Below are positions 1 through 64,000 of a DNA stretch of 64,000 nt, piece by piece. This stretch comes from Gammaproteobacteria bacterium (GTDB lineage: Bacteria > Pseudomonadota > Gammaproteobacteria > GCA-001735895): positions 1-64,000 of the forward strand of contig JAOTYD010000002.1 of NCBI GenBank assembly GCA_029862005.1, written 5' to 3'. How positions within the stretch are numbered: position 1 is the stretch's first letter; every line of letters begins with the position of its first letter. The translations under genes were made by a program, and so were the position numbers. Below the pieces are notes generated by a model. It searched no databases. It was not told the DNA's origin and saw only the letters and a program-made list of their open reading frames with translations.

Positions 1-1
1 A

Positions 2-196
2 GTGGTTGAAAATGACGACGGTGATGAAGTTATGAGCACCATACTACCGGCTTTTGATGACGACGAACCTCGCCCAACTTCATTGACAATTCCCGATGGT
101 TATATCGCGCTAACCGGCGAATGGAAGTTTGAAATTCTTGCCAGGGAGGAAAATGGCAATAAAACAGCAGTCGAAAGTTGTTTTGAAGTGATTTAG
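2..196 (+). CDS. C-terminal part of an unknown protein (cut by window edge)
   Basis: Sixty-four codons are visible, open from the first bases of the window to a TAG at 194-196, so the true start is almost certainly upstream. The visible part is acidic (several Asp/Glu runs) and ends in an alternating hydrophobic/polar stretch (WKFEILAREENG) that would suit the last strands of a beta-sandwich domain. No motif is recognised. A hairpin terminator follows at 216-237, which marks this as the end of a transcription unit. The GTG at position 2 should not be taken as the start. Function unknown. Confidence 0.5.
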   Translation: MVENDDGDEVMSTILPAFDDDEPRPTSLTIPDGYIALTGEWKFEILAREENGNKTAVESCFEVI

Positions 197-215
197 CTCT
201 AATAGGTACTTCGAG

Positions 216-245
216 TCCTCTCCCGCAAGGGAGAGGATCTATTTT
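216..245 (+). terminator. Rho-independent terminator
   Basis: A perfect 9-bp stem (TCCTCTCCC / GGGAGAGGA, 216-224 and 229-237) closes on a GCAA tetraloop and is followed by a T-rich tail (TCTATTTT). It lies 20 bases after the stop of the truncated gene and before the HEAT-repeat gene. Confidence 0.75.
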
Positions 246-262
246 GGTATAAATTAACCGAT

Positions 263-1060
263 ATGGACACAGTCAAAACTACAGCGTTAACGTTTATCAC
301 GATTGTCGCCTGCCTGATGCTGCTGCTGGCTCCGGATAGCTACCGGGGCGAGGCACCAATAAGCGGCAGGCTACCTGACAAGCAGGATTTAACGGCGATC
401 AGCCAGCCGCAAACCGCTTTCCGTATCGAGCGCGAACAACCTGAATCGGTCGATTTAGATGAATCGCTGCTGATCGAGCGGGATAAGCCCGAATCCATGA
501 CTGATTCACCGCCGGCAACGCAAGCGGCGGACTGGACACTGATTCTCTACCCGGAGCTTGCCCGGATCGAAGCGCTGGAGAATCAATCCACGGATACAGC
601 CTCCAGTGAGCTTTCGCCGATGCTGTCCAACGACGATCCGGTGATCCGCCTCGCCGCGATTGAATCGCTGGGGGATATGACCAATCAGCATAACATTCCA
701 GCGCTGTCGGCAGCATTGAACGACTCCAATCCTCAATTGCGCATCGCAGTGCTCGAGGCACTGGCGCTACAGGAAGATGAATCGGTGGTGAGCAGTATCG
801 AGCCTTATCTATACGATGAATACCGCAAAGTCAGAGTGGCTGCGATCGAGGCACTCGCAGAGCTCGAGAGCGAAACCGCGGTGCCTGCGTTGGCGGGACT
901 TTTATCCGACCCGGATACGCTGATCCGGCATCACGCGGTCAATGCGCTGGGTGATATTGGTGGCATAAGCGCAATTTCGTATCTAATGCAGGCGCGCTAC
1001 GATCCGGACGAGACGATTCGGGCGAACGCCGAAGCTATTTTGATCGAACTGGATAGTTAG
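263..1060 (+). CDS. Membrane-anchored or exported HEAT-repeat protein
   Basis: 265 aa. Residues about 5-24 form one hydrophobic segment (ALTFITIVACLMLLLAP) that acts as a signal anchor or uncleaved signal peptide. A low-complexity acidic linker follows to about residue 95, then roughly five HEAT/PBS-type helical repeats from about 105 to the end, recognisable by the recurring pattern DPxxxIRxxAxxALGxIG. Such repeats are protein-interaction scaffolds; nothing catalytic is visible. A TATAAA-like -10 at 248-253 precedes the ATG. It converges on erpA with a 10-bp gap. The family is clear but the partner and role are unknown. Confidence 0.75.
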   Translation: MDTVKTTALTFITIVACLMLLLAPDSYRGEAPISGRLPDKQDLTAISQPQTAFRIEREQPESVDLDESLLIERDKPESMTDSPPATQAADWTLILYPELARIEALENQSTDTASSELSPMLSNDDPVIRLAAIESLGDMTNQHNIPALSAALNDSNPQLRIAVLEALALQEDESVVSSIEPYLYDEYRKVRVAAIEALAELESETAVPALAGLLSDPDTLIRHHAVNALGDIGGISAISYLMQARYDPDETIRANAEAILIELDS

Positions 1061-1070
1061 GGGCTGCTGT

Positions 1071-1454
1071 TTAAATCGAAAACGACGCGCCGCAACCACA
1101 GGTCGAGGTTGCATTCGGATTGTTGACAACGAACATCGCGCCTTCGAGTCCCTCGCGATAGTCGACCTCGGAACCTGCCAGCAACTGGTAGCTTTTCTGG
1201 TCGATAATCAGCGTAACCCCGTCTTTTGCAACGGTTTTATCAGTCGGTTTAACTTCTTCGTCGAGCGAAAAGGTGTACTGAAATCCGGAGCAGCCGCCGC
1301 CATAGACCGACACCCGCAGCATCAGGTCGGGATTGCCTTCCTCGGCCTGGATCGCCTTGAGCTTGTTGACCGCGGAATCAGAAAATTCAAGCAGAACGTC
1401 ACCGGAAGCGGGTCCCAGTGCCATGCCAAAATTCGCGTCGATGATTACTTCCAT
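1071..1454 (-). CDS. erpA: Iron-sulfur cluster insertion protein ErpA (A-type carrier)
   Basis: 127 aa. A-type Fe-S carrier that hands [4Fe-4S] clusters to apoproteins, classically the isoprenoid enzymes IspG and IspH. The three cluster cysteines are present: one in GGGCSGFQY (mid-protein) and two in the C-terminal STCGCGASF. The body matches HesB/IscA proteins of about 110 aa; the first 18 or so residues are a short extension, so a later start is possible. It is the last gene of the argC / DUF6776 / bactofilin run on this strand, an order common in gammaproteobacteria. ErpA rather than IscA is inferred from that context and the absence of isc genes. Confidence 0.88.
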
Positions 1455-1505
1455 AGCGTTACTCGTTAAAACTGCGCTTCAGGCGATCGATAATACCACT
1501 TAGAG

Positions 1506-1964
1506 TTAATTATCGGCTACCGGTTCAACCTTATTGCTGCCGTGATTGTTATTGCCTTCACGATTGTTCGATTTGTCTTCGAGGCGCTTCGGCAACTGTT
1601 CACCCTGGGGCTGGTGCACAAGGCCGCCATTGACTTCGGCGCCGATCGCCATTTCGATCAGATTATAGTAAACGCTGCCCTTGATCCTCGATTTGGGCGC
1701 CAGTTCGACGCGTGTCGAGCCATAGACGTCACCGACGATCTCGCCATTAAGCACCATGTTGGGCACCTTGACTTCGCCCTCGATACAACCAAATTCACTG
1801 AGGATGAGGATAGCGGTACTGCCTTGCTCGGCAACCACGTTACCATTAATAGTGCCATCGACATGCAGACCACCCGAAAAAACGAGGTCACCGTTAATCT
1901 CGGTGCCCTGGCCGACGAGTGTATCTATCCGAGCTGCGCTAAAACCTTTCTTTCTACCAAACAT
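1506..1964 (-). CDS. Bactofilin (polymer-forming cytoskeletal protein)
   Basis: 152 aa. Residues about 12-110 form the bactofilin domain, a right-handed beta-helix that polymerises into filaments without nucleotide; the regular spacing of Gly and hydrophobic residues (DTLVGQGTEINGDLVFSGGL, then GxIxGxV rungs) shows it. The tail from about 115 is Gln/Asn-rich and probably disordered. The N-terminal MFGRKKG is short and basic, as usual for membrane-associating bactofilins. The ATG directly abuts the TAA of the upstream DUF6776 gene (TAAATG), so translation is probably coupled. The likely role is scaffolding of envelope or polar structures. Confidence 0.88.
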   Translation of the reverse strand: MFGRKKGFSAARIDTLVGQGTEINGDLVFSGGLHVDGTINGNVVAEQGSTAILILSEFGCIEGEVKVPNMVLNGEIVGDVYGSTRVELAPKSRIKGSVYYNLIEMAIGAEVNGGLVHQPQGEQLPKRLEDKSNNREGNNNHGSNKVEPVADN

Positions 1965-2690
1965 TTATACTCCTTCGGACAGTACCTGCGTCCATGAAAT
2001 TGTTTCCGAAAATGATTTTACCTTCTTTGTAGTTGGTTTGATGCCTATTTCAACCTCGAAAGGCTCGAAATCTTCGGGCAGGGCTATGTCACCCTCAAAA
2101 ACCTGGAAGTACTTGAATGAAAACTTGGTGACTTTCCCCGAATTTTCAAGGGCCAGGTCAATTAATTTCAACTCGCTGACGCCACCCGCCGTCTCTCCAC
2201 GAATGCGGACATCAGCGCCGCCACTGATCTTCCTGGTACTTTTGCCGCTCTTGGTCAGAATCATTTTATAACTATACTGGTTCTGGCTGTTCTTTTTTCG
2301 CATTACGAAGGACTGCAGGTTAACACCTAAAGCGGCATCCTTGGGAGACACGATGCCACGGTAGAACGCCAGTTCTTCCTTTTGCGCCAACAGCTCCTGC
2401 TGCAATTTTATCAACTCCTGGTTGGCGAGTTCGTAGGCATCACGCTCGATCTTGCTGCTACCGTCGAGATGTGCGTTTTTCTGCAACAGGTTATGGTTAC
2501 GAGTTTCGAGCTCGGCAATGCGACTGACCAGGGTTTCACGCTCGAGTTGCACTTGCTCCAGTTCATAGGATTGATAGTCCCGACCCAGGTAAAAAAACAT
2601 CGCCATCATCAGAACCAGCAATACGACCGTGAGCCAAACCACCCAGGGCCGGTGTTGCCGGACCTGAAATCCTTTATGCAGGCTACTCAA
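1965..2690 (-). CDS. DUF6776-type membrane coiled-coil protein
   Basis: 241 aa. One transmembrane helix at about residues 18-38 ([20 protein letters not shown]) is followed by a coiled coil at about 45-115 with heptad Leu/Glu spacing, then a mainly beta C-terminal region. The bulk should be periplasmic. The start overlaps the argC stop by 4 bases and its own stop abuts the bactofilin ATG, so the three are co-translated. The same neighbour set (ArgC, this family, bactofilin, ErpA) recurs in Pseudomonas-like genomes. A membrane partner of the bactofilin filament is a reasonable inference, not a demonstrated role. Confidence 0.75.
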
Positions 2691-3715
2691 GGCATCATCC
2701 CCACGGCGTCAAGCCCGGCAGTTTCATCCAGGCCAAACATCAGATTCATATTCTGGATTGCCTGTCCGGCTGCACCTTTTACCAGATTGTCCTCTACCGA
2801 CAGCACGACATACTTGTTGGCAGCCTCTAGGTAATGTACCGCTATGCGGCAGATATTGGAACCGCGGACGCTGCGGGTCTCAGGATGCGCGCCCGCCGGC
2901 ATCACGTCAACAAAAGGTTCGCTGCGGTAATAATCCTCGTACAGGCTCTGCACCGGGTCCGCCGAATCCCTTGCATCGGCGTAAACGGTCGCGTGAATGC
3001 CGCGAATCATCGGCATCAGGTGCGGAGTAAATACGAGATCGGCTTCCGCATCGAGAGTTTGCAGGATTGCTTTTATTTCAGGCAGATGGCGATGTCCGGA
3101 GACCGCGTAAGCCTTGACGGATTCAGTGACTTCGCAGAAACCCTTACCGATACTGGCATTACGACCGGCACCGCTGGTTCCCGATTTACAATCGGCTATG
3201 ATTGATCCGGGTTCAATCAAGCGGTTAACCAGCAGCGGAATCAGTGCGAGTATAACGGAGGTCGGATAGCAGCCCGGGTTCGCAACCAGGCGCGCGTCCC
3301 GAATCGCCTCGCGGTTCAATTCGGGCAAGCCATAAACAGCCTCGTCAACCAGCTCCGGACAGGCATGGGTCGCGCCGTACCATTGTTCCCAGGTCGGAAC
3401 ATGCTTAATCCTGAAATCCGCTGCCAGGTCAATAATCCTGATGCCGGCGGCAAGCAATTCCGCGGCCTGGTTCATCGCGGTTGTATTGGGTGTCGCAAAA
3501 AACACGAGATCACAGTCCCGGTAGGAATCCACGGCGGGCTCACTGAAATTCAGGTCAACCAGGCCGCGGAGATTCGGAAACAGTTCAGCAACGGCATTAC
3601 CGGCCTCGCTGCGGGAGGTTATAACTTCTACGCGGGCATGCGGATGCTGCGCCAGCAAACGCATCAATTCCACACCGGTATACCCAGTACCACCAATTAT
3701 TCCAATCTTTATCAT
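2687..3715 (-). CDS. argC: N-acetyl-gamma-glutamyl-phosphate reductase
   Basis: 342 aa, normal for type-1 ArgC. Third step of arginine biosynthesis: NADPH-dependent reduction of N-acetylglutamyl phosphate to the semialdehyde. The N-terminal Rossmann motif [17 protein letters not shown] and the catalytic cysteine in ANPGCYPTS are intact, as is the GTSGAGR segment. First gene of the four-gene minus-strand run ending with erpA, divergent from hemJ. Function is assigned with high certainty from motifs and length. Confidence 0.95.
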
Positions 3716-3832
3716 TCTATTGTTCAGGTCATGTCGCTAAAATGGACGCAGCATTATACATAGACCGTATTTGGGCAACATAAAAAGCGCCAGTTTACAG
3801 TCATTTAGCACACCTTTCTAAGAGATTCTTTA

Positions 3833-4255
3833 ATGATTTGGATCAAAGCATTTCATATTGTATTCATGGTGGCCTGGTTTGCCGGCATATTTTACCTGCC
3901 GCGCCTGTTTGTTAACCACGCGATGGCCGAAGAAGAAGCTGTCAAAGCCCGCCTGGCGCTGATGGAAGCCAAACTGTACCGATTCATCACGCCATGGATG
4001 CTGTTGACGATAGTTTTCGGGCTCTGGTTGCTGTTCGACTACGCCTGGGCAGCTTTTTCCCAGACGTGGTGGCTTCATCTGAAACTGGCCCTGGTCGTGC
4101 TGTTGATCGCTTATCATTTTTACTGTGGCAAGATTATCCGTGATTTTGCCAGTAATCGCTACCAGCGCTCGCACGTCTGGTTCCGTTGGTTCAATGAGTT
4201 ACCGGTACTGGTGCTGTTTGCCGTGGTCATCCTGGCCGTGGTCAAACCGTTCTGA
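3833..4255 (+). CDS. hemJ: Protoporphyrinogen IX oxidase HemJ
   Basis: 140 aa integral membrane protein with four predicted helices. HemJ oxidises protoporphyrinogen IX to protoporphyrin IX in haem synthesis and replaces HemG or HemY in many proteobacteria. The family signature is the N-terminal KAFHIVFMVAWFAGIFYLPR, with the conserved His in the first helix, and a later Lys in LHLKLALV. It is divergent from argC, a common arrangement. A strong double hairpin follows the stop. Confidence 0.92.
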   Translation: MIWIKAFHIVFMVAWFAGIFYLPRLFVNHAMAEEEAVKARLALMEAKLYRFITPWMLLTIVFGLWLLFDYAWAAFSQTWWLHLKLALVVLLIAYHFYCGKIIRDFASNRYQRSHVWFRWFNELPVLVLFAVVILAVVKPF

Positions 4256-4313
4256 GGTTTGCGCCAGATTACGCAGGCAGGCCCGAATCTTGAGATCGCA
4301 GCACCCTAACAAG

Positions 4314-4366
4314 ATCCCGGACAAGTGCTTCGCACTTTCCGGGATGAGGCCGCTTTTGGCGGCCTC
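4314..4366. terminator. Double hairpin between convergent hemJ and ptsP; first hairpin REP-like
   Basis: Hairpin 1: arms 4314-4328 and 4332-4345 pair over 14 bp with one bulged C and a TTC loop. Hairpin 2: an 8-bp perfect stem GAGGCCGC / GCGGCCTC at 4346-4353 and 4359-4366 with loop TTTTG. The second overlaps the last two bases of the ptsP stop codon. There is no long T-run, so these may be bidirectional terminators or a repeated extragenic palindrome that stabilises the 3' ends. Confidence 0.6.
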
Positions 4367-6626
4367 ACTTACCGGCCCTGATGAAGCCGCCAAGACCACG
4401 TTCTTCCAGCTTGCCCGCGTACATTTCACGCACCAGGAATGCATCCGACAGGGCAAGTGCCTCCTGCAGGGACTCTGTCAATTCAGAGTAGCTAAATGAT
4501 CTAATCACTTTCTTCGCGCGCAGCAGACTGCCTACACTCATCGACAGGCTGTTAATTCCCATACCCAGTAAAGCCATCACCCCGAGTGGATCGCCCGCCA
4601 GTTCGCCACAAACGCTTACCGGGGTATCGCTAACCGACGCACCCTGCACGATCTGGCACATAGCTTTCAGTACCGACGGATGCAGCGACGAATACAGGTC
4701 GGCGACATTTTCATTATTGCGATCAACTGCAAGCAGGTACTGGGTCAAATCGTTGGTGCCTATCGATACAAAATCAACCACTGAACAGATGTCTTCAATC
4801 TGGTAGACCGCCGATGGCACTTCTATCATCGCACCGATTTTGGGGAGCCATATTTTTTCACCCACTTCCTCCTCGATTTCGGCGCGCACGCGATTGATCA
4901 ACACCAGCGACTCGTCCACTTCACTTCTACTACTGATCATCGGCAGTAGAATCTCAAGATTATTGATACCGACATTTGCCCGAATCATGGCGCGCACCTG
5001 GGTCACAAAAATCTCGGGATGATCCAGCGTTATGCGAACACCGCGCCAGCCCAGAAACGGGTTAGCCTCGTAAATCGGGAAATAGCTTAGTGGCTTGTCT
5101 CCACCAACGTCGAGGGTGCGCAGCGCGACCGGCATTCCCTTGAAGGTTTCCAGCACGGTGCGGTAAATCAGGTACTGCTCTTCCTCGCTCGGGAAACGAT
5201 CGCGGATCTGAAACGGGATTTCGGTCCGATACAAACCCACCCCTTCCGCACCGCTGCGCAACGACGGTGTGTGATCGGACATTAATCCTGAATTGACCAT
5301 CAGCGTGACCTGGTGTTTGTCGGTTGTCACCGCGGGCTGGCCCTTGAGACTTAGCAAGTCCTTTTCGATCGCCGCTTCTTCCTCGATGTACTGGCTGTAC
5401 TCGTCGAGTATCGACTTGTCCGGATTGATAAACGCGGATCCGTTATAACCGTCGACAACCAGGTCGATCCCGTCGAGCTGCTTGATCGGCAAATTCGGAA
5501 CACCCATGACCGCCGGAATACCCAGCGCATGCGCGAGGATCGCGACATGCGAGGAACTGCTGCCATGTGCAGAGACAATGCCACTAAGGCATTCGAGGGG
5601 TACGTCAGCCAGGTCGGTGGCGGTGACTTCGTCGCCAATCAGTATGGTTTGATCAGGAAAGTCAAGGTAAGTACTCTGCTCCAGCATCAACTTGCGCAGC
5701 ACCCGTAATCCAAGATCACGGATATCGTTTGCACGCTCGGCCAGGTATCGATCCTCCATCTGCGTAAACACGTAAGCATGTTGTTCGATCGTGTCCCGCC
5801 AGCTGGACGGGGCCCAGTTACCTGCCTCGATGCCTTGCTCGGTATCGTCGATCAGGGAGCCACCCGTCAACATCTGTGCGTAAGCCAGGAACAGTGCACA
5901 TTCTTCTTCCGGTAGCGTCGCACGCATCTTTTCCGCCTGCTCGGTCAGCTCTTCGCAAACCTTGCGCACCGCTTCCCGAAAGCTTTTCAATTCGCCATCG
6001 ATGTCGTCGGTTTTCTTGTCCGGGACCGATTCAAGATTAACGCCGCGGTTGAGCAACATCGCGACGCCTATCGCCATCCCCGGGGCGCCCGCAACCCCTT
6101 TGATCATATGGCTAGGTGACTCGGTGCTGAAGCGGCTCTTGCTCTCGGCGCGCTCGATCGAGGTTGCGAGTTGCGCAGCGAGCGTTGTTAAAAAAGCCTC
6201 CTCGTCTTCATTAAATGCGTTTTCCGCGCGTTGCACGGAGATGACCCCCAGAACCTCGCGATGAGCGATTATCGGCACGCCGAGCAGAACTGGGAAATCG
6301 ACTTCGCCCGAATCCGGGACGAGTAAAAATTTCTTGTGCTTTGGTGCATCGAGCAGGTTCATCGCCTCGGCCCGGGCGGCAATGGTGCCGATCAATCCCT
6401 GTCCCAGTTTTCTTTCTACCTTGCCGATAATGGCAGGATTCAGTCCATTACTGGCCTTCAAAATCATCACACCGGGATCACTTTCCTTGGCCAGGAAGAT
6501 CGAACAGGCCTGGGCCTTGAGGTCCTGTATCAGGCTTTCGGTTATCAACAGCAAGGCACTATCGGTATCAGGAGCCCGGTTTACCTCCTGAACGATACGT
6601 TGCAACCTGTGTATCATCGATGCCAA
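4365..6626 (-). CDS. ptsP: Phosphoenolpyruvate-protein phosphotransferase PtsP (EI-Ntr)
   Basis: 753 aa. First enzyme of the nitrogen-related PTS, which moves phosphate from PEP to NPr and on to EIIA-Ntr and controls potassium and nitrogen physiology. An N-terminal GAF domain (about 15-165) is the hallmark of PtsP against sugar enzyme I. Then come the PtsI N-terminal helical region (from about 175), the phosphohistidine domain with the active His in GSSSSHVAILAHALGIPA (about 360), and the PEP-binding TIM barrel with LRTLDVGGDKP and the acid/base Cys in VSVCGELAGDP. It lies 23 bp after rppH, the standard gammaproteobacterial rppH-ptsP pair. NPr and EIIA are not in the window. Confidence 0.95.
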   Translation of the reverse strand: MASMIHRLQRIVQEVNRAPDTDSALLLITESLIQDLKAQACSIFLAKESDPGVMILKASNGLNPAIIGKVERKLGQGLIGTIAARAEAMNLLDAPKHKKFLLVPDSGEVDFPVLLGVPIIAHREVLGVISVQRAENAFNEDEEAFLTTLAAQLATSIERAESKSRFSTESPSHMIKGVAGAPGMAIGVAMLLNRGVNLESVPDKKTDDIDGELKSFREAVRKVCEELTEQAEKMRATLPEEECALFLAYAQMLTGGSLIDDTEQGIEAGNWAPSSWRDTIEQHAYVFTQMEDRYLAERANDIRDLGLRVLRKLMLEQSTYLDFPDQTILIGDEVTATDLADVPLECLSGIVSAHGSSSSHVAILAHALGIPAVMGVPNLPIKQLDGIDLVVDGYNGSAFINPDKSILDEYSQYIEEEAAIEKDLLSLKGQPAVTTDKHQVTLMVNSGLMSDHTPSLRSGAEGVGLYRTEIPFQIRDRFPSEEEQYLIYRTVLETFKGMPVALRTLDVGGDKPLSYFPIYEANPFLGWRGVRITLDHPEIFVTQVRAMIRANVGINNLEILLPMISSRSEVDESLVLINRVRAEIEEEVGEKIWLPKIGAMIEVPSAVYQIEDICSVVDFVSIGTNDLTQYLLAVDRNNENVADLYSSLHPSVLKAMCQIVQGASVSDTPVSVCGELAGDPLGVMALLGMGINSLSMSVGSLLRAKKVIRSFSYSELTESLQEALALSDAFLVREMYAGKLEERGLGGFIRAGK

Positions 6627-6649
6627 TATTTATTCCCCGGAGATAAAGT

Positions 6650-7141
6650 TCAGGCGTCTGTCGCTGCGTCCGACGTCGGTAACCTGGACTCGAGTTGTGC
6701 CAGCGCGCACTGGTACACGCGGCGTTTGAAAAAGACGACGTTTTCTACCGGATACCAGTATTCAACCCATTCCCAGTGATCGAATTCGGGTGAGCCGGAT
6801 GCGCCCAGGTTGAAACTGTCTTCATCGGCTTCGAGTTGCAGCAGGTACCAGAGCTGCTTCTGGCCGATGCAGCGCGGCTCACAGCGGCGCATCAACCGTT
6901 TTGGCAGCTTGTAGCGCAACCAGCTATCGGTAGCACCCAGTAGCGACACGTGGTCGGACTCCAGACCGGTTTCTTCCCAGAGCTCGCGATACATGGCGTC
7001 CATCGGGTTTTCGTCGACGGCGATACCGCCCTGTGGAAACTGCCATGCATCCTGCCCGATACGTCGTGCCCACATCACCTGTCCGTCACTATTGCACAGT
7101 ATTATTCCGACGTTCGCGCGGTAGCCATCCGGGTCAATCAT
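6650..7141 (-). CDS. rppH: RNA 5'-pyrophosphohydrolase RppH (NudH)
   Basis: 163 aa from the ATG at 7141, which gives the conserved N-terminus [15 protein letters not shown]; the frame stays open upstream but that stretch has no homology expected for the family. RppH removes pyrophosphate from mRNA 5' ends to start RNase E decay. The Nudix box [17 protein letters not shown] followed by WEETGL has all catalytic glutamates. Other RppH marks are QFPQGG and WLRYKLPKR. Divergent from the HAD hydrolase with about 90 bp between starts, and upstream of ptsP. Confidence 0.93.
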
Positions 7142-7233
7142 TTCGCTGGTCACCTTAAATCGTATAGAATCTGGGCCGCCCATTCTGACATAGACATTCA
7201 GAACGCAGCAAGTTGAGACATTGGAATTCAAGC

Positions 7234-7887
7234 ATGACACTCGCAATTTTTGATCTTGACCATACCCTGGTAAACGGTGATAGCGACTACCTCTGGGGGG
7301 AATACATGGTTAAAACCGGAATCGTCAACGAGCAGGAATACCGTGCTCGCAACGAGGATTTTTATCGCGATTACCAGCGCGGTACGCTCGACAGTGATCG
7401 CTATCTCGAATTCGCACTCGAGCCGCTGACGCATTACACCATTGCGGAACTGCATGCATGGCGCGAGGACTACGTGGATACATGGATTAAACCGATCATT
7501 GCACCCGGCACCCCTAATTTACTCGATAGTCATCGTTCCCGAAGCCATGAATTGCTCATAATCAGTGCAACCAACCTGTTCATTACCGAACCCATTGCGC
7601 AAATACTCGGGGTGCCGACGGTACTGGCTACCGAACCCGAGATCATCGATAACCGCTACACGGGTCGCTTCCTCGGTACCCCCACCTACCAGGAGGGCAA
7701 GGTCACAGTCTTAAAAGAGTGGCTCAGCGACAGCAATCATGACCTCGATGGCAGTTATTTTTACAGCGACTCGATTAACGATATCTCGCTACTCGAACTG
7801 GTTGATATACCGGTGGCGGTCAATCCGGATGAGGACCTGAAAGCCATCGCGCAAGCCAGGAACTGGAAAATGATCGACCTGCTTTGA
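7234..7887 (+). CDS. HAD-IB family phosphatase (SerB-like)
   Basis: 217 aa from ATG 7234 ([18 protein letters not shown]); the frame extends 7 codons upstream but motif I sits right at this start. Motif I DLDHT carries the nucleophile Asp, motif II is ISATN, and motif IV is [12 protein letters not shown] cap region of about 90 residues separates motifs I and II. In Pseudomonas the gene beside rppH-ptsP is of this type and is often labelled histidinol- or phosphoserine-phosphatase. The substrate cannot be told from the sequence. Confidence 0.82.
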
Positions 7888-7945
7888 CCTTCAAATTCCA
7901 GGTTGTCGATACGAACTACCCAGTTGGAAAAAGCTTAAACCACGA

Positions 7946-8512
7946 TCAGGCTTTGGGTAAGGTCACGCCTTTCTGTCCCTGGTACTTGCCGCCCCGGTCC
8001 TTGTACGAGACTTCGCAAACCTCATCGGACTCGTAGAACAGCATTTGCGCAATCCCCTCATTGGCGTAAATCTTCGCCGGTAAAGGGGTTGTATTGGAAA
8101 ATTCCAGTGTCACGTGTCCCTCCCATTCTGGCTCCAGTGGCGTGACGTTAACTATAATGCCGCAACGCGCATAGGTGGATTTGCCGAGACAGATTGTCAG
8201 CACACTGCGGGGTATGCGGAAGTATTCCACGGTGCGTGCCAGCGCAAACGAATTGGGCGGAATAATGCAGACATCAGATTGCAGATCGACGAAACTTTCG
8301 TCGTCGAAATTCTTCGGGTCGACGATCGCCGAGTTGATATTGGTGAAAATTTTAAATTCGTTAGCACAGCGGACATCGTAGCCGTAACTCGAGGTGCCGT
8401 AGGAAATAATACGACCATTTCCGGACTCCCGGATCTGCCCGGATTCGAAGGGTTCGATCATCCCTTCTGTCACCGCCATGTGCCGTATCCACCGGTCTGA
8501 TTTAATACTCAC
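7946..8512 (-). CDS. dcd: dCTP deaminase
   Basis: 188 aa, the usual length. Deaminates dCTP to dUTP, feeding thymidylate synthesis. Conserved stretches are the N-terminal [57 protein letters not shown] (split here only by description) with the catalytic Glu, and the C-terminal KGVTLPKA. In many gammaproteobacteria dcd sits right beside apbC; here about 5.4 kb of accessory genes lie between. Confidence 0.95.
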
Positions 8513-8644
8513 GGGTTTTTCTCTGAAAAAGTGGCAGTATATCTGCTACCGGGTGCGGGCGTCGATGGCGTTTCGATCCTTGGCGCGGGCCCGGCAAACT
8601 CATTAATCCCTCTCGACTGCCGGTAAAGCCCTGCTAACGCGCTT

Positions 8645-8671
8645 TAAGGCTTTGCGACGGTTTGCCGATAA
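8645..8671 (+). promoter_or_regulatory. Putative sigma-28 (FliA) promoter for the hybrid histidine kinase
   Basis: TAAGGCTT at 8645-8652, exactly 11 bases, then GCCGATAA at 8664-8671. The E. coli-type FliA consensus is TAAAGTTT-N11-GCCGATAA, so 14 of 16 positions match and the -10 is perfect. Transcription would start near 8678. That places the kinase start downstream, at ATG 8739, and implies control with the late flagellar genes. Confidence 0.6.
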
Positions 8672-8738
8672 CAATATGATGGTGGTTTCAACTCAATTTC
8701 AGCATAAATCTTCACGACGGTTCAGGAAACTGGGGCAG

Positions 8739-11051
8739 ATGTTGCGCTTTCGCCTCGCGCGCAGGTTATTCCTGGTTGTCTTCGCGGCCATTATACTGAT
8801 CGAGTTTATCATCGTTATCCCCTCCTATCACAGTTACAAGTCGTCGTTGTTCGGCAATTATCGAGAACTGGCGCGGGTTGCCGCATCGGCAGCGTTAACC
8901 CATCATACCCACGACAGTTCGGCAATCGCAACCGATCTCGTGAACCTGATTGCGTCGGACTCTCGCCTGGTGGGCGCGGTCGCCCTCGACAACAACGCAA
9001 ATCTATTTGTAAAAGCCGGTGAATCCTTAGCGCTGATGACGAGCGAAACTCAACCTTCCCATATTAATCTCGGGGGTCAGACACCGAGGTACGAAATATA
9101 TTTTTCTAGGGCGGAACTCGGGATCGAAAACAACATTGCCCTGCGCATGGATGCCACTGCAATCAATGAAGAACTGAATCGATTTCTTTTTCGCATCCTG
9201 GGGCTGACGCTGATCATTTGCGCAACCGCCGGATCTATCGTGTTTATATACGTGGTTTTCAACCTGATTTACCCGCTCGAGGAAATTCACGAAAGCCTGA
9301 AGAAGGCTAAACTCGACCCGGTGCGGGCTGACGAAAGCCACATATCTCATACCCGCTGCGATGAACTGGGTGAAACAATCGACCTGCTCAACGACGCGCT
9401 GCGAGAAATCGGGGAAAGCCATCGCTCGGATGTCGCATTCCAGGAGCAGCGGCTGCATGACTTTGCCGAGTCCGGTTCCGACTGGTTCTGGGAGATGGAT
9501 GAAAATCTCTGCTTCAGTTACTTCTCCGAGAGTTTTGAGACAGTGAGTGGCGTGCCTCCGCAAAAGCTGCTCGGAAAAACGCGCGTTGAAACCGGCATTC
9601 CCAACATGCCACTTGAAATCTTCAACGAGCATATAAGAACGTTGGAAAACCGGGAATCATTTCGCGATTTTATCCATCCGCGGGACAAGGAGGATGGCAC
9701 CCGTGTATGGCTCTCGATTAGCGGCAAACCCGTCTTCGATGCCGAAGGCCGTTTTCTCGGGTATCGCGGCACCGGATCGGATATTACCGTGCTGCATGAA
9801 GCCCAGCAGGAACTGATCGAGGCCATGGAAGACGCGGAACAGAGTAACCGTGCAAAATCAGAATTCCTCGCTATCATGAGTCACGAAATCCGCACCCCGA
9901 TGAACGGCGTGATCGGAATGACGGACCTGTTGATCGATAGCGACCTGGATGATCAGCAAAAACATTACGCCGAGATCATCCAGGATTCGGGTACTGCGCT
10001 GTTGCGAATCATCAACGATATTCTCGACCTTTCGCGACTGGAAGCGCGTCGAATCACACTTGAACAGGCGGAGTTCGAGTACGCCAGCATGGTTACGGGT
10101 GTCGTCGACATACTGAATCCCCAGGCCAGGGAGAAAGGCCTGGAACTCAGCTACCAGATCGAGCCCGACGGGCACGCCAGTTACATCGGCGATTACGGCC
10201 GGTTACGCCAGGTTATGGTGAACCTGGTTGGCAACGCGATCAAGTTTACCCAAGAGGGCTCTGTCTCGATCAAGGTTATGCGCGTCGGTGGCGAGGATCA
10301 GAATCCCAGGCTGCGAACCGAAATCACCGATACCGGCACCGGCATTCCGTCCGATTCGATCGGCAAGCTGTTCAAGAGCTTTACCCAGGTCGATGCGTCA
10401 ACCTCGCGCAAATTCGGCGGCACCGGACTCGGTCTTGCAATCTGTCGAAAAATAGTTGAAACCATGGGCGGCGATATCGGGGTTTCCAGTACCGAGGGCA
10501 CAGGTAGTCAGTTCTGGTTCGAAATCTCGCTGCCGCGCATCGACCCGGACCTGCTCGACGAAGATCGCGACGATACCATTACGATCCTACCCGGTCAGCA
10601 GTTTCGGGCCGATCAGACCGGCGCTCAGCTGCGCATACTGGTAGTTGACGATGTGCCGGTAAACCTAATCGTGGTCGAGCGCATGCTCGACAGCATCGGT
10701 TATCAGGTTGAAACTGCCACCAATGGCCTCGAAGCACTCGAGGCGGTTAAAACAAAACATTTTGACCTGATTTTCATGGATATTCAGATGCCGGAAATGG
10801 ACGGATATGAAGCCACACTACGAATTCGCGAGCTGGACCCGGAAACCGGCTGCATCCCGATCGTGGCAATCACTGCCAACACCCAGGACGGCGACCGCGT
10901 AGCCTGCATCGAGGCTGGAATGAACGACTACATCGCCAAGCCTTTTGTCAAAAAACAACTGGTCGCCCTGCTTGATCGATATTTCCCCCCGGCGAAACTG
11001 GACAACCGTAAATCCACCGGTCAGAAAGCACGCTTCCGAAAGTATGCATAG
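8739..11051 (+). CDS. Hybrid sensor histidine kinase (2 TM, HAMP-like, PAS, HisKA, HATPase, REC)
   Basis: 770 aa from ATG 8739, chosen because the frame upstream overlaps a sigma-28 promoter; ATG 8676 and 8679 are alternatives. TM1 is near the N-terminus (FLVVFAAIILIEFIIVI) and TM2 lies about 150 residues later (LGLTLIICATAGSIVFIYVV), enclosing a small periplasmic sensor domain. A linker and a PAS/PAC domain (WFWEMDENLCFSYFSESFE) follow, then HisKA with the phospho-His in MSHEIRTPMNG, an ATPase domain (DTGTGIP, GGTGLGLAI), and a receiver with its Asp in FMDIQMPEMDG and Lys in IAKPF. No output regulator is adjacent. It converges on a lysR gene, overlapping its end by 31 bp. Confidence 0.9.
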   Translation: MLRFRLARRLFLVVFAAIILIEFIIVIPSYHSYKSSLFGNYRELARVAASAALTHHTHDSSAIATDLVNLIASDSRLVGAVALDNNANLFVKAGESLALMTSETQPSHINLGGQTPRYEIYFSRAELGIENNIALRMDATAINEELNRFLFRILGLTLIICATAGSIVFIYVVFNLIYPLEEIHESLKKAKLDPVRADESHISHTRCDELGETIDLLNDALREIGESHRSDVAFQEQRLHDFAESGSDWFWEMDENLCFSYFSESFETVSGVPPQKLLGKTRVETGIPNMPLEIFNEHIRTLENRESFRDFIHPRDKEDGTRVWLSISGKPVFDAEGRFLGYRGTGSDITVLHEAQQELIEAMEDAEQSNRAKSEFLAIMSHEIRTPMNGVIGMTDLLIDSDLDDQQKHYAEIIQDSGTALLRIINDILDLSRLEARRITLEQAEFEYASMVTGVVDILNPQAREKGLELSYQIEPDGHASYIGDYGRLRQVMVNLVGNAIKFTQEGSVSIKVMRVGGEDQNPRLRTEITDTGTGIPSDSIGKLFKSFTQVDASTSRKFGGTGLGLAICRKIVETMGGDIGVSSTEGTGSQFWFEISLPRIDPDLLDEDRDDTITILPGQQFRADQTGAQLRILVVDDVPVNLIVVERMLDSIGYQVETATNGLEALEAVKTKHFDLIFMDIQMPEMDGYEATLRIRELDPETGCIPIVAITANTQDGDRVACIEAGMNDYIAKPFVKKQLVALLDRYFPPAKLDNRKSTGQKARFRKYA

Positions 11052-11914
11052 AGCGTGTCGCTGAAAACCTTGACTCTTCTCGAGACCAGGCGACCCGGGG
11101 GATAAACCGCGTACATGCCAACTTCAGGGCGCGGATAGCTGTTCAGTATCGAGACCAGTTGACCCGCTTCGATATAATCCTGCAGAAACGCGAGGGGACC
11201 GCTTACAATTGCATGGCCGTAGCTTGCAACTGCCGCCAGAAACTCGCCATTGTTTGCACTGAGACGATATTTCATCCTCGGACTGACCTGCTTGCCTTCT
11301 TTCTGGTAAAACCATTGCCGACCCACGGCAACATTGCTGTACACGAGTACTTCGTGCTGTGCCAGTTCAGCCGGGTGACGGGGCTCTCCATGCTTTTTCA
11401 GGTATTCAGAACTCGCACAGGTAGCCAAATGGACGCTCGCAAGTTTACGCGCAATCAGGCTCGAGTCCTGCAGGTCACCGATCCGTATCGCCAGGTCGAT
11501 ATTGTCCTGCACCAGGTCGACCTGGCGATCATTGAGGTCAATATCAATCTCGATATCGGGATGTTGTTCCAGGAAATCGGCGATGGGCTGCGCCAATTGC
11601 CTGACACCGAAGCCAAGCGGCAGCGCAAGCCTTATTTTTCCCGAGATCTCGCACTGCGAATCGGCAACGACCTGCTCTGCCTCATGCAGGTCGTCGAGTA
11701 TCTGGGTCGCCCGCTGATAAAATTCACGACCTGCATCGGTTAGTGACTGGCGTCTTGTCGTGCGTTGCAATAATTGTACGCCAAGCCGCCGCTCGAGCTC
11801 GCTGACGCGTCGGCTCACCATCGACTTGGCAAGGCCAAGTTTGTCGCTCGCATTACTGAAGCCCTGAAAATCAACCACCGCAACAAATGCTTCAAGTTCT
11901 TCCAGTCGATTCAT
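11021..11914 (-). CDS. LysR-family transcriptional regulator
   Basis: 297 aa. N-terminal winged helix-turn-helix (FVAVVDFQGFSNASDKLGLA, then SMVSRRVSELERRLGVQLL), then a periplasmic-binding-protein-like effector domain from about residue 90. It belongs to the AaeR/DsdC-like broad group in which regulators of quinone and aromatic stress genes are common. Divergent from doxX-azoR-pirin with a 99-bp intergenic region holding a TGTTC-N9-GAACA palindrome just upstream of its own start, so autoregulation and control of the neighbours are likely. Confidence 0.88.
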   Translation of the reverse strand: MNRLEELEAFVAVVDFQGFSNASDKLGLAKSMVSRRVSELERRLGVQLLQRTTRRQSLTDAGREFYQRATQILDDLHEAEQVVADSQCEISGKIRLALPLGFGVRQLAQPIADFLEQHPDIEIDIDLNDRQVDLVQDNIDLAIRIGDLQDSSLIARKLASVHLATCASSEYLKKHGEPRHPAELAQHEVLVYSNVAVGRQWFYQKEGKQVSPRMKYRLSANNGEFLAAVASYGHAIVSGPLAFLQDYIEAGQLVSILNSYPRPEVGMYAVYPPGRLVSRRVKVFSDTLYAYFRKRAF

Positions 11915-11916
11915 AT

Positions 11917-11977
11917 TGTTCTCAATTTCGGAACATTGTTTTAATAATTTCGATGTTTATTAATAATTTAGAACAAT
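11917..11977. promoter_or_regulatory. LysR operator candidate between lysR and doxX
   Basis: A palindrome TGTTC-N9-GAACA spans 11917-11935, right beside the lysR start codon, and a further half-site GAACAAT sits at 11971-11977 toward doxX. The T-N11-A spacing style and a recognition plus activation site layout fit LysR regulators. The stretch between is AT-rich (TTTATTAATAATTTAG), suited to promoters for both directions. Confidence 0.5.
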
Positions 11978-12013
11978 AATAATACCCATATCAACGACTA
12001 CGAGGCAAGTAAA

Positions 12014-12418
12014 ATGAATTCTAAAAATTTAACCAACATTTCCATGCTTACCGGCCGAATCATGCTGGCGGTGGTCTTTATCATGGCCGGATTCAGCAAA
12101 CTCGGCGCCGGTTATACGGGCACCCAGGCTTATATGGAATCGGCAGGCCTGCCCGGCCTGCTGCTGCCAGCAGTGATTGCGCTCGAGATAGTGGGTGGAA
12201 TCGCGATCCTGGTGGGCTTCCAAACTCGAGTTGTCGCCCTGATGCTAGCGGGTTTTACGTTGCTGGCCAGTTTATTGTTCCATAGTGACTTCAGCCAGCA
12301 GATGCAAATGATTCTATTCATGAAAAATATCGGTCTTATCGGTGGATTCCTGGTATTGATTGCACAGGGTCCGGGGGACTGGGCCCTCAATCCTGGACTG
12401 AAACTACGGGGGGTTTAA
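12014..12418 (+). CDS. DoxX family membrane protein
   Basis: 134 aa, four predicted helices. Pattern of the DoxX family: GRIMLAVVFIMAGFSKLGA at the start and LPAVIALEIVGGIAILVGF in the second helix. DoxX-like proteins are linked with redox and thiol stress and with quinone-related oxidoreductases, but a biochemical role is seldom known. It is 2 bp before azoR in a three-gene run divergent from lysR. Confidence 0.85.
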   Translation: MNSKNLTNISMLTGRIMLAVVFIMAGFSKLGAGYTGTQAYMESAGLPGLLLPAVIALEIVGGIAILVGFQTRVVALMLAGFTLLASLLFHSDFSQQMQMILFMKNIGLIGGFLVLIAQGPGDWALNPGLKLRGV

Positions 12419-12420
12419 TC

Positions 12421-13032
12421 ATGCATCGTTCGAAACGAATTTTAAGACTCGATGCCAGCGCCAACCCTGCGGATTCAAGCAGTCGAAAACTGGGTGACCG
12501 CTTGCTGGGACAGCTGCAACAGGACGTTCTTCCGATTGAAACACGTGTTCGAGACCTGAACCAGGATCTGTCTTTCATAGATCATCACTGGGTAGCGGCT
12601 AATTTTACCGCAGTGGACGATCGTGACACCAACCAGTCGGCGCGACTGGCGTTTTCGGACCAGCTCATCGACGAACTCAGGTGGGCTGACCATATCGTGT
12701 TGACAACACCGATGTATAACTTCGGCGTTCCAGCAACTCTTAAAGCCTGGATCGACCTGGTATGCCGCGCCGGCGTCACTTTTCGCTATAGCAGTAATGG
12801 GCCCGTGGGGCTACTCGAGGATAAACGCGTGGATATCATTATTACCACGGGTGGCGTGCCACTTGAGAGCCCGGTAGACTTTGTCAGCGGATATTTGAGG
12901 CAGGTATTTGGTTTCATCGGCATCGACGATATCAGTATCATCGGCGCCGACCAGATGAACGTCGATGCCGAGGCCAGCTTTGCCAGGGCGATATCGGAAA
13001 TTGAACAAAAGTATCCGGCCCTGGCAGCCTAG
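12421..13032 (+). CDS. FMN-dependent NADH-azoreductase / quinone reductase (AzoR-like)
   Basis: 203 aa, flavodoxin-like fold. The N-terminal RLDASANPADSSSRKL forms the FMN phosphate loop, and TTPMYNFGVPATLKAWIDLV is the AzoR signature for the isoalloxazine site; TTGGVPLESPVDF follows. Such enzymes carry out two-electron reduction of quinones and azo compounds, preventing semiquinone formation. Flanked by doxX and a pirin in one operon, which points to electrophile or quinone detoxification. Natural substrate not determinable. Confidence 0.88.
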   Translation: MHRSKRILRLDASANPADSSSRKLGDRLLGQLQQDVLPIETRVRDLNQDLSFIDHHWVAANFTAVDDRDTNQSARLAFSDQLIDELRWADHIVLTTPMYNFGVPATLKAWIDLVCRAGVTFRYSSNGPVGLLEDKRVDIIITTGGVPLESPVDFVSGYLRQVFGFIGIDDISIIGADQMNVDAEASFARAISEIEQKYPALAA

Positions 13033-13042
13033 GAGCAAGCTC

Positions 13043-13888
13043 ATGAGTACACGAAAAGTTCAACAGGTGATTACCGGTCAGGCAACAACCGACGGCGCAG
13101 GGGTGGATTTAGTGCGCGTTATCGGGCAACCCGCATTGATGGACCTCGATCCTTTCCTGCTGCTTGATGCCTTCCGTTCGGATGATCCCGACGATTATAT
13201 CGCCGGCTTTCCGCCCCACCCGCATCGAGGCTTTGAAACCGTAACCTACCTGCTCAACGGTCGCATGCGTCACAAGGATAACGCCGGCAATGAAGGCGTC
13301 ATCGAACCCGGTGGCATACAGTGGATGACGGCAGGCCGGGGTATCGTGCATTCTGAAATGCCGGAGCAACAGGATGGCCTGCTCGAAGGCTTCCAGCTCT
13401 GGATCAATCTGCCTGGTGAGCACAAAATGGACAAGCCAGCTTACCAGGAGCATGATGCCGCGAATATTCCGACCGAATCCAGGGATGGCGCCACAGTCAA
13501 GGTGATCAGCGGTGTTACCGCGCAGGGTACGACGGGTCCGGTCAGCCAGCCGCTGACTGAACCGGTTTATTTTGACGTGATTTTACAACCGGGCGCCCGC
13601 TTCGATGAGAGCCTGGCTACTGACCACAATGCCTTTGTCTACGTCATTCAAGGCGAGCTGGAGCTCGAAGACAACGCTGAAGATCAACTCAGGCTCGGCC
13701 GTGATCAACTGGCAGTGCTTGGCAAAGGCGACCTGGTCTCGTTGCTTGCGGGGGATCAGGAAAGTCGCTTCCTGTTGATTGCGGGTAAACCACTCAACGA
13801 ATCAGTGGCACGTGCCGGCCCGTTTGTCATGAATACCGCGCCCGAGCTGCGGCAGGCCTTCATCGATTACCAGAGCGGCAACTTCTAA
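13043..13888 (+). CDS. Pirin family protein (cupin, possible quercetinase)
   Basis: 281 aa from ATG 13043, preceded by AGGAG-like GGAGC; the open frame upstream overlaps azoR and is not used. The N-terminal cupin carries the pirin metal ligands: two His in HPHRGFETVTY and His/Glu in GIVHSEMPE. The C-terminal cupin starts around residue 170. Bacterial pirins bind iron and some have quercetin dioxygenase activity; others modulate pyruvate dehydrogenase. The operon with azoR and doxX supports a redox stress role. Confidence 0.88.
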   Translation: MSTRKVQQVITGQATTDGAGVDLVRVIGQPALMDLDPFLLLDAFRSDDPDDYIAGFPPHPHRGFETVTYLLNGRMRHKDNAGNEGVIEPGGIQWMTAGRGIVHSEMPEQQDGLLEGFQLWINLPGEHKMDKPAYQEHDAANIPTESRDGATVKVISGVTAQGTTGPVSQPLTEPVYFDVILQPGARFDESLATDHNAFVYVIQGELELEDNAEDQLRLGRDQLAVLGKGDLVSLLAGDQESRFLLIAGKPLNESVARAGPFVMNTAPELRQAFIDYQSGNF

Positions 13889-13947
13889 GCTCATTCCCAG
13901 CTTTCGGCAAGCCACCTCCGGACTAATGTAGAGGCGGGAGCGAAGGA

Positions 13948-15036
13948 TCAGTTGTTCTGGATGACGATGTTGGGGAATGCAGCGGAGTGATCGCGCGCCT
14001 TGGTGGCGAGCTTGGCCGCGGTCCTGCGCGCAACTTCGCGGTAGATCGTCGAAATCTGGCTATCGGCCATCGCGGCCACGGTGGGATTGCCGCTATCCGC
14101 CTGCTCGCGAATATGGATATCGAGCGGCAGCGAGCCGAGCAAATCGACACCGTGCTCTTCCGACATGCGCGCACCGCCGCCTTCACCAAAAATGTGTTCG
14201 CTATGTCCGCACTGGCTACAGATGTGGATACTCATGTTTTCAATAATCCCGAGCACCGGTACTTCAACTTTTTCGAACATCTTCAATCCCTTGCGCGCAT
14301 CGAGCAGCGCGATGTCCTGTGGGGTCGTAACGATTACCGCGCCGCTGACCGGAATGCGCTGTGCCAGCGTCAGTTGAATATCACCGGTGCCGGGTGGCAA
14401 ATCGATAATCAGGTAATCGACGTCATTCCAGCGAGTGTCATTGAGTAATTGTTCGAGCGCCTGGGTAACCATCGGCCCGCGCCAGATCATCGGGGTATCT
14501 TCCTCGACCAGGTAGCCAATCGACATCGATTGAATGCCATGCCCAATCATGGGCTCGAGGCTTTTGCCGTCTGAGGATTCGGGCTGCCCCTTGCAACCGA
14601 GCATGCGCGGGATACTGGGTCCATAGATATCGGCATCGAGAATGCCCACGCTAGCGCCTTCTGCCTGCAGTGCAAGTGCCAGGTTAACCGCGGTTGTGGA
14701 TTTGCCGACACCGCCCTTGCCGGAGGCAACCGCAATCACGTTCTTGATACCCGCCAGCGGTTTCAGATTCTGCTGTACCGCGTGCGATTTAACCTGGTTG
14801 GTAACGTTTACCTCGACTTCGCCAATACCCTCGATTTCGCTTAACGTCTTCAGGATTTCCTGCTTCAGGGTATCGAAATAGCCCGCTGCCGGGTAGCCAA
14901 GCTGGATCTGTATTGTCCAGTTGTCCCCGAATTGCTCGATCGATTTGACGGCCTTGCTCGTGACCAGGTCGGTTTCCATGTAGGGATCTATCACCTGGCC
15001 CAGTTTTGCTTCAATCTGCGATTTATCAATTGCCAT
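13948..15036 (-). CDS. apbC: Fe-S carrier P-loop ATPase ApbC / Mrp
   Basis: 362 aa. Residues 1-90 are a MIP18-like (DUF59) domain; from about 100 the deviant Walker A GKGGVGKSTTAVNLAL begins the MinD/Mrp ATPase. The Fe-S binding pair is the CxxC in HICSQCGHSEHIFG. ApbC carries and transfers Fe-S clusters to apoproteins. Divergent from metG with 149 bp between them, the usual gammaproteobacterial arrangement. Confidence 0.93.
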   Translation of the reverse strand: MAIDKSQIEAKLGQVIDPYMETDLVTSKAVKSIEQFGDNWTIQIQLGYPAAGYFDTLKQEILKTLSEIEGIGEVEVNVTNQVKSHAVQQNLKPLAGIKNVIAVASGKGGVGKSTTAVNLALALQAEGASVGILDADIYGPSIPRMLGCKGQPESSDGKSLEPMIGHGIQSMSIGYLVEEDTPMIWRGPMVTQALEQLLNDTRWNDVDYLIIDLPPGTGDIQLTLAQRIPVSGAVIVTTPQDIALLDARKGLKMFEKVEVPVLGIIENMSIHICSQCGHSEHIFGEGGGARMSEEHGVDLLGSLPLDIHIREQADSGNPTVAAMADSQISTIYREVARRTAAKLATKARDHSAAFPNIVIQNN

Positions 15037-15185
15037 GTGTGTTTGTCTGCGTCGAGGTTTCAGTGCCGAGCGCGCATTTTACCCGAGCCGGTCAATAAAT
15101 ATCACTTAGTTTTTATGTGAATGTTCTATACAGAGTTGTACTCTAACACCTAAAATACGCTGCTTTAACCAGGCCAGCCCATTCG

Positions 15186-17219
15186 ATGAGTTCCAAACCC
15201 CGCCAGATCTTGGTCACCAGCGCGCTACCCTACGCCAATGGTCCGATCCATATCGGCCATATGCTCGAGTACGTGCAAACCGACATCTGGGCGCGCTTTC
15301 AAAAGCTGCGTGGACACGAATGCATTTACGTGTGCGCGGATGATGCGCACGGTACACCGATCATGCTGCGCGCACAGGCCGAGGGGACTACCCCGGAAGC
15401 CTTGATCGAACGTATGCACAAGGAACACCTGCAGGACTTTTCAGATTTCGGGGTTGCATTCGACAATTACTACAGCACCCACTCGGAAGAAAATCGTTTT
15501 TTCGCCGAGTATATCTATACCCAATTGCGAGATGCCGGGCATATTCGCACGCGCGTGATTTCACAGGCCTATGATCCGGTTGCGGAAATGTTTTTGCCGG
15601 ATCGATTCATCAAGGGCGACTGTCCAAACTGTGGAGCAGGCGGACAGTATGGTGATAATTGTGAGAACTGTGGTGCTACCTACGATCCCACCGAACTCAA
15701 GAATCCGGTATCGGTCGTCAGTGGCGAAACACCGGTCGAAAAGGATTCGGAACAATATTTCTTCAAGCTTGAAGATTTCGAGGAGATGCTCAAGAACTGG
15801 TTCGCCGAAGGGCACGTGCAAACCGAAATCGCCAACAAGATGAACGAATGGTTGGATGAGGGGCTCAAGGACTGGGACATTTCTCGCAATGCGCCTTACT
15901 GGGGCTTCGAGATACCGGATGCGCCGGGCAAGTATTTTTACGTCTGGCTGGACGCGCCGATCGGCTACATGGCCAGTTTCAAGAACTGGTGCGAAGCGAC
16001 CGGACACGACTTTGATTTCTACTGGAACGCCGACAGTACCACCGAGTTGTATCATTTCCTTGGCAAGGACATCGCCCGCTTTCATACGATGTTCTGGCCG
16101 GCGATGCTGCATGGTGCCGGTTTCCGCATGCCGAGCGCTGTCTACTGCCACGGCTTCCTGACCGTGGACGGCCAAAAGATGTCCAAGTCGCGCGGCACAT
16201 TCATCATGGCGCGCACCTATCTCGAGCACCTCAATCCGGAGTACCTGCGTTATTATTTTGCCGCTAAACTCGGGGCCGGGATCGACGATATCGATCTCAA
16301 TCTCGAGGATTTCACCACGCGCGTCAATTCCGACCTGGTGGGTAAACTGGTGAACATCGCGAGCCGCTGCGCGGGCTTCATTAATAAGCGTTTCGACAGC
16401 AAGCTGGTTAAAAAACTCAGCAGTGACGACTTGAGCCAGCAATTTATGTCGGCTGCAGAAACCATCGCCGAATACTACGAAAACCGCGAATTCGGCAAGG
16501 CCATGCGCGACATCATGGCGCTCGCCGATAAGGTCAATCAGTACATCGACGAAAAACAGCCCTGGGTGACCATCAAGGATCCCGATCGCGCGTCAGAGGT
16601 GCAGGATGTCTGCAGCATCGGCCTGAACTGTTTTCGCCAGTTAATCATACTTCTGAAACCCGTTTTACCCCGGCTGTCCGCCGAGGCCGAGGCATTCCTC
16701 AATGTCGAAAATCTCAACTGGGCAAATCTCGGCGATAACCTGCTGGACCATAGTATCAATCGTTTCAAGCCCCTGATGACCCGAATCGAACCGGTATTTA
16801 TCGAGCGCATGATCGAGGCCACCAAAGCGGATCTGGCAACCGAACAGAAAATACAGCAGGGTTCGGCAGATCCGTCGATCGAAGCCATTGCGCCGGAGAT
16901 CCATTATGACGATTTCGCACGGCTCGATTTCCGGATTGCAAGAATCGTCGCCGCGAAACGCGTCGACAAGTCCGACAAGTTGCTACAGCTCACGCTCGAT
17001 ATCGGCAGCGAAACCCGTAACGTGTTTGCCGGGCTTAGCAATGCCTATCAACCAGAGGACCTGGAAGGAAAGCTCACGGTGATGGTTGCCAACCTGGCGC
17101 CACGTAAAATGCGTTTTGGCATTTCCGAAGGCATGGTGCTGGCGGCCGGTTCCGGCGAGACCGAGCTTTACATCCTGAGCCCGGACTCGGGCGCCAAACC
17201 AGGAATGCGAGTCAGCTAG
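15186..17219 (+). CDS. metG: Methionyl-tRNA synthetase
   Basis: 677 aa, the full two-domain form. HIGH motif in [17 protein letters not shown] motif in [12 protein letters not shown], and a four-Cys zinc knuckle ([18 protein letters not shown]). The C-terminal 105 residues are the EMAPII/Trbp111-like tRNA-binding domain ([19 protein letters not shown]). Charges tRNA-Met for initiation and elongation. Its TAG is followed immediately by the TTG start of the serine protease gene, so the downstream pair is probably read through from metG. Confidence 0.96.
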
Positions 17220-18482
17220 TTGTTGTCACGTCTAATTGCCGTCAGTGTCTTGCTCGCGGGCCTGGTCGCGCCGCCCGTGGCCGCGATGGATTCCAAGAAA
17301 ATCTACCAGCTCAACCAGGATCGCGTGTTCCAGGTGCGGGTACTGAATCGCGAAACCGGGAAAAAATCGAGTATTGGATCGGGATTTATTGTCGGTGACG
17401 GCAGCCAGGTAGCCACAAATTACCATGTCATCGGCCAGGTTATCCTCGAACCCGAGCTGTTTTACATTTCATTCATCGGCAACGACGGGCAGGAAGGCGA
17501 GCTAAAACTGCTGGGGCTGGATGTCGCCCGCGACCTGGCGCTGCTGGGTGCTGAAAAGCCAATCGGTGAAGCCATCAAGATGAGCCCGCTGCCGCCACGA
17601 GGTGCGCCGATATACGCCATGGGTAATCCGCTGGATCTCGGACTGAGTATTGCAGTTGGCACCAACGGCGGCATTCTGAACCAGACCGACGATAGTCGCA
17701 TCCTTTTCTCGGGCAGTCTCAATCCCGGCATGAGCGGCGGTCCTACCTTCAACGACCAGGGCGAAGTCATCGGCATAAACGTTGCCACGGCACGCAATGA
17801 CATCAGCTTTATCGTACCGTCCCGCTTTTTGAACGAACTAATCGAACAATCGGCAACCGGGGCTTTCGATACAGAGACCAATCTGAAACGCGAGGTTGCG
17901 CAGCAGGTACTGGCTTACGAAACCAATTACATAGAACAACTGATGCAGGGAGACTGGCCTAAACTCGATCTGCGCCAGTTCAAGCTGCCGGGTATCATCT
18001 CGCCGACCGTACGGTGCTGGGATAACAGTGCCAAGCTGAGCGCCATTGCCCGCTACAAGCGCTATCAAATTCGCTGCGCTAATAAAAATCATGTTTATCT
18101 CGATGAAGACAACAAGTTCGTCGGCGAATTGATCTACGAGTATTTCTGGCTTGAATCGAAAGATCTCAACCCGATCCAGTTTTATAATCTCTACGAAAAC
18201 CTGAACAAGGATCAAATCGACTCGAAAATCGATCGGGATATCGTCAGCAACTTTAATTGCCAGACCTGGTTCGTTGAAGTGGCGTCGCAGGAATTGAAAA
18301 GTAATCTGTGCCGGCGCGAGTACGTCGAATACAAGGGCATGAGCGATGTCCTTTTCACCGCGGCGCTGACTGGACACCGCAACAAGGGATTTTTTATTAC
18401 CCTGATCATGACAGGCGTCGATTACAAATCGACCTTACCGCTGATTAAAAGATTCCTGGAGCAAACCGAATGGAAGCCCTGA
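17220..18482 (+). CDS. Secreted trypsin-like (S1C) serine protease with unknown C-terminal domain
   Basis: 420 aa, start TTG directly after the metG stop. The signal peptide is residues 1-22 (LIAVSVLLAGLVAPPVAAMD). The protease domain covers about 25-220 with the full triad: His in TNYHVIG, Asp in VARDLALLG, Ser in NPGMSGGPTF. There is no PDZ domain, unlike DegP or DegS. Residues about 225-420 are unassigned and have four cysteines in two pairs, suggesting disulfides in the periplasm. It overlaps the FHA gene by 13 bp, so the two are likely a functional pair. Substrate unknown. Confidence 0.8.
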   Translation: MLSRLIAVSVLLAGLVAPPVAAMDSKKIYQLNQDRVFQVRVLNRETGKKSSIGSGFIVGDGSQVATNYHVIGQVILEPELFYISFIGNDGQEGELKLLGLDVARDLALLGAEKPIGEAIKMSPLPPRGAPIYAMGNPLDLGLSIAVGTNGGILNQTDDSRILFSGSLNPGMSGGPTFNDQGEVIGINVATARNDISFIVPSRFLNELIEQSATGAFDTETNLKREVAQQVLAYETNYIEQLMQGDWPKLDLRQFKLPGIISPTVRCWDNSAKLSAIARYKRYQIRCANKNHVYLDEDNKFVGELIYEYFWLESKDLNPIQFYNLYENLNKDQIDSKIDRDIVSNFNCQTWFVEVASQELKSNLCRREYVEYKGMSDVLFTAALTGHRNKGFFITLIMTGVDYKSTLPLIKRFLEQTEWKP

Positions 18483-19426
18483 TACTCGAAATCAGCACCC
18501 GTGGATTACACCGCTACGAGCAAATCAACAGCGAGGTGACAACGATCGGGCGCGCGCTGGATAACGACATTATCCTCTCGGATCCAACCGTTGCACCACA
18601 CCACCTGAAGATAATTTGCTGCGGCGAAAGCTCGCTCGAGCTGGTCAACCTGACCGAGGTAAATCCAACCCGTGTCGACAAACGGCAGGTAGACTCACTG
18701 GTAACCGAGAAGCTACCCCTGAACATTGAACTCGGTCGTGTTCAGATGCAATTGCTGTCGCGCGACCAAGCGGTTTCCGCGACTCGACCCCTGCCCGGCA
18801 AGAGTCGGCGCAGCCAACTTTTCGGGCATGCCTACTGGGCGGTAATTCTCGTGTTGACTTGCCTTTTTATTGGCGGTCTGGAGTTCTTTCTCAATTCCTA
18901 TATCACCTTTAAATGGAGTGAAATGTTCAAATACGTGTTGCGGGAGAACGTACTGACCATTGGCGGTTTCGTGCTCGCGCTATCGATACTGGAACGCCTG
19001 TTGGTCAATCGATGGGAAATCAAGCAACTGGTGACTTCGGTATGCCTGGTGTACCTGCTTTATTATTTCATGACGATCTTTGCCAGCGAACTGGGCTACC
19101 TGTTCTCCGCGGACTGGCCGCAAACGGTATTCCGGTTTGGCTGGCACCTGCTGATCATTCCCGCTGCGGTTGCACTTTACCTGATCCATATTTCACATTT
19201 AAAACACAGCCGAAGCATCATACTGGCGATCCTGATTGCCAGCCCTATCGCGCTACCCTCGATCCTGCAAAGCCCCGAGGTGCGCGCCATGCTGGATGAT
19301 TTCAGTTCGGCAGCCAGGTACCAGAACAACCTCAGTTCGCTAAACTGGCACCTGAAAAAAACTATCGCTGTCGAGCACTTCATCGAGCAGGCCGGGAAAC
19401 TCGAACCTGGCGAATTCGCCGACTGA
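18470..19426 (+). CDS. FHA domain protein with C-terminal membrane domain
   Basis: 318 aa. Residues about 1-95 form a cytoplasmic FHA domain, the phosphothreonine reader, with GRALDNDIILSDPTVAPHHL giving the Gly-Arg, Ser-type and His positions of the fold. From about 120 to 270 there are five or six hydrophobic helices, then a short cytosolic or periplasmic tail. No Ser/Thr kinase is adjacent. The 13-bp overlap with the periplasmic protease gene suggests a membrane complex in which a cytosolic signal and a periplasmic protease meet; this is inference. It precedes rnfA by 97 bp. Confidence 0.78.
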   Translation: MEALILEISTRGLHRYEQINSEVTTIGRALDNDIILSDPTVAPHHLKIICCGESSLELVNLTEVNPTRVDKRQVDSLVTEKLPLNIELGRVQMQLLSRDQAVSATRPLPGKSRRSQLFGHAYWAVILVLTCLFIGGLEFFLNSYITFKWSEMFKYVLRENVLTIGGFVLALSILERLLVNRWEIKQLVTSVCLVYLLYYFMTIFASELGYLFSADWPQTVFRFGWHLLIIPAAVALYLIHISHLKHSRSIILAILIASPIALPSILQSPEVRAMLDDFSSAARYQNNLSSLNWHLKKTIAVEHFIEQAGKLEPGEFAD

Positions 19427-19511
19427 TCGACTCTCGCAACGGTCAACGCACGATCACCAGGTGCAATAAAGACCTCAGTCAATTTCGGTATTTTTCAATA
19501 GTCCCAGGCCT

Positions 19512-19517
19512 TATAAT
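19512..19517 (+). promoter_or_regulatory. Perfect -10 hexamer six bases before rnfA
   Basis: TATAAT at 19512-19517 is followed by TCGCTC and the rnfA ATG at 19524. If used, transcription would begin at or beside the start codon, giving a leaderless rnf transcript. The matching -35 region (around 19489-19494) is poor, and no good Shine-Dalgarno is visible. Confidence 0.3.
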
Positions 19518-19523
19518 TCGCTC

Positions 19524-20105
19524 ATGTCAGGATACCTGTTACTGCTAATCGGCACCGTGTTTGTCAATAACATCGTGTTAGTGAAATTCCTCGGACTTTG
19601 TCCGTTCATGGGCGTCTCACGCAAGGTGGAAACGGCGATCGGTATGAGTGCCGCGACAACTTTTGTACTGACGTTATCGGCCGTGATGAGTTATCTGATC
19701 AACAGCTGGATCCTGGCACCGCTGGGCCTCGAGTACCTGCGCACGATCGGCTTCATTATCGCAATTGCCGCTGTCGTCAATTTCACCGAAATGGTCGTGC
19801 ACAAAACCAGTCCCCTGCTGTACAACGTGCTCGGCATTTTTTTACCCCTGATAACCACGAACTGCGCGGTGCTGGGCGTAGCGCTGATTAACGTCCAGGA
19901 ACAGAATAGTTTCCTCGAATCGGTAATCTTCGGTTTTGGCGCAGCGCTTGGATTTTCGCTGGTATTGATATTATTTGCCGCCATGCGCGAGCGCATCAAT
20001 GTTGCCGACGTACCAGTACCTTTCAGGGGTTCGGCGATAGGACTGGTTACCGCCGGACTCATGTCGCTGGCTTTCATGGGGCTCAGCGGATTGGTTAAGG
20101 CTTAA
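19524..20105 (+). CDS. rnfA: Rnf complex subunit A
   Basis: 193 aa membrane protein, six helices, same family as RnfE and NqrE/D. Signature near the N-terminus [20 protein letters not shown] and, in the second half-repeat, [14 protein letters not shown]; each carries a conserved Cys, which in Rnf/NQR proteins binds a membrane 2Fe cluster together with RnfE. Rnf couples electron flow between ferredoxin and NAD to Na+ or H+ movement; in gammaproteobacteria the related Rsx complex also resets SoxR. First gene of a complete rnfABCDGE operon. Confidence 0.95.
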
Positions 20106-20107
20106 CC

Positions 20108-20668
20108 GTGTTGCTAGCGATTCTCACCATCAGCCTGATGGCTGGGCTGTTCGGCCTGATACTGGGTTACGCAGCGATCCGCTTCAAGGTCGAAGGTAAC
20201 CCGGTCGTCGATCAAATCGACGCGCTGTTGCCACAGACACAATGCGGACAATGCACCTATGCGGGATGCCGACCTTATGCAGAGGCTATCGCCAACGGCG
20301 AAGCCCCGATCAATCAGTGCCCGCCCGGTGGGCAAGCAACCATTGTCGCGCTTGCCGACCTGCTCGATACCGAGGTGCTCGAACTCAACGCCGAGCACGG
20401 TGAGCACCTCGATGTTCCACTGGTAGCCGTAATTGACGAACAAACCTGTATTGGTTGCACGCTTTGTATCCAGGCCTGTCCGGTGGACGCTATTCTCGGC
20501 GCGGCCAAGCACATGCACACCGTGATTGCCGACGAATGCACCGGCTGTAAACTCTGCCTGCCACCTTGCCCGGTCGATTGCATCGACATGATTCCTGCCA
20601 GGCAAACCATCGACGACTGGAAATGGCCTGCACCGCCAGACCAGCTGGAACTGGTTCAGGATGCTTAA
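20108..20668 (+). CDS. rnfB: Rnf complex subunit B (ferredoxin-like)
   Basis: 186 aa, GTG start. One N-terminal helix (1-25), then the Fe-S domain [16 protein letters not shown] with a later Cys in INQCPPGG (a [4Fe-4S] site), then two 4Fe-4S ferredoxin motifs: [14 protein letters not shown] and [15 protein letters not shown]. Accepts electrons from soluble ferredoxin and passes them into the complex. Spaced 2 bp from rnfA and overlapping rnfC by 8 bp. Confidence 0.95.
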
Positions 20669-22214
20669 ACTGCACCATTTTCATGGCGGTCTTCGGCTCG
20701 ACGGGCATAAAGCCGAGTCGCTCAATCGCGGATTGCAGCAGGCCAGTTTACCTGAACGTCTGTTCCTGCCGTTGCGTCAACACATCGGTGATCCCAACAA
20801 ACCGGTAGTCAAGGTGGGTGACCGGGTACTGCAGGGACAGACTATCGCCGCCGCTTCCTCGTTGATTTGCGCCGCGGTACACGCTCCCACCTCGGGGAAG
20901 ATCAGCGCGATCGAAAGTCACCCAATTGCGCATCCCTCGGGACAGGCTGATACCTGCATCGTGATTGATGTCGATGGCGAAGACCAGGCGCTCGATCCCG
21001 CCATCAACGACCCCGAAAGCCTGGCGCCCGAAGCATTAATCGAACAGATTTGTCGGGCCGGTATCGTCGGGCTCGGCGGTGCTGCTTTTCCGACTACACC
21101 TAAGCTTTTACGCGGCAAAGCCCAGGGAATCGAAATCCTGATCATCAACGGGGCCGAATGCGAGCCCTACATTACCTGCGACGATATCTTGATGCGCCAC
21201 CGCGCGGCGGAAATTGTTCGCGGTAGTGGTTATCTGCAGCAAATCCTGTCACCGCAAACCACATATATTGGCATCGAGGACAACAAGCCCGAAGCAATCG
21301 CTGCCATGCGACAAGCCCTGGCACAGCATCCACTTCCCGACACTGAAATAGTATCGATCCCGACGATTTACCCTTCGGGTGGTGAGAAACAGCTGGTCCA
21401 GATCCTGACGGGCCAGGAAGTACCCCACGGCCAGCTAGCCTTTGACATCGGTCTCTTATGTCAGAATGTCGGTACCTGCGTCGCTATCACTCAATTCCTC
21501 GAACAGGGCCGGCCGCTGATTTCCCGGATCGTCACGATCACTGGCGACAATATCAGTCAACCCGGCAACTGGGAAGTTCGACTGGGTACTCCCATCAGCC
21601 ACCTGATCGGGCTTGCCGGTGGTTACCGCGACAGCGCAAGCAGACACCTGGTTATGGGCGGCTCGATGATGGGATTTTCGTTATCCGGTGGCGAGGTCCC
21701 AATCGTCAAAGCCAGCAACTGCATTATGGTGATGCGCGAGGAAACGATTCCAAAATCGCCGGGGCATCACGATGAATGTATCCGGTGTGGCAAATGTACC
21801 GAGGTTTGCCCGGCACAATTGTTACCCCAACAGCTTTACTGGCATGCACGCGCCAAAGCCTACGACCGTACCCAGGAGTTTCACCTGTTTGACTGTATCG
21901 AATGTGGTTGCTGCTCCACGGTATGCCCGAGCAGAATCCCCCTGGTCCAGTATTACCGGGCCGCCAAAAGTGAAATTCGTGCGGCGCGTAAGATGCAGAT
22001 TAAATCGGATCACGCGCGCCGACGCTTTGAGTTCCGGGAAAAACGACTGCTGCTGAAAAAACAGCAAGACGAAGAACGACGTCGTTTGAAACGCGAGGCC
22101 CTAGAAAAAAGAAAGGCCCAATCCGGTGAGACAACAGGCAGCGCGGACCCAGTCCAGGCAGCACTTGACAGAGTTAAGGCGCGCAAGAAAGCGGTTCAGG
22201 AAGATTCGCAGTGA
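20661..22214 (+). CDS. rnfC: Rnf complex subunit C (NADH and Fe-S binding)
   Basis: 517 aa. Soluble peripheral subunit resembling NuoF: the FMN/NADH region includes [16 protein letters not shown] and [11 protein letters not shown]. Two 4Fe-4S motifs follow: [15 protein letters not shown] and [15 protein letters not shown]. The last 80 residues are a charged Lys/Arg/Glu-rich coiled tail, shorter than the long repeats of E. coli RsxC. Overlaps rnfB and rnfD by a few bases. Confidence 0.95.
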
Positions 22215-23233
22215 CCAGCGTCGTCGTTTCCTCCCCTTACGTCGCCCAGGGAAATACGCTTAAACGCCTGATGATCCAGGTCATCATCGCCCTGCTTCCA
22301 GGCACGTTTGCTTATGCCTGGTATTTCGGACCCGGGGTCATCATTAACATTTGTCTTGCGGTGCTGCTAGCGCTGGCTTTCGAGGCAGGCATTCTGAAAT
22401 TACGCGCAAAACCCGTCATGCCGCACCTAACTGATTTCAGCGCGGTGGTGGCGGCATGGTTGTTTGCGCTCTGCCTGCCGATGCACTCCCCCTGGTGGCT
22501 GGTACTGGTTGGAATCGGTTTCACCATGGTGGCCGGGAAACATCTGTACGGTGGGCTCGGATTCAATCCTTTCAACCCGGCAATGGTCGGTTACGTGGTG
22601 TTGTTGATTTCCTTCCCACGGGAAATGACCACCTGGTATTTACCAGGCTCCGTCAGCGGCGAAAATCTAGGCCTGATGGATGCGCTTGCCTACAGTTTCG
22701 GCGGCGCCGATATTCAACAGTGGGATGCGCTGAGTTCGGCAACCCCATTGGACCAGGTCAAAACCGCCGTTGCGCAGGGTATCACGGTGAGTGAAATCCG
22801 ACTGTCACCGGTATTCGGCGAGTATGGCGGCAAGGGGTGGGAATGGATAGCGTTCTGGTGGTTTGTCGGCGGATTATGGTTACTATTTACCCGCACTATT
22901 CGCTGGCATATTCCGACCGCGCTGCTCGGCGCCGTACTCGCAATGTCGCTGCTGTTCTACCTGCTTGACCCCGAAATCTATACCTCACCGGTTTTTCAAT
23001 TGCTCTCGGGTGCCGTCGTGATCGGGGCCTTTTTCATCGCCACCGACCCGGTCACCGCGGCAACCACCGATAGGGGTCGCATTTACTATGGCTTGCTGAT
23101 TGGAATTCTGATCTATGTCATCCGCGTCTGGGGCGGATATCCCGATGGGGTCGCTTTTGCGGTACTACTGGCGAACATGTGCGTGCCGCTCATCGACTAT
23201 TACACCCAGCCGCGGGTGTATGGCGAAAAATGA
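22211..23233 (+). CDS. rnfD: Rnf complex subunit D
   Basis: 340 aa, about ten helices, NqrB/RnfD family. Carries covalently bound FMN on a Thr in the segment FFIATDPVTAATTDRG; the GFNPFNPAMVGY loop is also typical. Its GTG start overlaps the rnfC stop by 4 bases, and its TGA overlaps the rnfG ATG (ATGA). Confidence 0.94.
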   Translation: MTSVVVSSPYVAQGNTLKRLMIQVIIALLPGTFAYAWYFGPGVIINICLAVLLALAFEAGILKLRAKPVMPHLTDFSAVVAAWLFALCLPMHSPWWLVLVGIGFTMVAGKHLYGGLGFNPFNPAMVGYVVLLISFPREMTTWYLPGSVSGENLGLMDALAYSFGGADIQQWDALSSATPLDQVKTAVAQGITVSEIRLSPVFGEYGGKGWEWIAFWWFVGGLWLLFTRTIRWHIPTALLGAVLAMSLLFYLLDPEIYTSPVFQLLSGAVVIGAFFIATDPVTAATTDRGRIYYGLLIGILIYVIRVWGGYPDGVAFAVLLANMCVPLIDYYTQPRVYGEK

Positions 23234-23850
23234 TCACGATCAGCCGTCGGCAGATTCTGATTTCGGGCATATTCCTGTGGGTATTTGCAGTCGCCGGTAC
23301 CTCCCTGGTCGCGCTCACCGAGTACAGCACAAGGGAAAGTATTATCGAAAACGAGCGCCAGGTGCTGTTGCGTAATCTGCATGCGCTGTTACCCAGCGAC
23401 AAGCTCGACAACGATATTGTAGCGGACACGCTGGAACTACCCTCGTCCACGTTGCTCGGTACTGACACAGTCTCGATTGTTTACCGCGCTCGCCTTGGTG
23501 GAGAACCGGTCGCGGCTATTTTCAATAGCATCGCGCCCAACGGCTACAACGGCAAGTTACATCTCCTCGTCGGTGTCTACAGTAGCGGCAAGCTGGCCGG
23601 CGTTCGCGTCATCAAGCATGCTGAAACACCCGGGCTTGGTGACGCCGTCGAAATCAGGAAATCGCCATGGATCAAAAGTTTCGACGGCAAATCACTGACC
23701 AATCCCGGACGATCCGGTTGGCGTGTAAAACGTGACGGCGGTGAGTTCGATCAGTTTACCGGCGCAACCATTACACCGCGTGCCGTGATTGCGGCAGTAC
23801 GAAACACACTGCTGTACTATCAACAAAACGCTGATATGATTTTTAACTGA
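23230..23850 (+). CDS. rnfG: Rnf complex subunit G
   Basis: 206 aa from ATG 23230, which overlaps the rnfD stop as ATGA; longer upstream readings run inside rnfD and are not used. One N-terminal helix ([20 protein letters not shown]) anchors a periplasmic domain with covalent FMN on the Thr of [20 protein letters not shown] is the other conserved loop. Part of the electron path between RnfD and the membrane subunits. Confidence 0.94.
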
Positions 23851-23860
23851 CCGGCATGAA

Positions 23861-24535
23861 ATGACGAACAAACGCGAAATCACACAAAACGGGCTCTGGG
23901 GCAATAATGTTGCGCTGGTACAATTGCTCGGACTTTGCCCCTTGCTCGCGGTGACCAGCACCGCTGTTAACGGAATTGGCCTCGGCATCGCCACCCTGAT
24001 TACCCTGGTGCTGTCGAATACGATTGTTTCGCTAATCCGCGGTTTCGTACGCAAGGAAGTTCGCCTCCCGGTTTTCGTGTTAATCATCGCGTCGTTGGTA
24101 ACGATTATCGAACTGTCGATGCAAGCCCTGTTCTACGAACTCTACCTGGTGCTCGGCATATTCATCCCGCTTATCGTCACCAACTGCGCGATCATCGGAC
24201 GCGCGGAAGGCTTCGCTTCGCGTAACGCCGTGGGTCCTGCCGCACTCGATGGCCTGATGATGGGGCTCGGCTTCCTGCTGGTACTGGCATTACTGGGAGC
24301 GCTGCGCGAGATTATCGGCTTTGGCACCCTGTTCGCTAACGCTGATCTCATGTTTGGTGAGGGTGCCCAGATGCTGACAATCGAATTTAACGAGGACTAT
24401 CCCGGATTTCTGCTCGCGGTATTACCGCCCGGGGCCTTTTTCGGCCTGGCGATCCTAATTGTCGCCAAGAACTGGCTGGATGCACGCCCCCAGGAGAAAC
24501 AGGAGACGATCGAACCGGTACCCGGCACGGTATGA
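23861..24535 (+). CDS. rnfE: Rnf complex subunit E
   Basis: 224 aa, six helices, paralogue of Rnf[21 protein letters not shown] and the matching second half [15 protein letters not shown] hold the two conserved cysteines of the membrane 2Fe site. The C-terminus is hydrophilic and variable. Overlaps nth by 4 bases (ATGA), tying the repair enzyme to the rnf operon. Confidence 0.95.
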
Positions 24536-25176
24536 ATCCGCAAAAGCGTTACGAAATCTTTTCGCGTCTGCGCGAGCACATCAAGCAACCGCGTTCAGAA
24601 CTCGAATACGGTTCAAATTTCGAGCTGTTGATTTCAGTCCTGCTGTCGGCGCAGGCGACCGATGTCAGCGTCAACAAGGTCACCACACAACTGTACCCGA
24701 AAGCGAACACCCCGGAGCAGATGCTTGCACTCGGTGAAGCTGGCGTGAAACGATACATCAAGTCCATCGGACTGTTTAATTCCAAAGCAAAAAACATCAT
24801 TGCAACCTGCCGGATCCTGATCGATCAACACAACTCGCAGGTGCCTGAAGATCGGGCTGCACTGGAAGCGCTGCCAGGCGTTGGACGTAAAACAGCAAAC
24901 GTCGTATTAAACGTCGCTTTCCGTCACCCGACGATTGCAGTCGATACGCATATCTTCCGTGTCTCCAATCGCACCGGCATCGCGCCAGGCAAGGATGTGC
25001 TCGTGGTGGAAAAGAAACTGCTCAAGTTCGTTCCAGACGAGTTCAAGCTGGACGCTCATCACTGGCTGATACTACACGGTCGCTATACCTGCATCGCGCG
25101 CAAGCCACGCTGCGGAAGCTGCGTTATCGAGGACCTGTGCGAATTCAAGCAGAAAAACATTGAGTTGGAGAATTGA
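24532..25176 (+). CDS. nth: Endonuclease III (DNA glycosylase / AP lyase)
   Basis: 214 aa. Removes oxidised pyrimidines and cleaves the AP site. The helix-hairpin-helix [13 protein letters not shown] contains the catalytic Lys, and [11 protein letters not shown] contains the catalytic Asp. The C-terminal [4Fe-4S] loop is Cys-x6-Cys-x2-Cys-x5-Cys, from [11 protein letters not shown] to EDLC. The rnfE-nth overlap and the following DUF1841 gene form a standard gammaproteobacterial order. Confidence 0.96.
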
Positions 25177-25595
25177 GCATGTTTCAGTCGCGCGATGAAG
25201 TACGCCAGGTTTACCTCGATGTATGGCAAAAAATGCAGCGGCAAGAGCTGCTCGAACCGATGCAAGCCATGATTGCCGAGGTCATCGAGATTCACCCCGA
25301 GTACCACGCGCTGCTTGAAGTCGACGACGAAATCAAGCAGCAGGAATTTACGCCGGATCAGGGTCAGACAAATCCCTTCCTGCACATGGGCATGCATATC
25401 GCACTGCGCGAACAGACCACAATAGATCGCCCCCCGGGGATCAGGGCCATTCATCAAAAGCTGCTTTCCAACAAAGGGCAGCATCAGGCTGAGCACGCCA
25501 TGATGGAGTGTCTCGGGCAGGCGCTCTGGAACGCACAGCGCAATAACCAGGAGCCTGACGAGAGCGCCTATCTCGACTGTTTGCAAAAGTTGTAA
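25173..25595 (+). CDS. DUF1841 family protein
   Basis: 140 aa, soluble, His-rich centre (NPFLHMGMHIALREQ) and an ending HQAEHAMMECLGQALW that define DUF1841. The function of the family is not established. Its start overlaps the nth stop by 4 bases, and it ends the rnf operon. The His/Glu clusters could bind a metal, but this is only a suggestion. Confidence 0.85.
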   Translation: MSMFQSRDEVRQVYLDVWQKMQRQELLEPMQAMIAEVIEIHPEYHALLEVDDEIKQQEFTPDQGQTNPFLHMGMHIALREQTTIDRPPGIRAIHQKLLSNKGQHQAEHAMMECLGQALWNAQRNNQEPDESAYLDCLQKL

Positions 25596-25658
25596 ATCCG
25601 GATTTACCTCGCACGAATTCGGCTATAAGCTAGCGACCTGACGAGCTGGGCTAATCGT

Positions 25659-26747
25659 ATGGCTAATCCATTCAGACTACTGGTACTACCCGGGGACGGT
25701 ATCGGGCCGGAAGTGGTGTCGGTAGCGCTGCGCGTTTTTGAAAGACTTTGCCAGCTCGAACAGATCGATGTCGAGATTAATCACGACTTGCTGCACGGTG
25801 CCGCCTGGGACAAGTACGGCACCTTTTGCCGCGATGAAACCGTCGCCGCCGCGAAACAATCAAACGCATTGTTAATCGGTGCAGCCGGCGGCGCCAAATG
25901 GGATAACCTGCCGCCACCAGGCGCGACCCCGGCCGAGCGCGACGGCCTGATGCGCATGCGCGAGGAGCTCGAAACCTACGCCTGCCTGCGCCCGTCGCGC
26001 GCTTACGAATCGCTGCTGTCACGCACACCATTCAAGCCGGAAAATGTTGCCGGCGCGGATGTCCTGGTACTGCGGGAACTCTGCGGTGGTTTGCCTTACG
26101 GTACCCCGCGGGGTATTGATGAACTTGCAGACGGCAGTTTCCAGGCCTACGACGCGAACTTTTATACCAGCGGAGAGATCAGGCGTTTGGCGGTGACGGG
26201 ATTCGAAGTCGCCGGATCAAGGCGCGCTAAGGTCACCTCTATCGACAAGTCAAACGTCATGGAAAGCGGGATTCTGTGGCGCCGAATCGTCAGTGAAGTG
26301 GGTGCTGACTACCCCCATATCGAACTCGAACATTTATATGCCGATAATGCGCTTTATCAAATGATGCAGCGTCCGACCACGTTCGATGTTGTCATCGCCG
26401 ACAATATATTTGGCGACCTGGCGTCGGACCTGGTCGCGAGTTATGCAGGCTCGCTGGGCATGCTACCCTCGGCCTCATTACATGGACTGAACCCCGGCAG
26501 GCCGGCAATATACGAGCCGGTGCACGGCACCGCGCCCGATATCGCCGGCCAGGGCATTGCCAATCCGATCGGCACTATTTTGAGCGTGGCAATGCTGTTT
26601 GAATACAGTATGCAGCGCAAAGACCTGGCGCAGCGAATCGAAAACGCAGTCGACCGCTGCCTGCAGGCGGGTGTCATGAGTGCAGACCTTGGCGGCAATG
26701 CCAGCACCGACCAGATCGGTGAAAAAATTATTTCTGCTTTAAACTAG
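25659..26747 (+). CDS. leuB: 3-isopropylmalate dehydrogenase or close homologue
   Basis: 362 aa. NAD-dependent oxidative decarboxylation in the beta-decarboxylating dehydrogenase family. LPGDGIGPEV opens the protein, LRPSRAYES gives the substrate arginine, VTSIDKSNVMESGILWR the catalytic Lys region, and LYADNALYQMM and DNIFGDLASD the metal aspartates; EPVHGTAPDIAGQ is the NAD loop. LeuA, C and D are absent here and the downstream genes are catabolic, so it may serve leucine synthesis or act on another 2-alkylmalate. It starts a five-gene run. Confidence 0.8.
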   Translation: MANPFRLLVLPGDGIGPEVVSVALRVFERLCQLEQIDVEINHDLLHGAAWDKYGTFCRDETVAAAKQSNALLIGAAGGAKWDNLPPPGATPAERDGLMRMREELETYACLRPSRAYESLLSRTPFKPENVAGADVLVLRELCGGLPYGTPRGIDELADGSFQAYDANFYTSGEIRRLAVTGFEVAGSRRAKVTSIDKSNVMESGILWRRIVSEVGADYPHIELEHLYADNALYQMMQRPTTFDVVIADNIFGDLASDLVASYAGSLGMLPSASLHGLNPGRPAIYEPVHGTAPDIAGQGIANPIGTILSVAMLFEYSMQRKDLAQRIENAVDRCLQAGVMSADLGGNASTDQIGEKIISALN

Positions 26748-26756
26748 AGAGTGACA

Positions 26757-28361
26757 ATGAACGACAGCAGCGAACTCAATGTCGGCGAGGCAACGATAAA
26801 ACTACTCGAAGCCTACGGCGTCGATACGCTATTCGGCATACCTGGGGTACACACCCTGGAATTCTGCAGGGGCCTTAACCAGAGCAAGATCCGCCACGTA
26901 CAGGCACGCAATGAACAGGGCGCCGGTTTTATGGCCGACGGCTACGCGCGGGCTTCGGGTCGACCCGGGGTTGCGTTGGTCATTTCCGGGCCCGGCGTTA
27001 CTAATGCGCTCACTGCAATCGGCCAGGCTTATGCCGACAGCATTCCCGTTTTACTGCTTTCCAGTGATTGCGCCAGCTATACGCTCGGTAAAGGATGGGG
27101 TTGCCTGCACGAAGTCCCCGGCCTTACCGACGCTACCGCTCCGCTAACGGCATTTTCCGCGACCGCGATGACGCCCGAGGAAGTTCCGGGCCTGATTGCT
27201 AAAGCTTTTTCCGTGTTTTCGAGCGAGCGCCCGCGCCCGGTCCACATCGCTATTCCGATTGATGTGCTGGCGATGCCGGCTAACGGCGACTGGCAAGCCA
27301 TTGAACTACCCGAACGCCCGGCACCAACGGCGAAGAAAATACAACGTGCCTGTGAGCTGTTACGCGCCGCTAAACAGCCGATGATCTGCGTTGGTGGTGG
27401 GGCATGGTTAGCCGGCGATGCGATTACTGAAATCGCGGAAAAACTCGGGGCGGCTGTCATCGGCAGTAACGCCGGCAAAGGCATTATCGATGATTCACAT
27501 CCGCTTTCGCTGAGTGCCGGTACGGTGCGCGGGGAAGTCCAGAAATATCTCAAGAATGCCGATGTCGTACTCGCGGTAGGTACCGAACTATCTGAAGTCG
27601 ACAGTTTCGTCGAAACCCTCGAAATCAACGGCAAGATTGTCCGCATCGATCTCGATCCGCGCAAAATGAATGATCTTTACCCGGCTGAGGTTGCCATTAT
27701 CGGCGGCGCCAGGGCGAGTACCGAGGCAATCACCCGTCAGCTGGGTGATGTCAAAACACGCGCCGAGACCGTTGCCGAGGTAGCCGCTTTGCGCCAGGAA
27801 ATTCGCAACAATTTAACCGCAAGCGAGATTCGGCATTGCAAGACGCTCGACATCCTGCGCGCCGTCTTGCCCGACGATACTGTGGTCATGGGCGATATCT
27901 GCCAGCTGGTTTATACCGGTTCATTTGCGTTTAACGTATCCAGGCCAAGGCTCTGGCATTACCCGGCCGGTTACTGCACGCTGGGTTGCGGACTGCCCGA
28001 TGCCATCGGTGCCAAGCTCGCGTTACCGGAGGCACCCGTCGTCACCTTCGCCGGTGACGGCGGTTTCATGTTCACGGTACAGGAACTGGTAACCGCGGCG
28101 GAACTCGAACTGGCGCTGCCCATCATCCTGTGGAACAACGACGGTTTAAAACAAATCCAGGACGATATGAAGCGACGTGAGATCGAACTGGTTGGCGTTA
28201 CCGGGATCAATCCGGACTTCATCGCACTGGCACAGGCCTGCGGCTGCCATGCGCTCAAGGTTGACAGCGCACAAGGCTTAACCGATGCGGTGAACGCGGC
28301 GTTTGCAGCCAGTCGCCCTACGCTGATCGAAGTTAAAGAATTCGATCCCTGGTTGAACTAG
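26757..28361 (+). CDS. ThDP-dependent decarboxylase, AruI-like (5-guanidino-2-oxopentanoate decarboxylase type)
   Basis: 534 aa from ATG 26757, with GAGAG 7-11 bases before it; a GTG lies two codons earlier. Acetolactate-synthase fold: FGIPGVHTLEF and the catalytic Glu in ARNEQGAGFMADGYAR in the N-terminal domain, and the ThDP motif from AGDGGFMFT to LWNNDG in the C-terminal domain. The IPGVHTLE variant resembles Pseudomonas AruI of the arginine transaminase pathway. The next gene is an aldehyde dehydrogenase, as expected if the product is 4-guanidinobutyraldehyde. Substrate is inferred; other 2-oxoacids are possible. Confidence 0.75.
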   Translation: MNDSSELNVGEATIKLLEAYGVDTLFGIPGVHTLEFCRGLNQSKIRHVQARNEQGAGFMADGYARASGRPGVALVISGPGVTNALTAIGQAYADSIPVLLLSSDCASYTLGKGWGCLHEVPGLTDATAPLTAFSATAMTPEEVPGLIAKAFSVFSSERPRPVHIAIPIDVLAMPANGDWQAIELPERPAPTAKKIQRACELLRAAKQPMICVGGGAWLAGDAITEIAEKLGAAVIGSNAGKGIIDDSHPLSLSAGTVRGEVQKYLKNADVVLAVGTELSEVDSFVETLEINGKIVRIDLDPRKMNDLYPAEVAIIGGARASTEAITRQLGDVKTRAETVAEVAALRQEIRNNLTASEIRHCKTLDILRAVLPDDTVVMGDICQLVYTGSFAFNVSRPRLWHYPAGYCTLGCGLPDAIGAKLALPEAPVVTFAGDGGFMFTVQELVTAAELELALPIILWNNDGLKQIQDDMKRREIELVGVTGINPDFIALAQACGCHALKVDSAQGLTDAVNAAFAASRPTLIEVKEFDPWLN

Positions 28362-28370
28362 AGTCGTTAC

Positions 28371-29840
28371 ATGGAAAGCTACTCATACTATGCCGATGGC
28401 AAATGGCTGGAACCCACGAGCGGGGAGTATTTCGATAGTGAAAATCCCTATACGGGTAAAGTCTGGGCGCAAATCCCGCGCTGCAATGAAAAAGACGTGG
28501 ATATCGCGGTCCAGGCAGCCTGGCGAGCGCATCATGAAGGCCCCTGGGGGCGCATGAGCCCGGCCGAGCGCGGTATCATGGTAAGGCGGCTTGGGGACGT
28601 GGTCGCAAAGCATGCCGATCGTCTCGCCGAAATCGAAACGCGCGACAATGGCAAGCGTCGCGTTGATATCCATCCCGGTCTTGGCGGCTGGTTGATCGAT
28701 AGTTTTTATTATTACGCGGGCATGGCAGACAAGCTGGAAGGTTCGGTCATTCCGACCGGGCGCAGCGAGATACTGAACTATACCCGGCATGAACCATTCG
28801 GCGTGGTCGCCGCGATAACCGCCTGGAACTCCCCGCTGTTGATCGCGATCTGGAAACTGGCACCTGCGCTCGCGACCGGCAACACGATCGTGCTAAAACC
28901 ATCCGAGTACGCCTCGGCTTCGACGCTGGAGCTGATGAAGGCATTCGAAGATGCCGATTTACCGACCGGCGTCATCAATACCGTCACTGGATTCGGCACC
29001 GAGGTGGGCGAACCCCTGGTCACCCATGAACTGGTCCGCAAGATCAGTTTTACCGGTTCGATCGAAGGCGGTGCTCGTGTTGCGGGTCTCGGCGCCAGAA
29101 CGGTTAAAAGCGTCACCATGGAACTGGGCGGTAAATCACCACAACTGGTATTCGATGACGCCCGCCTGGCAGACACCGTACACGGTGTCTGCGGCGGGAT
29201 TTTCCCGCCTGCCGGGCAAAGCTGCATTGCCGGGTCACGGCTGCTGTTGCAGGCCGGGATTTACGATGCCTTTGTCGAAAAACTGCTCGAGGTTGCGGCG
29301 CGCGCCAAACTCGGCGATCCCAATGCCGCGGACACCAGCGTCGGACCCATTGCCAATAAAACGCATTTCGAACGCGTACTTGCGCATATCGAGCGCGCCC
29401 GACAAAGCGGCGCCAGGCTGGCCTGCGGCGGTAACGCGGTCAATCCGGGAGGCGCCACCGGCTGGTTTATCGAACCCACGATTTTTACCGACGTAACGCC
29501 CGACATGCCGCTCGCACGAGACGAGGTGTTCGGGCCAGTTCTCGCTGTGATGCGGTTTGACAACGACGACGAAGCACTGCAAATAGCGAACGATTCAAAC
29601 TTCGGCCTCGCTGCCGGCATCTGGACCGAGGACCATCGACGGGCGCTCGATCTTGCCGACCGGCTGGAAGCGGGAACTGTATACATCAACAACTACTTCG
29701 ACGCCTGCACCCAGTCACCCGTAGGGGGTTACAAACAGAGCGGGTATGGCCGCGAAAACGGCTGGGAAGGAATGCGTGAATTTCTGCAGACCAAGAGTGT
29801 GTGGTTAAGTACCGCGCGCGAAATTCAAGCACCTTTCTGA
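28371..29840 (+). CDS. Aldehyde dehydrogenase family protein
   Basis: 489 aa, NAD(P)-dependent ALDH superfamily. NAD site GNTIVLKPSEYAS, glycine loop FTGSIEGGARV, general base Glu in MELGGKSPQLVF, catalytic Cys in PAGQSCIAGSRLL, and EVFGPVLAVMRF. All are intact. Nine bases after the AruI-like gene, so it likely oxidises that enzyme's aldehyde product, possibly 4-guanidinobutyraldehyde (role of KauB in Pseudomonas). Other amino- or hydroxy-aldehydes cannot be excluded. Confidence 0.85.
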   Translation: MESYSYYADGKWLEPTSGEYFDSENPYTGKVWAQIPRCNEKDVDIAVQAAWRAHHEGPWGRMSPAERGIMVRRLGDVVAKHADRLAEIETRDNGKRRVDIHPGLGGWLIDSFYYYAGMADKLEGSVIPTGRSEILNYTRHEPFGVVAAITAWNSPLLIAIWKLAPALATGNTIVLKPSEYASASTLELMKAFEDADLPTGVINTVTGFGTEVGEPLVTHELVRKISFTGSIEGGARVAGLGARTVKSVTMELGGKSPQLVFDDARLADTVHGVCGGIFPPAGQSCIAGSRLLLQAGIYDAFVEKLLEVAARAKLGDPNAADTSVGPIANKTHFERVLAHIERARQSGARLACGGNAVNPGGATGWFIEPTIFTDVTPDMPLARDEVFGPVLAVMRFDNDDEALQIANDSNFGLAAGIWTEDHRRALDLADRLEAGTVYINNYFDACTQSPVGGYKQSGYGRENGWEGMREFLQTKSVWLSTAREIQAPF

Positions 29841-29859
29841 ATCGCCGGCTGATTCCAGA

Positions 29860-31581
29860 ATGAAATTCGGATCCCAGCAAACCATCCAGCGCATGCTGGC
29901 AATTTCGCTGGTAGGCCTGATCGTTGGGTTGATCACGTCGTTTGCAACCATCGGCTTCGTCGAACTGGTTCAGTATCTAACCAATATTCTCTACATCAGT
30001 CATTCAAGCCGTGCCCAAATAGACAGCGGCAATCTCTGGTTAATCACAATCGCGGTACTGACTATCGGCGGCCTGGTCGTCGGCCTTATCTTGCAATTCG
30101 GTGTTACCCAGCATGACTCCATCGGACCCCCCGATACCATTTACGCGGTCCAGTTGAAAGAGCGCCTGCCTTCGCCGGTATCCGGAGTGACCACGACCGT
30201 GGCTGCAATCCTGTCCCTGGGTTGCGGCGCCTCGGTCGGGCAGTACGGCCCCCTGGTATACCTCGGCACTCTGGTAGGTCAGATCTGTAACCGCCTGCCC
30301 TTCGGATTGCGCGATGTGCGCAATATCGCGATTGCCTGCGGCGTAGCCGCGGCGATATCAACGGCGTTCAACGCACCGATCGCTGCCCTTATCTTCACTC
30401 ATGAAGTGATTCTGCGGCATTACTCGCTGCGCATGTTTGCCGCGGTGACGGTTGCCAGCGCCTGCGGTTACCTGGTCGCTAACGTGATATTCGAGCATCC
30501 GCCGTTATTTTTAATCGACTTTACCAGCAGTTTCCGGGGGGTCGAGTTCGTCCTGTTTGCAATCGAGGGTATTGCTTGCGGAGTCCTAGCTGTCGTGTTT
30601 ATGAAGTTACTGCAACAGACTGCAAACTTGTCATCGCGGATTAAAGTGCCCGCAGCATTAAAGCCGATGTTAGCGGGATTCATCGTCTCGCTGGTAGCGC
30701 TGCAGGTACCCGAGGTTCTCGGTGCGGGACAAGAGGTGTTCCGCCTGGCGTCGTTGGGCGGCACTTATAGTGCCGATTCCCTGCTATTGATTCTGGTATC
30801 AAAGCTACTGGTCACTGTGATTTGCATCGGCTTCGGTTTTGCCGGCGGTGTCATTTTTCCCGCGCTGCTGATTGGCGTCCTGTTTGGCGCCCTGTTCGCA
30901 CTGTTGGTGCCGGAATTGTTGCTAAGTGATTACTCCGGGCTATCGGCGTACGCGGTATGTGGCATGGTTGCGGTCATGAGCCCGGTGATAGGAGCACCGA
31001 TGACCGCGCTGCTGTTTGTGTTCGAATTCACCCGCAGTTACGAAATAACGATTGCAGCGATGGTTGCAATCGTGTTTTCCAATCTGATCGCTTTCCGATG
31101 GTACGGGCGCTCCCTGTACGATAACCAACTCCTGGCGCGTGGTATCGATCTATCGATGGGCCGCGAACGCGCTTATCTAATGCATCAGAGGGTCGCAGCC
31201 TTCGCCATCGATTCACTTCCCGTGGTTTCGAACAATGCTGACCTCGCTGTACTGGGGGAACAGATGGCCGCCAAATCGACCGCAACAGCGGTGATCGTTG
31301 GCGATGACAACCGCTACCTGGGACTGGTATTTCAGCATCAACTGCACGGACAGGATGATCACACGAGTGTCGACTCGATCGTACGTCAGCAGAGTACCGA
31401 GTTTCACGAGAACACCAGCATCTGGGAGGCGATGGAAACCATGCGCAGCTATATCGGAGAAGCGATAGCGGTGGTTGATAGTAAGAGTGGTCGTTATCTG
31501 GGTGCCGTTCCCGAGGCTGTGGTAATCAACGCCTACCTCGACGCAGCCCAGGAGTTACGTCGTGAAGAGTACGAGGTATAA
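29860..31581 (+). CDS. CLC-family chloride channel/transporter with CBS domains, altered ion-site motifs
   Basis: 573 aa: a CLC membrane domain (about 15-430), then a pair of CBS domains (about 445-570). The fold is clear from GCGASVGQYGPLVYLG, GVAAAISTAFNAPIAALIF and FGFAGGVIFPALLIG. Three ion-pathway positions differ from E. coli ClcA: the Ser of GSGIP appears as Ile (SIGPPD), the gating Glu of GREGP is Tyr (GQYGP), and the Phe of GIFAP is Ile (GVIFP). The central Tyr (SLYDN) is kept. Loss of the gating Glu suggests a channel-like or uncoupled protein. It is 19 bp after the ALDH gene and 3 bp before nadC. Confidence 0.83.
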   Translation: MKFGSQQTIQRMLAISLVGLIVGLITSFATIGFVELVQYLTNILYISHSSRAQIDSGNLWLITIAVLTIGGLVVGLILQFGVTQHDSIGPPDTIYAVQLKERLPSPVSGVTTTVAAILSLGCGASVGQYGPLVYLGTLVGQICNRLPFGLRDVRNIAIACGVAAAISTAFNAPIAALIFTHEVILRHYSLRMFAAVTVASACGYLVANVIFEHPPLFLIDFTSSFRGVEFVLFAIEGIACGVLAVVFMKLLQQTANLSSRIKVPAALKPMLAGFIVSLVALQVPEVLGAGQEVFRLASLGGTYSADSLLLILVSKLLVTVICIGFGFAGGVIFPALLIGVLFGALFALLVPELLLSDYSGLSAYAVCGMVAVMSPVIGAPMTALLFVFEFTRSYEITIAAMVAIVFSNLIAFRWYGRSLYDNQLLARGIDLSMGRERAYLMHQRVAAFAIDSLPVVSNNADLAVLGEQMAAKSTATAVIVGDDNRYLGLVFQHQLHGQDDHTSVDSIVRQQSTEFHENTSIWEAMETMRSYIGEAIAVVDSKSGRYLGAVPEAVVINAYLDAAQELRREEYEV

Positions 31582-31584
31582 GCA

Positions 31585-32412
31585 ATGGATCTATATCAAC
31601 TGATTATCAACCAGGCCGCTAATGCGCTCGACGAAGACGTCGGTAGCGGTGACATCAGTGCCGAGTTGATCGACGCAGAGACCTGTCTCGATACCGAACT
31701 GCTGGTGCGCGAAGACGCAATACTCTGTGGTTGCCAGTGGTTCGACGAAGTGTTTCGACAATGCGATGAGAGGATCAATATCCAGTGGCATGCGCAAGAC
31801 GGTGATCGTTTGAACGCAAATACGGTTGTCTGTGAGGTTTCGGGGCCTGCGCGGGGTTTGCTTACCGCGGAACGCAGCGCACTGAATTTTTTACAGACAC
31901 TTTCCGGGACTGCAACCCTGACTCGAAGCTACGTCGATAAAATTAAACATACCGATTGCAAAATTCTCGACACCCGCAAAACCATCCCACAACTACGCTT
32001 CGGCCAGAAATATGCCGTGGTATGCGGGGGCGGCAGTAATCATCGCATCGGCCTTTTCGATGCTTTCCTGATCAAGGAAAACCACCTCGCCGCCTCGGGT
32101 AGCATTGCAAAAACGGTCGCCCGCGCCAGGCAGATGCATCCAGAGAAGTTGCTCGAGGTTGAGATCGAAAACCTGGCACAATTGCAACAGGCGATCGACG
32201 CCGGGGTCGACCGCAGCCTGCTGGATAACTTCTCCATTGCCGAGACGAAGCAGGCGGTCGAACTCAATAAAGGTCGCATCGAACTCGAGGCATCGGGAAA
32301 TATCGACCTGGAATCAGTCGTCGAGATCGCCACCACCGGGGTCAATTATGTATCAATCGGCTCATTGACCAAAAACCTGCGCGCCATCGACTTCTCCCTG
32401 CGCTATCGCTAG
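31585..32412 (+). CDS. nadC: Nicotinate-nucleotide pyrophosphorylase (quinolinate phosphoribosyltransferase)
   Basis: 275 aa, normal length. Converts quinolinate and PRPP to nicotinate mononucleotide in NAD synthesis. Key stretches: DEDVGSGDISAELI, ERSALNFLQTLSGTAT, DTRKTIPQLRFGQKYAV with the catalytic Lys/Arg, GGGSNHRIGLFDAFLIKENH, and LEVEIENL. Last gene of the leuB-led run; nadA and nadB are not in the window. Confidence 0.95.
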   Translation: MDLYQLIINQAANALDEDVGSGDISAELIDAETCLDTELLVREDAILCGCQWFDEVFRQCDERINIQWHAQDGDRLNANTVVCEVSGPARGLLTAERSALNFLQTLSGTATLTRSYVDKIKHTDCKILDTRKTIPQLRFGQKYAVVCGGGSNHRIGLFDAFLIKENHLAASGSIAKTVARARQMHPEKLLEVEIENLAQLQQAIDAGVDRSLLDNFSIAETKQAVELNKGRIELEASGNIDLESVVEIATTGVNYVSIGSLTKNLRAIDFSLRYR

Positions 32413-32701
32413 CCAGTCAACCCGTGGTCTGCAGGATTGCTTTTGCGAACGGCAAAGCGTAGGATTATCGATATGTTACCCAGACTTTCTAGCGAAAATT
32501 CCGGTATCCAAGAAACCTATAGCTGGCGTTGACAAAAACAATTTCGTATTCGACCGCCGTTTGTCTAAGGTCCGTGTCATACCTGCATTAACCGGAACCG
32601 ATTGAGATAGCACCCTGATCTTTTTTTAATTCCTCTGCTATTATTTAGTGTTAACAGTAACCTAGAGTCGCCAGATAAACCTTGAACGCAGGAGTTTCGG
32701 T
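32413..32701. other. Intergenic region before the Na/Pi cotransporter
   Basis: 289 bp without a gene. A weak hairpin at 32439-32458 (GCTTTTGC / GCAAAGC) lacks a T-run. A TTGACA hexamer at 32529-32534 has no good partner; TATTAT at 32639-32644 is the best -10, with a poor -35. A Shine-Dalgarno AGGAG at 32690-32694 belongs to the downstream gene. No remnant gene was found. Confidence 0.4.
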
Positions 32702-34414
32702 ATAAACGGAAGTGGTATCCTGATCAACCTGATAGGTGGTGTAGCCCTCCTGCTTTGGGGTCTGCGCATGGTGCGAATCGGCATATCCGAAAGCTGGGGC
32801 AGCGAAATCCGCAGCGCCCTCGGGGCCAGCCTTAATAATCGTTTCAAAGCCTTTCTATCCGGTATTGGCGTGACCATGCTACTGCAAAGCAGCAGCGCTA
32901 CCGCCTTGTTAACGTCATCATTCAGCGGCCAGGGACTCCTCACCACTGCAGCAGCCCTCGCAATCCTGCTCGGTGCCGATGTCGGCACTACGCTGGTTGC
33001 GCAAATTCTGACTTTCGATTTATCGGCCCTGTCGCCGATATTAATTGCGCTTGGCGTTGCCTTGTTCACCTATTCGCCGGGAGGGCGACTGCGCGATATC
33101 GGACGCCTGTTGCTCGGGGTCGGCATGATGTTGCTGGCGCTTAAACTGATCGTAGCGGCATCACTGCCGATGCGCGAATCCGTCATCATCCAGCAGATAT
33201 TTATCGCCCTCGGTGAAGACCTGGTGCTGGCCGTGATCTTCGCCGCGATTATCGCCTGGGCATCGCATTCGAGCCTGGCAACGGTACTACTCGTGATCGC
33301 ACTCACAAGCACTAATTCGCTGGATATCACGGTCGCCCTGAGCCTGGTGCTGGGCGCCAATATCGGCGGCGCGATACCGCCATTTATCGCCACGCTCGGT
33401 GCCAACCGTACGGCCAGACAACCACCGCTGGGCAATCTGCTGTTCAGAATTTGCGGCGTCGTGATTGTATTGCCTTTCATCGGCATGATCGCCACCCAAC
33501 TCGGCTCGCTGGAATTTAGCGATGCTCGCCAGATTGCAAACTTTCACATGCTTTTCAATATTGCGCTGGCGATCGTTTTCCTGCCCCTGATCAATCCCAT
33601 GGTTACACTCACCGCGCGCATGATCCCCGAGGACAAGGTGGAAACTGACGAGATGGAGCCCAGGGAGCTCGACCGGAGCGCCTTCGAAACGCCGCTGGTG
33701 GCCCTGGTCAACGCCGAGCGCGAGATATTGCGTATGGGAGAAGTGGTTGAGCGCATGTTTCGCAATACTTTTACGGCGCTCAAGACGAATGATCGCCTGC
33801 TGGCCAAGCGTACCCGCAAGATGGATCGATTAGTCAACCAGTATTACGATAATGTGAAACGTTACCTGACCGCGCTGGCGCGTGAGACACTCGGTGAAAA
33901 GGAAAGCCGTCGCTGTAATGAAATCCTGAGTTTTGCGACCAACCTGGAACATATCGGTGACATTATTTCAGGCGACCTGATTCGCAACATCCTGCGCAAG
34001 AAACTGGTTCCTGGCAACCAGATGTCGCCACAGGATCGCGAGGATGTTGATAGCCTCTACCAACCGGTGCTATCGGGATTTCAACTATCATTTAGCGTTT
34101 TCGCGTCGAGCGATATTGCGACGGCGCGAAAATTGCTTGCCGGGAAATACAAGTTCATCAAGCGTGAAAAAAAGGCGGTGATGAACCACCTGCAGAAGAT
34201 TCGTGACGATGCCAGCTATGATTCGCAGCTGAGCGCCATGCAGCTCGACATACTGCGCGACCTCAGGCGCATCAACTCCTATCAGGCCGCGGTCGCCTAC
34301 CCGATTCTGGAAGAGGCAGGCCATTTACGTAGCAGTCGCCTGCGTCGCAGCAAATCAAGCGATATCGCTCTACCCCGTGTCGACAGGCCGCTGAAACCTT
34401 CAACCAGCGGCTAG
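32702..34414 (+). CDS. Na+/phosphate cotransporter with PhoU-like C-terminal domain
   Basis: 570 aa if begun at the AUA codon 32702, 7 bases after AGGAG (32690-32694); no in-frame ATG, GTG or TTG exists between the stop at 32663 and ATG 32768. Starting at 32768 would remove most of the first helix, and the extended reading matches in length the N-terminus of the second cotransporter at 62993. The first inverted repeat has the QSSSATALLTS motif; the second is degenerate (SHSSLATVLL). Residues about 340-550 are a PhoU-like helical domain. Imports phosphate or related anions. Confidence 0.82.
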   Translation: MNGSGILINLIGGVALLLWGLRMVRIGISESWGSEIRSALGASLNNRFKAFLSGIGVTMLLQSSSATALLTSSFSGQGLLTTAAALAILLGADVGTTLVAQILTFDLSALSPILIALGVALFTYSPGGRLRDIGRLLLGVGMMLLALKLIVAASLPMRESVIIQQIFIALGEDLVLAVIFAAIIAWASHSSLATVLLVIALTSTNSLDITVALSLVLGANIGGAIPPFIATLGANRTARQPPLGNLLFRICGVVIVLPFIGMIATQLGSLEFSDARQIANFHMLFNIALAIVFLPLINPMVTLTARMIPEDKVETDEMEPRELDRSAFETPLVALVNAEREILRMGEVVERMFRNTFTALKTNDRLLAKRTRKMDRLVNQYYDNVKRYLTALARETLGEKESRRCNEILSFATNLEHIGDIISGDLIRNILRKKLVPGNQMSPQDREDVDSLYQPVLSGFQLSFSVFASSDIATARKLLAGKYKFIKREKKAVMNHLQKIRDDASYDSQLSAMQLDILRDLRRINSYQAAVAYPILEEAGHLRSSRLRRSKSSDIALPRVDRPLKPSTSG

Positions 34415-34474
34415 GCGCTGATTGCCCTGATTACACCGCGAATTATTCTGCTGATAGAAATTGAGACCCAATTG

Positions 34475-34891
34475 ATGAAAACCATTCTCAGAAATTGCTT
34501 TTTACTGCTCCTCATGCTGGCATCGATGAATAGTTATGCAGCCGACGAAAAAGAACGTGACGCAGACCAGGCTGCGGGGAAATGGCTCGCGCTGGTCGAT
34601 GGCCAGCAGTACCTTGAATCCTGGAACCAAGCCGCGACATTGTTTAAACAGCAGGTCGGTGCTGATCACTGGCTGCAGGCTATCGGCGCCGCGCGCAAGC
34701 CCCTCGGTAGCATGATCAGTCGCAAGCTGGTATCGGCAACCTACGCCACCAGCCTGCCGGGTGCTCCGGACGGTGAATACGTGGTCCTCCAGTATCAAAC
34801 CACGTTTAAATTTAAAGAAAGCGCGATCGAAACCGTTACCCCGATGCTTGACGGAAACCACTGGCGCGTTTCAGGTTACTACGTCCGCTAA
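34475..34891 (+). CDS. Exported DUF4019 protein
   Basis: 138 aa from ATG 34475. Residues 1-22 are a signal peptide (LRNCFLLLLMLASMNSYAAD, cut after AYA-type AxA). The mature part matches DUF4019: AGKWLALVDGQQYLESW and the final HWRVSGYYVR. A small periplasmic protein of unknown function, NTF2-like in size and pattern. Sixty bases after the Na/Pi transporter, so possibly cotranscribed. Confidence 0.75.
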   Translation: MKTILRNCFLLLLMLASMNSYAADEKERDADQAAGKWLALVDGQQYLESWNQAATLFKQQVGADHWLQAIGAARKPLGSMISRKLVSATYATSLPGAPDGEYVVLQYQTTFKFKESAIETVTPMLDGNHWRVSGYYVR

Positions 34892-34982
34892 CGCCGGCAC
34901 CGATCCTCATAGCATTCGATAGTGAAACCAGGATGTTTACGGCGAAAGGGGTTAGCTTTACTACGAACGGGCGGTTCTTTTT

Positions 34983-35624
34983 TTAAACGTTCAACGCTTG
35001 CAGGCGTTCGAGCGTGCCGATATCGGACCAGACTCCGGTAAAAAGTTCTCCTGTGATCTGTTGCTGCTTCGCCGCCGCATGCAATAGCGGTGCGAGCGCC
35101 TGCCTACCCGGCACCAGCCCGTCAAAGAAGCTGCGGTGATACTGAGAAATTCCGCTGAACGTGTAACGCGTCGGGCTGTCATTACCGACCATTGATTCGA
35201 CCAGGCTGAAATCCCCGTCAGGATTATGTTGCGGATTCTCGACCAGCACCAGGTGCGCCTTGCTGTCTGTTCGTTTCAGTCTGGCAAAATCATAGTCGGT
35301 ATAAATGTCCGCGTTGACGACGATAAAACGCTCGCCCAGTAACGGCAATGCCTGCAGTATTCCGCCTGCAGTCTCGAGGGCTCCCGACTCGTCACTGTAC
35401 TCGATCGCAAGATTGAAATCTGAACCGGTACCGAGATGATCGCGAACCTGGTTTCCCAGCCAGCTGAGATTGATAACAATTTCCTCGAATCCCGCCCTCG
35501 ACAGGGCTTCGAGATGGTGCTCGATAAGCGGCCTGCCCCGCACCTCGAGCAGGGGCTTCGGAACGGTATCCGTCAGCGGGCGTAAACGTTCACCTCGTCC
35601 GGCGGCCAGGATCATTACTTTCAT
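34983..35624 (-). CDS. murU: N-acetylmuramate alpha-1-phosphate uridylyltransferase MurU
   Basis: 213 aa. Nucleotidyltransferase of the GlmU/RmlA fold: MILAAGRGERLRPLTDTVPK is the activation motif, PLLEVRGRPLIEHHLEAL follows, and VVNADIYTDYD has the metal Asp. With AmgK it forms the recycling shortcut that makes UDP-MurNAc from salvaged MurNAc and bypasses fosfomycin-sensitive MurA. Eight bases after amgK on the same strand. Assigned by pairing with amgK; the family alone allows other sugar phosphates. Confidence 0.88.
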   Translation of the reverse strand: MKVMILAAGRGERLRPLTDTVPKPLLEVRGRPLIEHHLEALSRAGFEEIVINLSWLGNQVRDHLGTGSDFNLAIEYSDESGALETAGGILQALPLLGERFIVVNADIYTDYDFARLKRTDSKAHLVLVENPQHNPDGDFSLVESMVGNDSPTRYTFSGISQYHRSFFDGLVPGRQALAPLLHAAAKQQQITGELFTGVWSDIGTLERLQALNV

Positions 35625-35631
35625 GGATTTT

Positions 35632-36627
35632 TCACCGCGTCATCTGCGCTGCGATCCGCTGACTCAGGTTGAGCTGCTCGATGATTGAGAATAAGCCCGC
35701 CATCGAATTTTCCCCGGCACTGACCTGCTTCACGTATTCGAGCGTGCGCGGAATATCTTCGAGGTAGCGGGACTTTCCGTCCCGGATATTGAGACGCGAG
35801 AATATCCCGATCGCCTTCAGATGGCGCTGCAGTCCCATCAGGTTAAACCAGCGCCTGAATTGTGCTGCCTCGACATCAACCAGCGCATTGGCACGTGCAA
35901 GCTCGTAGTAATCCAGTGCCAGTTGATCGACACGCTGCGGGGGCCAGGCGATATAGCAATCTCGCAGCAGTGAAACCAGGTCATAGGTAACCGGTCCTTT
36001 CACCGCGTCCTGGAAATCCAGGATCCCGGGATTTTGCGTGTCGACTTTCATCAGGTTACGTGAATGGTAGTCCCGGTGCACGAACACCTGCGGCTGGGCC
36101 AGGGCATTTTCTATCAGGGTCTGCTTGACCGAATGCCAGTTCGCCTGTTGCTGCTGGTCGAGAGAAATACCCTGCAGCTTCTGCAGAAACCAGTCGTGAA
36201 AAAGATCCATCTCCTGGTTTAACAGCGCTTCATCATAGGGCGGCAAATCATCGGCGCTAATCGAGGTTTGCATCACCAGCAAGGCCGCGAGCGCTTCCGT
36301 GTAAAGCGATCTCTGGGTTTCCGGGTTTAGTTGCGAGAGGTAGTCATCGCGACCGAAATCGGTCAGCAACAGGAACCCCGCATCGAGATTGCAGGCAATA
36401 ATCTCGGGCGCGTTCAATCCGGCAGCGCGTAGTTTTTTTGCCACCGTAATAAACGGCTCGCAGGATTCCTTCTGCGGTGGCGCATCCATAACAATGAGCG
36501 TCCCATCGCCTGCCTTCAGCCTGAGATAAGAACGAAAACTGGCATCCTCCGAAGCCCGGTCCAGGCTGTAATCCCGATAGCCGAGTTTATCCAGCCATTG
36601 TTTTAAATGTTTCGATCTGTCGCTCAT
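35632..36627 (-). CDS. amgK: N-acetylmuramate/N-acetylglucosamine kinase AmgK
   Basis: 331 aa, APH-like kinase. The catalytic loop is VFVHRDYHSRNLM and the metal Asp is in GILDFQDAVKGP; DLVSLLRDCYIAW follows as in AmgK. Phosphorylates the anomeric position of MurNAc and GlcNAc released from peptidoglycan. First gene of the amgK-murU pair, divergent from mazG with 75 bp between starts. Confidence 0.9.
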   Translation of the reverse strand: MSDRSKHLKQWLDKLGYRDYSLDRASEDASFRSYLRLKAGDGTLIVMDAPPQKESCEPFITVAKKLRAAGLNAPEIIACNLDAGFLLLTDFGRDDYLSQLNPETQRSLYTEALAALLVMQTSISADDLPPYDEALLNQEMDLFHDWFLQKLQGISLDQQQQANWHSVKQTLIENALAQPQVFVHRDYHSRNLMKVDTQNPGILDFQDAVKGPVTYDLVSLLRDCYIAWPPQRVDQLALDYYELARANALVDVEAAQFRRWFNLMGLQRHLKAIGIFSRLNIRDGKSRYLEDIPRTLEYVKQVSAGENSMAGLFSIIEQLNLSQRIAAQMTR

Positions 36628-36702
36628 TTGACGGTTGCGGCTGCGATTCTGTTAAAAGGCCGGTATTATCTGGTTTTTAATTACCCGAACGCAATAGAAC
36701 TG

Positions 36703-37491
36703 ATGAGTACAATCGAAAACCTGCTGCAGGTAATGAGGGATCTGCGTCACCCTGATAATGGCTGTCCCTGGGATATTCGTCAGACCAGCGCCTCCATCGC
36801 TGGCTACACGCTCGACGAAACCCATGAATTACTTGACGCAATCGAGCGCGACGACACCCAGAACCTGAAGGAGGAATTGGGTGATCTGCTGTTCAATATT
36901 GTATTTCATGCACGTATCGCTGAAGAAAAGGGTCAGTTCACGTTCGATGATGTCGCCCAGGGGATCACCGACAAAATGCTGCGCCGTCATCCGCACGTCT
37001 TCGGTGAAACCCGTGACCAGATACTCAGTGAAGAAACCCTGTCTCAACAGTGGCAGGCGCTCAAGCAACAGGAAAAATCGGCGCAGGCGCAGGCAAAGAC
37101 GGAACTGGGTAGTGACCCGGGCACGAACTCGGCCATTTACCGTGCCCGCCAGATACAGAATGATGCCGCCGGTTTCGGCTTCGACTGGCCCGACATAAAT
37201 TCCGTTTTCGATAAACTCGAAGAGGAGCTGGCGGAGTTGAGGCATGCTTTCAACTCTGGCGACCGTGATGCCATCAGTGACGAGATTGGAGACCTGATGT
37301 TCGTTTGCGTAAATCTTGCCCGCCATGCCAGGGTCAACGCTGAGATGTCGCTGCGCAACACAAACCGAAAATTCCTGCGCCGCTTTGCCTACGTACAACA
37401 GCAAATGGCGAATGCCGGTATTGAAATGGACCAGCAACAACTCGAACGCATGGAGCAGTTCTGGCAGGAATCCAAGAACAGTGTCGGATGA
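36703..37491 (+). CDS. mazG: Nucleoside triphosphate pyrophosphohydrolase MazG
   Basis: 262 aa from ATG 36703 (MSTIENLLQVMRDLRHPDNG), the normal N-terminus; the frame is open upstream but overlaps amgK. Two MazG helical domains: the first with CPWDIRQT and ELLDAIERDD then KEELGDLLFNIVFHARIAEE, the second with LEEELAELRHAF and DEIGDLMFVCVNLARH; both have EExxD-type metal sites. Hydrolyses NTPs to NMP and PPi and influences ppGpp-linked stress. Followed after 10 bp by a TetR gene. Confidence 0.93.
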   Translation: MSTIENLLQVMRDLRHPDNGCPWDIRQTSASIAGYTLDETHELLDAIERDDTQNLKEELGDLLFNIVFHARIAEEKGQFTFDDVAQGITDKMLRRHPHVFGETRDQILSEETLSQQWQALKQQEKSAQAQAKTELGSDPGTNSAIYRARQIQNDAAGFGFDWPDINSVFDKLEEELAELRHAFNSGDRDAISDEIGDLMFVCVNLARHARVNAEMSLRNTNRKFLRRFAYVQQQMANAGIEMDQQQLERMEQFWQESKNSVG

Positions 37492-37501
37492 AAGGTAAAA
37501 T

Positions 37502-38089
37502 ATGACGCGGAACAGGCTGAAAACCGAGCAGCGAATCCTTGATGCCGTGGGTTCGATTTTACTCGAGCAGGGTTATCCAGCGGTTGGCGTAAACGCTATT
37601 GCGCGCCGGGCAGGTTGCGACAAGGTATTGATTTATCGATATTTCGGCGGATTTGATGAATTACTGCTGGCGTTCGCAGAGACCACGACGCTGTGGTGGG
37701 AGATGGATGAAATCATCACCGAAACATCCGCCGAGTGCAGCGCCATCGCGCTACCCGATTTCCTGCAGCGCCTGTTGAATCGTTATGTCGCGGCACTGGA
37801 AGCGCGCCCGCTAACGCTTGAAATCATGGCCTGGGAAATGTCGGCGCAAAACAACCTGACCAATGCCCTGGCACGCATCCGCAGTGAGCGTGGTATGGAA
37901 CTGGTAAAACGCGTGCGCGCATTCTACCATCAGCCGAATATCGACATCGGCGGTGCGCTCGGTGTTTTTGGCGCTGCCATCAATTACCTGATCATTCGTA
38001 CCCGCAACCAGTCGCAGCAGTACAAAACCGAGGAATGGTGGCGCTTACAACAAACCATTGCCAAACTGCTGCAGGTTTATGGCGACTGA
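37502..38089 (+). CDS. TetR/AcrR-family transcriptional regulator
   Basis: 195 aa. N-terminal helix-turn-helix (AVGVNAIARRAGCDKVLIYRYFGGFDELLLAF) with the usual TetR recognition helix; the rest is a ligand/dimer domain without recognisable family. Sits 10 bp after mazG and overlaps the next gene by 11 bp, so it probably regulates the HEXXH protein or the operon itself. Ligand unknown. Confidence 0.85.
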   Translation: MTRNRLKTEQRILDAVGSILLEQGYPAVGVNAIARRAGCDKVLIYRYFGGFDELLLAFAETTTLWWEMDEIITETSAECSAIALPDFLQRLLNRYVAALEARPLTLEIMAWEMSAQNNLTNALARIRSERGMELVKRVRAFYHQPNIDIGGALGVFGAAINYLIIRTRNQSQQYKTEEWWRLQQTIAKLLQVYGD

Positions 38090-38585
38090 TCGTCCAGACG
38101 TATTGCGCCTTGCCGATATCGAAATCGCCGAACTCTGCCTGCTACTGACCAGGTTCGGTTTGCAACTAAACCACTGCAAGGATGCTGAGCCCATTCCCTA
38201 CAGCTACTGGGGGGAGGAAGAAGCCGGCCTCAAAGGTAACCTGCTATACGCCCGCAGCGACACGCCGATCCATTCGATTCTGCACGAAGCCTGCCACTAT
38301 ATCTGCCTCGACCCGGCCCGACGACCCGGACTCGATACCGACGCGGGCAGTGACGACGCCGAGGAAAGCGCGGTTTGCTACCTGCAAATCCTGCTGGCAG
38401 ATGAGATCAGTGGGTTTGGGCGTGAACGCATGTTCATCGATATGGATACCTGGGGTTACAGTTTCCGTCTCGGTACAAGCAAGGCCTGGTTCGAACTGGA
38501 TGCCGGAGACGCTTTGTGCTGGCTCGCGCGCCGCAACCTCGTCGAATTGAGGCAACTTCACCTGCCCCGACTGCAGCAGGCATGA
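38079..38585 (+). CDS. Hypothetical protein with HEXXH zinc-site motif
   Basis: 168 aa from ATG 38079, which overlaps the TetR gene by 11 bp. It contains ILHEACHYICL, an HEXXH motif, and 25-30 residues later an acidic run DDAEESAVCYLQ that could supply a third Glu ligand as in gluzincin peptidases. No signal peptide or membrane segment. Could be a small metallopeptidase or a metal-binding protein without proteolysis. I do not recognise the family. The overlap with the regulator suggests joint function. Confidence 0.6.
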   Translation: MATDRPDVLRLADIEIAELCLLLTRFGLQLNHCKDAEPIPYSYWGEEEAGLKGNLLYARSDTPIHSILHEACHYICLDPARRPGLDTDAGSDDAEESAVCYLQILLADEISGFGRERMFIDMDTWGYSFRLGTSKAWFELDAGDALCWLARRNLVELRQLHLPRLQQA

Positions 38586-38645
38586 CGCCGTCTGAAAAGA
38601 TGCTCTAAAAGGTGTCAATTCTCCCATTTAATCCCATTTTGCGAC

Positions 38646-38672
38646 TAAAGATTTCGCCCCCGTGACCGATAA
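38646..38672 (+). promoter_or_regulatory. Putative sigma-28 (FliA) promoter of pomAB
   Basis: TAAAGATT at 38646-38653, exactly 11 bases, then ACCGATAA at 38665-38672; 14 of 16 positions match TAAAGTTT-N11-GCCGATAA. It lies 76 bp before the chosen GTG start of pomA and would overlap any earlier start, which supports the shorter pomA. Late flagellar control of stator genes is established in related bacteria. Confidence 0.7.
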
Positions 38673-38748
38673 AGCTATACGGGTAGAGTCACAACTCTGC
38701 ACTAGACCCTATTTACTCGATCACAGGTTAGCAAGCAGGAGCAACTGG

Positions 38749-39504
38749 GTGGACATCGCAACAATCGTTGGATTCATACTGGCCTACGTCATCATCGCAA
38801 CCGCTATAAGCCTGGGCGGGCCGTTTGTCCTGTTCGTCAATGCCCCCTCGCTACTGATTGTTGTCGGCGGAACCTTCGCCGTGACCCTGATGCGTGTCAC
38901 TATCGGCAATTTCCTCGGATCTTTCAAAATAGGCCTGAAAGGTTTCTTTTACAAACTCGATGCACCACAGAACCTGATCGACGAGTCGGTCGAGCTCGCC
39001 AACGTTGCACGCAAGGAAGGCATCCTCGCACTCGAAGGCCGCGAGATCGGCAATGACTTCCTGGAACGCGGTATCGGGCTCTGTATCGATGGACATGCCC
39101 CCGAGGTGGTAAAGGGACTGCTGGCCAAGGATATCAACATGTCGATCGAACGCCATACCGTGGGCGCTGATATGTTCAAAGCGATGGCCGTCTACGCACC
39201 GGCGATGGGCATGATCGGAACCCTGATCGGCCTGGTGCAAATGTTGGCTAATATGTCCGATCCCGCTGCCATCGGTCCTGCGATGGCGGTCGCACTGTTA
39301 ACCACCCTTTACGGTGCAATTATCGCCAACGCGTTTGCCTCACCACTGTCAGAAAAACTGGTGCTGATCAGCGGCTATGAAAAACTCAACAAGGACCTGA
39401 TCCTGGAGTCAATTAACGGCATCCAGGAAGGCACTAATCCACGGGTTCTGAAGCAATTGCTGAACGCATACCTCCCGGAAAGCAAACGCCAGGAAGAAGA
39501 ATAG
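38749..39504 (+). CDS. pomA: Flagellar stator subunit PomA (sodium-type MotA homologue)
   Basis: 251 aa from GTG 38749, 7 bases after AGGAG (38737-38741); this gives the family start VDIATIVGFILAY. Upstream reading into 38662 overlaps the sigma-28 promoter. Four membrane helices with a long cytoplasmic loop between 2 and 3 (NLIDESVELANVARKEGILALE) whose charged residues contact FliG, then MFKAMAVYAPAMGMIGTLIGLVQML. Stator channel that drives rotation. First gene of pomA-pomB-PilZ-HDOD. Confidence 0.93.
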   Translation: MDIATIVGFILAYVIIATAISLGGPFVLFVNAPSLLIVVGGTFAVTLMRVTIGNFLGSFKIGLKGFFYKLDAPQNLIDESVELANVARKEGILALEGREIGNDFLERGIGLCIDGHAPEVVKGLLAKDINMSIERHTVGADMFKAMAVYAPAMGMIGTLIGLVQMLANMSDPAAIGPAMAVALLTTLYGAIIANAFASPLSEKLVLISGYEKLNKDLILESINGIQEGTNPRVLKQLLNAYLPESKRQEEE

Positions 39505-39514
39505 GAGCTACGCG

Positions 39515-40426
39515 ATGAGCGAAGAATGCGATTGCCCTCCCTGCGAGGAAGGCCTACCTCCCTGGCTCGCAACCTTCGCCGACATGATGGCCCTGTTGAT
39601 GTGTTTTTTCGTATTGTTACTGTCGTTTGCGGAAATGGATGTACTCAAGTACAAGCAGGTTGCCGGCGCGATGAAGCTGGCATTCGGCGTTCAACGCATC
39701 GTCAAGGCTACTGAAATTCCGAAAGGCACTAGCGTTATCGCCAAGCAATACAGCCCCGGCAAACCGACCGAGGTCACGCCACTCGAGATCATGCGCGAAA
39801 AGACCACCGACGACACCAAGACCAACCTCGACTATAGTGATTCAAAATCACGCAACGACGGCGCGATGGGCGAAGCCGAAGCCGAGGCGATCGCCCAGCA
39901 AAAAGCACAACGCGAAGCCCAGGCAGAAGCCGAAGAGCTGCAGGATGAGCTGGCCGAAGCAATCGGTGATGGACTGCTCGAAATTGAAGCCTTTAACGAC
40001 CGGGTACTGATACGAATTCGTGAGCGCGGTTCCTTCGGCTCCGGGTACGCAGAACTCCAGCAAGGATTCCTGCCCATACTCAAATTGATTGCCAACGTCC
40101 TCAATCAACGCGATGGACACTTTGTCATCGCCGGGCATACCGATGACATCCCGATCGAGACGCAGAGGTTTCGCTCCAACTGGGACCTGTCAGCGGCGCG
40201 CGCGGCGAGCGTGGTGCATTATTTCATTCAGGAAGGTGACGTTGATCCCGAGCGCATGGAAATCCGGGCACTCGCCGACAATGAACCCATCGTGCCCAAC
40301 GACAGCTGGGAAAATCGCGCCAAGAACCGTCGTGTAGAAATTAGCGTACTGCATGGCAACCTGAGTGCGATTGCGGGAGACTCCCCTGCACTCAATGTCG
40401 ATTATGTTCAACCACCCGATGGCTAG
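39515..40426 (+). CDS. pomB: Flagellar stator subunit PomB (sodium-type MotB homologue)
   Basis: 303 aa. A short cytoplasmic start with CDCPPCEEGLPPW, then the plug/helix FADMMALLMCFFVLLLSFAE containing the ion-binding Asp. A Glu/Ala-rich coiled linker follows (about 115-155), then the OmpA/MotB peptidoglycan-binding domain (HFVIAGHTDDIPIET, NRRVEISV). Closely resembles Vibrio PomB (SFAEMDVLKYKQVAGAMK), so Na+ is the likely ion. Ten bases after pomA. Confidence 0.93.
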   Translation: MSEECDCPPCEEGLPPWLATFADMMALLMCFFVLLLSFAEMDVLKYKQVAGAMKLAFGVQRIVKATEIPKGTSVIAKQYSPGKPTEVTPLEIMREKTTDDTKTNLDYSDSKSRNDGAMGEAEAEAIAQQKAQREAQAEAEELQDELAEAIGDGLLEIEAFNDRVLIRIRERGSFGSGYAELQQGFLPILKLIANVLNQRDGHFVIAGHTDDIPIETQRFRSNWDLSAARAASVVHYFIQEGDVDPERMEIRALADNEPIVPNDSWENRAKNRRVEISVLHGNLSAIAGDSPALNVDYVQPPDG

Positions 40427-40434
40427 GCTCGACC

Positions 40435-41004
40435 ATGACCAACGAAAGACGACGCTATTATCGGATTAACGACGAGGCCTCACTCGCGGTAGAGCAGATT
40501 GGCAACGCAGAAATCGACGCACGCCTCGAAGACTTCTGGGAAAACGAACACGCGTTTTCGATTCGCAATAACTTCAATTTTCAAATCGAACAGCATATCG
40601 CCGATCGCCACAAGATCGATAGCAAAATGCCGGAACTGGGACGTTATCTCGCGGTGCTGGAAAAACAGATCGAACGCCTTACCAACAAGCTCGTCGGTGA
40701 CGACAACGACCACGCGATGGCACAGAAATCGGTAAACCTCAGTGCCCAGGGTATCGCCTATTGTGACGACCAGGTTCCGGAGCAGGATGCGCTGGTAGAA
40801 CTGAAGTTAAAACTATTGCCCTCGGGCTTCAGGCTTGTCATCATTGCCCGTGTTGTAAAGATCGAAAAAGACCAGGGAGACGACCAGGGTAATAATCGGG
40901 TTTCACTGGATTTCGAACACCTGCACGAAGCCGATCGCGAAATCCTGATTAAGCATGTACACGGCAAGCAAATGGAATCACTGGGCAGCTCACAGGCGAG
41001 CTAG
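40435..41004 (+). CDS. PilZ-domain protein (possible c-di-GMP effector of the stator operon)
   Basis: 189 aa. RRYYRIND at the N-terminus gives the RxxxR part of a PilZ c-di-GMP site and NLSAQGIAY (about residue 102) gives the NxSxxG part. Unusually the two are separated by about 90 residues, with a helical stretch between (MPELGRYLAVLEKQIERLTN). Nine bases after pomB, so it may modulate motor output as YcgR does in E. coli. c-di-GMP binding is inferred from motifs. Confidence 0.78.
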   Translation: MTNERRRYYRINDEASLAVEQIGNAEIDARLEDFWENEHAFSIRNNFNFQIEQHIADRHKIDSKMPELGRYLAVLEKQIERLTNKLVGDDNDHAMAQKSVNLSAQGIAYCDDQVPEQDALVELKLKLLPSGFRLVIIARVVKIEKDQGDDQGNNRVSLDFEHLHEADREILIKHVHGKQMESLGSSQAS

Positions 41005-41010
41005 ACGACA

Positions 41011-42450
41011 ATGACCGAACAAGCAGCGCGCTCGTGGCTATCGGATCATCATGAATTTATACCGGCGCTCGAAGTCTTTCACCGCCAGGCGCTCGAAATC
41101 CTCGAAGACGACAGCAAAACCGTGCGGGATCTGGCCGATATTATCGTGCTCGATCCCGGCCTCAGCGTGTCGCTATACCACGAGGTCAACGGCAAGCTGC
41201 GAAATAGTGGTAAAAATCCGGTCGAATCGGTTCACGCGGCACTGAGTCTGCTCGGCGACAGTGCCATTGCCGACCTCGTAATGCAGCATAAGGTACTCAA
41301 TGAAACGCACCCGGATGCCTTGCGGCGGCAGAGTTACCACCAGCTGATGAGCCGCACCCTTCATCTACTGGCCCAACTGGATCGCTTCATTGGCTTGCAG
41401 GGAATTAAGGCCGTCAACGAGATACGCAGCGCCGCCTTACTGCACAACATTGGTGAGTATTGTGCCTGCCTGTTTGATTACGAGCGTTACCAACAGTACC
41501 AGGCCAGGTTTCGAGAGCTGGGGATCGAGGCCAACAGTGCCAAACCGGTTTTCGGTTTCGATTTCCACGAACTCGGGCGCCAGTACGCGACAAAATCGTA
41601 TCTACCTGAGCTGGTTACAGAGTCGCTCGACGAGAATATACCGTCCGGTCGCAAGGCACGCCTGATTCAGCTCGCTGCTGATGTTTCCCACCAGGCCGAG
41701 GTGGGCTGGTATCACTCGTCGATGAAAGCAACCGAGGAAGTCTGTGCAGCCTATTTAAACCAGTCACTCGACGGCTTCGACAAGCATTTACAGGCAGTCG
41801 CAATCGAGTGCGCGCGTAACAGCCCGTTTGATGACGTATTACCGGCCGCGGCGCGTCTGATCATGCTGCCCGATCTGGACACGACCGAGCAACCGGCACC
41901 TGACGTAGTTGAAGATCGAGAATCCGGGGGAGATGAATTCGAAGGCCGCGTTAGAGCCTTGCTAAAAACCTCGCAACCCACCCAGGCACAACTGCTGGAT
42001 CTGCTGCTCAATCACTTACACGACGATTTACACCTCACGCGGGTAGTACTGATGCTGCTGTCGAAAGACAAAACCAGGCTCGGGACGCGCGTCGGCAGGG
42101 GAATAGACGAGCATTCCCCGATCCGAACACTGGTCATCGATATCAAGCGGGAGAGCGTGCTTAAAAAATTGCTTGGAAAACAGCAGTCCTTGTGGGTCGA
42201 GCCTGACAACTATGACAAGTACGAATCCGCACTGCCGACCCGGTTTAAGGCGAGCTTTCTGCACGAAAGCTTTTTCCTGATGTCGATGTTTGTCGCCAAT
42301 AAGCCGGTTGGCATGATATTTGGCGATCGCGCCCAGGGCGTTACCCGGCTTGATAAAAAGACTTATGAGCAATTCAAGTCTGCCATCAAGCTGACCAGCC
42401 AGGCATTAACTTACCTGGTTAAACGACGGCGCGATTCCCGGGCTCGGTAA
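41011..42450 (+). CDS. HDOD-domain protein with C-terminal GAF-like region
   Basis: 479 aa. The HDOD domain occupies about 15-215: VLDPGLSVSLYHEVN, AALSLLGDSAIADLVMQ, and SAALLHNIGEYCACLF, an HD-like site without a full HD metal set (HN instead of HD). After an acidic linker, about 310-475 looks like a GAF-type domain. HDOD proteins act in signalling and c-di-GMP or motility control without known enzyme activity. Six bases after the PilZ gene, last in the stator operon. Confidence 0.8.
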   Translation: MTEQAARSWLSDHHEFIPALEVFHRQALEILEDDSKTVRDLADIIVLDPGLSVSLYHEVNGKLRNSGKNPVESVHAALSLLGDSAIADLVMQHKVLNETHPDALRRQSYHQLMSRTLHLLAQLDRFIGLQGIKAVNEIRSAALLHNIGEYCACLFDYERYQQYQARFRELGIEANSAKPVFGFDFHELGRQYATKSYLPELVTESLDENIPSGRKARLIQLAADVSHQAEVGWYHSSMKATEEVCAAYLNQSLDGFDKHLQAVAIECARNSPFDDVLPAAARLIMLPDLDTTEQPAPDVVEDRESGGDEFEGRVRALLKTSQPTQAQLLDLLLNHLHDDLHLTRVVLMLLSKDKTRLGTRVGRGIDEHSPIRTLVIDIKRESVLKKLLGKQQSLWVEPDNYDKYESALPTRFKASFLHESFFLMSMFVANKPVGMIFGDRAQGVTRLDKKTYEQFKSAIKLTSQALTYLVKRRRDSRAR

Positions 42451-43348
42451 ATTCTCGACCCGTCTCGACCAGCCAGTCGCGCAGACGCTGGGCCGCGTCG
42501 GACAGTGGACGAGTTTCATCCCAGGTAAGGTAAAAAGAACCCGGTGCCGGGATTTCCATTTCGCCGATGCGAACCAGCTTGCCGCTTCGAATCAGGGCCT
42601 CGACTTGCGAATGCCACCCCAGAACAATACCCTGGTTCTCCTCGGCAGCCTGTAGCGCGACGACATAATTGTTGAAACGCCGAAAATTTGCCTGTGAAAT
42701 ATCACAGTTCCACTGCACCATCCAGGCGCCCCATCCAGTCCATGCCGGGTCGACATTGTCCAGTTGAAGCAACGGGAACTGCAGTAAATCCGGTGGCCGT
42801 AAAAGCTCGTGATGTTCGGCAAAACCACGCCCACAAACCGGGTAGATCCGGTCGTCAAACAATTTCAGCGCCCGTTCACCACGCCATCGACCATCGCCGT
42901 AGCGAATTCGGATGTCGGCGTTGACAAACCCACTGTCACCCGGGTTATCCGATATGGCATGGTTCAAATTGATATCACGGTACTGCTGCCAGAAGCCACC
43001 AAGACGCGGCATCAACCACAGCGAGGCAAAAGCAGTCGTGGCGGCAATAGTGACATCCAGGCTCTTTGCCCGGTTTCTGAATTCCTGGCAAAGCCTGCCG
43101 ATTTGTTGAAAGCTCGAACTCAGCACCTGGAACAGGTCGATTCCCTCGGCGGTGAGTTCGACACCGCGGTGCAGCCGCAGAAATAGCGCACAATCCAGCT
43201 CGGTTTCGAGTGCCTTTACCTGGCGGCTTACCGCACCCAGCGTGACACCGAGTTCGGCAGCCGCAGCGGTAAAACTGCCATTCCGGGCACAGGCATCAAA
43301 AGTGTTGAGCCCGGTGAGACTGGGTAGTTGATAATATCGACGCGCCAT
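42419..43348 (-). CDS. LysR-family regulator, GcvA-like
   Basis: 309 aa. N-terminal helix-turn-helix: LPSLTGLNTFDACARNGSF and AAAELGVTLGAVSRQVKAL, with the effector domain from about 95 (VTIAATTAFASLWLMPRLG, typical of the GcvA group). Divergent from the Rieske oxygenase gene with 133 bp between; a perfect TTTACTT-A-AAGTAAA palindrome lies just upstream of its start. It probably controls the oxygenase. Convergent with the HDOD gene, overlapping by 32 bp. Confidence 0.88.
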   Translation of the reverse strand: MARRYYQLPSLTGLNTFDACARNGSFTAAAAELGVTLGAVSRQVKALETELDCALFLRLHRGVELTAEGIDLFQVLSSSFQQIGRLCQEFRNRAKSLDVTIAATTAFASLWLMPRLGGFWQQYRDINLNHAISDNPGDSGFVNADIRIRYGDGRWRGERALKLFDDRIYPVCGRGFAEHHELLRPPDLLQFPLLQLDNVDPAWTGWGAWMVQWNCDISQANFRRFNNYVVALQAAEENQGIVLGWHSQVEALIRSGKLVRIGEMEIPAPGSFYLTWDETRPLSDAAQRLRDWLVETGREFTEPGNRAVV

Positions 43349-43361
43349 GGAACAGAGACAG

Positions 43362-43433
43362 TTTACTTAAAGTAAAGTCAAATTGAAGTTTTTTAATATT
43401 GCCAAAACGGTCTAATCGGCGCAATGTTTACTT
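43362..43433. promoter_or_regulatory. LysR operator candidate between lysR and the Rieske oxygenase gene
   Basis: A perfect 15-bp palindrome TTTACTT-A-AAGTAAA spans 43362-43376, 14 bp upstream of the lysR start, and the half-site TTTACTT recurs at 43427-43433 in front of the oxygenase gene, 65 bp away. The T-N11-A core and paired sites fit LysR-type binding and looping. Confidence 0.55.
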
Positions 43434-43481
43434 TTGGAAGTGCCCGTTCTTGTACCGGGCTTGATATTGAGGATAATACCC

Positions 43482-44678
43482 ATGAACCAGACTACGGCAC
43501 CGACCATCACTCTTGACGCGATCCTGCAGCCAATCGAAAAGGCAAACGGACTGCCCAACCAGGCTTATACCAGCAATGAATTCCTGGCCCATGAACGCGA
43601 TCATGTGCTCGGCAAAAGCTGGGCGGGTCTCTGGTTTGCGAGTGACCTGCCGAAGAAGGGCTATGTCAAACCGGTCGACTTCATGGGTCTGCCACTGGTC
43701 ATCCTGCGCAATAAGCAGGATGAGATCAAGGTATTCCATAATGTCTGCAGCCACCGCGGTATGATCCTCGTGCACGATGAAATGGAAGTCCAGGGCGCGT
43801 TGCGTTGCAAGTACCACTCCTGGTCCTACAATCTTGATGGAGAACTCAAGGGCACCCCCCACCTGGGTGGAATCGGACAACAAAAATCAGACGGCTTCAA
43901 ACATTGCGACCATGGATTAAAACCGGTGCGCTCGACCGTGTGGATGGACGTGGTTTTTATCAATCTTTCCGGTGACGCGCCCGACTTCGAGGATTATATC
44001 AAACCGCTAACCGCCAAATGGGATACCTTTCTGGGTTCTACCGGTCTGGATCGATTAAGAACCGCGGCCAACGGCAAGGGTATGAAAATCGAGGTGAACT
44101 CGAACTGGAAGCTGGCGGTAGAAAATTATTGCGAAAGCTACCACCTGCCGTGGATTCACCCCGGCTTGAACACCTATTCCCGCCTCGAGGACCACTATCA
44201 CATCATGTATGGCGGTGACTTTGGCGGACAAGGCAGTAATGCCTACCGCCTGTACGACCAGGCCGGCACCGCGTTGCCGCGCTTTCCCGAGTGGCCGCAG
44301 GAAAAACTCGAACAGGCCGAGTATGTTTCGTTTTACCCAAACGTTCTGCTCGGGATACAGGCCGACCATGCATTCGCGATGATTATCGAACCCCGGGCCT
44401 GCGACAGGTCCGTAGAGCACCTGCGCCTTTACTACGTTGGCGACGAGGCGCTTTCCGACGAACACGCGGCAAGCCGCAACGCCACCCTCGAATCATGGCG
44501 GGTTGTATTCAGTGAAGATATCGACGCGGTCGAGGGGATGCAGCGCGGTCGCCGGTCACCGGGCTACAATGGCGGCGTATTTTCGCCAGCGATGGATAAA
44601 CCGACCCATCACTTTCACCAGTGGGTCGCACGCAAGTTAAAGGCGGCCCAGGCTTCAGGGAGCAAGATCGCGGAATAG
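43482..44678 (+). CDS. Rieske-type ring-hydroxylating / quaternary-amine oxygenase alpha subunit
   Basis: 398 aa from ATG 43482. Rieske [2Fe-2S] ligands: Cys/His in VCSHRGMILVH and Cys/His in LRCKYHSWSYN. The mononuclear iron site is in NWKLAVENYCESYHLPWIHP (two His; the Asp follows later). Members of this family hydroxylate aromatics or demethylate betaines such as glycine betaine (GbcA) and stachydrine. No reductase is next to it. A betaine transporter 13 kb away makes an amine substrate plausible, but this is inference. Divergent from its probable LysR regulator. Confidence 0.8.
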   Translation: MNQTTAPTITLDAILQPIEKANGLPNQAYTSNEFLAHERDHVLGKSWAGLWFASDLPKKGYVKPVDFMGLPLVILRNKQDEIKVFHNVCSHRGMILVHDEMEVQGALRCKYHSWSYNLDGELKGTPHLGGIGQQKSDGFKHCDHGLKPVRSTVWMDVVFINLSGDAPDFEDYIKPLTAKWDTFLGSTGLDRLRTAANGKGMKIEVNSNWKLAVENYCESYHLPWIHPGLNTYSRLEDHYHIMYGGDFGGQGSNAYRLYDQAGTALPRFPEWPQEKLEQAEYVSFYPNVLLGIQADHAFAMIIEPRACDRSVEHLRLYYVGDEALSDEHAASRNATLESWRVVFSEDIDAVEGMQRGRRSPGYNGGVFSPAMDKPTHHFHQWVARKLKAAQASGSKIAE

Positions 44679-46652
44679 CGCGCCACGCGTAATCGGCCAG
44701 ATACCGCGGCTTGCTGCACGGCCCGCCTCGAATAATACGTAACTCTGACCGCCGTAATGGGGTAGCGGTCGCAGCAACGATTCCAGCTCGTCGGCACTGG
44801 TGGCTGAGACCACAAGTACCGGCGCTCCGTCAGCACGGCGCGTGGTCCAGACCTCTGCCGAATAGGCTCCCCGCGGTAAGCCGGGTGGTCGCTCCAGTCG
44901 CAGCAGTTTCAGCTGCTCCGACAGCCTGTCGTCGGTGGTAACCAGCAACAGCGGGTGACCTGGCTGTTGCGCCGCAGCCAGGTTCTCAAAAACTGGCCGG
45001 GTATCCATAAGCCTTGACGCCAGGCGCTTCGCCGTCTGCAAAAAAACGTCATCCACAGACGCAATCAGCGTGCGGCTTGTCGCGTTCAGCGTGACATCGC
45101 GCAGAATAGGGGGTGCCTCGTTCTGATGCAGGCGCCGAAAGATATCGCTGCCAGGGTCGGCCTGTAGGTAGAGCGGTTTTGCCGGCGTGACGAACTCGAC
45201 GCGTGTCAAGGTTTCACTAACGGTTATTTCGTGTTGCTGGTTACCGTCGACCGTTGCCAGCACCAGCGGTAACTTGAAACGGTAGCCGGTAACCGGCTGT
45301 AATATTTCTATGCGAGTACGATATCCTGCGTCATCCTGGGTTACGCTATGTGCACCTAAACTCAGTCGTGGCGCGCCAGCGCGCAGCAGCCATTGCCCAA
45401 AAAACCAGCCGAGATCCCGATTTGACGCGCGTTCGAAGGCCGCCTGCAGATCCCGCCACGCGGCCGTTGTATGTTTGTGCTTTTCCCAGAATCCACGCAA
45501 ACCCTGATCAAAAGCAACCGCACCGATTTCCAGTTTCAACATGTGAAAAATAAAGGCGACCTTGTTATATCCGATCACCTGTGAAGCCTGGTGCTGTTTC
45601 GAGGTGAAAGCCGTAACCGGCCGGTCACGCTCGGCGGGAAGCGCAGCGTAATCACGTAACCATTTGATACGCATGCTCTGTGCCGCTTCGGCGCCCTGAT
45701 CGACGGCAAGCGCGTAATCGGCCAGGTAAGTGGTCAATCCTTCAGCCCAGTTGCCGCTTTCATAATCGACCGCGACCCCGCTCCCCCACCAGTTGTGTAA
45801 TACCTCGTGCGCCAATGAGCGCGTGCGCATGAACGGCAGTGGGATCACCTGTCGACCGACATAAGTCAGGCTGGGAAAACCCAGCCCCACCGGTATCGGT
45901 GCCGAGATAATATGAAAGTCGTGGTAAGGATAATCGCCGATGGTTTGCTGGTAACGCTGAATATATCCATCGGCCGCATTCAGGTAGCTGTCGGCCAGCG
46001 GGGTTAACTCCTCGTGAAAGTAGGTACGTAAGCGTAACCCGAGACCGCGTTTCTCCTGTACCTGGTATGGCCCCGCAAACAGCGACGGCGGCTCACCCGC
46101 GGCAATCGAAGCAAACTCGGCTTCATATCCATCGTCGGTATTTTGATCGCTTATGAGCTTTCCGGTCGCAACCGCCCGTTGCCCGGACGGTACTGTTATC
46201 GTCAGCCGATATTTTATGCGTCCGGTCTCGTCCCACGGAATCCAGGCATCGTATCCCGGCAGGAAAAAACCATCGCTGCCACCGCTGCTGAAAACACCGG
46301 GTGCAGATTGCTGCTGCGACCCCCGCACCGGCACGGCGCCGCGCAGCGTAAACCTGAGTTCGTGCTGAACGCCAGCTGGAAGCTGCACCAGGTACTCTTG
46401 CCCCTGCCTTAGGACGGTAATTTTCCGCCCATCGAGCAGCAGGTTTTCAATGCTGAGCCACGGCGCAAGTCGAAACCGGAAGTTGTCCCTGCCACTCACC
46501 AGTAGCCTGTCTTTAATCAGGATTTCTGCCGTATCCGTCTCAAGTAAGACGTCGATCGAGTGCTCGGTCAGCGGGCTCGAGAATTGTGCCATCGCATGGC
46601 TACTCGAATAACAGAGTAAGACCGCGAGTATGCGAAAACCGAGTTTATTCAA
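44655..46652 (-). CDS. M1-family (gluzincin) metallopeptidase, exported
   Basis: 665 aa. N-terminal signal peptide (ILAVLLCYSSSHAMAQF). The catalytic zinc motif is in LAHEVLHNWWGSGV, and 18-19 residues on, NWAEGLTTYLADYAL supplies the third Glu: HEXXH-x18-E, the M1 pattern. The N-terminal beta domain of about 240 residues and a helical C-terminal region fit the family; a GAMEN sequence is not seen, so exopeptidase specificity is unsure. Overlaps the ChaN-PDZ gene by 8 bp and the Rieske gene end by 24 bp. Confidence 0.85.
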   Translation of the reverse strand: MNKLGFRILAVLLCYSSSHAMAQFSSPLTEHSIDVLLETDTAEILIKDRLLVSGRDNFRFRLAPWLSIENLLLDGRKITVLRQGQEYLVQLPAGVQHELRFTLRGAVPVRGSQQQSAPGVFSSGGSDGFFLPGYDAWIPWDETGRIKYRLTITVPSGQRAVATGKLISDQNTDDGYEAEFASIAAGEPPSLFAGPYQVQEKRGLGLRLRTYFHEELTPLADSYLNAADGYIQRYQQTIGDYPYHDFHIISAPIPVGLGFPSLTYVGRQVIPLPFMRTRSLAHEVLHNWWGSGVAVDYESGNWAEGLTTYLADYALAVDQGAEAAQSMRIKWLRDYAALPAERDRPVTAFTSKQHQASQVIGYNKVAFIFHMLKLEIGAVAFDQGLRGFWEKHKHTTAAWRDLQAAFERASNRDLGWFFGQWLLRAGAPRLSLGAHSVTQDDAGYRTRIEILQPVTGYRFKLPLVLATVDGNQQHEITVSETLTRVEFVTPAKPLYLQADPGSDIFRRLHQNEAPPILRDVTLNATSRTLIASVDDVFLQTAKRLASRLMDTRPVFENLAAAQQPGHPLLLVTTDDRLSEQLKLLRLERPPGLPRGAYSAEVWTTRRADGAPVLVVSATSADELESLLRPLPHYGGQSYVLFEAGRAASRGIWPITRGALFRDLAP

Positions 46653-47862
46653 AACTTTGCGGGAACCTGGCCTGCAATGCGATCGTTTTGTCGCCGCGAA
46701 GTAGCGTTAACGGCAGCCAGGTTCCCGGCGCCTGGCGCTGGATGATCTCGATCAGTTCTGCGTTGGTGGCCGTTTTAAAGCCGGCCGCTGACTGTATGAC
46801 ATCACCTTCAAGAATGCCGCTTTTCGCAGCAACACTATCTGCGACCACCTGCATTACCCGCACCCCGTTATCGCCGCTTTCGATCATGACCCCCAGGCGC
46901 GGCCCTTGCGGAACAGGTCCATCGGTTTCCGTTGCAACCACGAACACCGCGTGCGCCAGGTCCGCCGGCAGAGAATCGCAGCCATCGCTGGAATCAATCG
47001 GCAGCAGCACGTCCACATCGTCGATGCCCATGTCGGCAAGCTGGTGCGGAATGCCATACCCGTATTCGAGATGACCTCTGCCGACGATTCCGACCACGAG
47101 CGCTGCGGGATCGCGGCGATGCGCCGCCGCCAGCTCTTCGGCCATGGCCCGATCCCAGGTCAGCTGCGCATCGACGAAATTCGAAAACGCATCACTTTGC
47201 AGCACCTCTTCCAGATCCGGTTCAATTGCCTTGTCCTGGCCTACCTCGTTGCCCAGGCTCTGCTTGTAGGCATACAGCTGTGCCAGCAATTCGCGGTATT
47301 CATTGCTGGCCGGCGCGGGATCCGACAGGCCTGAACGCTCTGCCTCGGGCAGCCCCTGCCAGCCTTTTTCACCCACACGGGATACCAGTTCCCGATCGAT
47401 ATTCAGGGCGATTGTCGGCAAGCGATTGAGACGTGCGAAATGCAGTAAGGGCAAGTATAAACCGGCATCGTAGCCCCAGATTTTTTGCCAGTCGGACTGC
47501 TCAAGAAATTCCTTTTCGCTCAACTTGCCCGCACTCCAGGCATCCAGTGCCGCTTGCTTGCTGCGTGGCAGCATTTCAAAGCCAAGCACCATGTTGCTGT
47601 TACGTGAATGCAATGCCGAGAGCGTGTATTGCTGCCAGCGATGGTGTTCCCGGGTCGTATGGGACTCGCCTAACAGGACAATGCGGGATTTTTCGAGACG
47701 TTTGAACACCACATCACTTGCCAGGGTTTCTCCGCTGGCGGGATCGAGCCACTGTGCGATGAGATGATCGCAGCTGTCGCTGGCCTCCACGGCCCACACC
47801 TGGCTGAAAGGGGACAACAGCAGACAGCCAGTAACAACACAAATCCTGGCAAAGATATTCAT
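46645..47862 (-). CDS. ChaN-like (DUF399) protein fused to a PDZ domain, exported
   Basis: 405 aa. Signal peptide (VVTGCLLLSPFSQVWAVE). Residues about 30-275 are the ChaN/DUF399 domain: IVLLGESHTTREHHRWQQ, GFEMLPRSKQAALDAW and VVGIVGRGHLEYGYGIPHQL, with the His/Glu of the haem/metal cleft. Residues about 305-400 are a PDZ domain (LGVMIESGDNGVRVMQV). ChaN binds haem in Campylobacter. The 8-bp overlap with an exported M1 peptidase suggests joint action, with the PDZ as docking module. Confidence 0.83.
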   Translation of the reverse strand: MNIFARICVVTGCLLLSPFSQVWAVEASDSCDHLIAQWLDPASGETLASDVVFKRLEKSRIVLLGESHTTREHHRWQQYTLSALHSRNSNMVLGFEMLPRSKQAALDAWSAGKLSEKEFLEQSDWQKIWGYDAGLYLPLLHFARLNRLPTIALNIDRELVSRVGEKGWQGLPEAERSGLSDPAPASNEYRELLAQLYAYKQSLGNEVGQDKAIEPDLEEVLQSDAFSNFVDAQLTWDRAMAEELAAAHRRDPAALVVGIVGRGHLEYGYGIPHQLADMGIDDVDVLLPIDSSDGCDSLPADLAHAVFVVATETDGPVPQGPRLGVMIESGDNGVRVMQVVADSVAAKSGILEGDVIQSAAGFKTATNAELIEIIQRQAPGTWLPLTLLRGDKTIALQARFPQSFE

Positions 47863-47962
47863 CCGGTTACCACTCCCGGGATTTCGTTAACGAATTGTCC
47901 GGTGAATACGGATATATGCTGCACACAGATCAGCAGGCTAGTTTGGGACATACCTGAGCGAA

Positions 47963-48676
47963 TTAGGGTTTGACCAGCGCCAGGCTAATGCGCTTGTTTT
48001 GCCTGCCCTTGTTCTTAAGGCCGGTGACAAGAAGCTCGCCAATCTCGGCGGTATTGCGTACATGAGTCCCCCCACACGGCTGGTAATCGGTATTTTCGAT
48101 CGTAATGGTCCGCACCGTTCCGTGTCCGCGCGGTGGTTGTACCGACATGGTACGGACCAGCTCGGGCTTTTGATCAAGCTCCGCATCGGTTATTGCGCCC
48201 ACGCTAACCGGTATCGCCTTGTCGACCAAAGCATTCAAGTCCGCGGTCAGCTGCTCCTTGTCAACCACCTGCCCTTGCAGATCAAAATCGAGTCTGCTTT
48301 CGGTTTCGCCAACCGCACCGCCCGTGGCCTGGGCACTGATCAGTGAACACACCAGGTGCATGCTGGTATGCATGCGCATCAGGCGATGTCGGCGCTCCCA
48401 GTCGATTTCCATATCGACCTTGTCTCCGGCACGAATCGCGCCTGTATCCTCGTCTTCGAGGATATGAACAATATTATGCCGATCATCGGCATAGCGCGTA
48501 TCGACAACCCGGTATTCGCGCCGGTTAATCGTCAGGCACCCGGTGTCACCTGGCTGGCCGCCGCCGAGCGGATAAAATATCGTCGCCGCGAGAATCACGC
48601 CATGGTCGAGAACCTCGACTACCTCGCTGCTGAGTGTTTTCTGGTAGCTGTCTTGATAAAATACTTTTTCCGTCAT
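47963..48676 (-). CDS. Alanyl-tRNA editing protein AlaX
   Basis: 237 aa from ATG 48676 (MTEKVFYQDSYQKTL), which gives the family start; the frame continues upstream but overlaps the dinB promoter region. Editing-site metal ligands: RMHTSMHLVCSLI gives HxxxH, and QPCGGTHVRNTAEIGEL gives Cys and His. FYPLGGGQPGDTG and WERRHRLM are also typical. Hydrolyses mischarged Ser- or Gly-tRNA-Ala in trans. Divergent from dinB with 67 bp between starts. Confidence 0.9.
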   Translation of the reverse strand: MTEKVFYQDSYQKTLSSEVVEVLDHGVILAATIFYPLGGGQPGDTGCLTINRREYRVVDTRYADDRHNIVHILEDEDTGAIRAGDKVDMEIDWERRHRLMRMHTSMHLVCSLISAQATGGAVGETESRLDFDLQGQVVDKEQLTADLNALVDKAIPVSVGAITDAELDQKPELVRTMSVQPPRGHGTVRTITIENTDYQPCGGTHVRNTAEIGELLVTGLKNKGRQNKRISLALVKP

Positions 48677-48743
48677 CGTTTTGGCCCTGCCTGCTCTGCG
48701 GTGATTCTTACCTACCCGCAACCACGAAGCAAGTCGATAAACT

Positions 48744-49820
48744 GTGAATTCTGTCCCCCAGCCCAGCCGCAAGATTATTCATATAGACGCCGACTGTTTT
48801 TATGCCGCGGTCGAAGTGCGCGACAATCCGGGACTCAAGGGTAAACCGATCGCGGTTGGCGGCAGCGCGACCCGGCGCGGCGTAATCGCTACTGCGAGCT
48901 ACGAGGCGCGCAAGTTCGGGGTGCGTTCCGCCATGGCGAGCGCGACTGCAGTCAAGCGCTGTCCACAGTTGATCCTGGTTCCCGGGCGTATGTCCGTATA
49001 CCGGGAAGCATCTCGCCAGATGCATGAAATATTCAGCGAGTACACCAATTTAGTCGAACCGTTATCGCTCGACGAGGCTTTTCTCGATGTCTCCGACTGC
49101 AAGCACTGTCGCGGCAGCGCTACGCTGATTGCACAGGAAATCCGCGAGCGGATCGCGGACAAGATCGGTATCACTGTATCCGCCGGGATCGCGCCGAACA
49201 AATTCATCGCCAAGGTTGCCAGCGACATGAATAAACCCAATGGACAGTATGTCGTAACCCCGCAACAGGTCGACGATTTTCTACAACGGCTTCCGGTCGA
49301 TCGAATCTGGGGTGTCGGCAAGGTTACCGCCCAGCGCCTGGAGCAAAAGGGTGTCAAAACCTGTGGTGACGTGCGTGCCTACGATATTTTCCAGTTCGTG
49401 CAGGAATTCGGCCAGTTTGGCGAGCATATTCACAAGCTCGCACATGGTATCGATAACCGCGCCGTGGTTTCCGAGTGGCGACGAAAATCGGTCAGTGTCG
49501 AGCACACCTACGATCAAGACCTGCCTGACCTCGAAAGTTGCCTGCAAAAAATTCCCGCCCTGATCGATTCATTGCAGACCAGGCTGCAGAGGCTCGATGA
49601 CGATTACCGCATTCACAACTGCTTCGTCAAAATGAAGTTTTTCGATTTCAATCAAACCACGGTCGAACGGCAGTTGACCGCGCCCAACTATGGCGACTAC
49701 GCAATGCTGTGCGAGGAAGCCTGGCTGCGCGCTAAAGTGCCGGTGCGCCTGCTGGGTCTCGGCGTGCGCCTGCTCGACCTGACTGATAGCGGAGGCCAGA
49801 TGGACCTGTTTGACGGGTGA
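48744..49820 (+). CDS. dinB: DNA polymerase IV
   Basis: 358 aa, GTG start. Y-family translesion polymerase: IIHIDADCFYAAVEVRDNP has the first metal Asp, SYEARKFGVRSAM the finger, SLDEAFLDVSD the Asp-Glu pair, AGIAPNKFIAKVASDMNKP the palm end. The little-finger domain follows from about 240. The C-terminal end QMDLFDG is a beta-clamp binding motif. No LexA box (CTG-N10-CAG with CTGT/ACAG ends) was found in the 67-bp leader. Confidence 0.94.
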   Translation: MNSVPQPSRKIIHIDADCFYAAVEVRDNPGLKGKPIAVGGSATRRGVIATASYEARKFGVRSAMASATAVKRCPQLILVPGRMSVYREASRQMHEIFSEYTNLVEPLSLDEAFLDVSDCKHCRGSATLIAQEIRERIADKIGITVSAGIAPNKFIAKVASDMNKPNGQYVVTPQQVDDFLQRLPVDRIWGVGKVTAQRLEQKGVKTCGDVRAYDIFQFVQEFGQFGEHIHKLAHGIDNRAVVSEWRRKSVSVEHTYDQDLPDLESCLQKIPALIDSLQTRLQRLDDDYRIHNCFVKMKFFDFNQTTVERQLTAPNYGDYAMLCEEAWLRAKVPVRLLGLGVRLLDLTDSGGQMDLFDG

Positions 49821-49868
49821 GATCGCCACCGACAGCGCCAACTTGGTAAAAAAATTAATTATTTACTC

Positions 49869-49896
49869 TTGTTTTTATTTATCAGATAGTTATGAT
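49869..49896 (+). promoter_or_regulatory. Putative sigma-70 promoter before the 62-aa orphan
   Basis: TTGTTT at 49869-49874 and TATGAT at 49891-49896, 16 bases apart, within an AT-rich stretch. Transcription would start near 49903, just before the inverted repeat at 49909-49936. Confidence 0.4.
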
Positions 49897-49908
49897 CGCC
49901 ATTTAAGG

Positions 49909-49936
49909 TAAGTTAGGAATAAACACAGCTAACTTA
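49909..49936. promoter_or_regulatory. Inverted repeat in the leader of the 62-aa orphan
   Basis: TAAGTTAG at 49909-49916 and CTAACTTA at 49929-49936 are perfectly complementary, with a 12-base loop. It lies between the putative promoter and the ATG at 49958: an operator or a leader hairpin, not a typical terminator (no T-run). Confidence 0.4.
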
Positions 49937-49957
49937 TTGTAGATAAGGCTAGGACAC

Positions 49958-50146
49958 ATGAGCAATAAAACACAGGCTCCTCCATTCGAATCACTGATTT
50001 CGTCACCCTGGGCCAGATCGCCGGAGAATTCGTACTACGGCGATCCTCGATTCGTCAACAAAGAACAGCATGGTCTGGAAGATATCGAACGCGACAATGT
50101 GGATGAAAACGGCATCGAGCGAGTCGTGATTCTCGGCTATAACTAG
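49958..50146 (+). CDS. Small orphan protein
   Basis: 62 aa, polar and acidic, no membrane segment or cysteine. Starts at ATG 49958 with AGGA seven bases upstream, and ends in ERVVILGYN. A promoter and a perfect 8-bp inverted repeat precede it, so it is probably a true single-gene unit. I do not recognise the family; the sequence PPFESLISSPWARSPE suggests an intrinsically disordered start. Function unknown. Confidence 0.55.
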   Translation: MSNKTQAPPFESLISSPWARSPENSYYGDPRFVNKEQHGLEDIERDNVDENGIERVVILGYN

Positions 50147-50259
50147 CAACCATCGATTACGGTCGTTGAGACCGTTCCCTCCTGAGCCAGTTCAGAGTCG
50201 GGCAAGCGGTAGATTTTTCATCAGACAGCGCCATTCCGAACACCTGGCGCAAACTACTG

Positions 50260-50976
50260 ATGAATAACGAAATCCTGTTGATTCTGATTGCGTTCGGCAC
50301 TTCGACGCTGACCGCGATCACGGGAATCGGCGGGGGCATGATGTTGATCGCAATCATGCCGGGCTTCATACCGGCAGCAGCGATCGTACCGGTTCACGGT
50401 ATCGTACAGCTATTTTCCAACTCGAGCCGGGCCCTGTTTGGCCTGCGTTTTCTGCACTGGGAGTTCGTGCTGGCATTTATTTCGGGCTCGGTTGTCGGTG
50501 GCCTTTTCGCTGCGGGCATTACCCGTGAAATCAATCTCGAATATACGCCACTGATTATCGCGGCCTATATCCTGTTCACGATCTGGGGACCCAAACTGGA
50601 ATTCAAAAAACCGCTCAAGGGGGAATTCGTGTTGATCGGTGCAGTTCAGACCGGGCTAAGCGTGATGGTTGGCGCAACCGGCCCGATGGGCCAGGCGGCG
50701 CTATTACGCAAGGGCCTGCAACGCGATGCACTCGTGGTCACTGCCGCGTTGATGATGACTTTCACCCACCTGATAAAAGTCGTGCTGTTTGCCCTGCTCG
50801 GTTTTTCCTTTATCAGCTACTGGCAAATCATTATCGGCATGTCGGCCGCCGTAATCCTTGGCGCCCTCCTCGGCACACATATCCGCTATAAAATTCCGGA
50901 GGCCCTGTTTCGCAGAATACTCAAGTGGGCGTTGACGGTGTTGGCACTGCGCATGATTTACCTCACGCTTGCCTGA
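50260..50976 (+). CDS. TauE/SafE family membrane permease
   Basis: 238 aa, seven or eight hydrophobic helices. GIGGGMMLIAIMPGFIPAA near the start and GAVQTGLSVMVGATGPMGQAALL in the second half are the two pseudo-repeats of the family, which exports sulfite, sulfoacetate or related organosulfur anions. Stands alone with no sulfur genes nearby, so the substrate is open. Confidence 0.85.
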   Translation: MNNEILLILIAFGTSTLTAITGIGGGMMLIAIMPGFIPAAAIVPVHGIVQLFSNSSRALFGLRFLHWEFVLAFISGSVVGGLFAAGITREINLEYTPLIIAAYILFTIWGPKLEFKKPLKGEFVLIGAVQTGLSVMVGATGPMGQAALLRKGLQRDALVVTAALMMTFTHLIKVVLFALLGFSFISYWQIIIGMSAAVILGALLGTHIRYKIPEALFRRILKWALTVLALRMIYLTLA

Positions 50977-51101
50977 CAATGCCACCCCTGGCCTGGCCTT
51001 TGGTGTGACCACGGGATATGCTGTTCCATAACTACGGTTGAGAAGTAGATACTCGAATTCAGCGAACAATGGCCGACCGGGATTATAGGTGAAAATTTCC
51101 C

Positions 51102-53342
51102 CTAGCCAAAATGCCCGGCGTCGTTAAGCGTTTGATCGATAGTTTGAATGAACTCCGATACTTTTATCGGCTTGGTAATGTAGGCCGCGAACCCGGCCTT
51201 GAGGCCCGCTTCCACATCTTTCGGCATCGTGTTGGAAGTGACGGCGATCACGGGTATGTCCTTGGTTTCACGGGTTTGTTGCAAGCGTTTCAGGGCCTGC
51301 ATGCCATTCATGCCCGGCAGGTTGATATCCATCAGGATTAAATCCGGTTGCTGACTCGTGGAAAGGTCGTATCCAACGGTAGCGTTTTCGGCGGTTAGCA
51401 TGCGGATATTTCCGAATTGACTGACAATCGCCTCCACCAGATGCAGGCTGTCCGGGTTGTCTTCGATATAGAGGAGCGTGCGAACCGGGCCATTATCGTT
51501 GCTGTCTTTCTCGTCCGCATTTGCAGCATCTTTCGCCTTGACCGCCTTTTGCATCGACGCTTGTTTGATACTCATGGGAATGTCCACCCAGAAAGTGCTG
51601 CCCTTGTTCACGGAACTCTCGAAGCCTATCTGTCCTCCCAGAATCTCGACGATCTGCCTGGTGATACTCAGGCCAATACCGGTGCCATCGATCTGACCCA
51701 GTTCATGGCCCAGGCGCTCGAATGGCTGGAACAGGCTGGCCTGTTGCTCCGGGGGTATTCCGATCCCATTATCGGTAATACTGATACGAAACATGTGTTC
51801 GGGTAGTTGCTCACAGCTTAACGTGACCGTGCCGCCCCTGCGATTATACTTGACAGCATTGGTCATAAGGTTGATCAGCACCTGTATCAGCCGGGTGCTA
51901 TCGGTAAACAGCAGCGGAAGATGTTCGTCCGCGGTCTTATCGATGACACTGACCCCTTCCTGGTCTGCCCGTGCCCGGATCAGGTAGAGGCTTTCATCAA
52001 AAACGTCGCGAGCCGGGATATCCTCCATGTTAAGGGGCAAGGTTCCGGCTTCAATCTCATTTAATTCCAGCATCTGGTCGATCAGTTCCAGCAGGTGGTT
52101 ACCGTTCCTCAGTATGTGCTCGACCGCGGATTTCTGGTCTTCCGTCAGGGGTTCCGCGGCATTCATTTCCATCATTTGCGCGAATCCCAAAACGGAATTC
52201 ATTGGCGTACGAAGTTCATGGTTCAGGGAAGATATAAATGCCGATTTATGGTTGCTCGAACTGATTGCTTCGTGAGCCAGGTTAACCAGTACCGTATTTT
52301 TTCTCCCGACATCGTCGATCATCCGGTTAAAAGATTTCTCAAGCTTTCGGATTTCGAGGGGTCGCAGGTCGGAAGAAAGGTTTACTTTCGATGATAAATC
52401 CCCCTGCGCGACGGACTGGGCAGTGTCGGCCATAACCTGCATTGGATGCGAAAGTATGCCGGAAATCCACCAGCTGAGGAATGCGGCGACAAAAATTCCC
52501 AGTATCGCTATGGTCAGAGCGGCCTTCGAAATACTTTGCGCATCCTGAAATATTTCTGATTGCGGTTGCGGAACCATAACGCCCCAGCCCACGCCCGGCA
52601 CGACGTTAAATCCTGCGACCATGTCAGCCTTTACTGCGGGTGAATAAAACTGGGTTACACCATTTTCGCCGGCCATCATTTTTTGCACCACGGAGATCCT
52701 GGAAAGGTCTTTCATCGAGTCCATCCAGTCTTGCTTCGGGTGTGCGATCACACTGCCCTTGCTATCGACAATGGCCGCGTGACCTTTTTCGCCGAATGCA
52801 ACCGCCCTTTGCAGCTCAATAAAATACTGGGTTGAAACCTCCCCGATGGCAGTGTTCCCGTCTGTCATTTTTCTGACCAGATAGATTGCTGGCTGGATTT
52901 TTGGATTGTGGGTAATACTGCTGAATTGAATACTACCCGGGTCATCTGCGGCCGCCCCAAACGTGTCTTTTAATGAGGAAAGCACTGTTTCAGAAAATTG
53001 CTGACCCTGAGGACAGGCCAGCGCACACTGAAGTTGCTGTATTTTTCCAGTTGCATCAATCGAACAGACGTGATGAAAATACAGCTCGCCAAGGTGCCAT
53101 TCCAATCCCTTTAGTTTTTCCTTGTTCTGCAAATTGTCGGTGGTAAGTTGAAACGCCGACCGTAAATCGGTGGCATATCGGTCCAGTGCAATGGTTAAAT
53201 TCCTGGCAATGACCTTGTGCTGATTTTCAACCACGGAGAATTCATTGTTGACAGCTGTTTGATGGTGCCAATACGCGAGGATGCCCACTGGAAAGATAGA
53301 TACCAGTAGCAGGGCTCCGAAGATTAGCGTTCGCAGTTTCAT
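51102..53342 (-). CDS. Hybrid sensor histidine kinase (Cache, HAMP, HisKA, HATPase, REC)
   Basis: 746 aa. TM1 at about 7-25, then a dCache-like periplasmic sensor (about 30-275, with FGEKGHAAIVDSKGSVIAHP), TM2 (AALTIAILGIFVAAFLSWWI), HAMP, HisKA with the phospho-His in SLNHELRTPMNSVLGF, ATPase domain (DNGIGIPPEQ, DGTGIGLSI), and a receiver with Asp in ILMDINLPGMNG and Lys in YITKPIK. Cache domains usually sense small metabolites. The partner regulator is not adjacent. Divergent from gloA across 315 bp. Confidence 0.9.
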   Translation of the reverse strand: MKLRTLIFGALLLVSIFPVGILAYWHHQTAVNNEFSVVENQHKVIARNLTIALDRYATDLRSAFQLTTDNLQNKEKLKGLEWHLGELYFHHVCSIDATGKIQQLQCALACPQGQQFSETVLSSLKDTFGAAADDPGSIQFSSITHNPKIQPAIYLVRKMTDGNTAIGEVSTQYFIELQRAVAFGEKGHAAIVDSKGSVIAHPKQDWMDSMKDLSRISVVQKMMAGENGVTQFYSPAVKADMVAGFNVVPGVGWGVMVPQPQSEIFQDAQSISKAALTIAILGIFVAAFLSWWISGILSHPMQVMADTAQSVAQGDLSSKVNLSSDLRPLEIRKLEKSFNRMIDDVGRKNTVLVNLAHEAISSSNHKSAFISSLNHELRTPMNSVLGFAQMMEMNAAEPLTEDQKSAVEHILRNGNHLLELIDQMLELNEIEAGTLPLNMEDIPARDVFDESLYLIRARADQEGVSVIDKTADEHLPLLFTDSTRLIQVLINLMTNAVKYNRRGGTVTLSCEQLPEHMFRISITDNGIGIPPEQQASLFQPFERLGHELGQIDGTGIGLSITRQIVEILGGQIGFESSVNKGSTFWVDIPMSIKQASMQKAVKAKDAANADEKDSNDNGPVRTLLYIEDNPDSLHLVEAIVSQFGNIRMLTAENATVGYDLSTSQQPDLILMDINLPGMNGMQALKRLQQTRETKDIPVIAVTSNTMPKDVEAGLKAGFAAYITKPIKVSEFIQTIDQTLNDAGHFG

Positions 53343-53657
53343 GAATGGACAAATATATTACACGAGCCGGTCATCCAAGTAACAATAATCACATGAGGTA
53401 ACTATTTGAAGTTATAGAACATATGACCGGGATATGCACTGAATTTCGGGAACTCGCCTAACCGGAAAAGTCATTTGATCCTAGGCTATAAAATTGGCTG
53501 GCAACTATTATTGACATACGAATTTGCCAATTACTTCAAGCCGAAATACCCTCTCTGAAAATCCTGTTTGTTCCCCTGGTACCCCTTATATTACTAACCT
53601 CCACGTGAGTTTGCCGGATATACTGGTGGCCATTTTTTAATTTATCAAGGTGCAGCT
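53343..53657. other. Gene-free stretch between the hybrid kinase and gloA
   Basis: 315 bp, AT-rich relative to its flanks. A perfect TTGACA is at 53511-53516 but lacks a good -10 at 16-18 bases; TATACT at 53619-53624 may serve gloA with a weak -35. No RNA gene, terminator or relic was recognised. Confidence 0.4.
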
Positions 53658-54053
53658 GTGGCAAAAATTATTCACACCATGATTCGCGTGCTCGATCTTG
53701 ATCGGTCAAAATCTTTTTACCAGCAGGCCTTTGGTCTCAAGACTTCGCACGAACTTGACTTTGATGAATTTGCCCTGGTTTATCTGCGCAACGATGAAAA
53801 CGATATGGAAATCGAGCTGACGCTTAACAAGGGCAGGACCACCGCCTATAAGCACGGCAATGGTTATGGGCATGTGGCCATGTGTGTTGATGACCTTGAT
53901 AACGAACACGAACGATTAACCGAACTCGGAATCGAACCTACCGACATTGTCGAGTTTGCTCCCGAAAATAACCTGCTCGCGCGTTTCTTTTTTGTCACCG
54001 ATCCGGACGGTTACGAAATCGAAGTATTGCAACGACATGGCCACTATCAATAG
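53658..54053 (+). CDS. gloA: Lactoylglutathione lyase (glyoxalase I)
   Basis: 131 aa, GTG start. Isomerises the glutathione-methylglyoxal hemithioacetal. The VOC fold shows paired beta-alpha-beta-beta-beta units, with metal ligands His in IIHTMIRVLDLDRS, Glu in DMEIELTLN, His in GYGHVAMCVDD and Glu in YEIEVLQR. The short length without extra loops suits the Ni2+/Co2+ type of E. coli. Confidence 0.92.
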   Translation: MAKIIHTMIRVLDLDRSKSFYQQAFGLKTSHELDFDEFALVYLRNDENDMEIELTLNKGRTTAYKHGNGYGHVAMCVDDLDNEHERLTELGIEPTDIVEFAPENNLLARFFFVTDPDGYEIEVLQRHGHYQ

Positions 54054-54088
54054 CGCGCTTGCCCAATCACGGAGCCATGGTGAGCGGC

Positions 54089-55171
54089 TTACCCGGTTTT
54101 GCGAAAACCTACCTTTGAAAGCTGCGCCTGTATTATTTGAATGATTCGACCCTCAACCCAGCTGTGTGCGGCCAGGTTTTCGATGAATCCACAATGACCG
54201 CCATGACGGTAGGTCTCGACCTGCAAATTTTCAACCGGATCAATGCGCTTGAGGTCGTCAACCGGAATGATCGGATCATCCTCTGCCGCGATCAGGTAGG
54301 CCGGCATGGCCATCGCAGAGAGACGATCACCCACGAGGGCATAGGCCGCAAAATAGTCGTCAACATTACTGTAAACTGTATGCCGTGGAATAAAAATCCG
54401 GTTCAGATCGTCCAGTGATTTAGCGGTCACAAGTTCCGCGCCGTAATCGAGATCCGGAAAATGCTGCAGCTTGTACTGCAGCGACCTGTACCAGCGCCTG
54501 AAGAAATAGCGTTCGTAGGCAAAAAAGCCGTTATTGAGGGCATCCATTGCACGCGCCGGATCCGTTGGTGGACAAACTGCAATGCTCGCATCGAGACCAA
54601 TCCCAGAGCCCGAATCGGCTGCAATCCGCAACGCAAAGCTCGCACCCAGTGAGAATCCGGCTAGAAAAACATGATCGTAGGTATGATTGTCAACGAATTC
54701 CAGCAATGCGCTGGCCACTTCCGGTGAACGTGTCGAATTGAACAGTTCGCGGTTCAGATGATGCGAATCTCCATGGTCGCGCAGATTGACACGCAAAACG
54801 TCGAAACCCTGCGCCAGCAGGCTCGCGGCCGTGGTAACCATGTAAGAAGAACGGCTACAGCCTTCCCAGCCATGCAGCAGAATCACCAGCACCGAGCAAC
54901 CGTTAGCAGCACGGTCAAATTCTGCCAGCAAGCGTGTGCCATCATCGGCCTGCAGAATCAGTTTCTCGGACTCCAGGCGTTTCGATAGGTATCGGGCCCG
55001 TAGCTTGCGCGGTCCCTGGCTGTTGAGCACCGTTTGCAGATGTGCATTGCGCAGATGGCGAGGGGCCCTGTACCCGTGTTCGTGTGTCAACTGGACTCCA
55101 GTTTTCCTGTTAGTTTGAGTTAGCGGGATCCACGATATAGGGATTAAGACAAAAACACTTTGCTTCGGCAA
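54089..55171 (-). CDS. YheT-like alpha/beta hydrolase
   Basis: 360 aa as read from ATG 55171; homology begins around residue 33 (GYRAPRHLRNAHLQTVLNS), so a start near there (TTG) is possible. Triad: Ser in FLAGFSLGASFALR, Asp in AAEDDPIIPV, His in YRHGGHCGFIEN; the oxyanion region is VILLHGWEGCSRSSYM. The family includes E. coli YheT, a putative esterase/lipase of unknown substrate. Divergent from the ureohydrolase gene with about 35-50 bp between starts. Confidence 0.82.
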   Translation of the reverse strand: MPKQSVFVLIPISWIPLTQTNRKTGVQLTHEHGYRAPRHLRNAHLQTVLNSQGPRKLRARYLSKRLESEKLILQADDGTRLLAEFDRAANGCSVLVILLHGWEGCSRSSYMVTTAASLLAQGFDVLRVNLRDHGDSHHLNRELFNSTRSPEVASALLEFVDNHTYDHVFLAGFSLGASFALRIAADSGSGIGLDASIAVCPPTDPARAMDALNNGFFAYERYFFRRWYRSLQYKLQHFPDLDYGAELVTAKSLDDLNRIFIPRHTVYSNVDDYFAAYALVGDRLSAMAMPAYLIAAEDDPIIPVDDLKRIDPVENLQVETYRHGGHCGFIENLAAHSWVEGRIIQIIQAQLSKVGFRKTG

Positions 55172-55219
55172 CTTTAAATTTATACTGGGGCCTGCAAAAT
55201 TACCGTGTTACTCGAATCG

Positions 55220-56185
55220 ATGACCAGCAAACCCGAATCATACAAACCCATCTCCGGCAATGACCTGCCACGCTTTGCCGGCATTGCAACCTTCATGCGC
55301 CTGCCCTACGTCGATCCACGTGACGCCGGCGAGGTCGATATCGGACTGATCGGGGTTCCCTGGGATGGTGGTACCACCAACCGCGCCGGGGCAAGACACG
55401 GGCCACGCCAGATTCGCGACCTGTCGACGATGGCACGCAACGTCCACCATGCGACCGGGATCAAGCCCTTTCATCTATGCAACTGCGCCGATCTCGGCGA
55501 CTCACCGGTCAATCCGGTCGATATCGGCGATACACTGGCACGCGTGGAAAAATATTATGCGACCGTGGTCGATCAGGGCATCCTGCCATTGAGCGCCGGC
55601 GGTGATCACCTGATCACGCTGCCGGTGATGCGCGCGCTATGCCGCGAGGAACCCGTCGGCATGGTGCATTTCGACGCGCATACCGATACCTGGGATCGTT
55701 ACTTCGGCGAATCGAAATACACTCACGGTACCCCGTTCCGGCGTGCAATCGAGGAAGGCCTGCTCGATCCCAAACGCACCGTGCAGATCGGAATCCGCGG
55801 CGCACTTTACAGCGATAAGGACAAGCAATGGGGGCTCGACCAGGGTATTCGCGTCATTGAAATCGAGGAATACACCGAGATGGGAATCGCAGCGGTTATC
55901 GCCGAAGCCCGCCGCGTGGTTGGTGATGGCAAGACTTATATCAGTTTTGATGTCGATGCGCTGGACCCGGTGTACGCGCCCGGCACCGGAACCCCCGAGA
56001 TCGGTGGTATCACGACCTATGATGCACAGCAGATGATCCGCGGTTTGCGTGGCCTAAATCTTGTTGGCGGCGACGTGGTCGAAGTTTCTCCCCCCTTTGA
56101 CATGTCGGGCAATACGGCACTGGTCGCGGTAACGATAATGTTCGAAATCCTGTGCCTGCTGGCCGAAAAAGTGAGTCAACGCTAA
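55220..56185 (+). CDS. Agmatinase-family ureohydrolase (possibly guanidinobutyrase)
   Basis: 321 aa from ATG 55220; GTG 55205 is an alternative. Binuclear metal site: GGDHLITLPVM, HFDAHTDTWDRY and SFDVDALDPVYAPGTGTPE, with all His/Asp ligands. Members hydrolyse agmatine, 4-guanidinobutyrate, 3-guanidinopropionate or guanidine to urea plus an amine. The AruI-like decarboxylase and ALDH at 26.8-29.8 kb would yield 4-guanidinobutyrate, so a GbuA role is attractive, but family alone does not decide. A betaine-type transporter and an M20 amidohydrolase lie beside it. Confidence 0.85.
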   Translation: MTSKPESYKPISGNDLPRFAGIATFMRLPYVDPRDAGEVDIGLIGVPWDGGTTNRAGARHGPRQIRDLSTMARNVHHATGIKPFHLCNCADLGDSPVNPVDIGDTLARVEKYYATVVDQGILPLSAGGDHLITLPVMRALCREEPVGMVHFDAHTDTWDRYFGESKYTHGTPFRRAIEEGLLDPKRTVQIGIRGALYSDKDKQWGLDQGIRVIEIEEYTEMGIAAVIAEARRVVGDGKTYISFDVDALDPVYAPGTGTPEIGGITTYDAQQMIRGLRGLNLVGGDVVEVSPPFDMSGNTALVAVTIMFEILCLLAEKVSQR

Positions 56186-56220
56186 ATTCGACCATTGCCA
56201 CAGCAAGAGTATCGGTAACA

Positions 56221-56268
56221 ATGAAAACGGTAGAGCTGACCGGCCACGGCGACCTGGACAAACTGTAA
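56221..56268 (+). pseudogene. N-terminal relic of a zinc-type alcohol dehydrogenase / quinone oxidoreductase
   Basis: Fifteen codons from ATG 56221 read MKTVELTGHGDLDKL and stop at TAA 56266-56268. This is close to the standard opening of MDR-family zinc alcohol dehydrogenases (MKAVxLTGHGGLDKL). Nothing of the remaining 310 or so residues follows. It lies 35 bp after the ureohydrolase, so a downstream gene was probably deleted. A short coincidental match cannot be excluded. Confidence 0.45.
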
Positions 56269-56274
56269 TACTCT

Positions 56275-57525
56275 CTATGCATCCGTTTTATTGGCAAGCG
56301 CCAGCATCGCGTGCAGTAATACATTGCCACCAGCCTCGAGGTCTTCGGGCGCGGCGCTTTCCTGCTCATTGTGGCTAAGTCCGCCGGCACAGGGCACAAA
56401 TATCATCGAGGTCGGCGCCACCAGGCAAACCTGGCAGGCGTCATGACCAGCACCTGACACAATGTGCTGATGGCTGTAACCTAGCCTGACGGCTGCATGC
56501 TCGACCGCGGCGATACAGTCCGAATCAAAATGGACCGGTGGTTTTTCCCAGATTTCGCTGAATTCGCATTCAACGCCGTGCCGTTCGGCAATCGCCGCGA
56601 CGCTGGTAGCGAGTTGGTCAGCCATCTTAGCCAGTACCTCCGTATAAGGATTACGAATATCGATGGTCATGAAGACCTCGCCGGGAATCGTATTGCGGGA
56701 GTTCGGCTGCACCGACATTTCACCGACCGTGCTGACCGCATGCGGCGCAAACTTTAACGCCAGCGTGTGCACCATCGTGACAATTTCAGCAGCCGCCACG
56801 AGCGCATCGCGCCGACCCGTCATCGGCGTAGAACCGGCGTGCGAATCCTGGCCCTTGAGCGTAACGTCGTACCAGTGCTGCCCCTGACCGCCGGTGACGA
56901 TCCCGATCTGGTGGTTGTCCGCCTCGAGTATGGGGCCCTGTTCGATATGGGCCTCGAAAAGGGCACCGATGGGATTTTGACCACAGGGAAGTTCGCCCAG
57001 GTAGCCGATACGCTTCAATTCGTCACCCAGGCTGTTGCCATCACTGTCAGATATCGACCAGGCGTAATCTTTTTCGAATACCCCGGCGTAGACACCGGAA
57101 GCAATCATAGCCGGCGCAAAGCGCGATCCCTCCTCGTTGGTCCACATGACAACCTCGACCGGTGCCTCGGTCGTCACGTCGTTATCATGCAGCGTGCGCA
57201 ATACTTCGAGCGCTGCAAGAACGCCAAAGATACCATCGAATTTACCCCCGTGGGGCTGGGTATCGAGATGGCTGCCGGCGACTATCGGCGGCAGTTCATT
57301 ATTGCGTCCGTCACGCCGTGCAAAAATATTGCCCATGTCGTCGATACTGATGCGGCATCCAATCTCTTCGCACCAGCGAACAAACAAATCACGCCCGTCG
57401 CGGTCTTCGTCGGTTAGCGCAAGACGACAGGAGCCACCCTGCTGGCCCGGCCCGATCTCGCCCATTGCCATGATGCTGTCCCACAGGCGTTGACCATCAA
57501 TACGCAGCTGTTCAGTTTCACTCAT
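56275..57525 (-). CDS. M20-family Zn amidohydrolase (N-carbamoylase / allantoate amidohydrolase type)
   Basis: 416 aa from ATG 57525 (MSETEQLRIDGQRLWDSI); upstream in-frame codons overlap the intergenic region and are not used. Metal ligands: His in VAGSHLDTQPHGGKFDG, Asp shared, Glu-Glu in MWTNEEGSRFAP, His in EAHIEQGPILE, and His near the end (GGLSHNEQE). GAGHDACQV is the dimer-domain signature. Members release ammonia and CO2 from ureido acids or allantoate. Substrate open; its neighbour is a ureohydrolase. Confidence 0.85.
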   Translation of the reverse strand: MSETEQLRIDGQRLWDSIMAMGEIGPGQQGGSCRLALTDEDRDGRDLFVRWCEEIGCRISIDDMGNIFARRDGRNNELPPIVAGSHLDTQPHGGKFDGIFGVLAALEVLRTLHDNDVTTEAPVEVVMWTNEEGSRFAPAMIASGVYAGVFEKDYAWSISDSDGNSLGDELKRIGYLGELPCGQNPIGALFEAHIEQGPILEADNHQIGIVTGGQGQHWYDVTLKGQDSHAGSTPMTGRRDALVAAAEIVTMVHTLALKFAPHAVSTVGEMSVQPNSRNTIPGEVFMTIDIRNPYTEVLAKMADQLATSVAAIAERHGVECEFSEIWEKPPVHFDSDCIAAVEHAAVRLGYSHQHIVSGAGHDACQVCLVAPTSMIFVPCAGGLSHNEQESAAPEDLEAGGNVLLHAMLALANKTDA

Positions 57526-57802
57526 CACCAAACCTCGGCCGATTCTCTTTGGTAAAATCGTATTTATTGTCGCTAGCCTGTCACTAGTCGAATAGCAGGT
57601 CAATACTAGGGATAAAGAGCTAATGTCGGCGTGAAAGCCGCTGACTTTGAGCATTTTTTAATGTTTACTTGCGGAAAACATGAAGTTACTATCGATCCGC
57701 TGATATTTAGTCCGTCTAACAAATCAGGCTTCATTAAGCCGTCGTTAATAAAAACGGATACAAATTTCGGTACTTAATAAATAAACCGAGGAGTTAGTCA
57801 TA
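57526..57802. other. Intergenic region upstream of proX
   Basis: 277 bp between divergent genes, strongly AT-rich near proX (TTAATAAAAACGG, AATAAATAAACC), with GAGGAG at 57789-57794 as a ribosome site. No confident promoter hexamers, riboswitch or relic seen. Osmotic control would be plausible for proX but no operator was recognised. Confidence 0.35.
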
Positions 57803-58762
57803 ATGAAACTGAATAAAGCCCTGACAGGCGCGCTTGTCGCTGCCAGCATGGGAATGTCAAGCATTGCAACTGCTGCCGACGTTGTCATCGGCGTGCCAAA
57901 CTGGCCATCTGTAGCTGCAACCGCGAATGTTCTTAAAGTCGTAATCGAAGAAAACCTTGGCCTCGAGGTCGAGCTGCAAAACGGCACCAACCCGATCGTG
58001 TTCGAGGCGATGGATTCGGGCGCCATGCACGCGCACCCGGAAGTATGGATGCCGAACCAGCAAAACCTGCACAATACCTTCGTCAAAGATAAAGGTACTG
58101 TTGCCTTCAATAAAAACGGTGTTGCTGCATTTCAGGGCATGTGCGTGCCGAAAGGTATTGCCGACAAACACGGTGTCAAGTCTATCGATGATCTGACCAA
58201 CCCCGATGTTGCGGCGCTGTTTGACACCGACGGTGACGGCAGGGGCGAAGTCTGGATCGGTGCGCCGGGTTGGGCTTCGACCAACGTCGAGAAAATCCGC
58301 GCCAAGTCCTATGGCTACGACCAGACTTTCGAGCTGACCGAAAGCGACGAGACGCTGGCCTACGCCAACCTCGACAACGCGATCAAAGCGGGCAAACCGT
58401 GGGTAGGCTTCTGCTACACGCCGCATTACGTCTTCGTCCTGCACGAGATGCAGGTACTCGAAGAACCGGCCTATGATGCGTCCAAGTGGAAAGTCGTGCA
58501 GCCCACCGACGACCCGGCCTGGCTCGATGTTTCGACGGCTGGAACCGCATGGGATACCGCCTATTTGCATCTGCACTACGCCAAGGCAATCGAAAAGGAG
58601 CAACCCGAGGTGGCCAAGCTGTTCAGAAACATGAAGCTTACGACCGACCAGGTATCGGAAATGACCTACGCGCTCGTCATCGACAAGAAAGATCCGGCCG
58701 CGTATGCCAAGGACTGGGTTAAAAATAACGAGGACGCAGTCCTGGGCTGGCTCACCAACTAG
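57803..58762 (+). CDS. proX: Glycine betaine/proline-type ABC transporter substrate-binding protein (ProX-like)
   Basis: 319 aa. Signal peptide residues 1-24 (GALVAASMGMSSIATAADV, cut after ATA). Mature OpuAC-type binding protein (VIGVPNWPSVAATANVLKVV; WVGFCYTPHYVFVLHEMQ), with Trp and Tyr residues that could form an aromatic cage for a quaternary amine. An EF-hand-like DTDGDGRGE loop is present. Followed by a terminator hairpin, then proV and proW. Exact ligand (betaine, choline, other) is undetermined. Confidence 0.88.
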   Translation: MKLNKALTGALVAASMGMSSIATAADVVIGVPNWPSVAATANVLKVVIEENLGLEVELQNGTNPIVFEAMDSGAMHAHPEVWMPNQQNLHNTFVKDKGTVAFNKNGVAAFQGMCVPKGIADKHGVKSIDDLTNPDVAALFDTDGDGRGEVWIGAPGWASTNVEKIRAKSYGYDQTFELTESDETLAYANLDNAIKAGKPWVGFCYTPHYVFVLHEMQVLEEPAYDASKWKVVQPTDDPAWLDVSTAGTAWDTAYLHLHYAKAIEKEQPEVAKLFRNMKLTTDQVSEMTYALVIDKKDPAAYAKDWVKNNEDAVLGWLTN

Positions 58763-58786
58763 GCCAGAAAATCACTCAATAATCGA

Positions 58787-58816
58787 GCCGCCGGCGATGT
58801 ACCGGCGGCCGTTTTT
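58787..58816 (+). terminator. Rho-independent terminator / attenuator inside the pro operon
   Basis: An 8-bp perfect GC stem (GCCGCCGG at 58787-58794, CCGGCGGC at 58802-58809), a 7-base loop, and a T-run (58812-58816). It lies between proX and proV. Partial termination would give more binding protein than ATPase or permease, as in other ABC operons. Confidence 0.7.
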
Positions 58817-58838
58817 ATTTCAGGGGGAGGACCGCCAC

Positions 58839-59873
58839 ATGTCGGAAACGGTTGTCAAGGCAGAGGGTGTTTGGAAAGTCTTCGGGGACCAGGCCGACGC
58901 CGCGATTAAGGCGATTCGCGACGAGGGCATCGGTAAACCCGAAGTGCTCGAGCGTTTCGGTTGCGTCATAGGCGTACAGGACGCCACCTTCGAAGTATCG
59001 CGCGGCGAAATCTTTTGCATCATGGGATTGTCTGGTTCCGGCAAATCCACGCTGGTGCGTCATGTCAACCGCCTGATCGAGCCGACCTCCGGATCGATCG
59101 AGCTGCTAGGGCGGGACGTCTCGAGCCTTAACCAGTCTGCCCTGCGAGAACTGCGCGCCAACCATATCGGTATGGTATTCCAGCACATGGCACTAATGCC
59201 GCACCGCTCGGTACGTGACAATGTCGGCTACCCGCTTGAAATTCGTGGCGTGGCGAAATCCAAGCGCTGGGCGGTGTCCGATCATGCACTCCAGCTGGTC
59301 GATCTCGTTGGCTACGAGGACCGCCTGCCGAAGGAACTTTCGGGCGGCATGCAGCAGCGTGTCGGCATCGCGCGCGCACTGGCCTCCGACCCCGAGGTGT
59401 TGTTGATGGACGAGCCGTTTTCGGCACTCGATCCGCTGATTCGCATGCAGCTGCAGGATCAGTTCAAGGCGCTGGTCGCGGAGTTGCAGAAAACCACGCT
59501 GTTCATCACCCACGATCTCGACGAGGCGATTCGCATCGGCCATCGCATCGCGATCATGAAGGATGGCGTCATCGTACAGATCGGCACGCCGGAAGAAATC
59601 GTCATGAACCCGGCCGACGATTACGTGCGCGAATTCGTGCAGGGCATTTCCAAGCTCAAGCTGGTCAAGGCACACTCGATACTCGAGCCAATGGAGAGCT
59701 ACGATGGCAGTCTTGAGGGCGCACCACGGGCCGACGAAGGCGCCGACCTGGACCAGTTGATCGATCACGCGGTCGGAACCGATCTGCCAATCGTCATCAC
59801 CGCGGACGGCCGGGATGTCGGTATCGTGACCAAGCCGCGGCTGTTGCGCGGTATTCAGGGGGGTAAAGAATAA
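58839..59873 (+). CDS. proV: Glycine betaine/proline-type ABC transporter ATPase (ProV-like)
   Basis: 344 aa from ATG 58839 with GGGGGAGG upstream. Walker A MGLSGSGKSTLVRHVN, signature LSGGMQQRVGIARAL, Walker B LLMDEPFSALDP, H-loop ITHDLDEAIR. The C-terminal about 70 residues resemble a single CBS-like regulatory stretch (LPIVITADGRDVGIVTKP). Four-base overlap pattern with proW (TAATG). Confidence 0.93.
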   Translation: MSETVVKAEGVWKVFGDQADAAIKAIRDEGIGKPEVLERFGCVIGVQDATFEVSRGEIFCIMGLSGSGKSTLVRHVNRLIEPTSGSIELLGRDVSSLNQSALRELRANHIGMVFQHMALMPHRSVRDNVGYPLEIRGVAKSKRWAVSDHALQLVDLVGYEDRLPKELSGGMQQRVGIARALASDPEVLLMDEPFSALDPLIRMQLQDQFKALVAELQKTTLFITHDLDEAIRIGHRIAIMKDGVIVQIGTPEEIVMNPADDYVREFVQGISKLKLVKAHSILEPMESYDGSLEGAPRADEGADLDQLIDHAVGTDLPIVITADGRDVGIVTKPRLLRGIQGGKE

Positions 59874-61462
59874 TGAACGACGAAAGCACCGCATCCGTCA
59901 TCGCCGCCTCGGATATCGAGGTCGACCACGCGAGTCTCGACGCGTCGATCGCGGAATTCGCCGGAAAAAACGGTGACTATTACGCTACGCAGTTCCATCG
60001 CATTCACTCCTCCACCGGCCTGTTACCCAACACCTTCAATATCTTTGCCGCGGTTCTCGGTCCGATCTGGTCTGCATCGCGTGCGGTCTGGGGCATGTTC
60101 TGGGGATTCCTGATCCTCGAAATGATCGCCTGGGTACAAATCGGCCGCGGCTGGTGGGGTGACCCCGGAGCCGAGTTTTTCGATCGTGCGGAGAAGCAGC
60201 GAGAGCGCGCCGCCGGCTTTCTAGAACGCGCCGAGGCAGCGAAACTGGAGGGCGCCGACCCAAGCCGCTTCGAAAAGCTCGCGGAAAACATCGGTAATGC
60301 CGCGGAAAAGAGCGAAACCCTGGGGCAGGCCGCGAGCGCCGAGGCCCTGAGCATTCTCATCGGTGGTATCGTGATGATGCTGATCTTCAAGGGTTTGCAG
60401 GGTTTTTACGCTAACTCGGCCTACGAGAAGCAATTCAGCCGCTGGCGAATCGACCACAAGACAGTCGAAAGTGGCGTCAAACCGAAGAACATTCTGCTTG
60501 GGATCGTGCTGGTGGTTCTGATCGGACCGCTGACGATCTACAAGTTTACCGTCGACAGCCCGCTCGAAGTGCTTAATGAATTTCCGGAAAGACAGGTATC
60601 CAGTATTTTTATCGACTCAGACAGGGCCACGCTGTTCACCGAACTCGCGGGCTGGCTCGAGCAGAAGATCGATAATGCCGCGGTCGCGGGCGCCGGCGCC
60701 TTCGACGGTATCACCGCCAGCGTGCGCTGGGTGCTCGACGCGCTCAGCCTGGCCCTGATCGGCACACCCTGGCCGGTGGTAATGCTGGTCATCTGCGTGG
60801 TTGCGTGGCGCGCTGCCGGGCCGAGGGTCGCGATTTTTACCGCGGCCTCGCTGGCCTATATCGCGTTGCTTGGCTATTGGGCGATCGCAATGGAGACCGT
60901 TGCGCTGGTCGGCGCCGCCGTGTTTATCTGTGTTCTCTTCGGCATTCCGCTCGGTATCTGGTTCGGCAAGTCCCGGCGCGCCTACAATGCCGCCGAGCCG
61001 GTACTCGACCTGATGCAGACGCTGCCGGCCTTTGTTTACCTGATTCCGATCATCGCGTTTTTCGGCACCGGTAATCCGCCGGGTATTCTGGCGACCATCA
61101 TCTTCGGCATGCCGCCGGTGATCCGCCTGACCTCGCTCGGCGTGCGCGGTGTGCCAGATTCGATCAAGGAAGCAGCGGTCGCATTTGGCGCCTCGCGCTT
61201 TCAGTTACTGAAAGACGTGGAGGTGCCGCTCGCCCTGCCATCGATTATGACCGGCGTCAACCAGACCATCCTGATGTGCCTGTCGATGGTGGTTATTATC
61301 TCGTTGATCGGTGGTGGCGGCCTTGGCAAGGTCATCCTCGAGGCGCTGCAGTACGCGGCCAAGGGGCCGGGTTTGCTCGGCGGCTTCGCGATACTATTTG
61401 TCGCCATGGTCATCGACCGTATCGTACAGGGTGCATTCCGCCGTAAGGACCAGGAATTATAG
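59873..61462 (+). CDS. proW: Glycine betaine/proline-type ABC transporter permease (ProW-like) with long N-terminal extension
   Basis: 529 aa; classical ProW is about 350. The permease core is in the second half, with the loop EAAVAFGASRFQLLKDVEVPLALP contacting ProV. The N-terminal 260 residues hold two hydrophobic segments around a charged coiled-coil stretch (about residues 100-150, FDRAEKQRERAAGFLERAEA) of unknown role. Its ATG overlaps the proV stop by one base. Convergent with the GNAT gene. Confidence 0.88.
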   Translation: MNDESTASVIAASDIEVDHASLDASIAEFAGKNGDYYATQFHRIHSSTGLLPNTFNIFAAVLGPIWSASRAVWGMFWGFLILEMIAWVQIGRGWWGDPGAEFFDRAEKQRERAAGFLERAEAAKLEGADPSRFEKLAENIGNAAEKSETLGQAASAEALSILIGGIVMMLIFKGLQGFYANSAYEKQFSRWRIDHKTVESGVKPKNILLGIVLVVLIGPLTIYKFTVDSPLEVLNEFPERQVSSIFIDSDRATLFTELAGWLEQKIDNAAVAGAGAFDGITASVRWVLDALSLALIGTPWPVVMLVICVVAWRAAGPRVAIFTAASLAYIALLGYWAIAMETVALVGAAVFICVLFGIPLGIWFGKSRRAYNAAEPVLDLMQTLPAFVYLIPIIAFFGTGNPPGILATIIFGMPPVIRLTSLGVRGVPDSIKEAAVAFGASRFQLLKDVEVPLALPSIMTGVNQTILMCLSMVVIISLIGGGGLGKVILEALQYAAKGPGLLGGFAILFVAMVIDRIVQGAFRRKDQEL

Positions 61463-61472
61463 CGAGACGGTT

Positions 61473-61922
61473 TCAGTCGAGGACCTTGCTGAAGTAAACC
61501 CGGTCGAAGCCGTCCTCGAGGCGGCGGTCAAACTGTTGGTAACCGAGCCTAGGGTAAAGCTCCAGGTTTTCGGTCATCTTCGCATTGGTGTATAACTCGA
61601 GCCGGCAATAACCTTCGGCCCTCGCCTGTTGTTCCACAAACTCGATCAATCTTGAGCCAATACCGCGTTTCTGAAATTCAGGGCTCACCGCGACATTTTC
61701 CAGGTGCACGTGGTCCCGTTGCGGATAGAAAACGACGAAACCGGCAAGCTGTCCATTTTCCAGTGCGATATACAGTTGCTCTTTTATGATCGCGCTGGCG
61801 AAATCCGCTACCATCGGCGCCGGTTCGCGGCCGATACGATCAACATATATCGCGTATGCGTCGGACGCACAGGTTTCGATTTCGGGTAAATCGGATTTCG
61901 CGGCTTTTCGAATTCCAGTCAA
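61473..61922 (-). CDS. GNAT-family N-acetyltransferase
   Basis: 149 aa. The acetyl-CoA loop is SPEFQKRGIGSRLIEFVE, after the beta strand HLENVAVSPE; LGYQQFDRRLE closes the domain. Target amine unknown. Single gene, convergent with proW at 10 bp. Confidence 0.85.
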   Translation of the reverse strand: MTGIRKAAKSDLPEIETCASDAYAIYVDRIGREPAPMVADFASAIIKEQLYIALENGQLAGFVVFYPQRDHVHLENVAVSPEFQKRGIGSRLIEFVEQQARAEGYCRLELYTNAKMTENLELYPRLGYQQFDRRLEDGFDRVYFSKVLD

Positions 61923-61971
61923 ACGGGCAGCTCCTGACTATCGTGAAATCGGTTTGAACAAATGTATGACG

Positions 61972-62364
61972 CTAGGAGCTCCCGGCCCAATCCTGCCTGA
62001 TGCGCTCGTTTATCTTTTTAAACTGGTCGATCAGCAGATCGCAATCCAGCTGGTTGGAGTCACAGAGCGCATCCATCTTGATGAAGATCTCGCCCTCTTT
62101 TTTGACCACTTCCCTGCGTATCACGCTGGGGTGGGCCGGGTGATCTGCCGGCGTAAACGACCAGAGTATGTACTTGCCGTCACCCTTTTGATTGAATATT
62201 GTCCAGCCCTCATGTTCCTTCATACCGGCACCGGGATCCGCCTTTAACATATTAAAAGCCTCCTCGATGGTCGCGTAGCCTATCGGCGAAGGTTCGGCTA
62301 CCTGCTGCGCACCCAGTGCGGGTATATACAACAGTGCTACCAGGACTAAACTGTAGCGCTTCAT
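61972..62364 (-). CDS. Hypothetical exported protein
   Basis: 130 aa. Signal peptide of about 19 residues (YSLVLVALLYIPALGAQ). The mature part has EEAFNMLKADPGAGMKEHEG and DHPAHPSVIRREVV, and two cysteines (ALCDSNQLDCD) that could form a disulfide. No family recognised. Between the GNAT gene and a cyclic-nucleotide-domain gene. Confidence 0.6.
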   Translation of the reverse strand: MKRYSLVLVALLYIPALGAQQVAEPSPIGYATIEEAFNMLKADPGAGMKEHEGWTIFNQKGDGKYILWSFTPADHPAHPSVIRREVVKKEGEIFIKMDALCDSNQLDCDLLIDQFKKINERIRQDWAGSS

Positions 62365-62400
62365 TATTTTTCCTCGCCGGTTACGGCACTATGACAGTCA

Positions 62401-62904
62401 TCAGGTTCCCGTCTCGGCTATCCAGCCCGTGCCCTTGCCGATGACATCCTCGAGCAGTGCGATTTCACGCGCGAGTTCACGTGCCAGGTTGATCATCAGC
62501 AATCCGAAATCAGCGGGGAAGTTTACATGCAGGTCATAGAATTGTTCACTGCTGATATCCAGAATTAAACTTTCTTCAGTGGCAACATCTATGCCATTGT
62601 GGGGAATCAGCCCGATCATCAAATCAAAACCCACCTGATCGCCTGCGCAGAAATAGCGGGTCAGAACATCACTTTCCTCACTGTGTTTGTAAAATGCGAA
62701 CTTACCCTGTAGCACCACCTGGAATTCTGCGGCAACCTGATTCAGACGGGCAATATACTCGCCCTTGGCATAGCGCTTGACAACACCATTATTTAGCAAA
62801 TCAACGATGAACTCATCGGAAAGCGCACCGAAAGTGGATAGCTCCCGCAGGTAGGGGAGCCCGAGCGTTTCGATCGTTTTACCTGCATCCAGAATATCCA
62901 TCAC
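62401..62904 (-). CDS. Cyclic nucleotide-binding-domain protein without HTH
   Basis: 167 aa, essentially one cNMP-type beta-roll (about 25-130): VKRYAKGEYIARLNQVAAEF, VVLQGKFAFYKH, and the region of the phosphate-binding cassette GDQVGFDLMIGL. The Arg that binds the cyclic phosphate is not evident, and there is no DNA-binding domain, unlike Crp. Divergent from the second Na/Pi cotransporter gene, which it might regulate as a sensor module; this is speculation. Confidence 0.7.
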   Translation of the reverse strand: MMDILDAGKTIETLGLPYLRELSTFGALSDEFIVDLLNNGVVKRYAKGEYIARLNQVAAEFQVVLQGKFAFYKHSEESDVLTRYFCAGDQVGFDLMIGLIPHNGIDVATEESLILDISSEQFYDLHVNFPADFGLLMINLARELAREIALLEDVIGKGTGWIAETGT

Positions 62905-62992
62905 ATCACCTCTGGCTATATTTATGTATCATACGGATTATTTGTCCGTTTCTGTTGATGTTAGACAATAAAAAACGAAGCCAGTTTTACTG

Positions 62993-64000
62993 ATGGAATA
63001 CAAACTTTTCGATTTTTTGACCTTGCTGGGTTCGCTCGGATTGTTTTTATACGGCATGAAGGTCATGAGCGATGCACTAATGGAGATAGCCGGCGATCGA
63101 ATGAGAAATATTCTGGCAAGCGCAACGTCTAATCCACTGTTTGCGGTGCTCACCGGATTTACCATTACTGCCGTCATCCAGTCTTCCTCCGCGACGACAT
63201 TAATGGTGGTCAGTTTTGCCAATGCCTCGCTGCTTTCGCTGACAGAATCCATCGGTGTCATCATGGGTGCAAACATCGGCACCACGGTTACTGCCTGGTT
63301 GATTTCCCTATTGGGTTTCAAGGTCAACATGGCAGCTATCGCGTTGCCATTGGTAGGCCTTGGATTTCTATTCAGCCTGAGTAAGCAAAAAAATCTCAGG
63401 CATTGGGGTTACTTCATCGTCGGTTTTGCGATTCTTTTTATCGGCCTGCAATACCTGAAAAATTCGGTGCCCGATATCAAATCCAGTCCCGAAGCGCTTG
63501 CCTTTCTCAGTGACTATACCAGTAAGGGTTACCTGTCGATTCTACTGTTTTTGTTTATAGGCACCTTGTTAACCGTGGTCATTCAATCTTCGAGTGCAAC
63601 CATGGCGATCACGATTATCATGTGTTTCGAAGGCTGGATTCCGTTCGACATGGCCGCCGCGATGGTATTGGGTGAGAATATCGGGACTACCATTACGGCC
63701 AACCTGGCGGCGCTGGTAGCGAACTACCGGGCCAAACGAACCGCCCGCGCCCATCTTATATTTAACATCTTCGGCGTGGTTTGGATGCTGGTTCTGTTTT
63801 TACCCATCATTCACGGCATCGGTTTCGCTGTCGAGACCCTGGAGGGTGCCTCACCTTTCGCCCAGGCAGCGGCTATTCCGGTGGCTCTGGCACTGTTTCA
63901 TACGACTTTCAATATTTGTAATACGGTTGTGATGATCCAGTTTATACCGATGATCGCTCGAATCGTTGTGCGCATGGTTCCGGAAGAAGTAGCGAAGACA
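62993..64000 (+). CDS. Na+/phosphate cotransporter, N-terminal part (runs off window)
   Basis: 336 codons from ATG 62993, no stop before the window end. Both inverted repeats carry canonical motifs: TAVIQSSSATTLMVV and TVVIQSSSATMAITI, with GANIGTTVTAW and GENIGTTITAN, so ion and phosphate sites look intact, unlike the second repeat of the paralogue at 32.7 kb. A PhoU-like tail may follow outside the window. Divergent from the cNMP-domain gene. Confidence 0.85.
   Translation, partial: MEYKLFDFLTLLGSLGLFLYGMKVMSDALMEIAGDRMRNILASATSNPLFAVLTGFTITAVIQSSSATTLMVVSFANASLLSLTESIGVIMGANIGTTVTAWLISLLGFKVNMAAIALPLVGLGFLFSLSKQKNLRHWGYFIVGFAILFIGLQYLKNSVPDIKSSPEALAFLSDYTSKGYLSILLFLFIGTLLTVVIQSSSATMAITIIMCFEGWIPFDMAAAMVLGENIGTTITANLAALVANYRAKRTARAHLIFNIFGVVWMLVLFLPIIHGIGFAVETLEGASPFAQAAAIPVALALFHTTFNICNTVVMIQFIPMIARIVVRMVPEEVAKT

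Follow-up and report, generated by a model that had tools for sequence, protein, structure and literature searches.

The window, a 64,000-nucleotide stretch of gammaproteobacterial DNA, carries overlapping genes for a predicted periplasmic serine protease (P) and an FHA-domain membrane protein (F), and no separated pair turned up in the samples searched, which reach across deep divergence. We propose, with confidence that approaches but does not reach an even call, that P and F are obligate partners in an inner-membrane protease complex with a detachable cytosolic FHA input from threonine phosphorylation. A complex with a phospho-reading input is suggested by the stable pairing of the genes, a constant core, a shared predicted compartment, and loss of the FHA domain in one family, f150. 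We infer the physical complex, the tail of F as its docking site, the direction of the signal and the substrate, and with them a signalling role for the pair.

Gene arrangement and local context

The features of the two genes are collected in Table 1. The TTG start codon of P abuts the metG stop codon at 17217-17219, and rnfA starts at 19524, 97 bp after F. The original prediction of a 13-bp overlap and of a P start placed directly at the metG stop agrees with the ORF coordinates. The ATG of F consists of the last base of a Glu codon of P joined to the TG of the TGG codon for Trp418.

Table 1. Features of the P and F genes and their products in the window.
Feature	Coordinates	Strand	Extent	Basis or remark
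P	17220..18482	+	420 aa, TTG start	ORF listing
P signal peptide			residues ~1-22	read by eye
P protease domain			residues ~36-211	
P C-terminal domain	17862..18479	+	residues ~215-420	without family or PDB sequence match
P/F gene overlap	18470..18482	+	13 bp	
F	18470..19426	+	318 aa, ATG start	ORF listing
F FHA domain			residues 1-100	predicted cytosolic; Pfam, fold Z 15.9
F five helices			residues ~121-266	family hydropathy and AF2 model
F periplasmic tail			residues 267-318	predicted from hydropathy/charge
F tail core	19295..19345	+	residues 276-292	[DE]F-x5-Y-x3-L

The pair is flanked by metG, mrp and rnf in the window's genus, and it had been described as an insertion that interrupts a common metG-rnf order. 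Eighteen related genomes were asked and rnfA was found in 15; in 6 of these 15, all from families other than the window's, rnfA directly follows a metG match with no pair between them. Since metG and rnfA adjoin in several other families, the pair occupies, in the window's genus, a site between two genes that are neighbours elsewhere. The description is supported to that extent, but metG was not seen next to rnfA in the six own-family members asked that lack a close pair (G012 and G031-G035; the contig of G012 begins 492 bp before rnfA, which limits its check). Likewise, "inserted between metG and rnfA" is accurate for the local site but does not carry over to other lineages, where the pair sits elsewhere; in one genome (G076) metG adjoins rnfA and the pair is present at another place. 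One member of the window's genus (G011:C35:18012-20167; L042, L097) has only a divergent pair, with a P about 30% identical, and it does not lie between metG and rnfA. This pair may be a replacement or a paralogue.

P and F occur together across deep divergence

The original prediction was staked on the two genes co-occurring elsewhere, and they clearly do. Named genomes were scanned with two P motifs, which yielded at least 584 stretches encoding a relative, other proteases possibly included, and the best 80 were kept as P relatives. F lies directly downstream, overlapping the P stop codon, in 78 of these best 80 of at least 584; in the other two the contig ends 28 and 47 bp after P. One of the 78 pairs (L136) has its F cut by a contig end. 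Records carrying the pair include Thiothrix, Leucothrix, Cocleimonas, Chromatiaceae MAGs, the Olavius algarvensis Gamma 3 symbiont, Porticoccaceae, Rheinheimera, Cardiobacteriaceae and six Candidatus Omnitrophota; the pair spans many families of Gammaproteobacteria, plus single records titled with other phyla.

Broader samples gave the same picture. Among 95 relatives, F was matched in 30 genomes and near-full-length P in 31, the shorter P matches being to the protease domain of other proteases. G028 alone accounts for the difference between these counts: its contig stops 50 bp beyond the final codon of P. In G006 the two genes lie on separate contigs, the genomes of G007 and G022 are 62-66% complete, and neither P nor F was found in G012, which is 96% complete. 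In an even sample of the class, the P C-terminal domain occurs in 24 of 369 genomes. The F profile matched 158 of the 369, with the FHA part alone in most of the matches listed; among those listed, the 21 genomes with a match reaching into or through the helices all have P adjoining. Of the remaining three P genomes among the 24, G184 and G340 are cut by a contig end and G189 has an F without the FHA domain. In a sample of the phylum, P was found in 19 of 398 genomes and F stands beside it in every one. The most divergent P members seen (L196 in G451, L195 in G633 and L194 in G514) score 298-346 bits against the P profile and may be early branches; two of them lie outside the class, and F still follows P.

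The overlap itself is a conserved feature. In 77 of 78 relatives the F start is an NTG placed on a TGG (Trp) codon of P, in the F frame, and the overlap in these 77 measures 13 bp in 61, 10 bp in 10, 16 bp in 3, 22 bp in 2 and 25 bp in 1. Upstream of the F start, 56 of the 77 have a Shine-Dalgarno-like motif (GGAG, GAGG or AGGA), a count made without a chance control. Trp418 is invariant in 79 of 79 aligned P sequences, and a catalytic or structural role for it was set aside because its TGG carries the F start in 77 of 78. The Trp is absent where F starts elsewhere (L072, L206, L207 and L093-L095), and the divergent members L091 and L093-L095 have a 4-bp overlap and no Trp there. The exception is L177, which retains the Trp even though its F begins in a different frame, so the position of the F start explains the invariance mostly but not wholly.

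The two proteins also share a history. In quick, unrooted trees of 78 rows, P and F gave 40 and 36 strong splits, respectively, of which 30 are common, with one conflict each way, and their patristic distances correlate at r 0.96; 500 shuffles gave at most 0.15. The six Omnitrophota rows (L149, L151, L153, L159, L161 and L163) make up one side of a branch in each tree. Their grouping among proteobacterial rows in both cases suggests that the pair was transferred between phyla as a unit. The pair of L175, a record titled Klebsiella pneumoniae, groups with that of the gammaproteobacterium L158, and the pair of L126, titled Aquificaceae, groups with that of Leucothrix L127; these two records are probably mislabelled or stem from mixed bins. 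For the mutual information between the two proteins, 155 pairs were filtered to 121 non-redundant ones (Neff 89). The highest values between proteins join P78, Arg366 and Tyr368 of P, placed by their residue letters as the computed numbers run 4-5 lower, with FHA positions and look like a signature of the FHA-less family.

The neighbours of the pair, of which only metG, mrp and rnf were identified by search, vary by clade and often lie on the opposite strand; the pair itself is constant. As for a third partner gene, no neighbour cluster found within about 6 kb reaches more than 16 of 78 loci, and the most frequent ones, at 16 loci each, follow clade. A mobile-element reading was rejected, as P had no match in 72,556 plasmid records at E ≤ 1e-20. 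F had no match in 50,697 phage records at E ≤ 1e-3.

P is a predicted DegS-like protease with a distinct C-terminal domain

P is predicted to be a secreted, periplasmic, trypsin-like serine protease of the S1C/DegS-like kind. Pfam Trypsin_2 matches residues 53-186 (E 5.7e-21), the active-site motif is GxSGG, and P combines the trypsin-like fold with the His-Asp-Ser triad, as S1C (HtrA) peptidases do. The triad is complete, as claimed from the outset, with His69, Asp105 and Ser172 invariant in 79 of 79 aligned sequences. In the AlphaFold2 model (mean pLDDT 90.6) the protease domain aligns with DegS/HtrA structures at Z ~26. The best Foldseek match is the S1C-NTF2 part of RsgI9 (7sjy; E 6.9e-17 over 327 columns). 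Its overall rmsd of 17 makes it a safe match only for the protease part, and the 189 residues that align with RsgI9 at Z 25.1 (VIA) are about the size of that domain.

One or more C-terminal PDZ domains are typical of S1C (HtrA) peptidases, though not universal. P gave no Pfam PDZ match at E ≤ 1, so at the sequence level the absence of PDZ that had been noted stands, and so does the description of the C-terminal domain as unassigned and Cys-containing: the domain has no Pfam or PDB sequence match and holds four cysteines (Cys266, Cys286, Cys347 and Cys364) that are invariant in 79 of 79 aligned sequences. The window's member matches no Pfam family at E ≤ 0.1, the other 50 members give scattered weak Pfam matches of one or two members each, and a PDB profile search returned a best match of only E 0.84. 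As the four cysteines lie on predicted strands, the model suggests two disulfides in this domain.

No NCBIfam model reaches its cut-off for P or F. For P, the DegS equivalog TIGR02038 scored 39.3 bits against a cut-off of 422.95 and the MarP-type NF033740 scored 36.7 bits against 250. A defence-system reading of P was dropped, since the PADLOC matches (RT-Protease_XI, LmuA and PDC-M35A) are to the protease domain only.

F is predicted to link a cytosolic FHA domain to a periplasmic tail

F matches FHA PF00498 (E 7.3e-09; 36.4 bits, against a gathering score of 20.7) and, above the curated cut-off, Yop-YscD_cpl PF16697 (E 9.3e-10). Five hydrophobic segments appear in the family-averaged hydropathy profile, and the AF2 model (mean pLDDT 87.5) places helices at 121-142, 149-179, 184-212, 216-240 and 246-266. 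Family means of Lys/Arg versus Asp/Glu are 2.4 v 1.0 and 2.3 v 0.05 in the loops on the FHA side, and 1.6 v 2.3 and 0.17 v 1.3 in those on the opposite side. Five helices, with the Lys/Arg-rich loops on the FHA side, predict from sequence and model a cytosolic FHA domain and a periplasmic C-terminal tail.

The core of the tail is as conserved as the FHA domain. This core (residues 276-292, chosen after the conservation profile had been seen) carries 1.80 bits per column and the FHA domain 1.81, compared with 1.07-1.28 for the helices and 1.31 for the whole tail; the cytosolic loop 179-189 is also well conserved (1.65 bits), which counts against our preferred reading. Across the 121 non-redundant pairs, position 278 is aromatic in 108, position 284 is aromatic in 105, and position 288 is Leu, Ile, Val or Met in 115. 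Model confidence in the tail is below that of most of the protein, with blocks from residue 271 on at pLDDT 53-83.

The phosphothreonine-contact signature of FHA domains, which we take to be Arg, Ser, His and Asn-Gly, corresponds here to Arg28, Ser42, His45, Asn65 and Gly66. The FHA region is present in 76 of 78 aligned F proteins, in which Arg28 is found in 74, Ser42 in 48, His45 in 75, Asn65 in 75 and Gly66 in 55 of the 78. That the region and its Arg28, His45 and Asn65 are so widely kept indicates selection on the FHA domain. Two contact positions are altered in the window's genus: the window's F reads Arg28, Ala42, His45, Asn65 and Pro66, retaining three of the five, which counts against a phospho-input. 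Hence, of the originally predicted cytosolic phosphothreonine reader coupled to several membrane helices, the topology is supported by hydropathy, charge and model. As for phosphothreonine reading, it is plausible across the family, and Ala42 and Asn-Pro weaken the case for the F of the window itself.

FHA loss in family f150 and its relation to kinases

A Pkinase (PF00069) match turned up in 25 of the 27 genomes queried. It is present in 20 of 22 pair-bearing genomes, the two without it both belonging to f150, and also in all five pair-less genomes (G012, G032, G042, G047 and G052), so kinases do not predict the pair.

In f150, which includes the Cardiobacteriaceae loci L150, L164 and L177 on the strength of matching contigs, positions or sequences, P is kept in 12 of 12 species and the helices and tail of F follow it in all 12. 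The FHA domain is absent in six (L197, L199, L204, L206, L207 and L072). In L206 and L207 the frame after P opens 30-36 bp downstream, with no overlap, and a Lys/Glu/Asn-rich N-terminal stretch replaces the FHA domain. FHA residues were read in five of the six FHA-retaining species, L201 being left out and those of L198 taken from its duplicate L090. The Arg is lost in three (L198, L200 and L202), L203 and L205 keep the Arg, His and Asn-Gly, and Ala occupies the Ser position in all five. These losses separate a constant core (P, helices and tail) from a detachable FHA domain.

A full-length Pkinase match was found in none of the 12 f150 genomes, some of which are only 72-89% complete: seven gave no match and five a partial one of 40-53 bits. 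For comparison, the window's genome has 12 Pkinase matches, the best at E 2e-57. The f150 pattern points to kinases as the reason for the FHA domain, by a link that is loose and drawn from one family. Within f150 a partial match does not track the FHA domain, as three FHA-less species have one, and G784 (L205) keeps the Arg, His and Asn-Gly without a Pkinase match. Outside f150, G240 has a degraded FHA domain (Arg28 to Ala) yet three Pkinase matches. The retention of most FHA contacts in L203 and L205 slightly lowers our confidence in the proposed complex and in the wider claim of an inside-out signalling protease.

Comparison with known systems

The protease resembles DegS, DegP and HtrA (MEROPS S1C) in fold (Yersinia pestis DegS 5jd8, Z 26.3, rmsd 2.3 over 186 residues), in the GxSGG motif and in being exported. 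It differs in having no PDZ match, a different, four-Cys C-terminal domain and a separate polytopic FHA partner. DegS is membrane-anchored, carries a PDZ domain and acts in the periplasm with an inner-membrane signalling protein, RseA, a single-pass anti-sigma factor that is its substrate. P and F recall this arrangement of a DegS-like periplasmic protease with an inner-membrane signalling protein; unlike RseA, F has five helices and an FHA domain, and Pfam and NCBIfam searches returned no anti-sigma family match.

The FHA fold of F is like that of GarA, OdhI and FhaA of actinobacteria (Z 15.3-15.9), which are not known to combine a membrane part of five helices with a partner gene for a protease. 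With the inner-ring protein SctD/YscD of type III secretion F shares the PF16697 cytoplasmic FHA-like domain, but it has five helices and a short tail, and its score against the SctD model TIGR02500 (15.6 bits) is far under the cut-off of 86.

RsgI9 of Clostridium thermocellum resembles P, by Foldseek, in having an S1C domain followed by another domain. It is described as part of a transmembrane signalling protein, a single chain whose periplasmic domain autocleaves (PMC12203970). P and F are two chains, that description makes no mention of FHA for RsgI9, and the match at rmsd 17 gives no firm pairing of the C-terminal domains. FHA and trypsin-like domains are joined in the FHA-FHA-trypsin fusion NP_811686.1 of Bacteroides thetaiotaomicron (PMC2605481); the fusion is one chain, whereas P and F are two genes whose products are split by the membrane. 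The parts of the pair are known; a description of the two-gene combination was not found in searches of the open-licence PMC literature.

Proposed mechanism and alternatives

In the mechanism that we propose, P would be exported and fold in the periplasm, and F would span the inner membrane, its FHA domain facing the cytosol and its C-terminal tail facing the periplasm. Through its conserved aromatic/leucine motif the tail would hold P, perhaps by the C-terminal domain of P, which occupies the position of PDZ in HtrA proteases. Docking of a Thr-phosphorylated cytosolic protein on the FHA domain would change F and so switch or position the attached protease; proteolysis in the periplasm would thereby be tied, from the inside out, to Ser/Thr kinases.

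The signal might instead run from outside to inside, with P cutting or releasing the periplasmic tail of F under envelope stress, much as a site-1 protease does, and the FHA domain relaying the event to a phosphorylated cytosolic partner. A protease fold nearest DegS/HtrA would suit this, as would a tail of lower model confidence around a conserved core. Against it, F has no anti-sigma family match, a substrate need not be encoded by an overlapping partner gene, and the FHA domain is lost while P and the tail stay, which is odd for a sole output; we regard such a sensor as unlikely. The same losses (six of 12 f150 species without the FHA domain and at least three more without its Arg, helices and tail in 12 of 12), together with the altered FHA domain of the window's F, would fit an F whose main task is to anchor, chaperone or inhibit P as a housekeeping quality-control protease, the FHA domain being a minor accessory adaptor. 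Selection on the FHA region (76 of 78 F proteins, with Arg28, His45 and Asn65 in 74-75 of 78) speaks against so small a part for it, and we think this account improbable.

Translational coupling could also explain the fixed overlap, with the F start inside P and a Shine-Dalgarno-like motif in 56 of 77 (again without a chance control), if P and F were merely co-expressed and made no physical contact. That is hard to square with a pair of which our samples, across deep divergence, showed no separated case, and with a conserved F tail that is predicted to share the periplasmic side with P, and we give it little credence. The phospho-gated complex remains our preferred reading. The wider claim, of a widespread inside-out signalling protease whose kinase-losing lineages shed the FHA reader and keep the protease complex, is possible, although we consider it doubtful.

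Significance

The well-known bacterial transmembrane proteolysis pathways run from the envelope to the cytosol. If our proposal is true, P and F would provide a route in the reverse direction, or else the usual direction under phospho-gating. The pair is widespread, conserved and testable: the FHA-less F of a family without full-length kinase matches offers a natural test, and P, the helices and the tail provide a constant core for purification. Such a route would serve many environmental and a few animal-associated bacteria.
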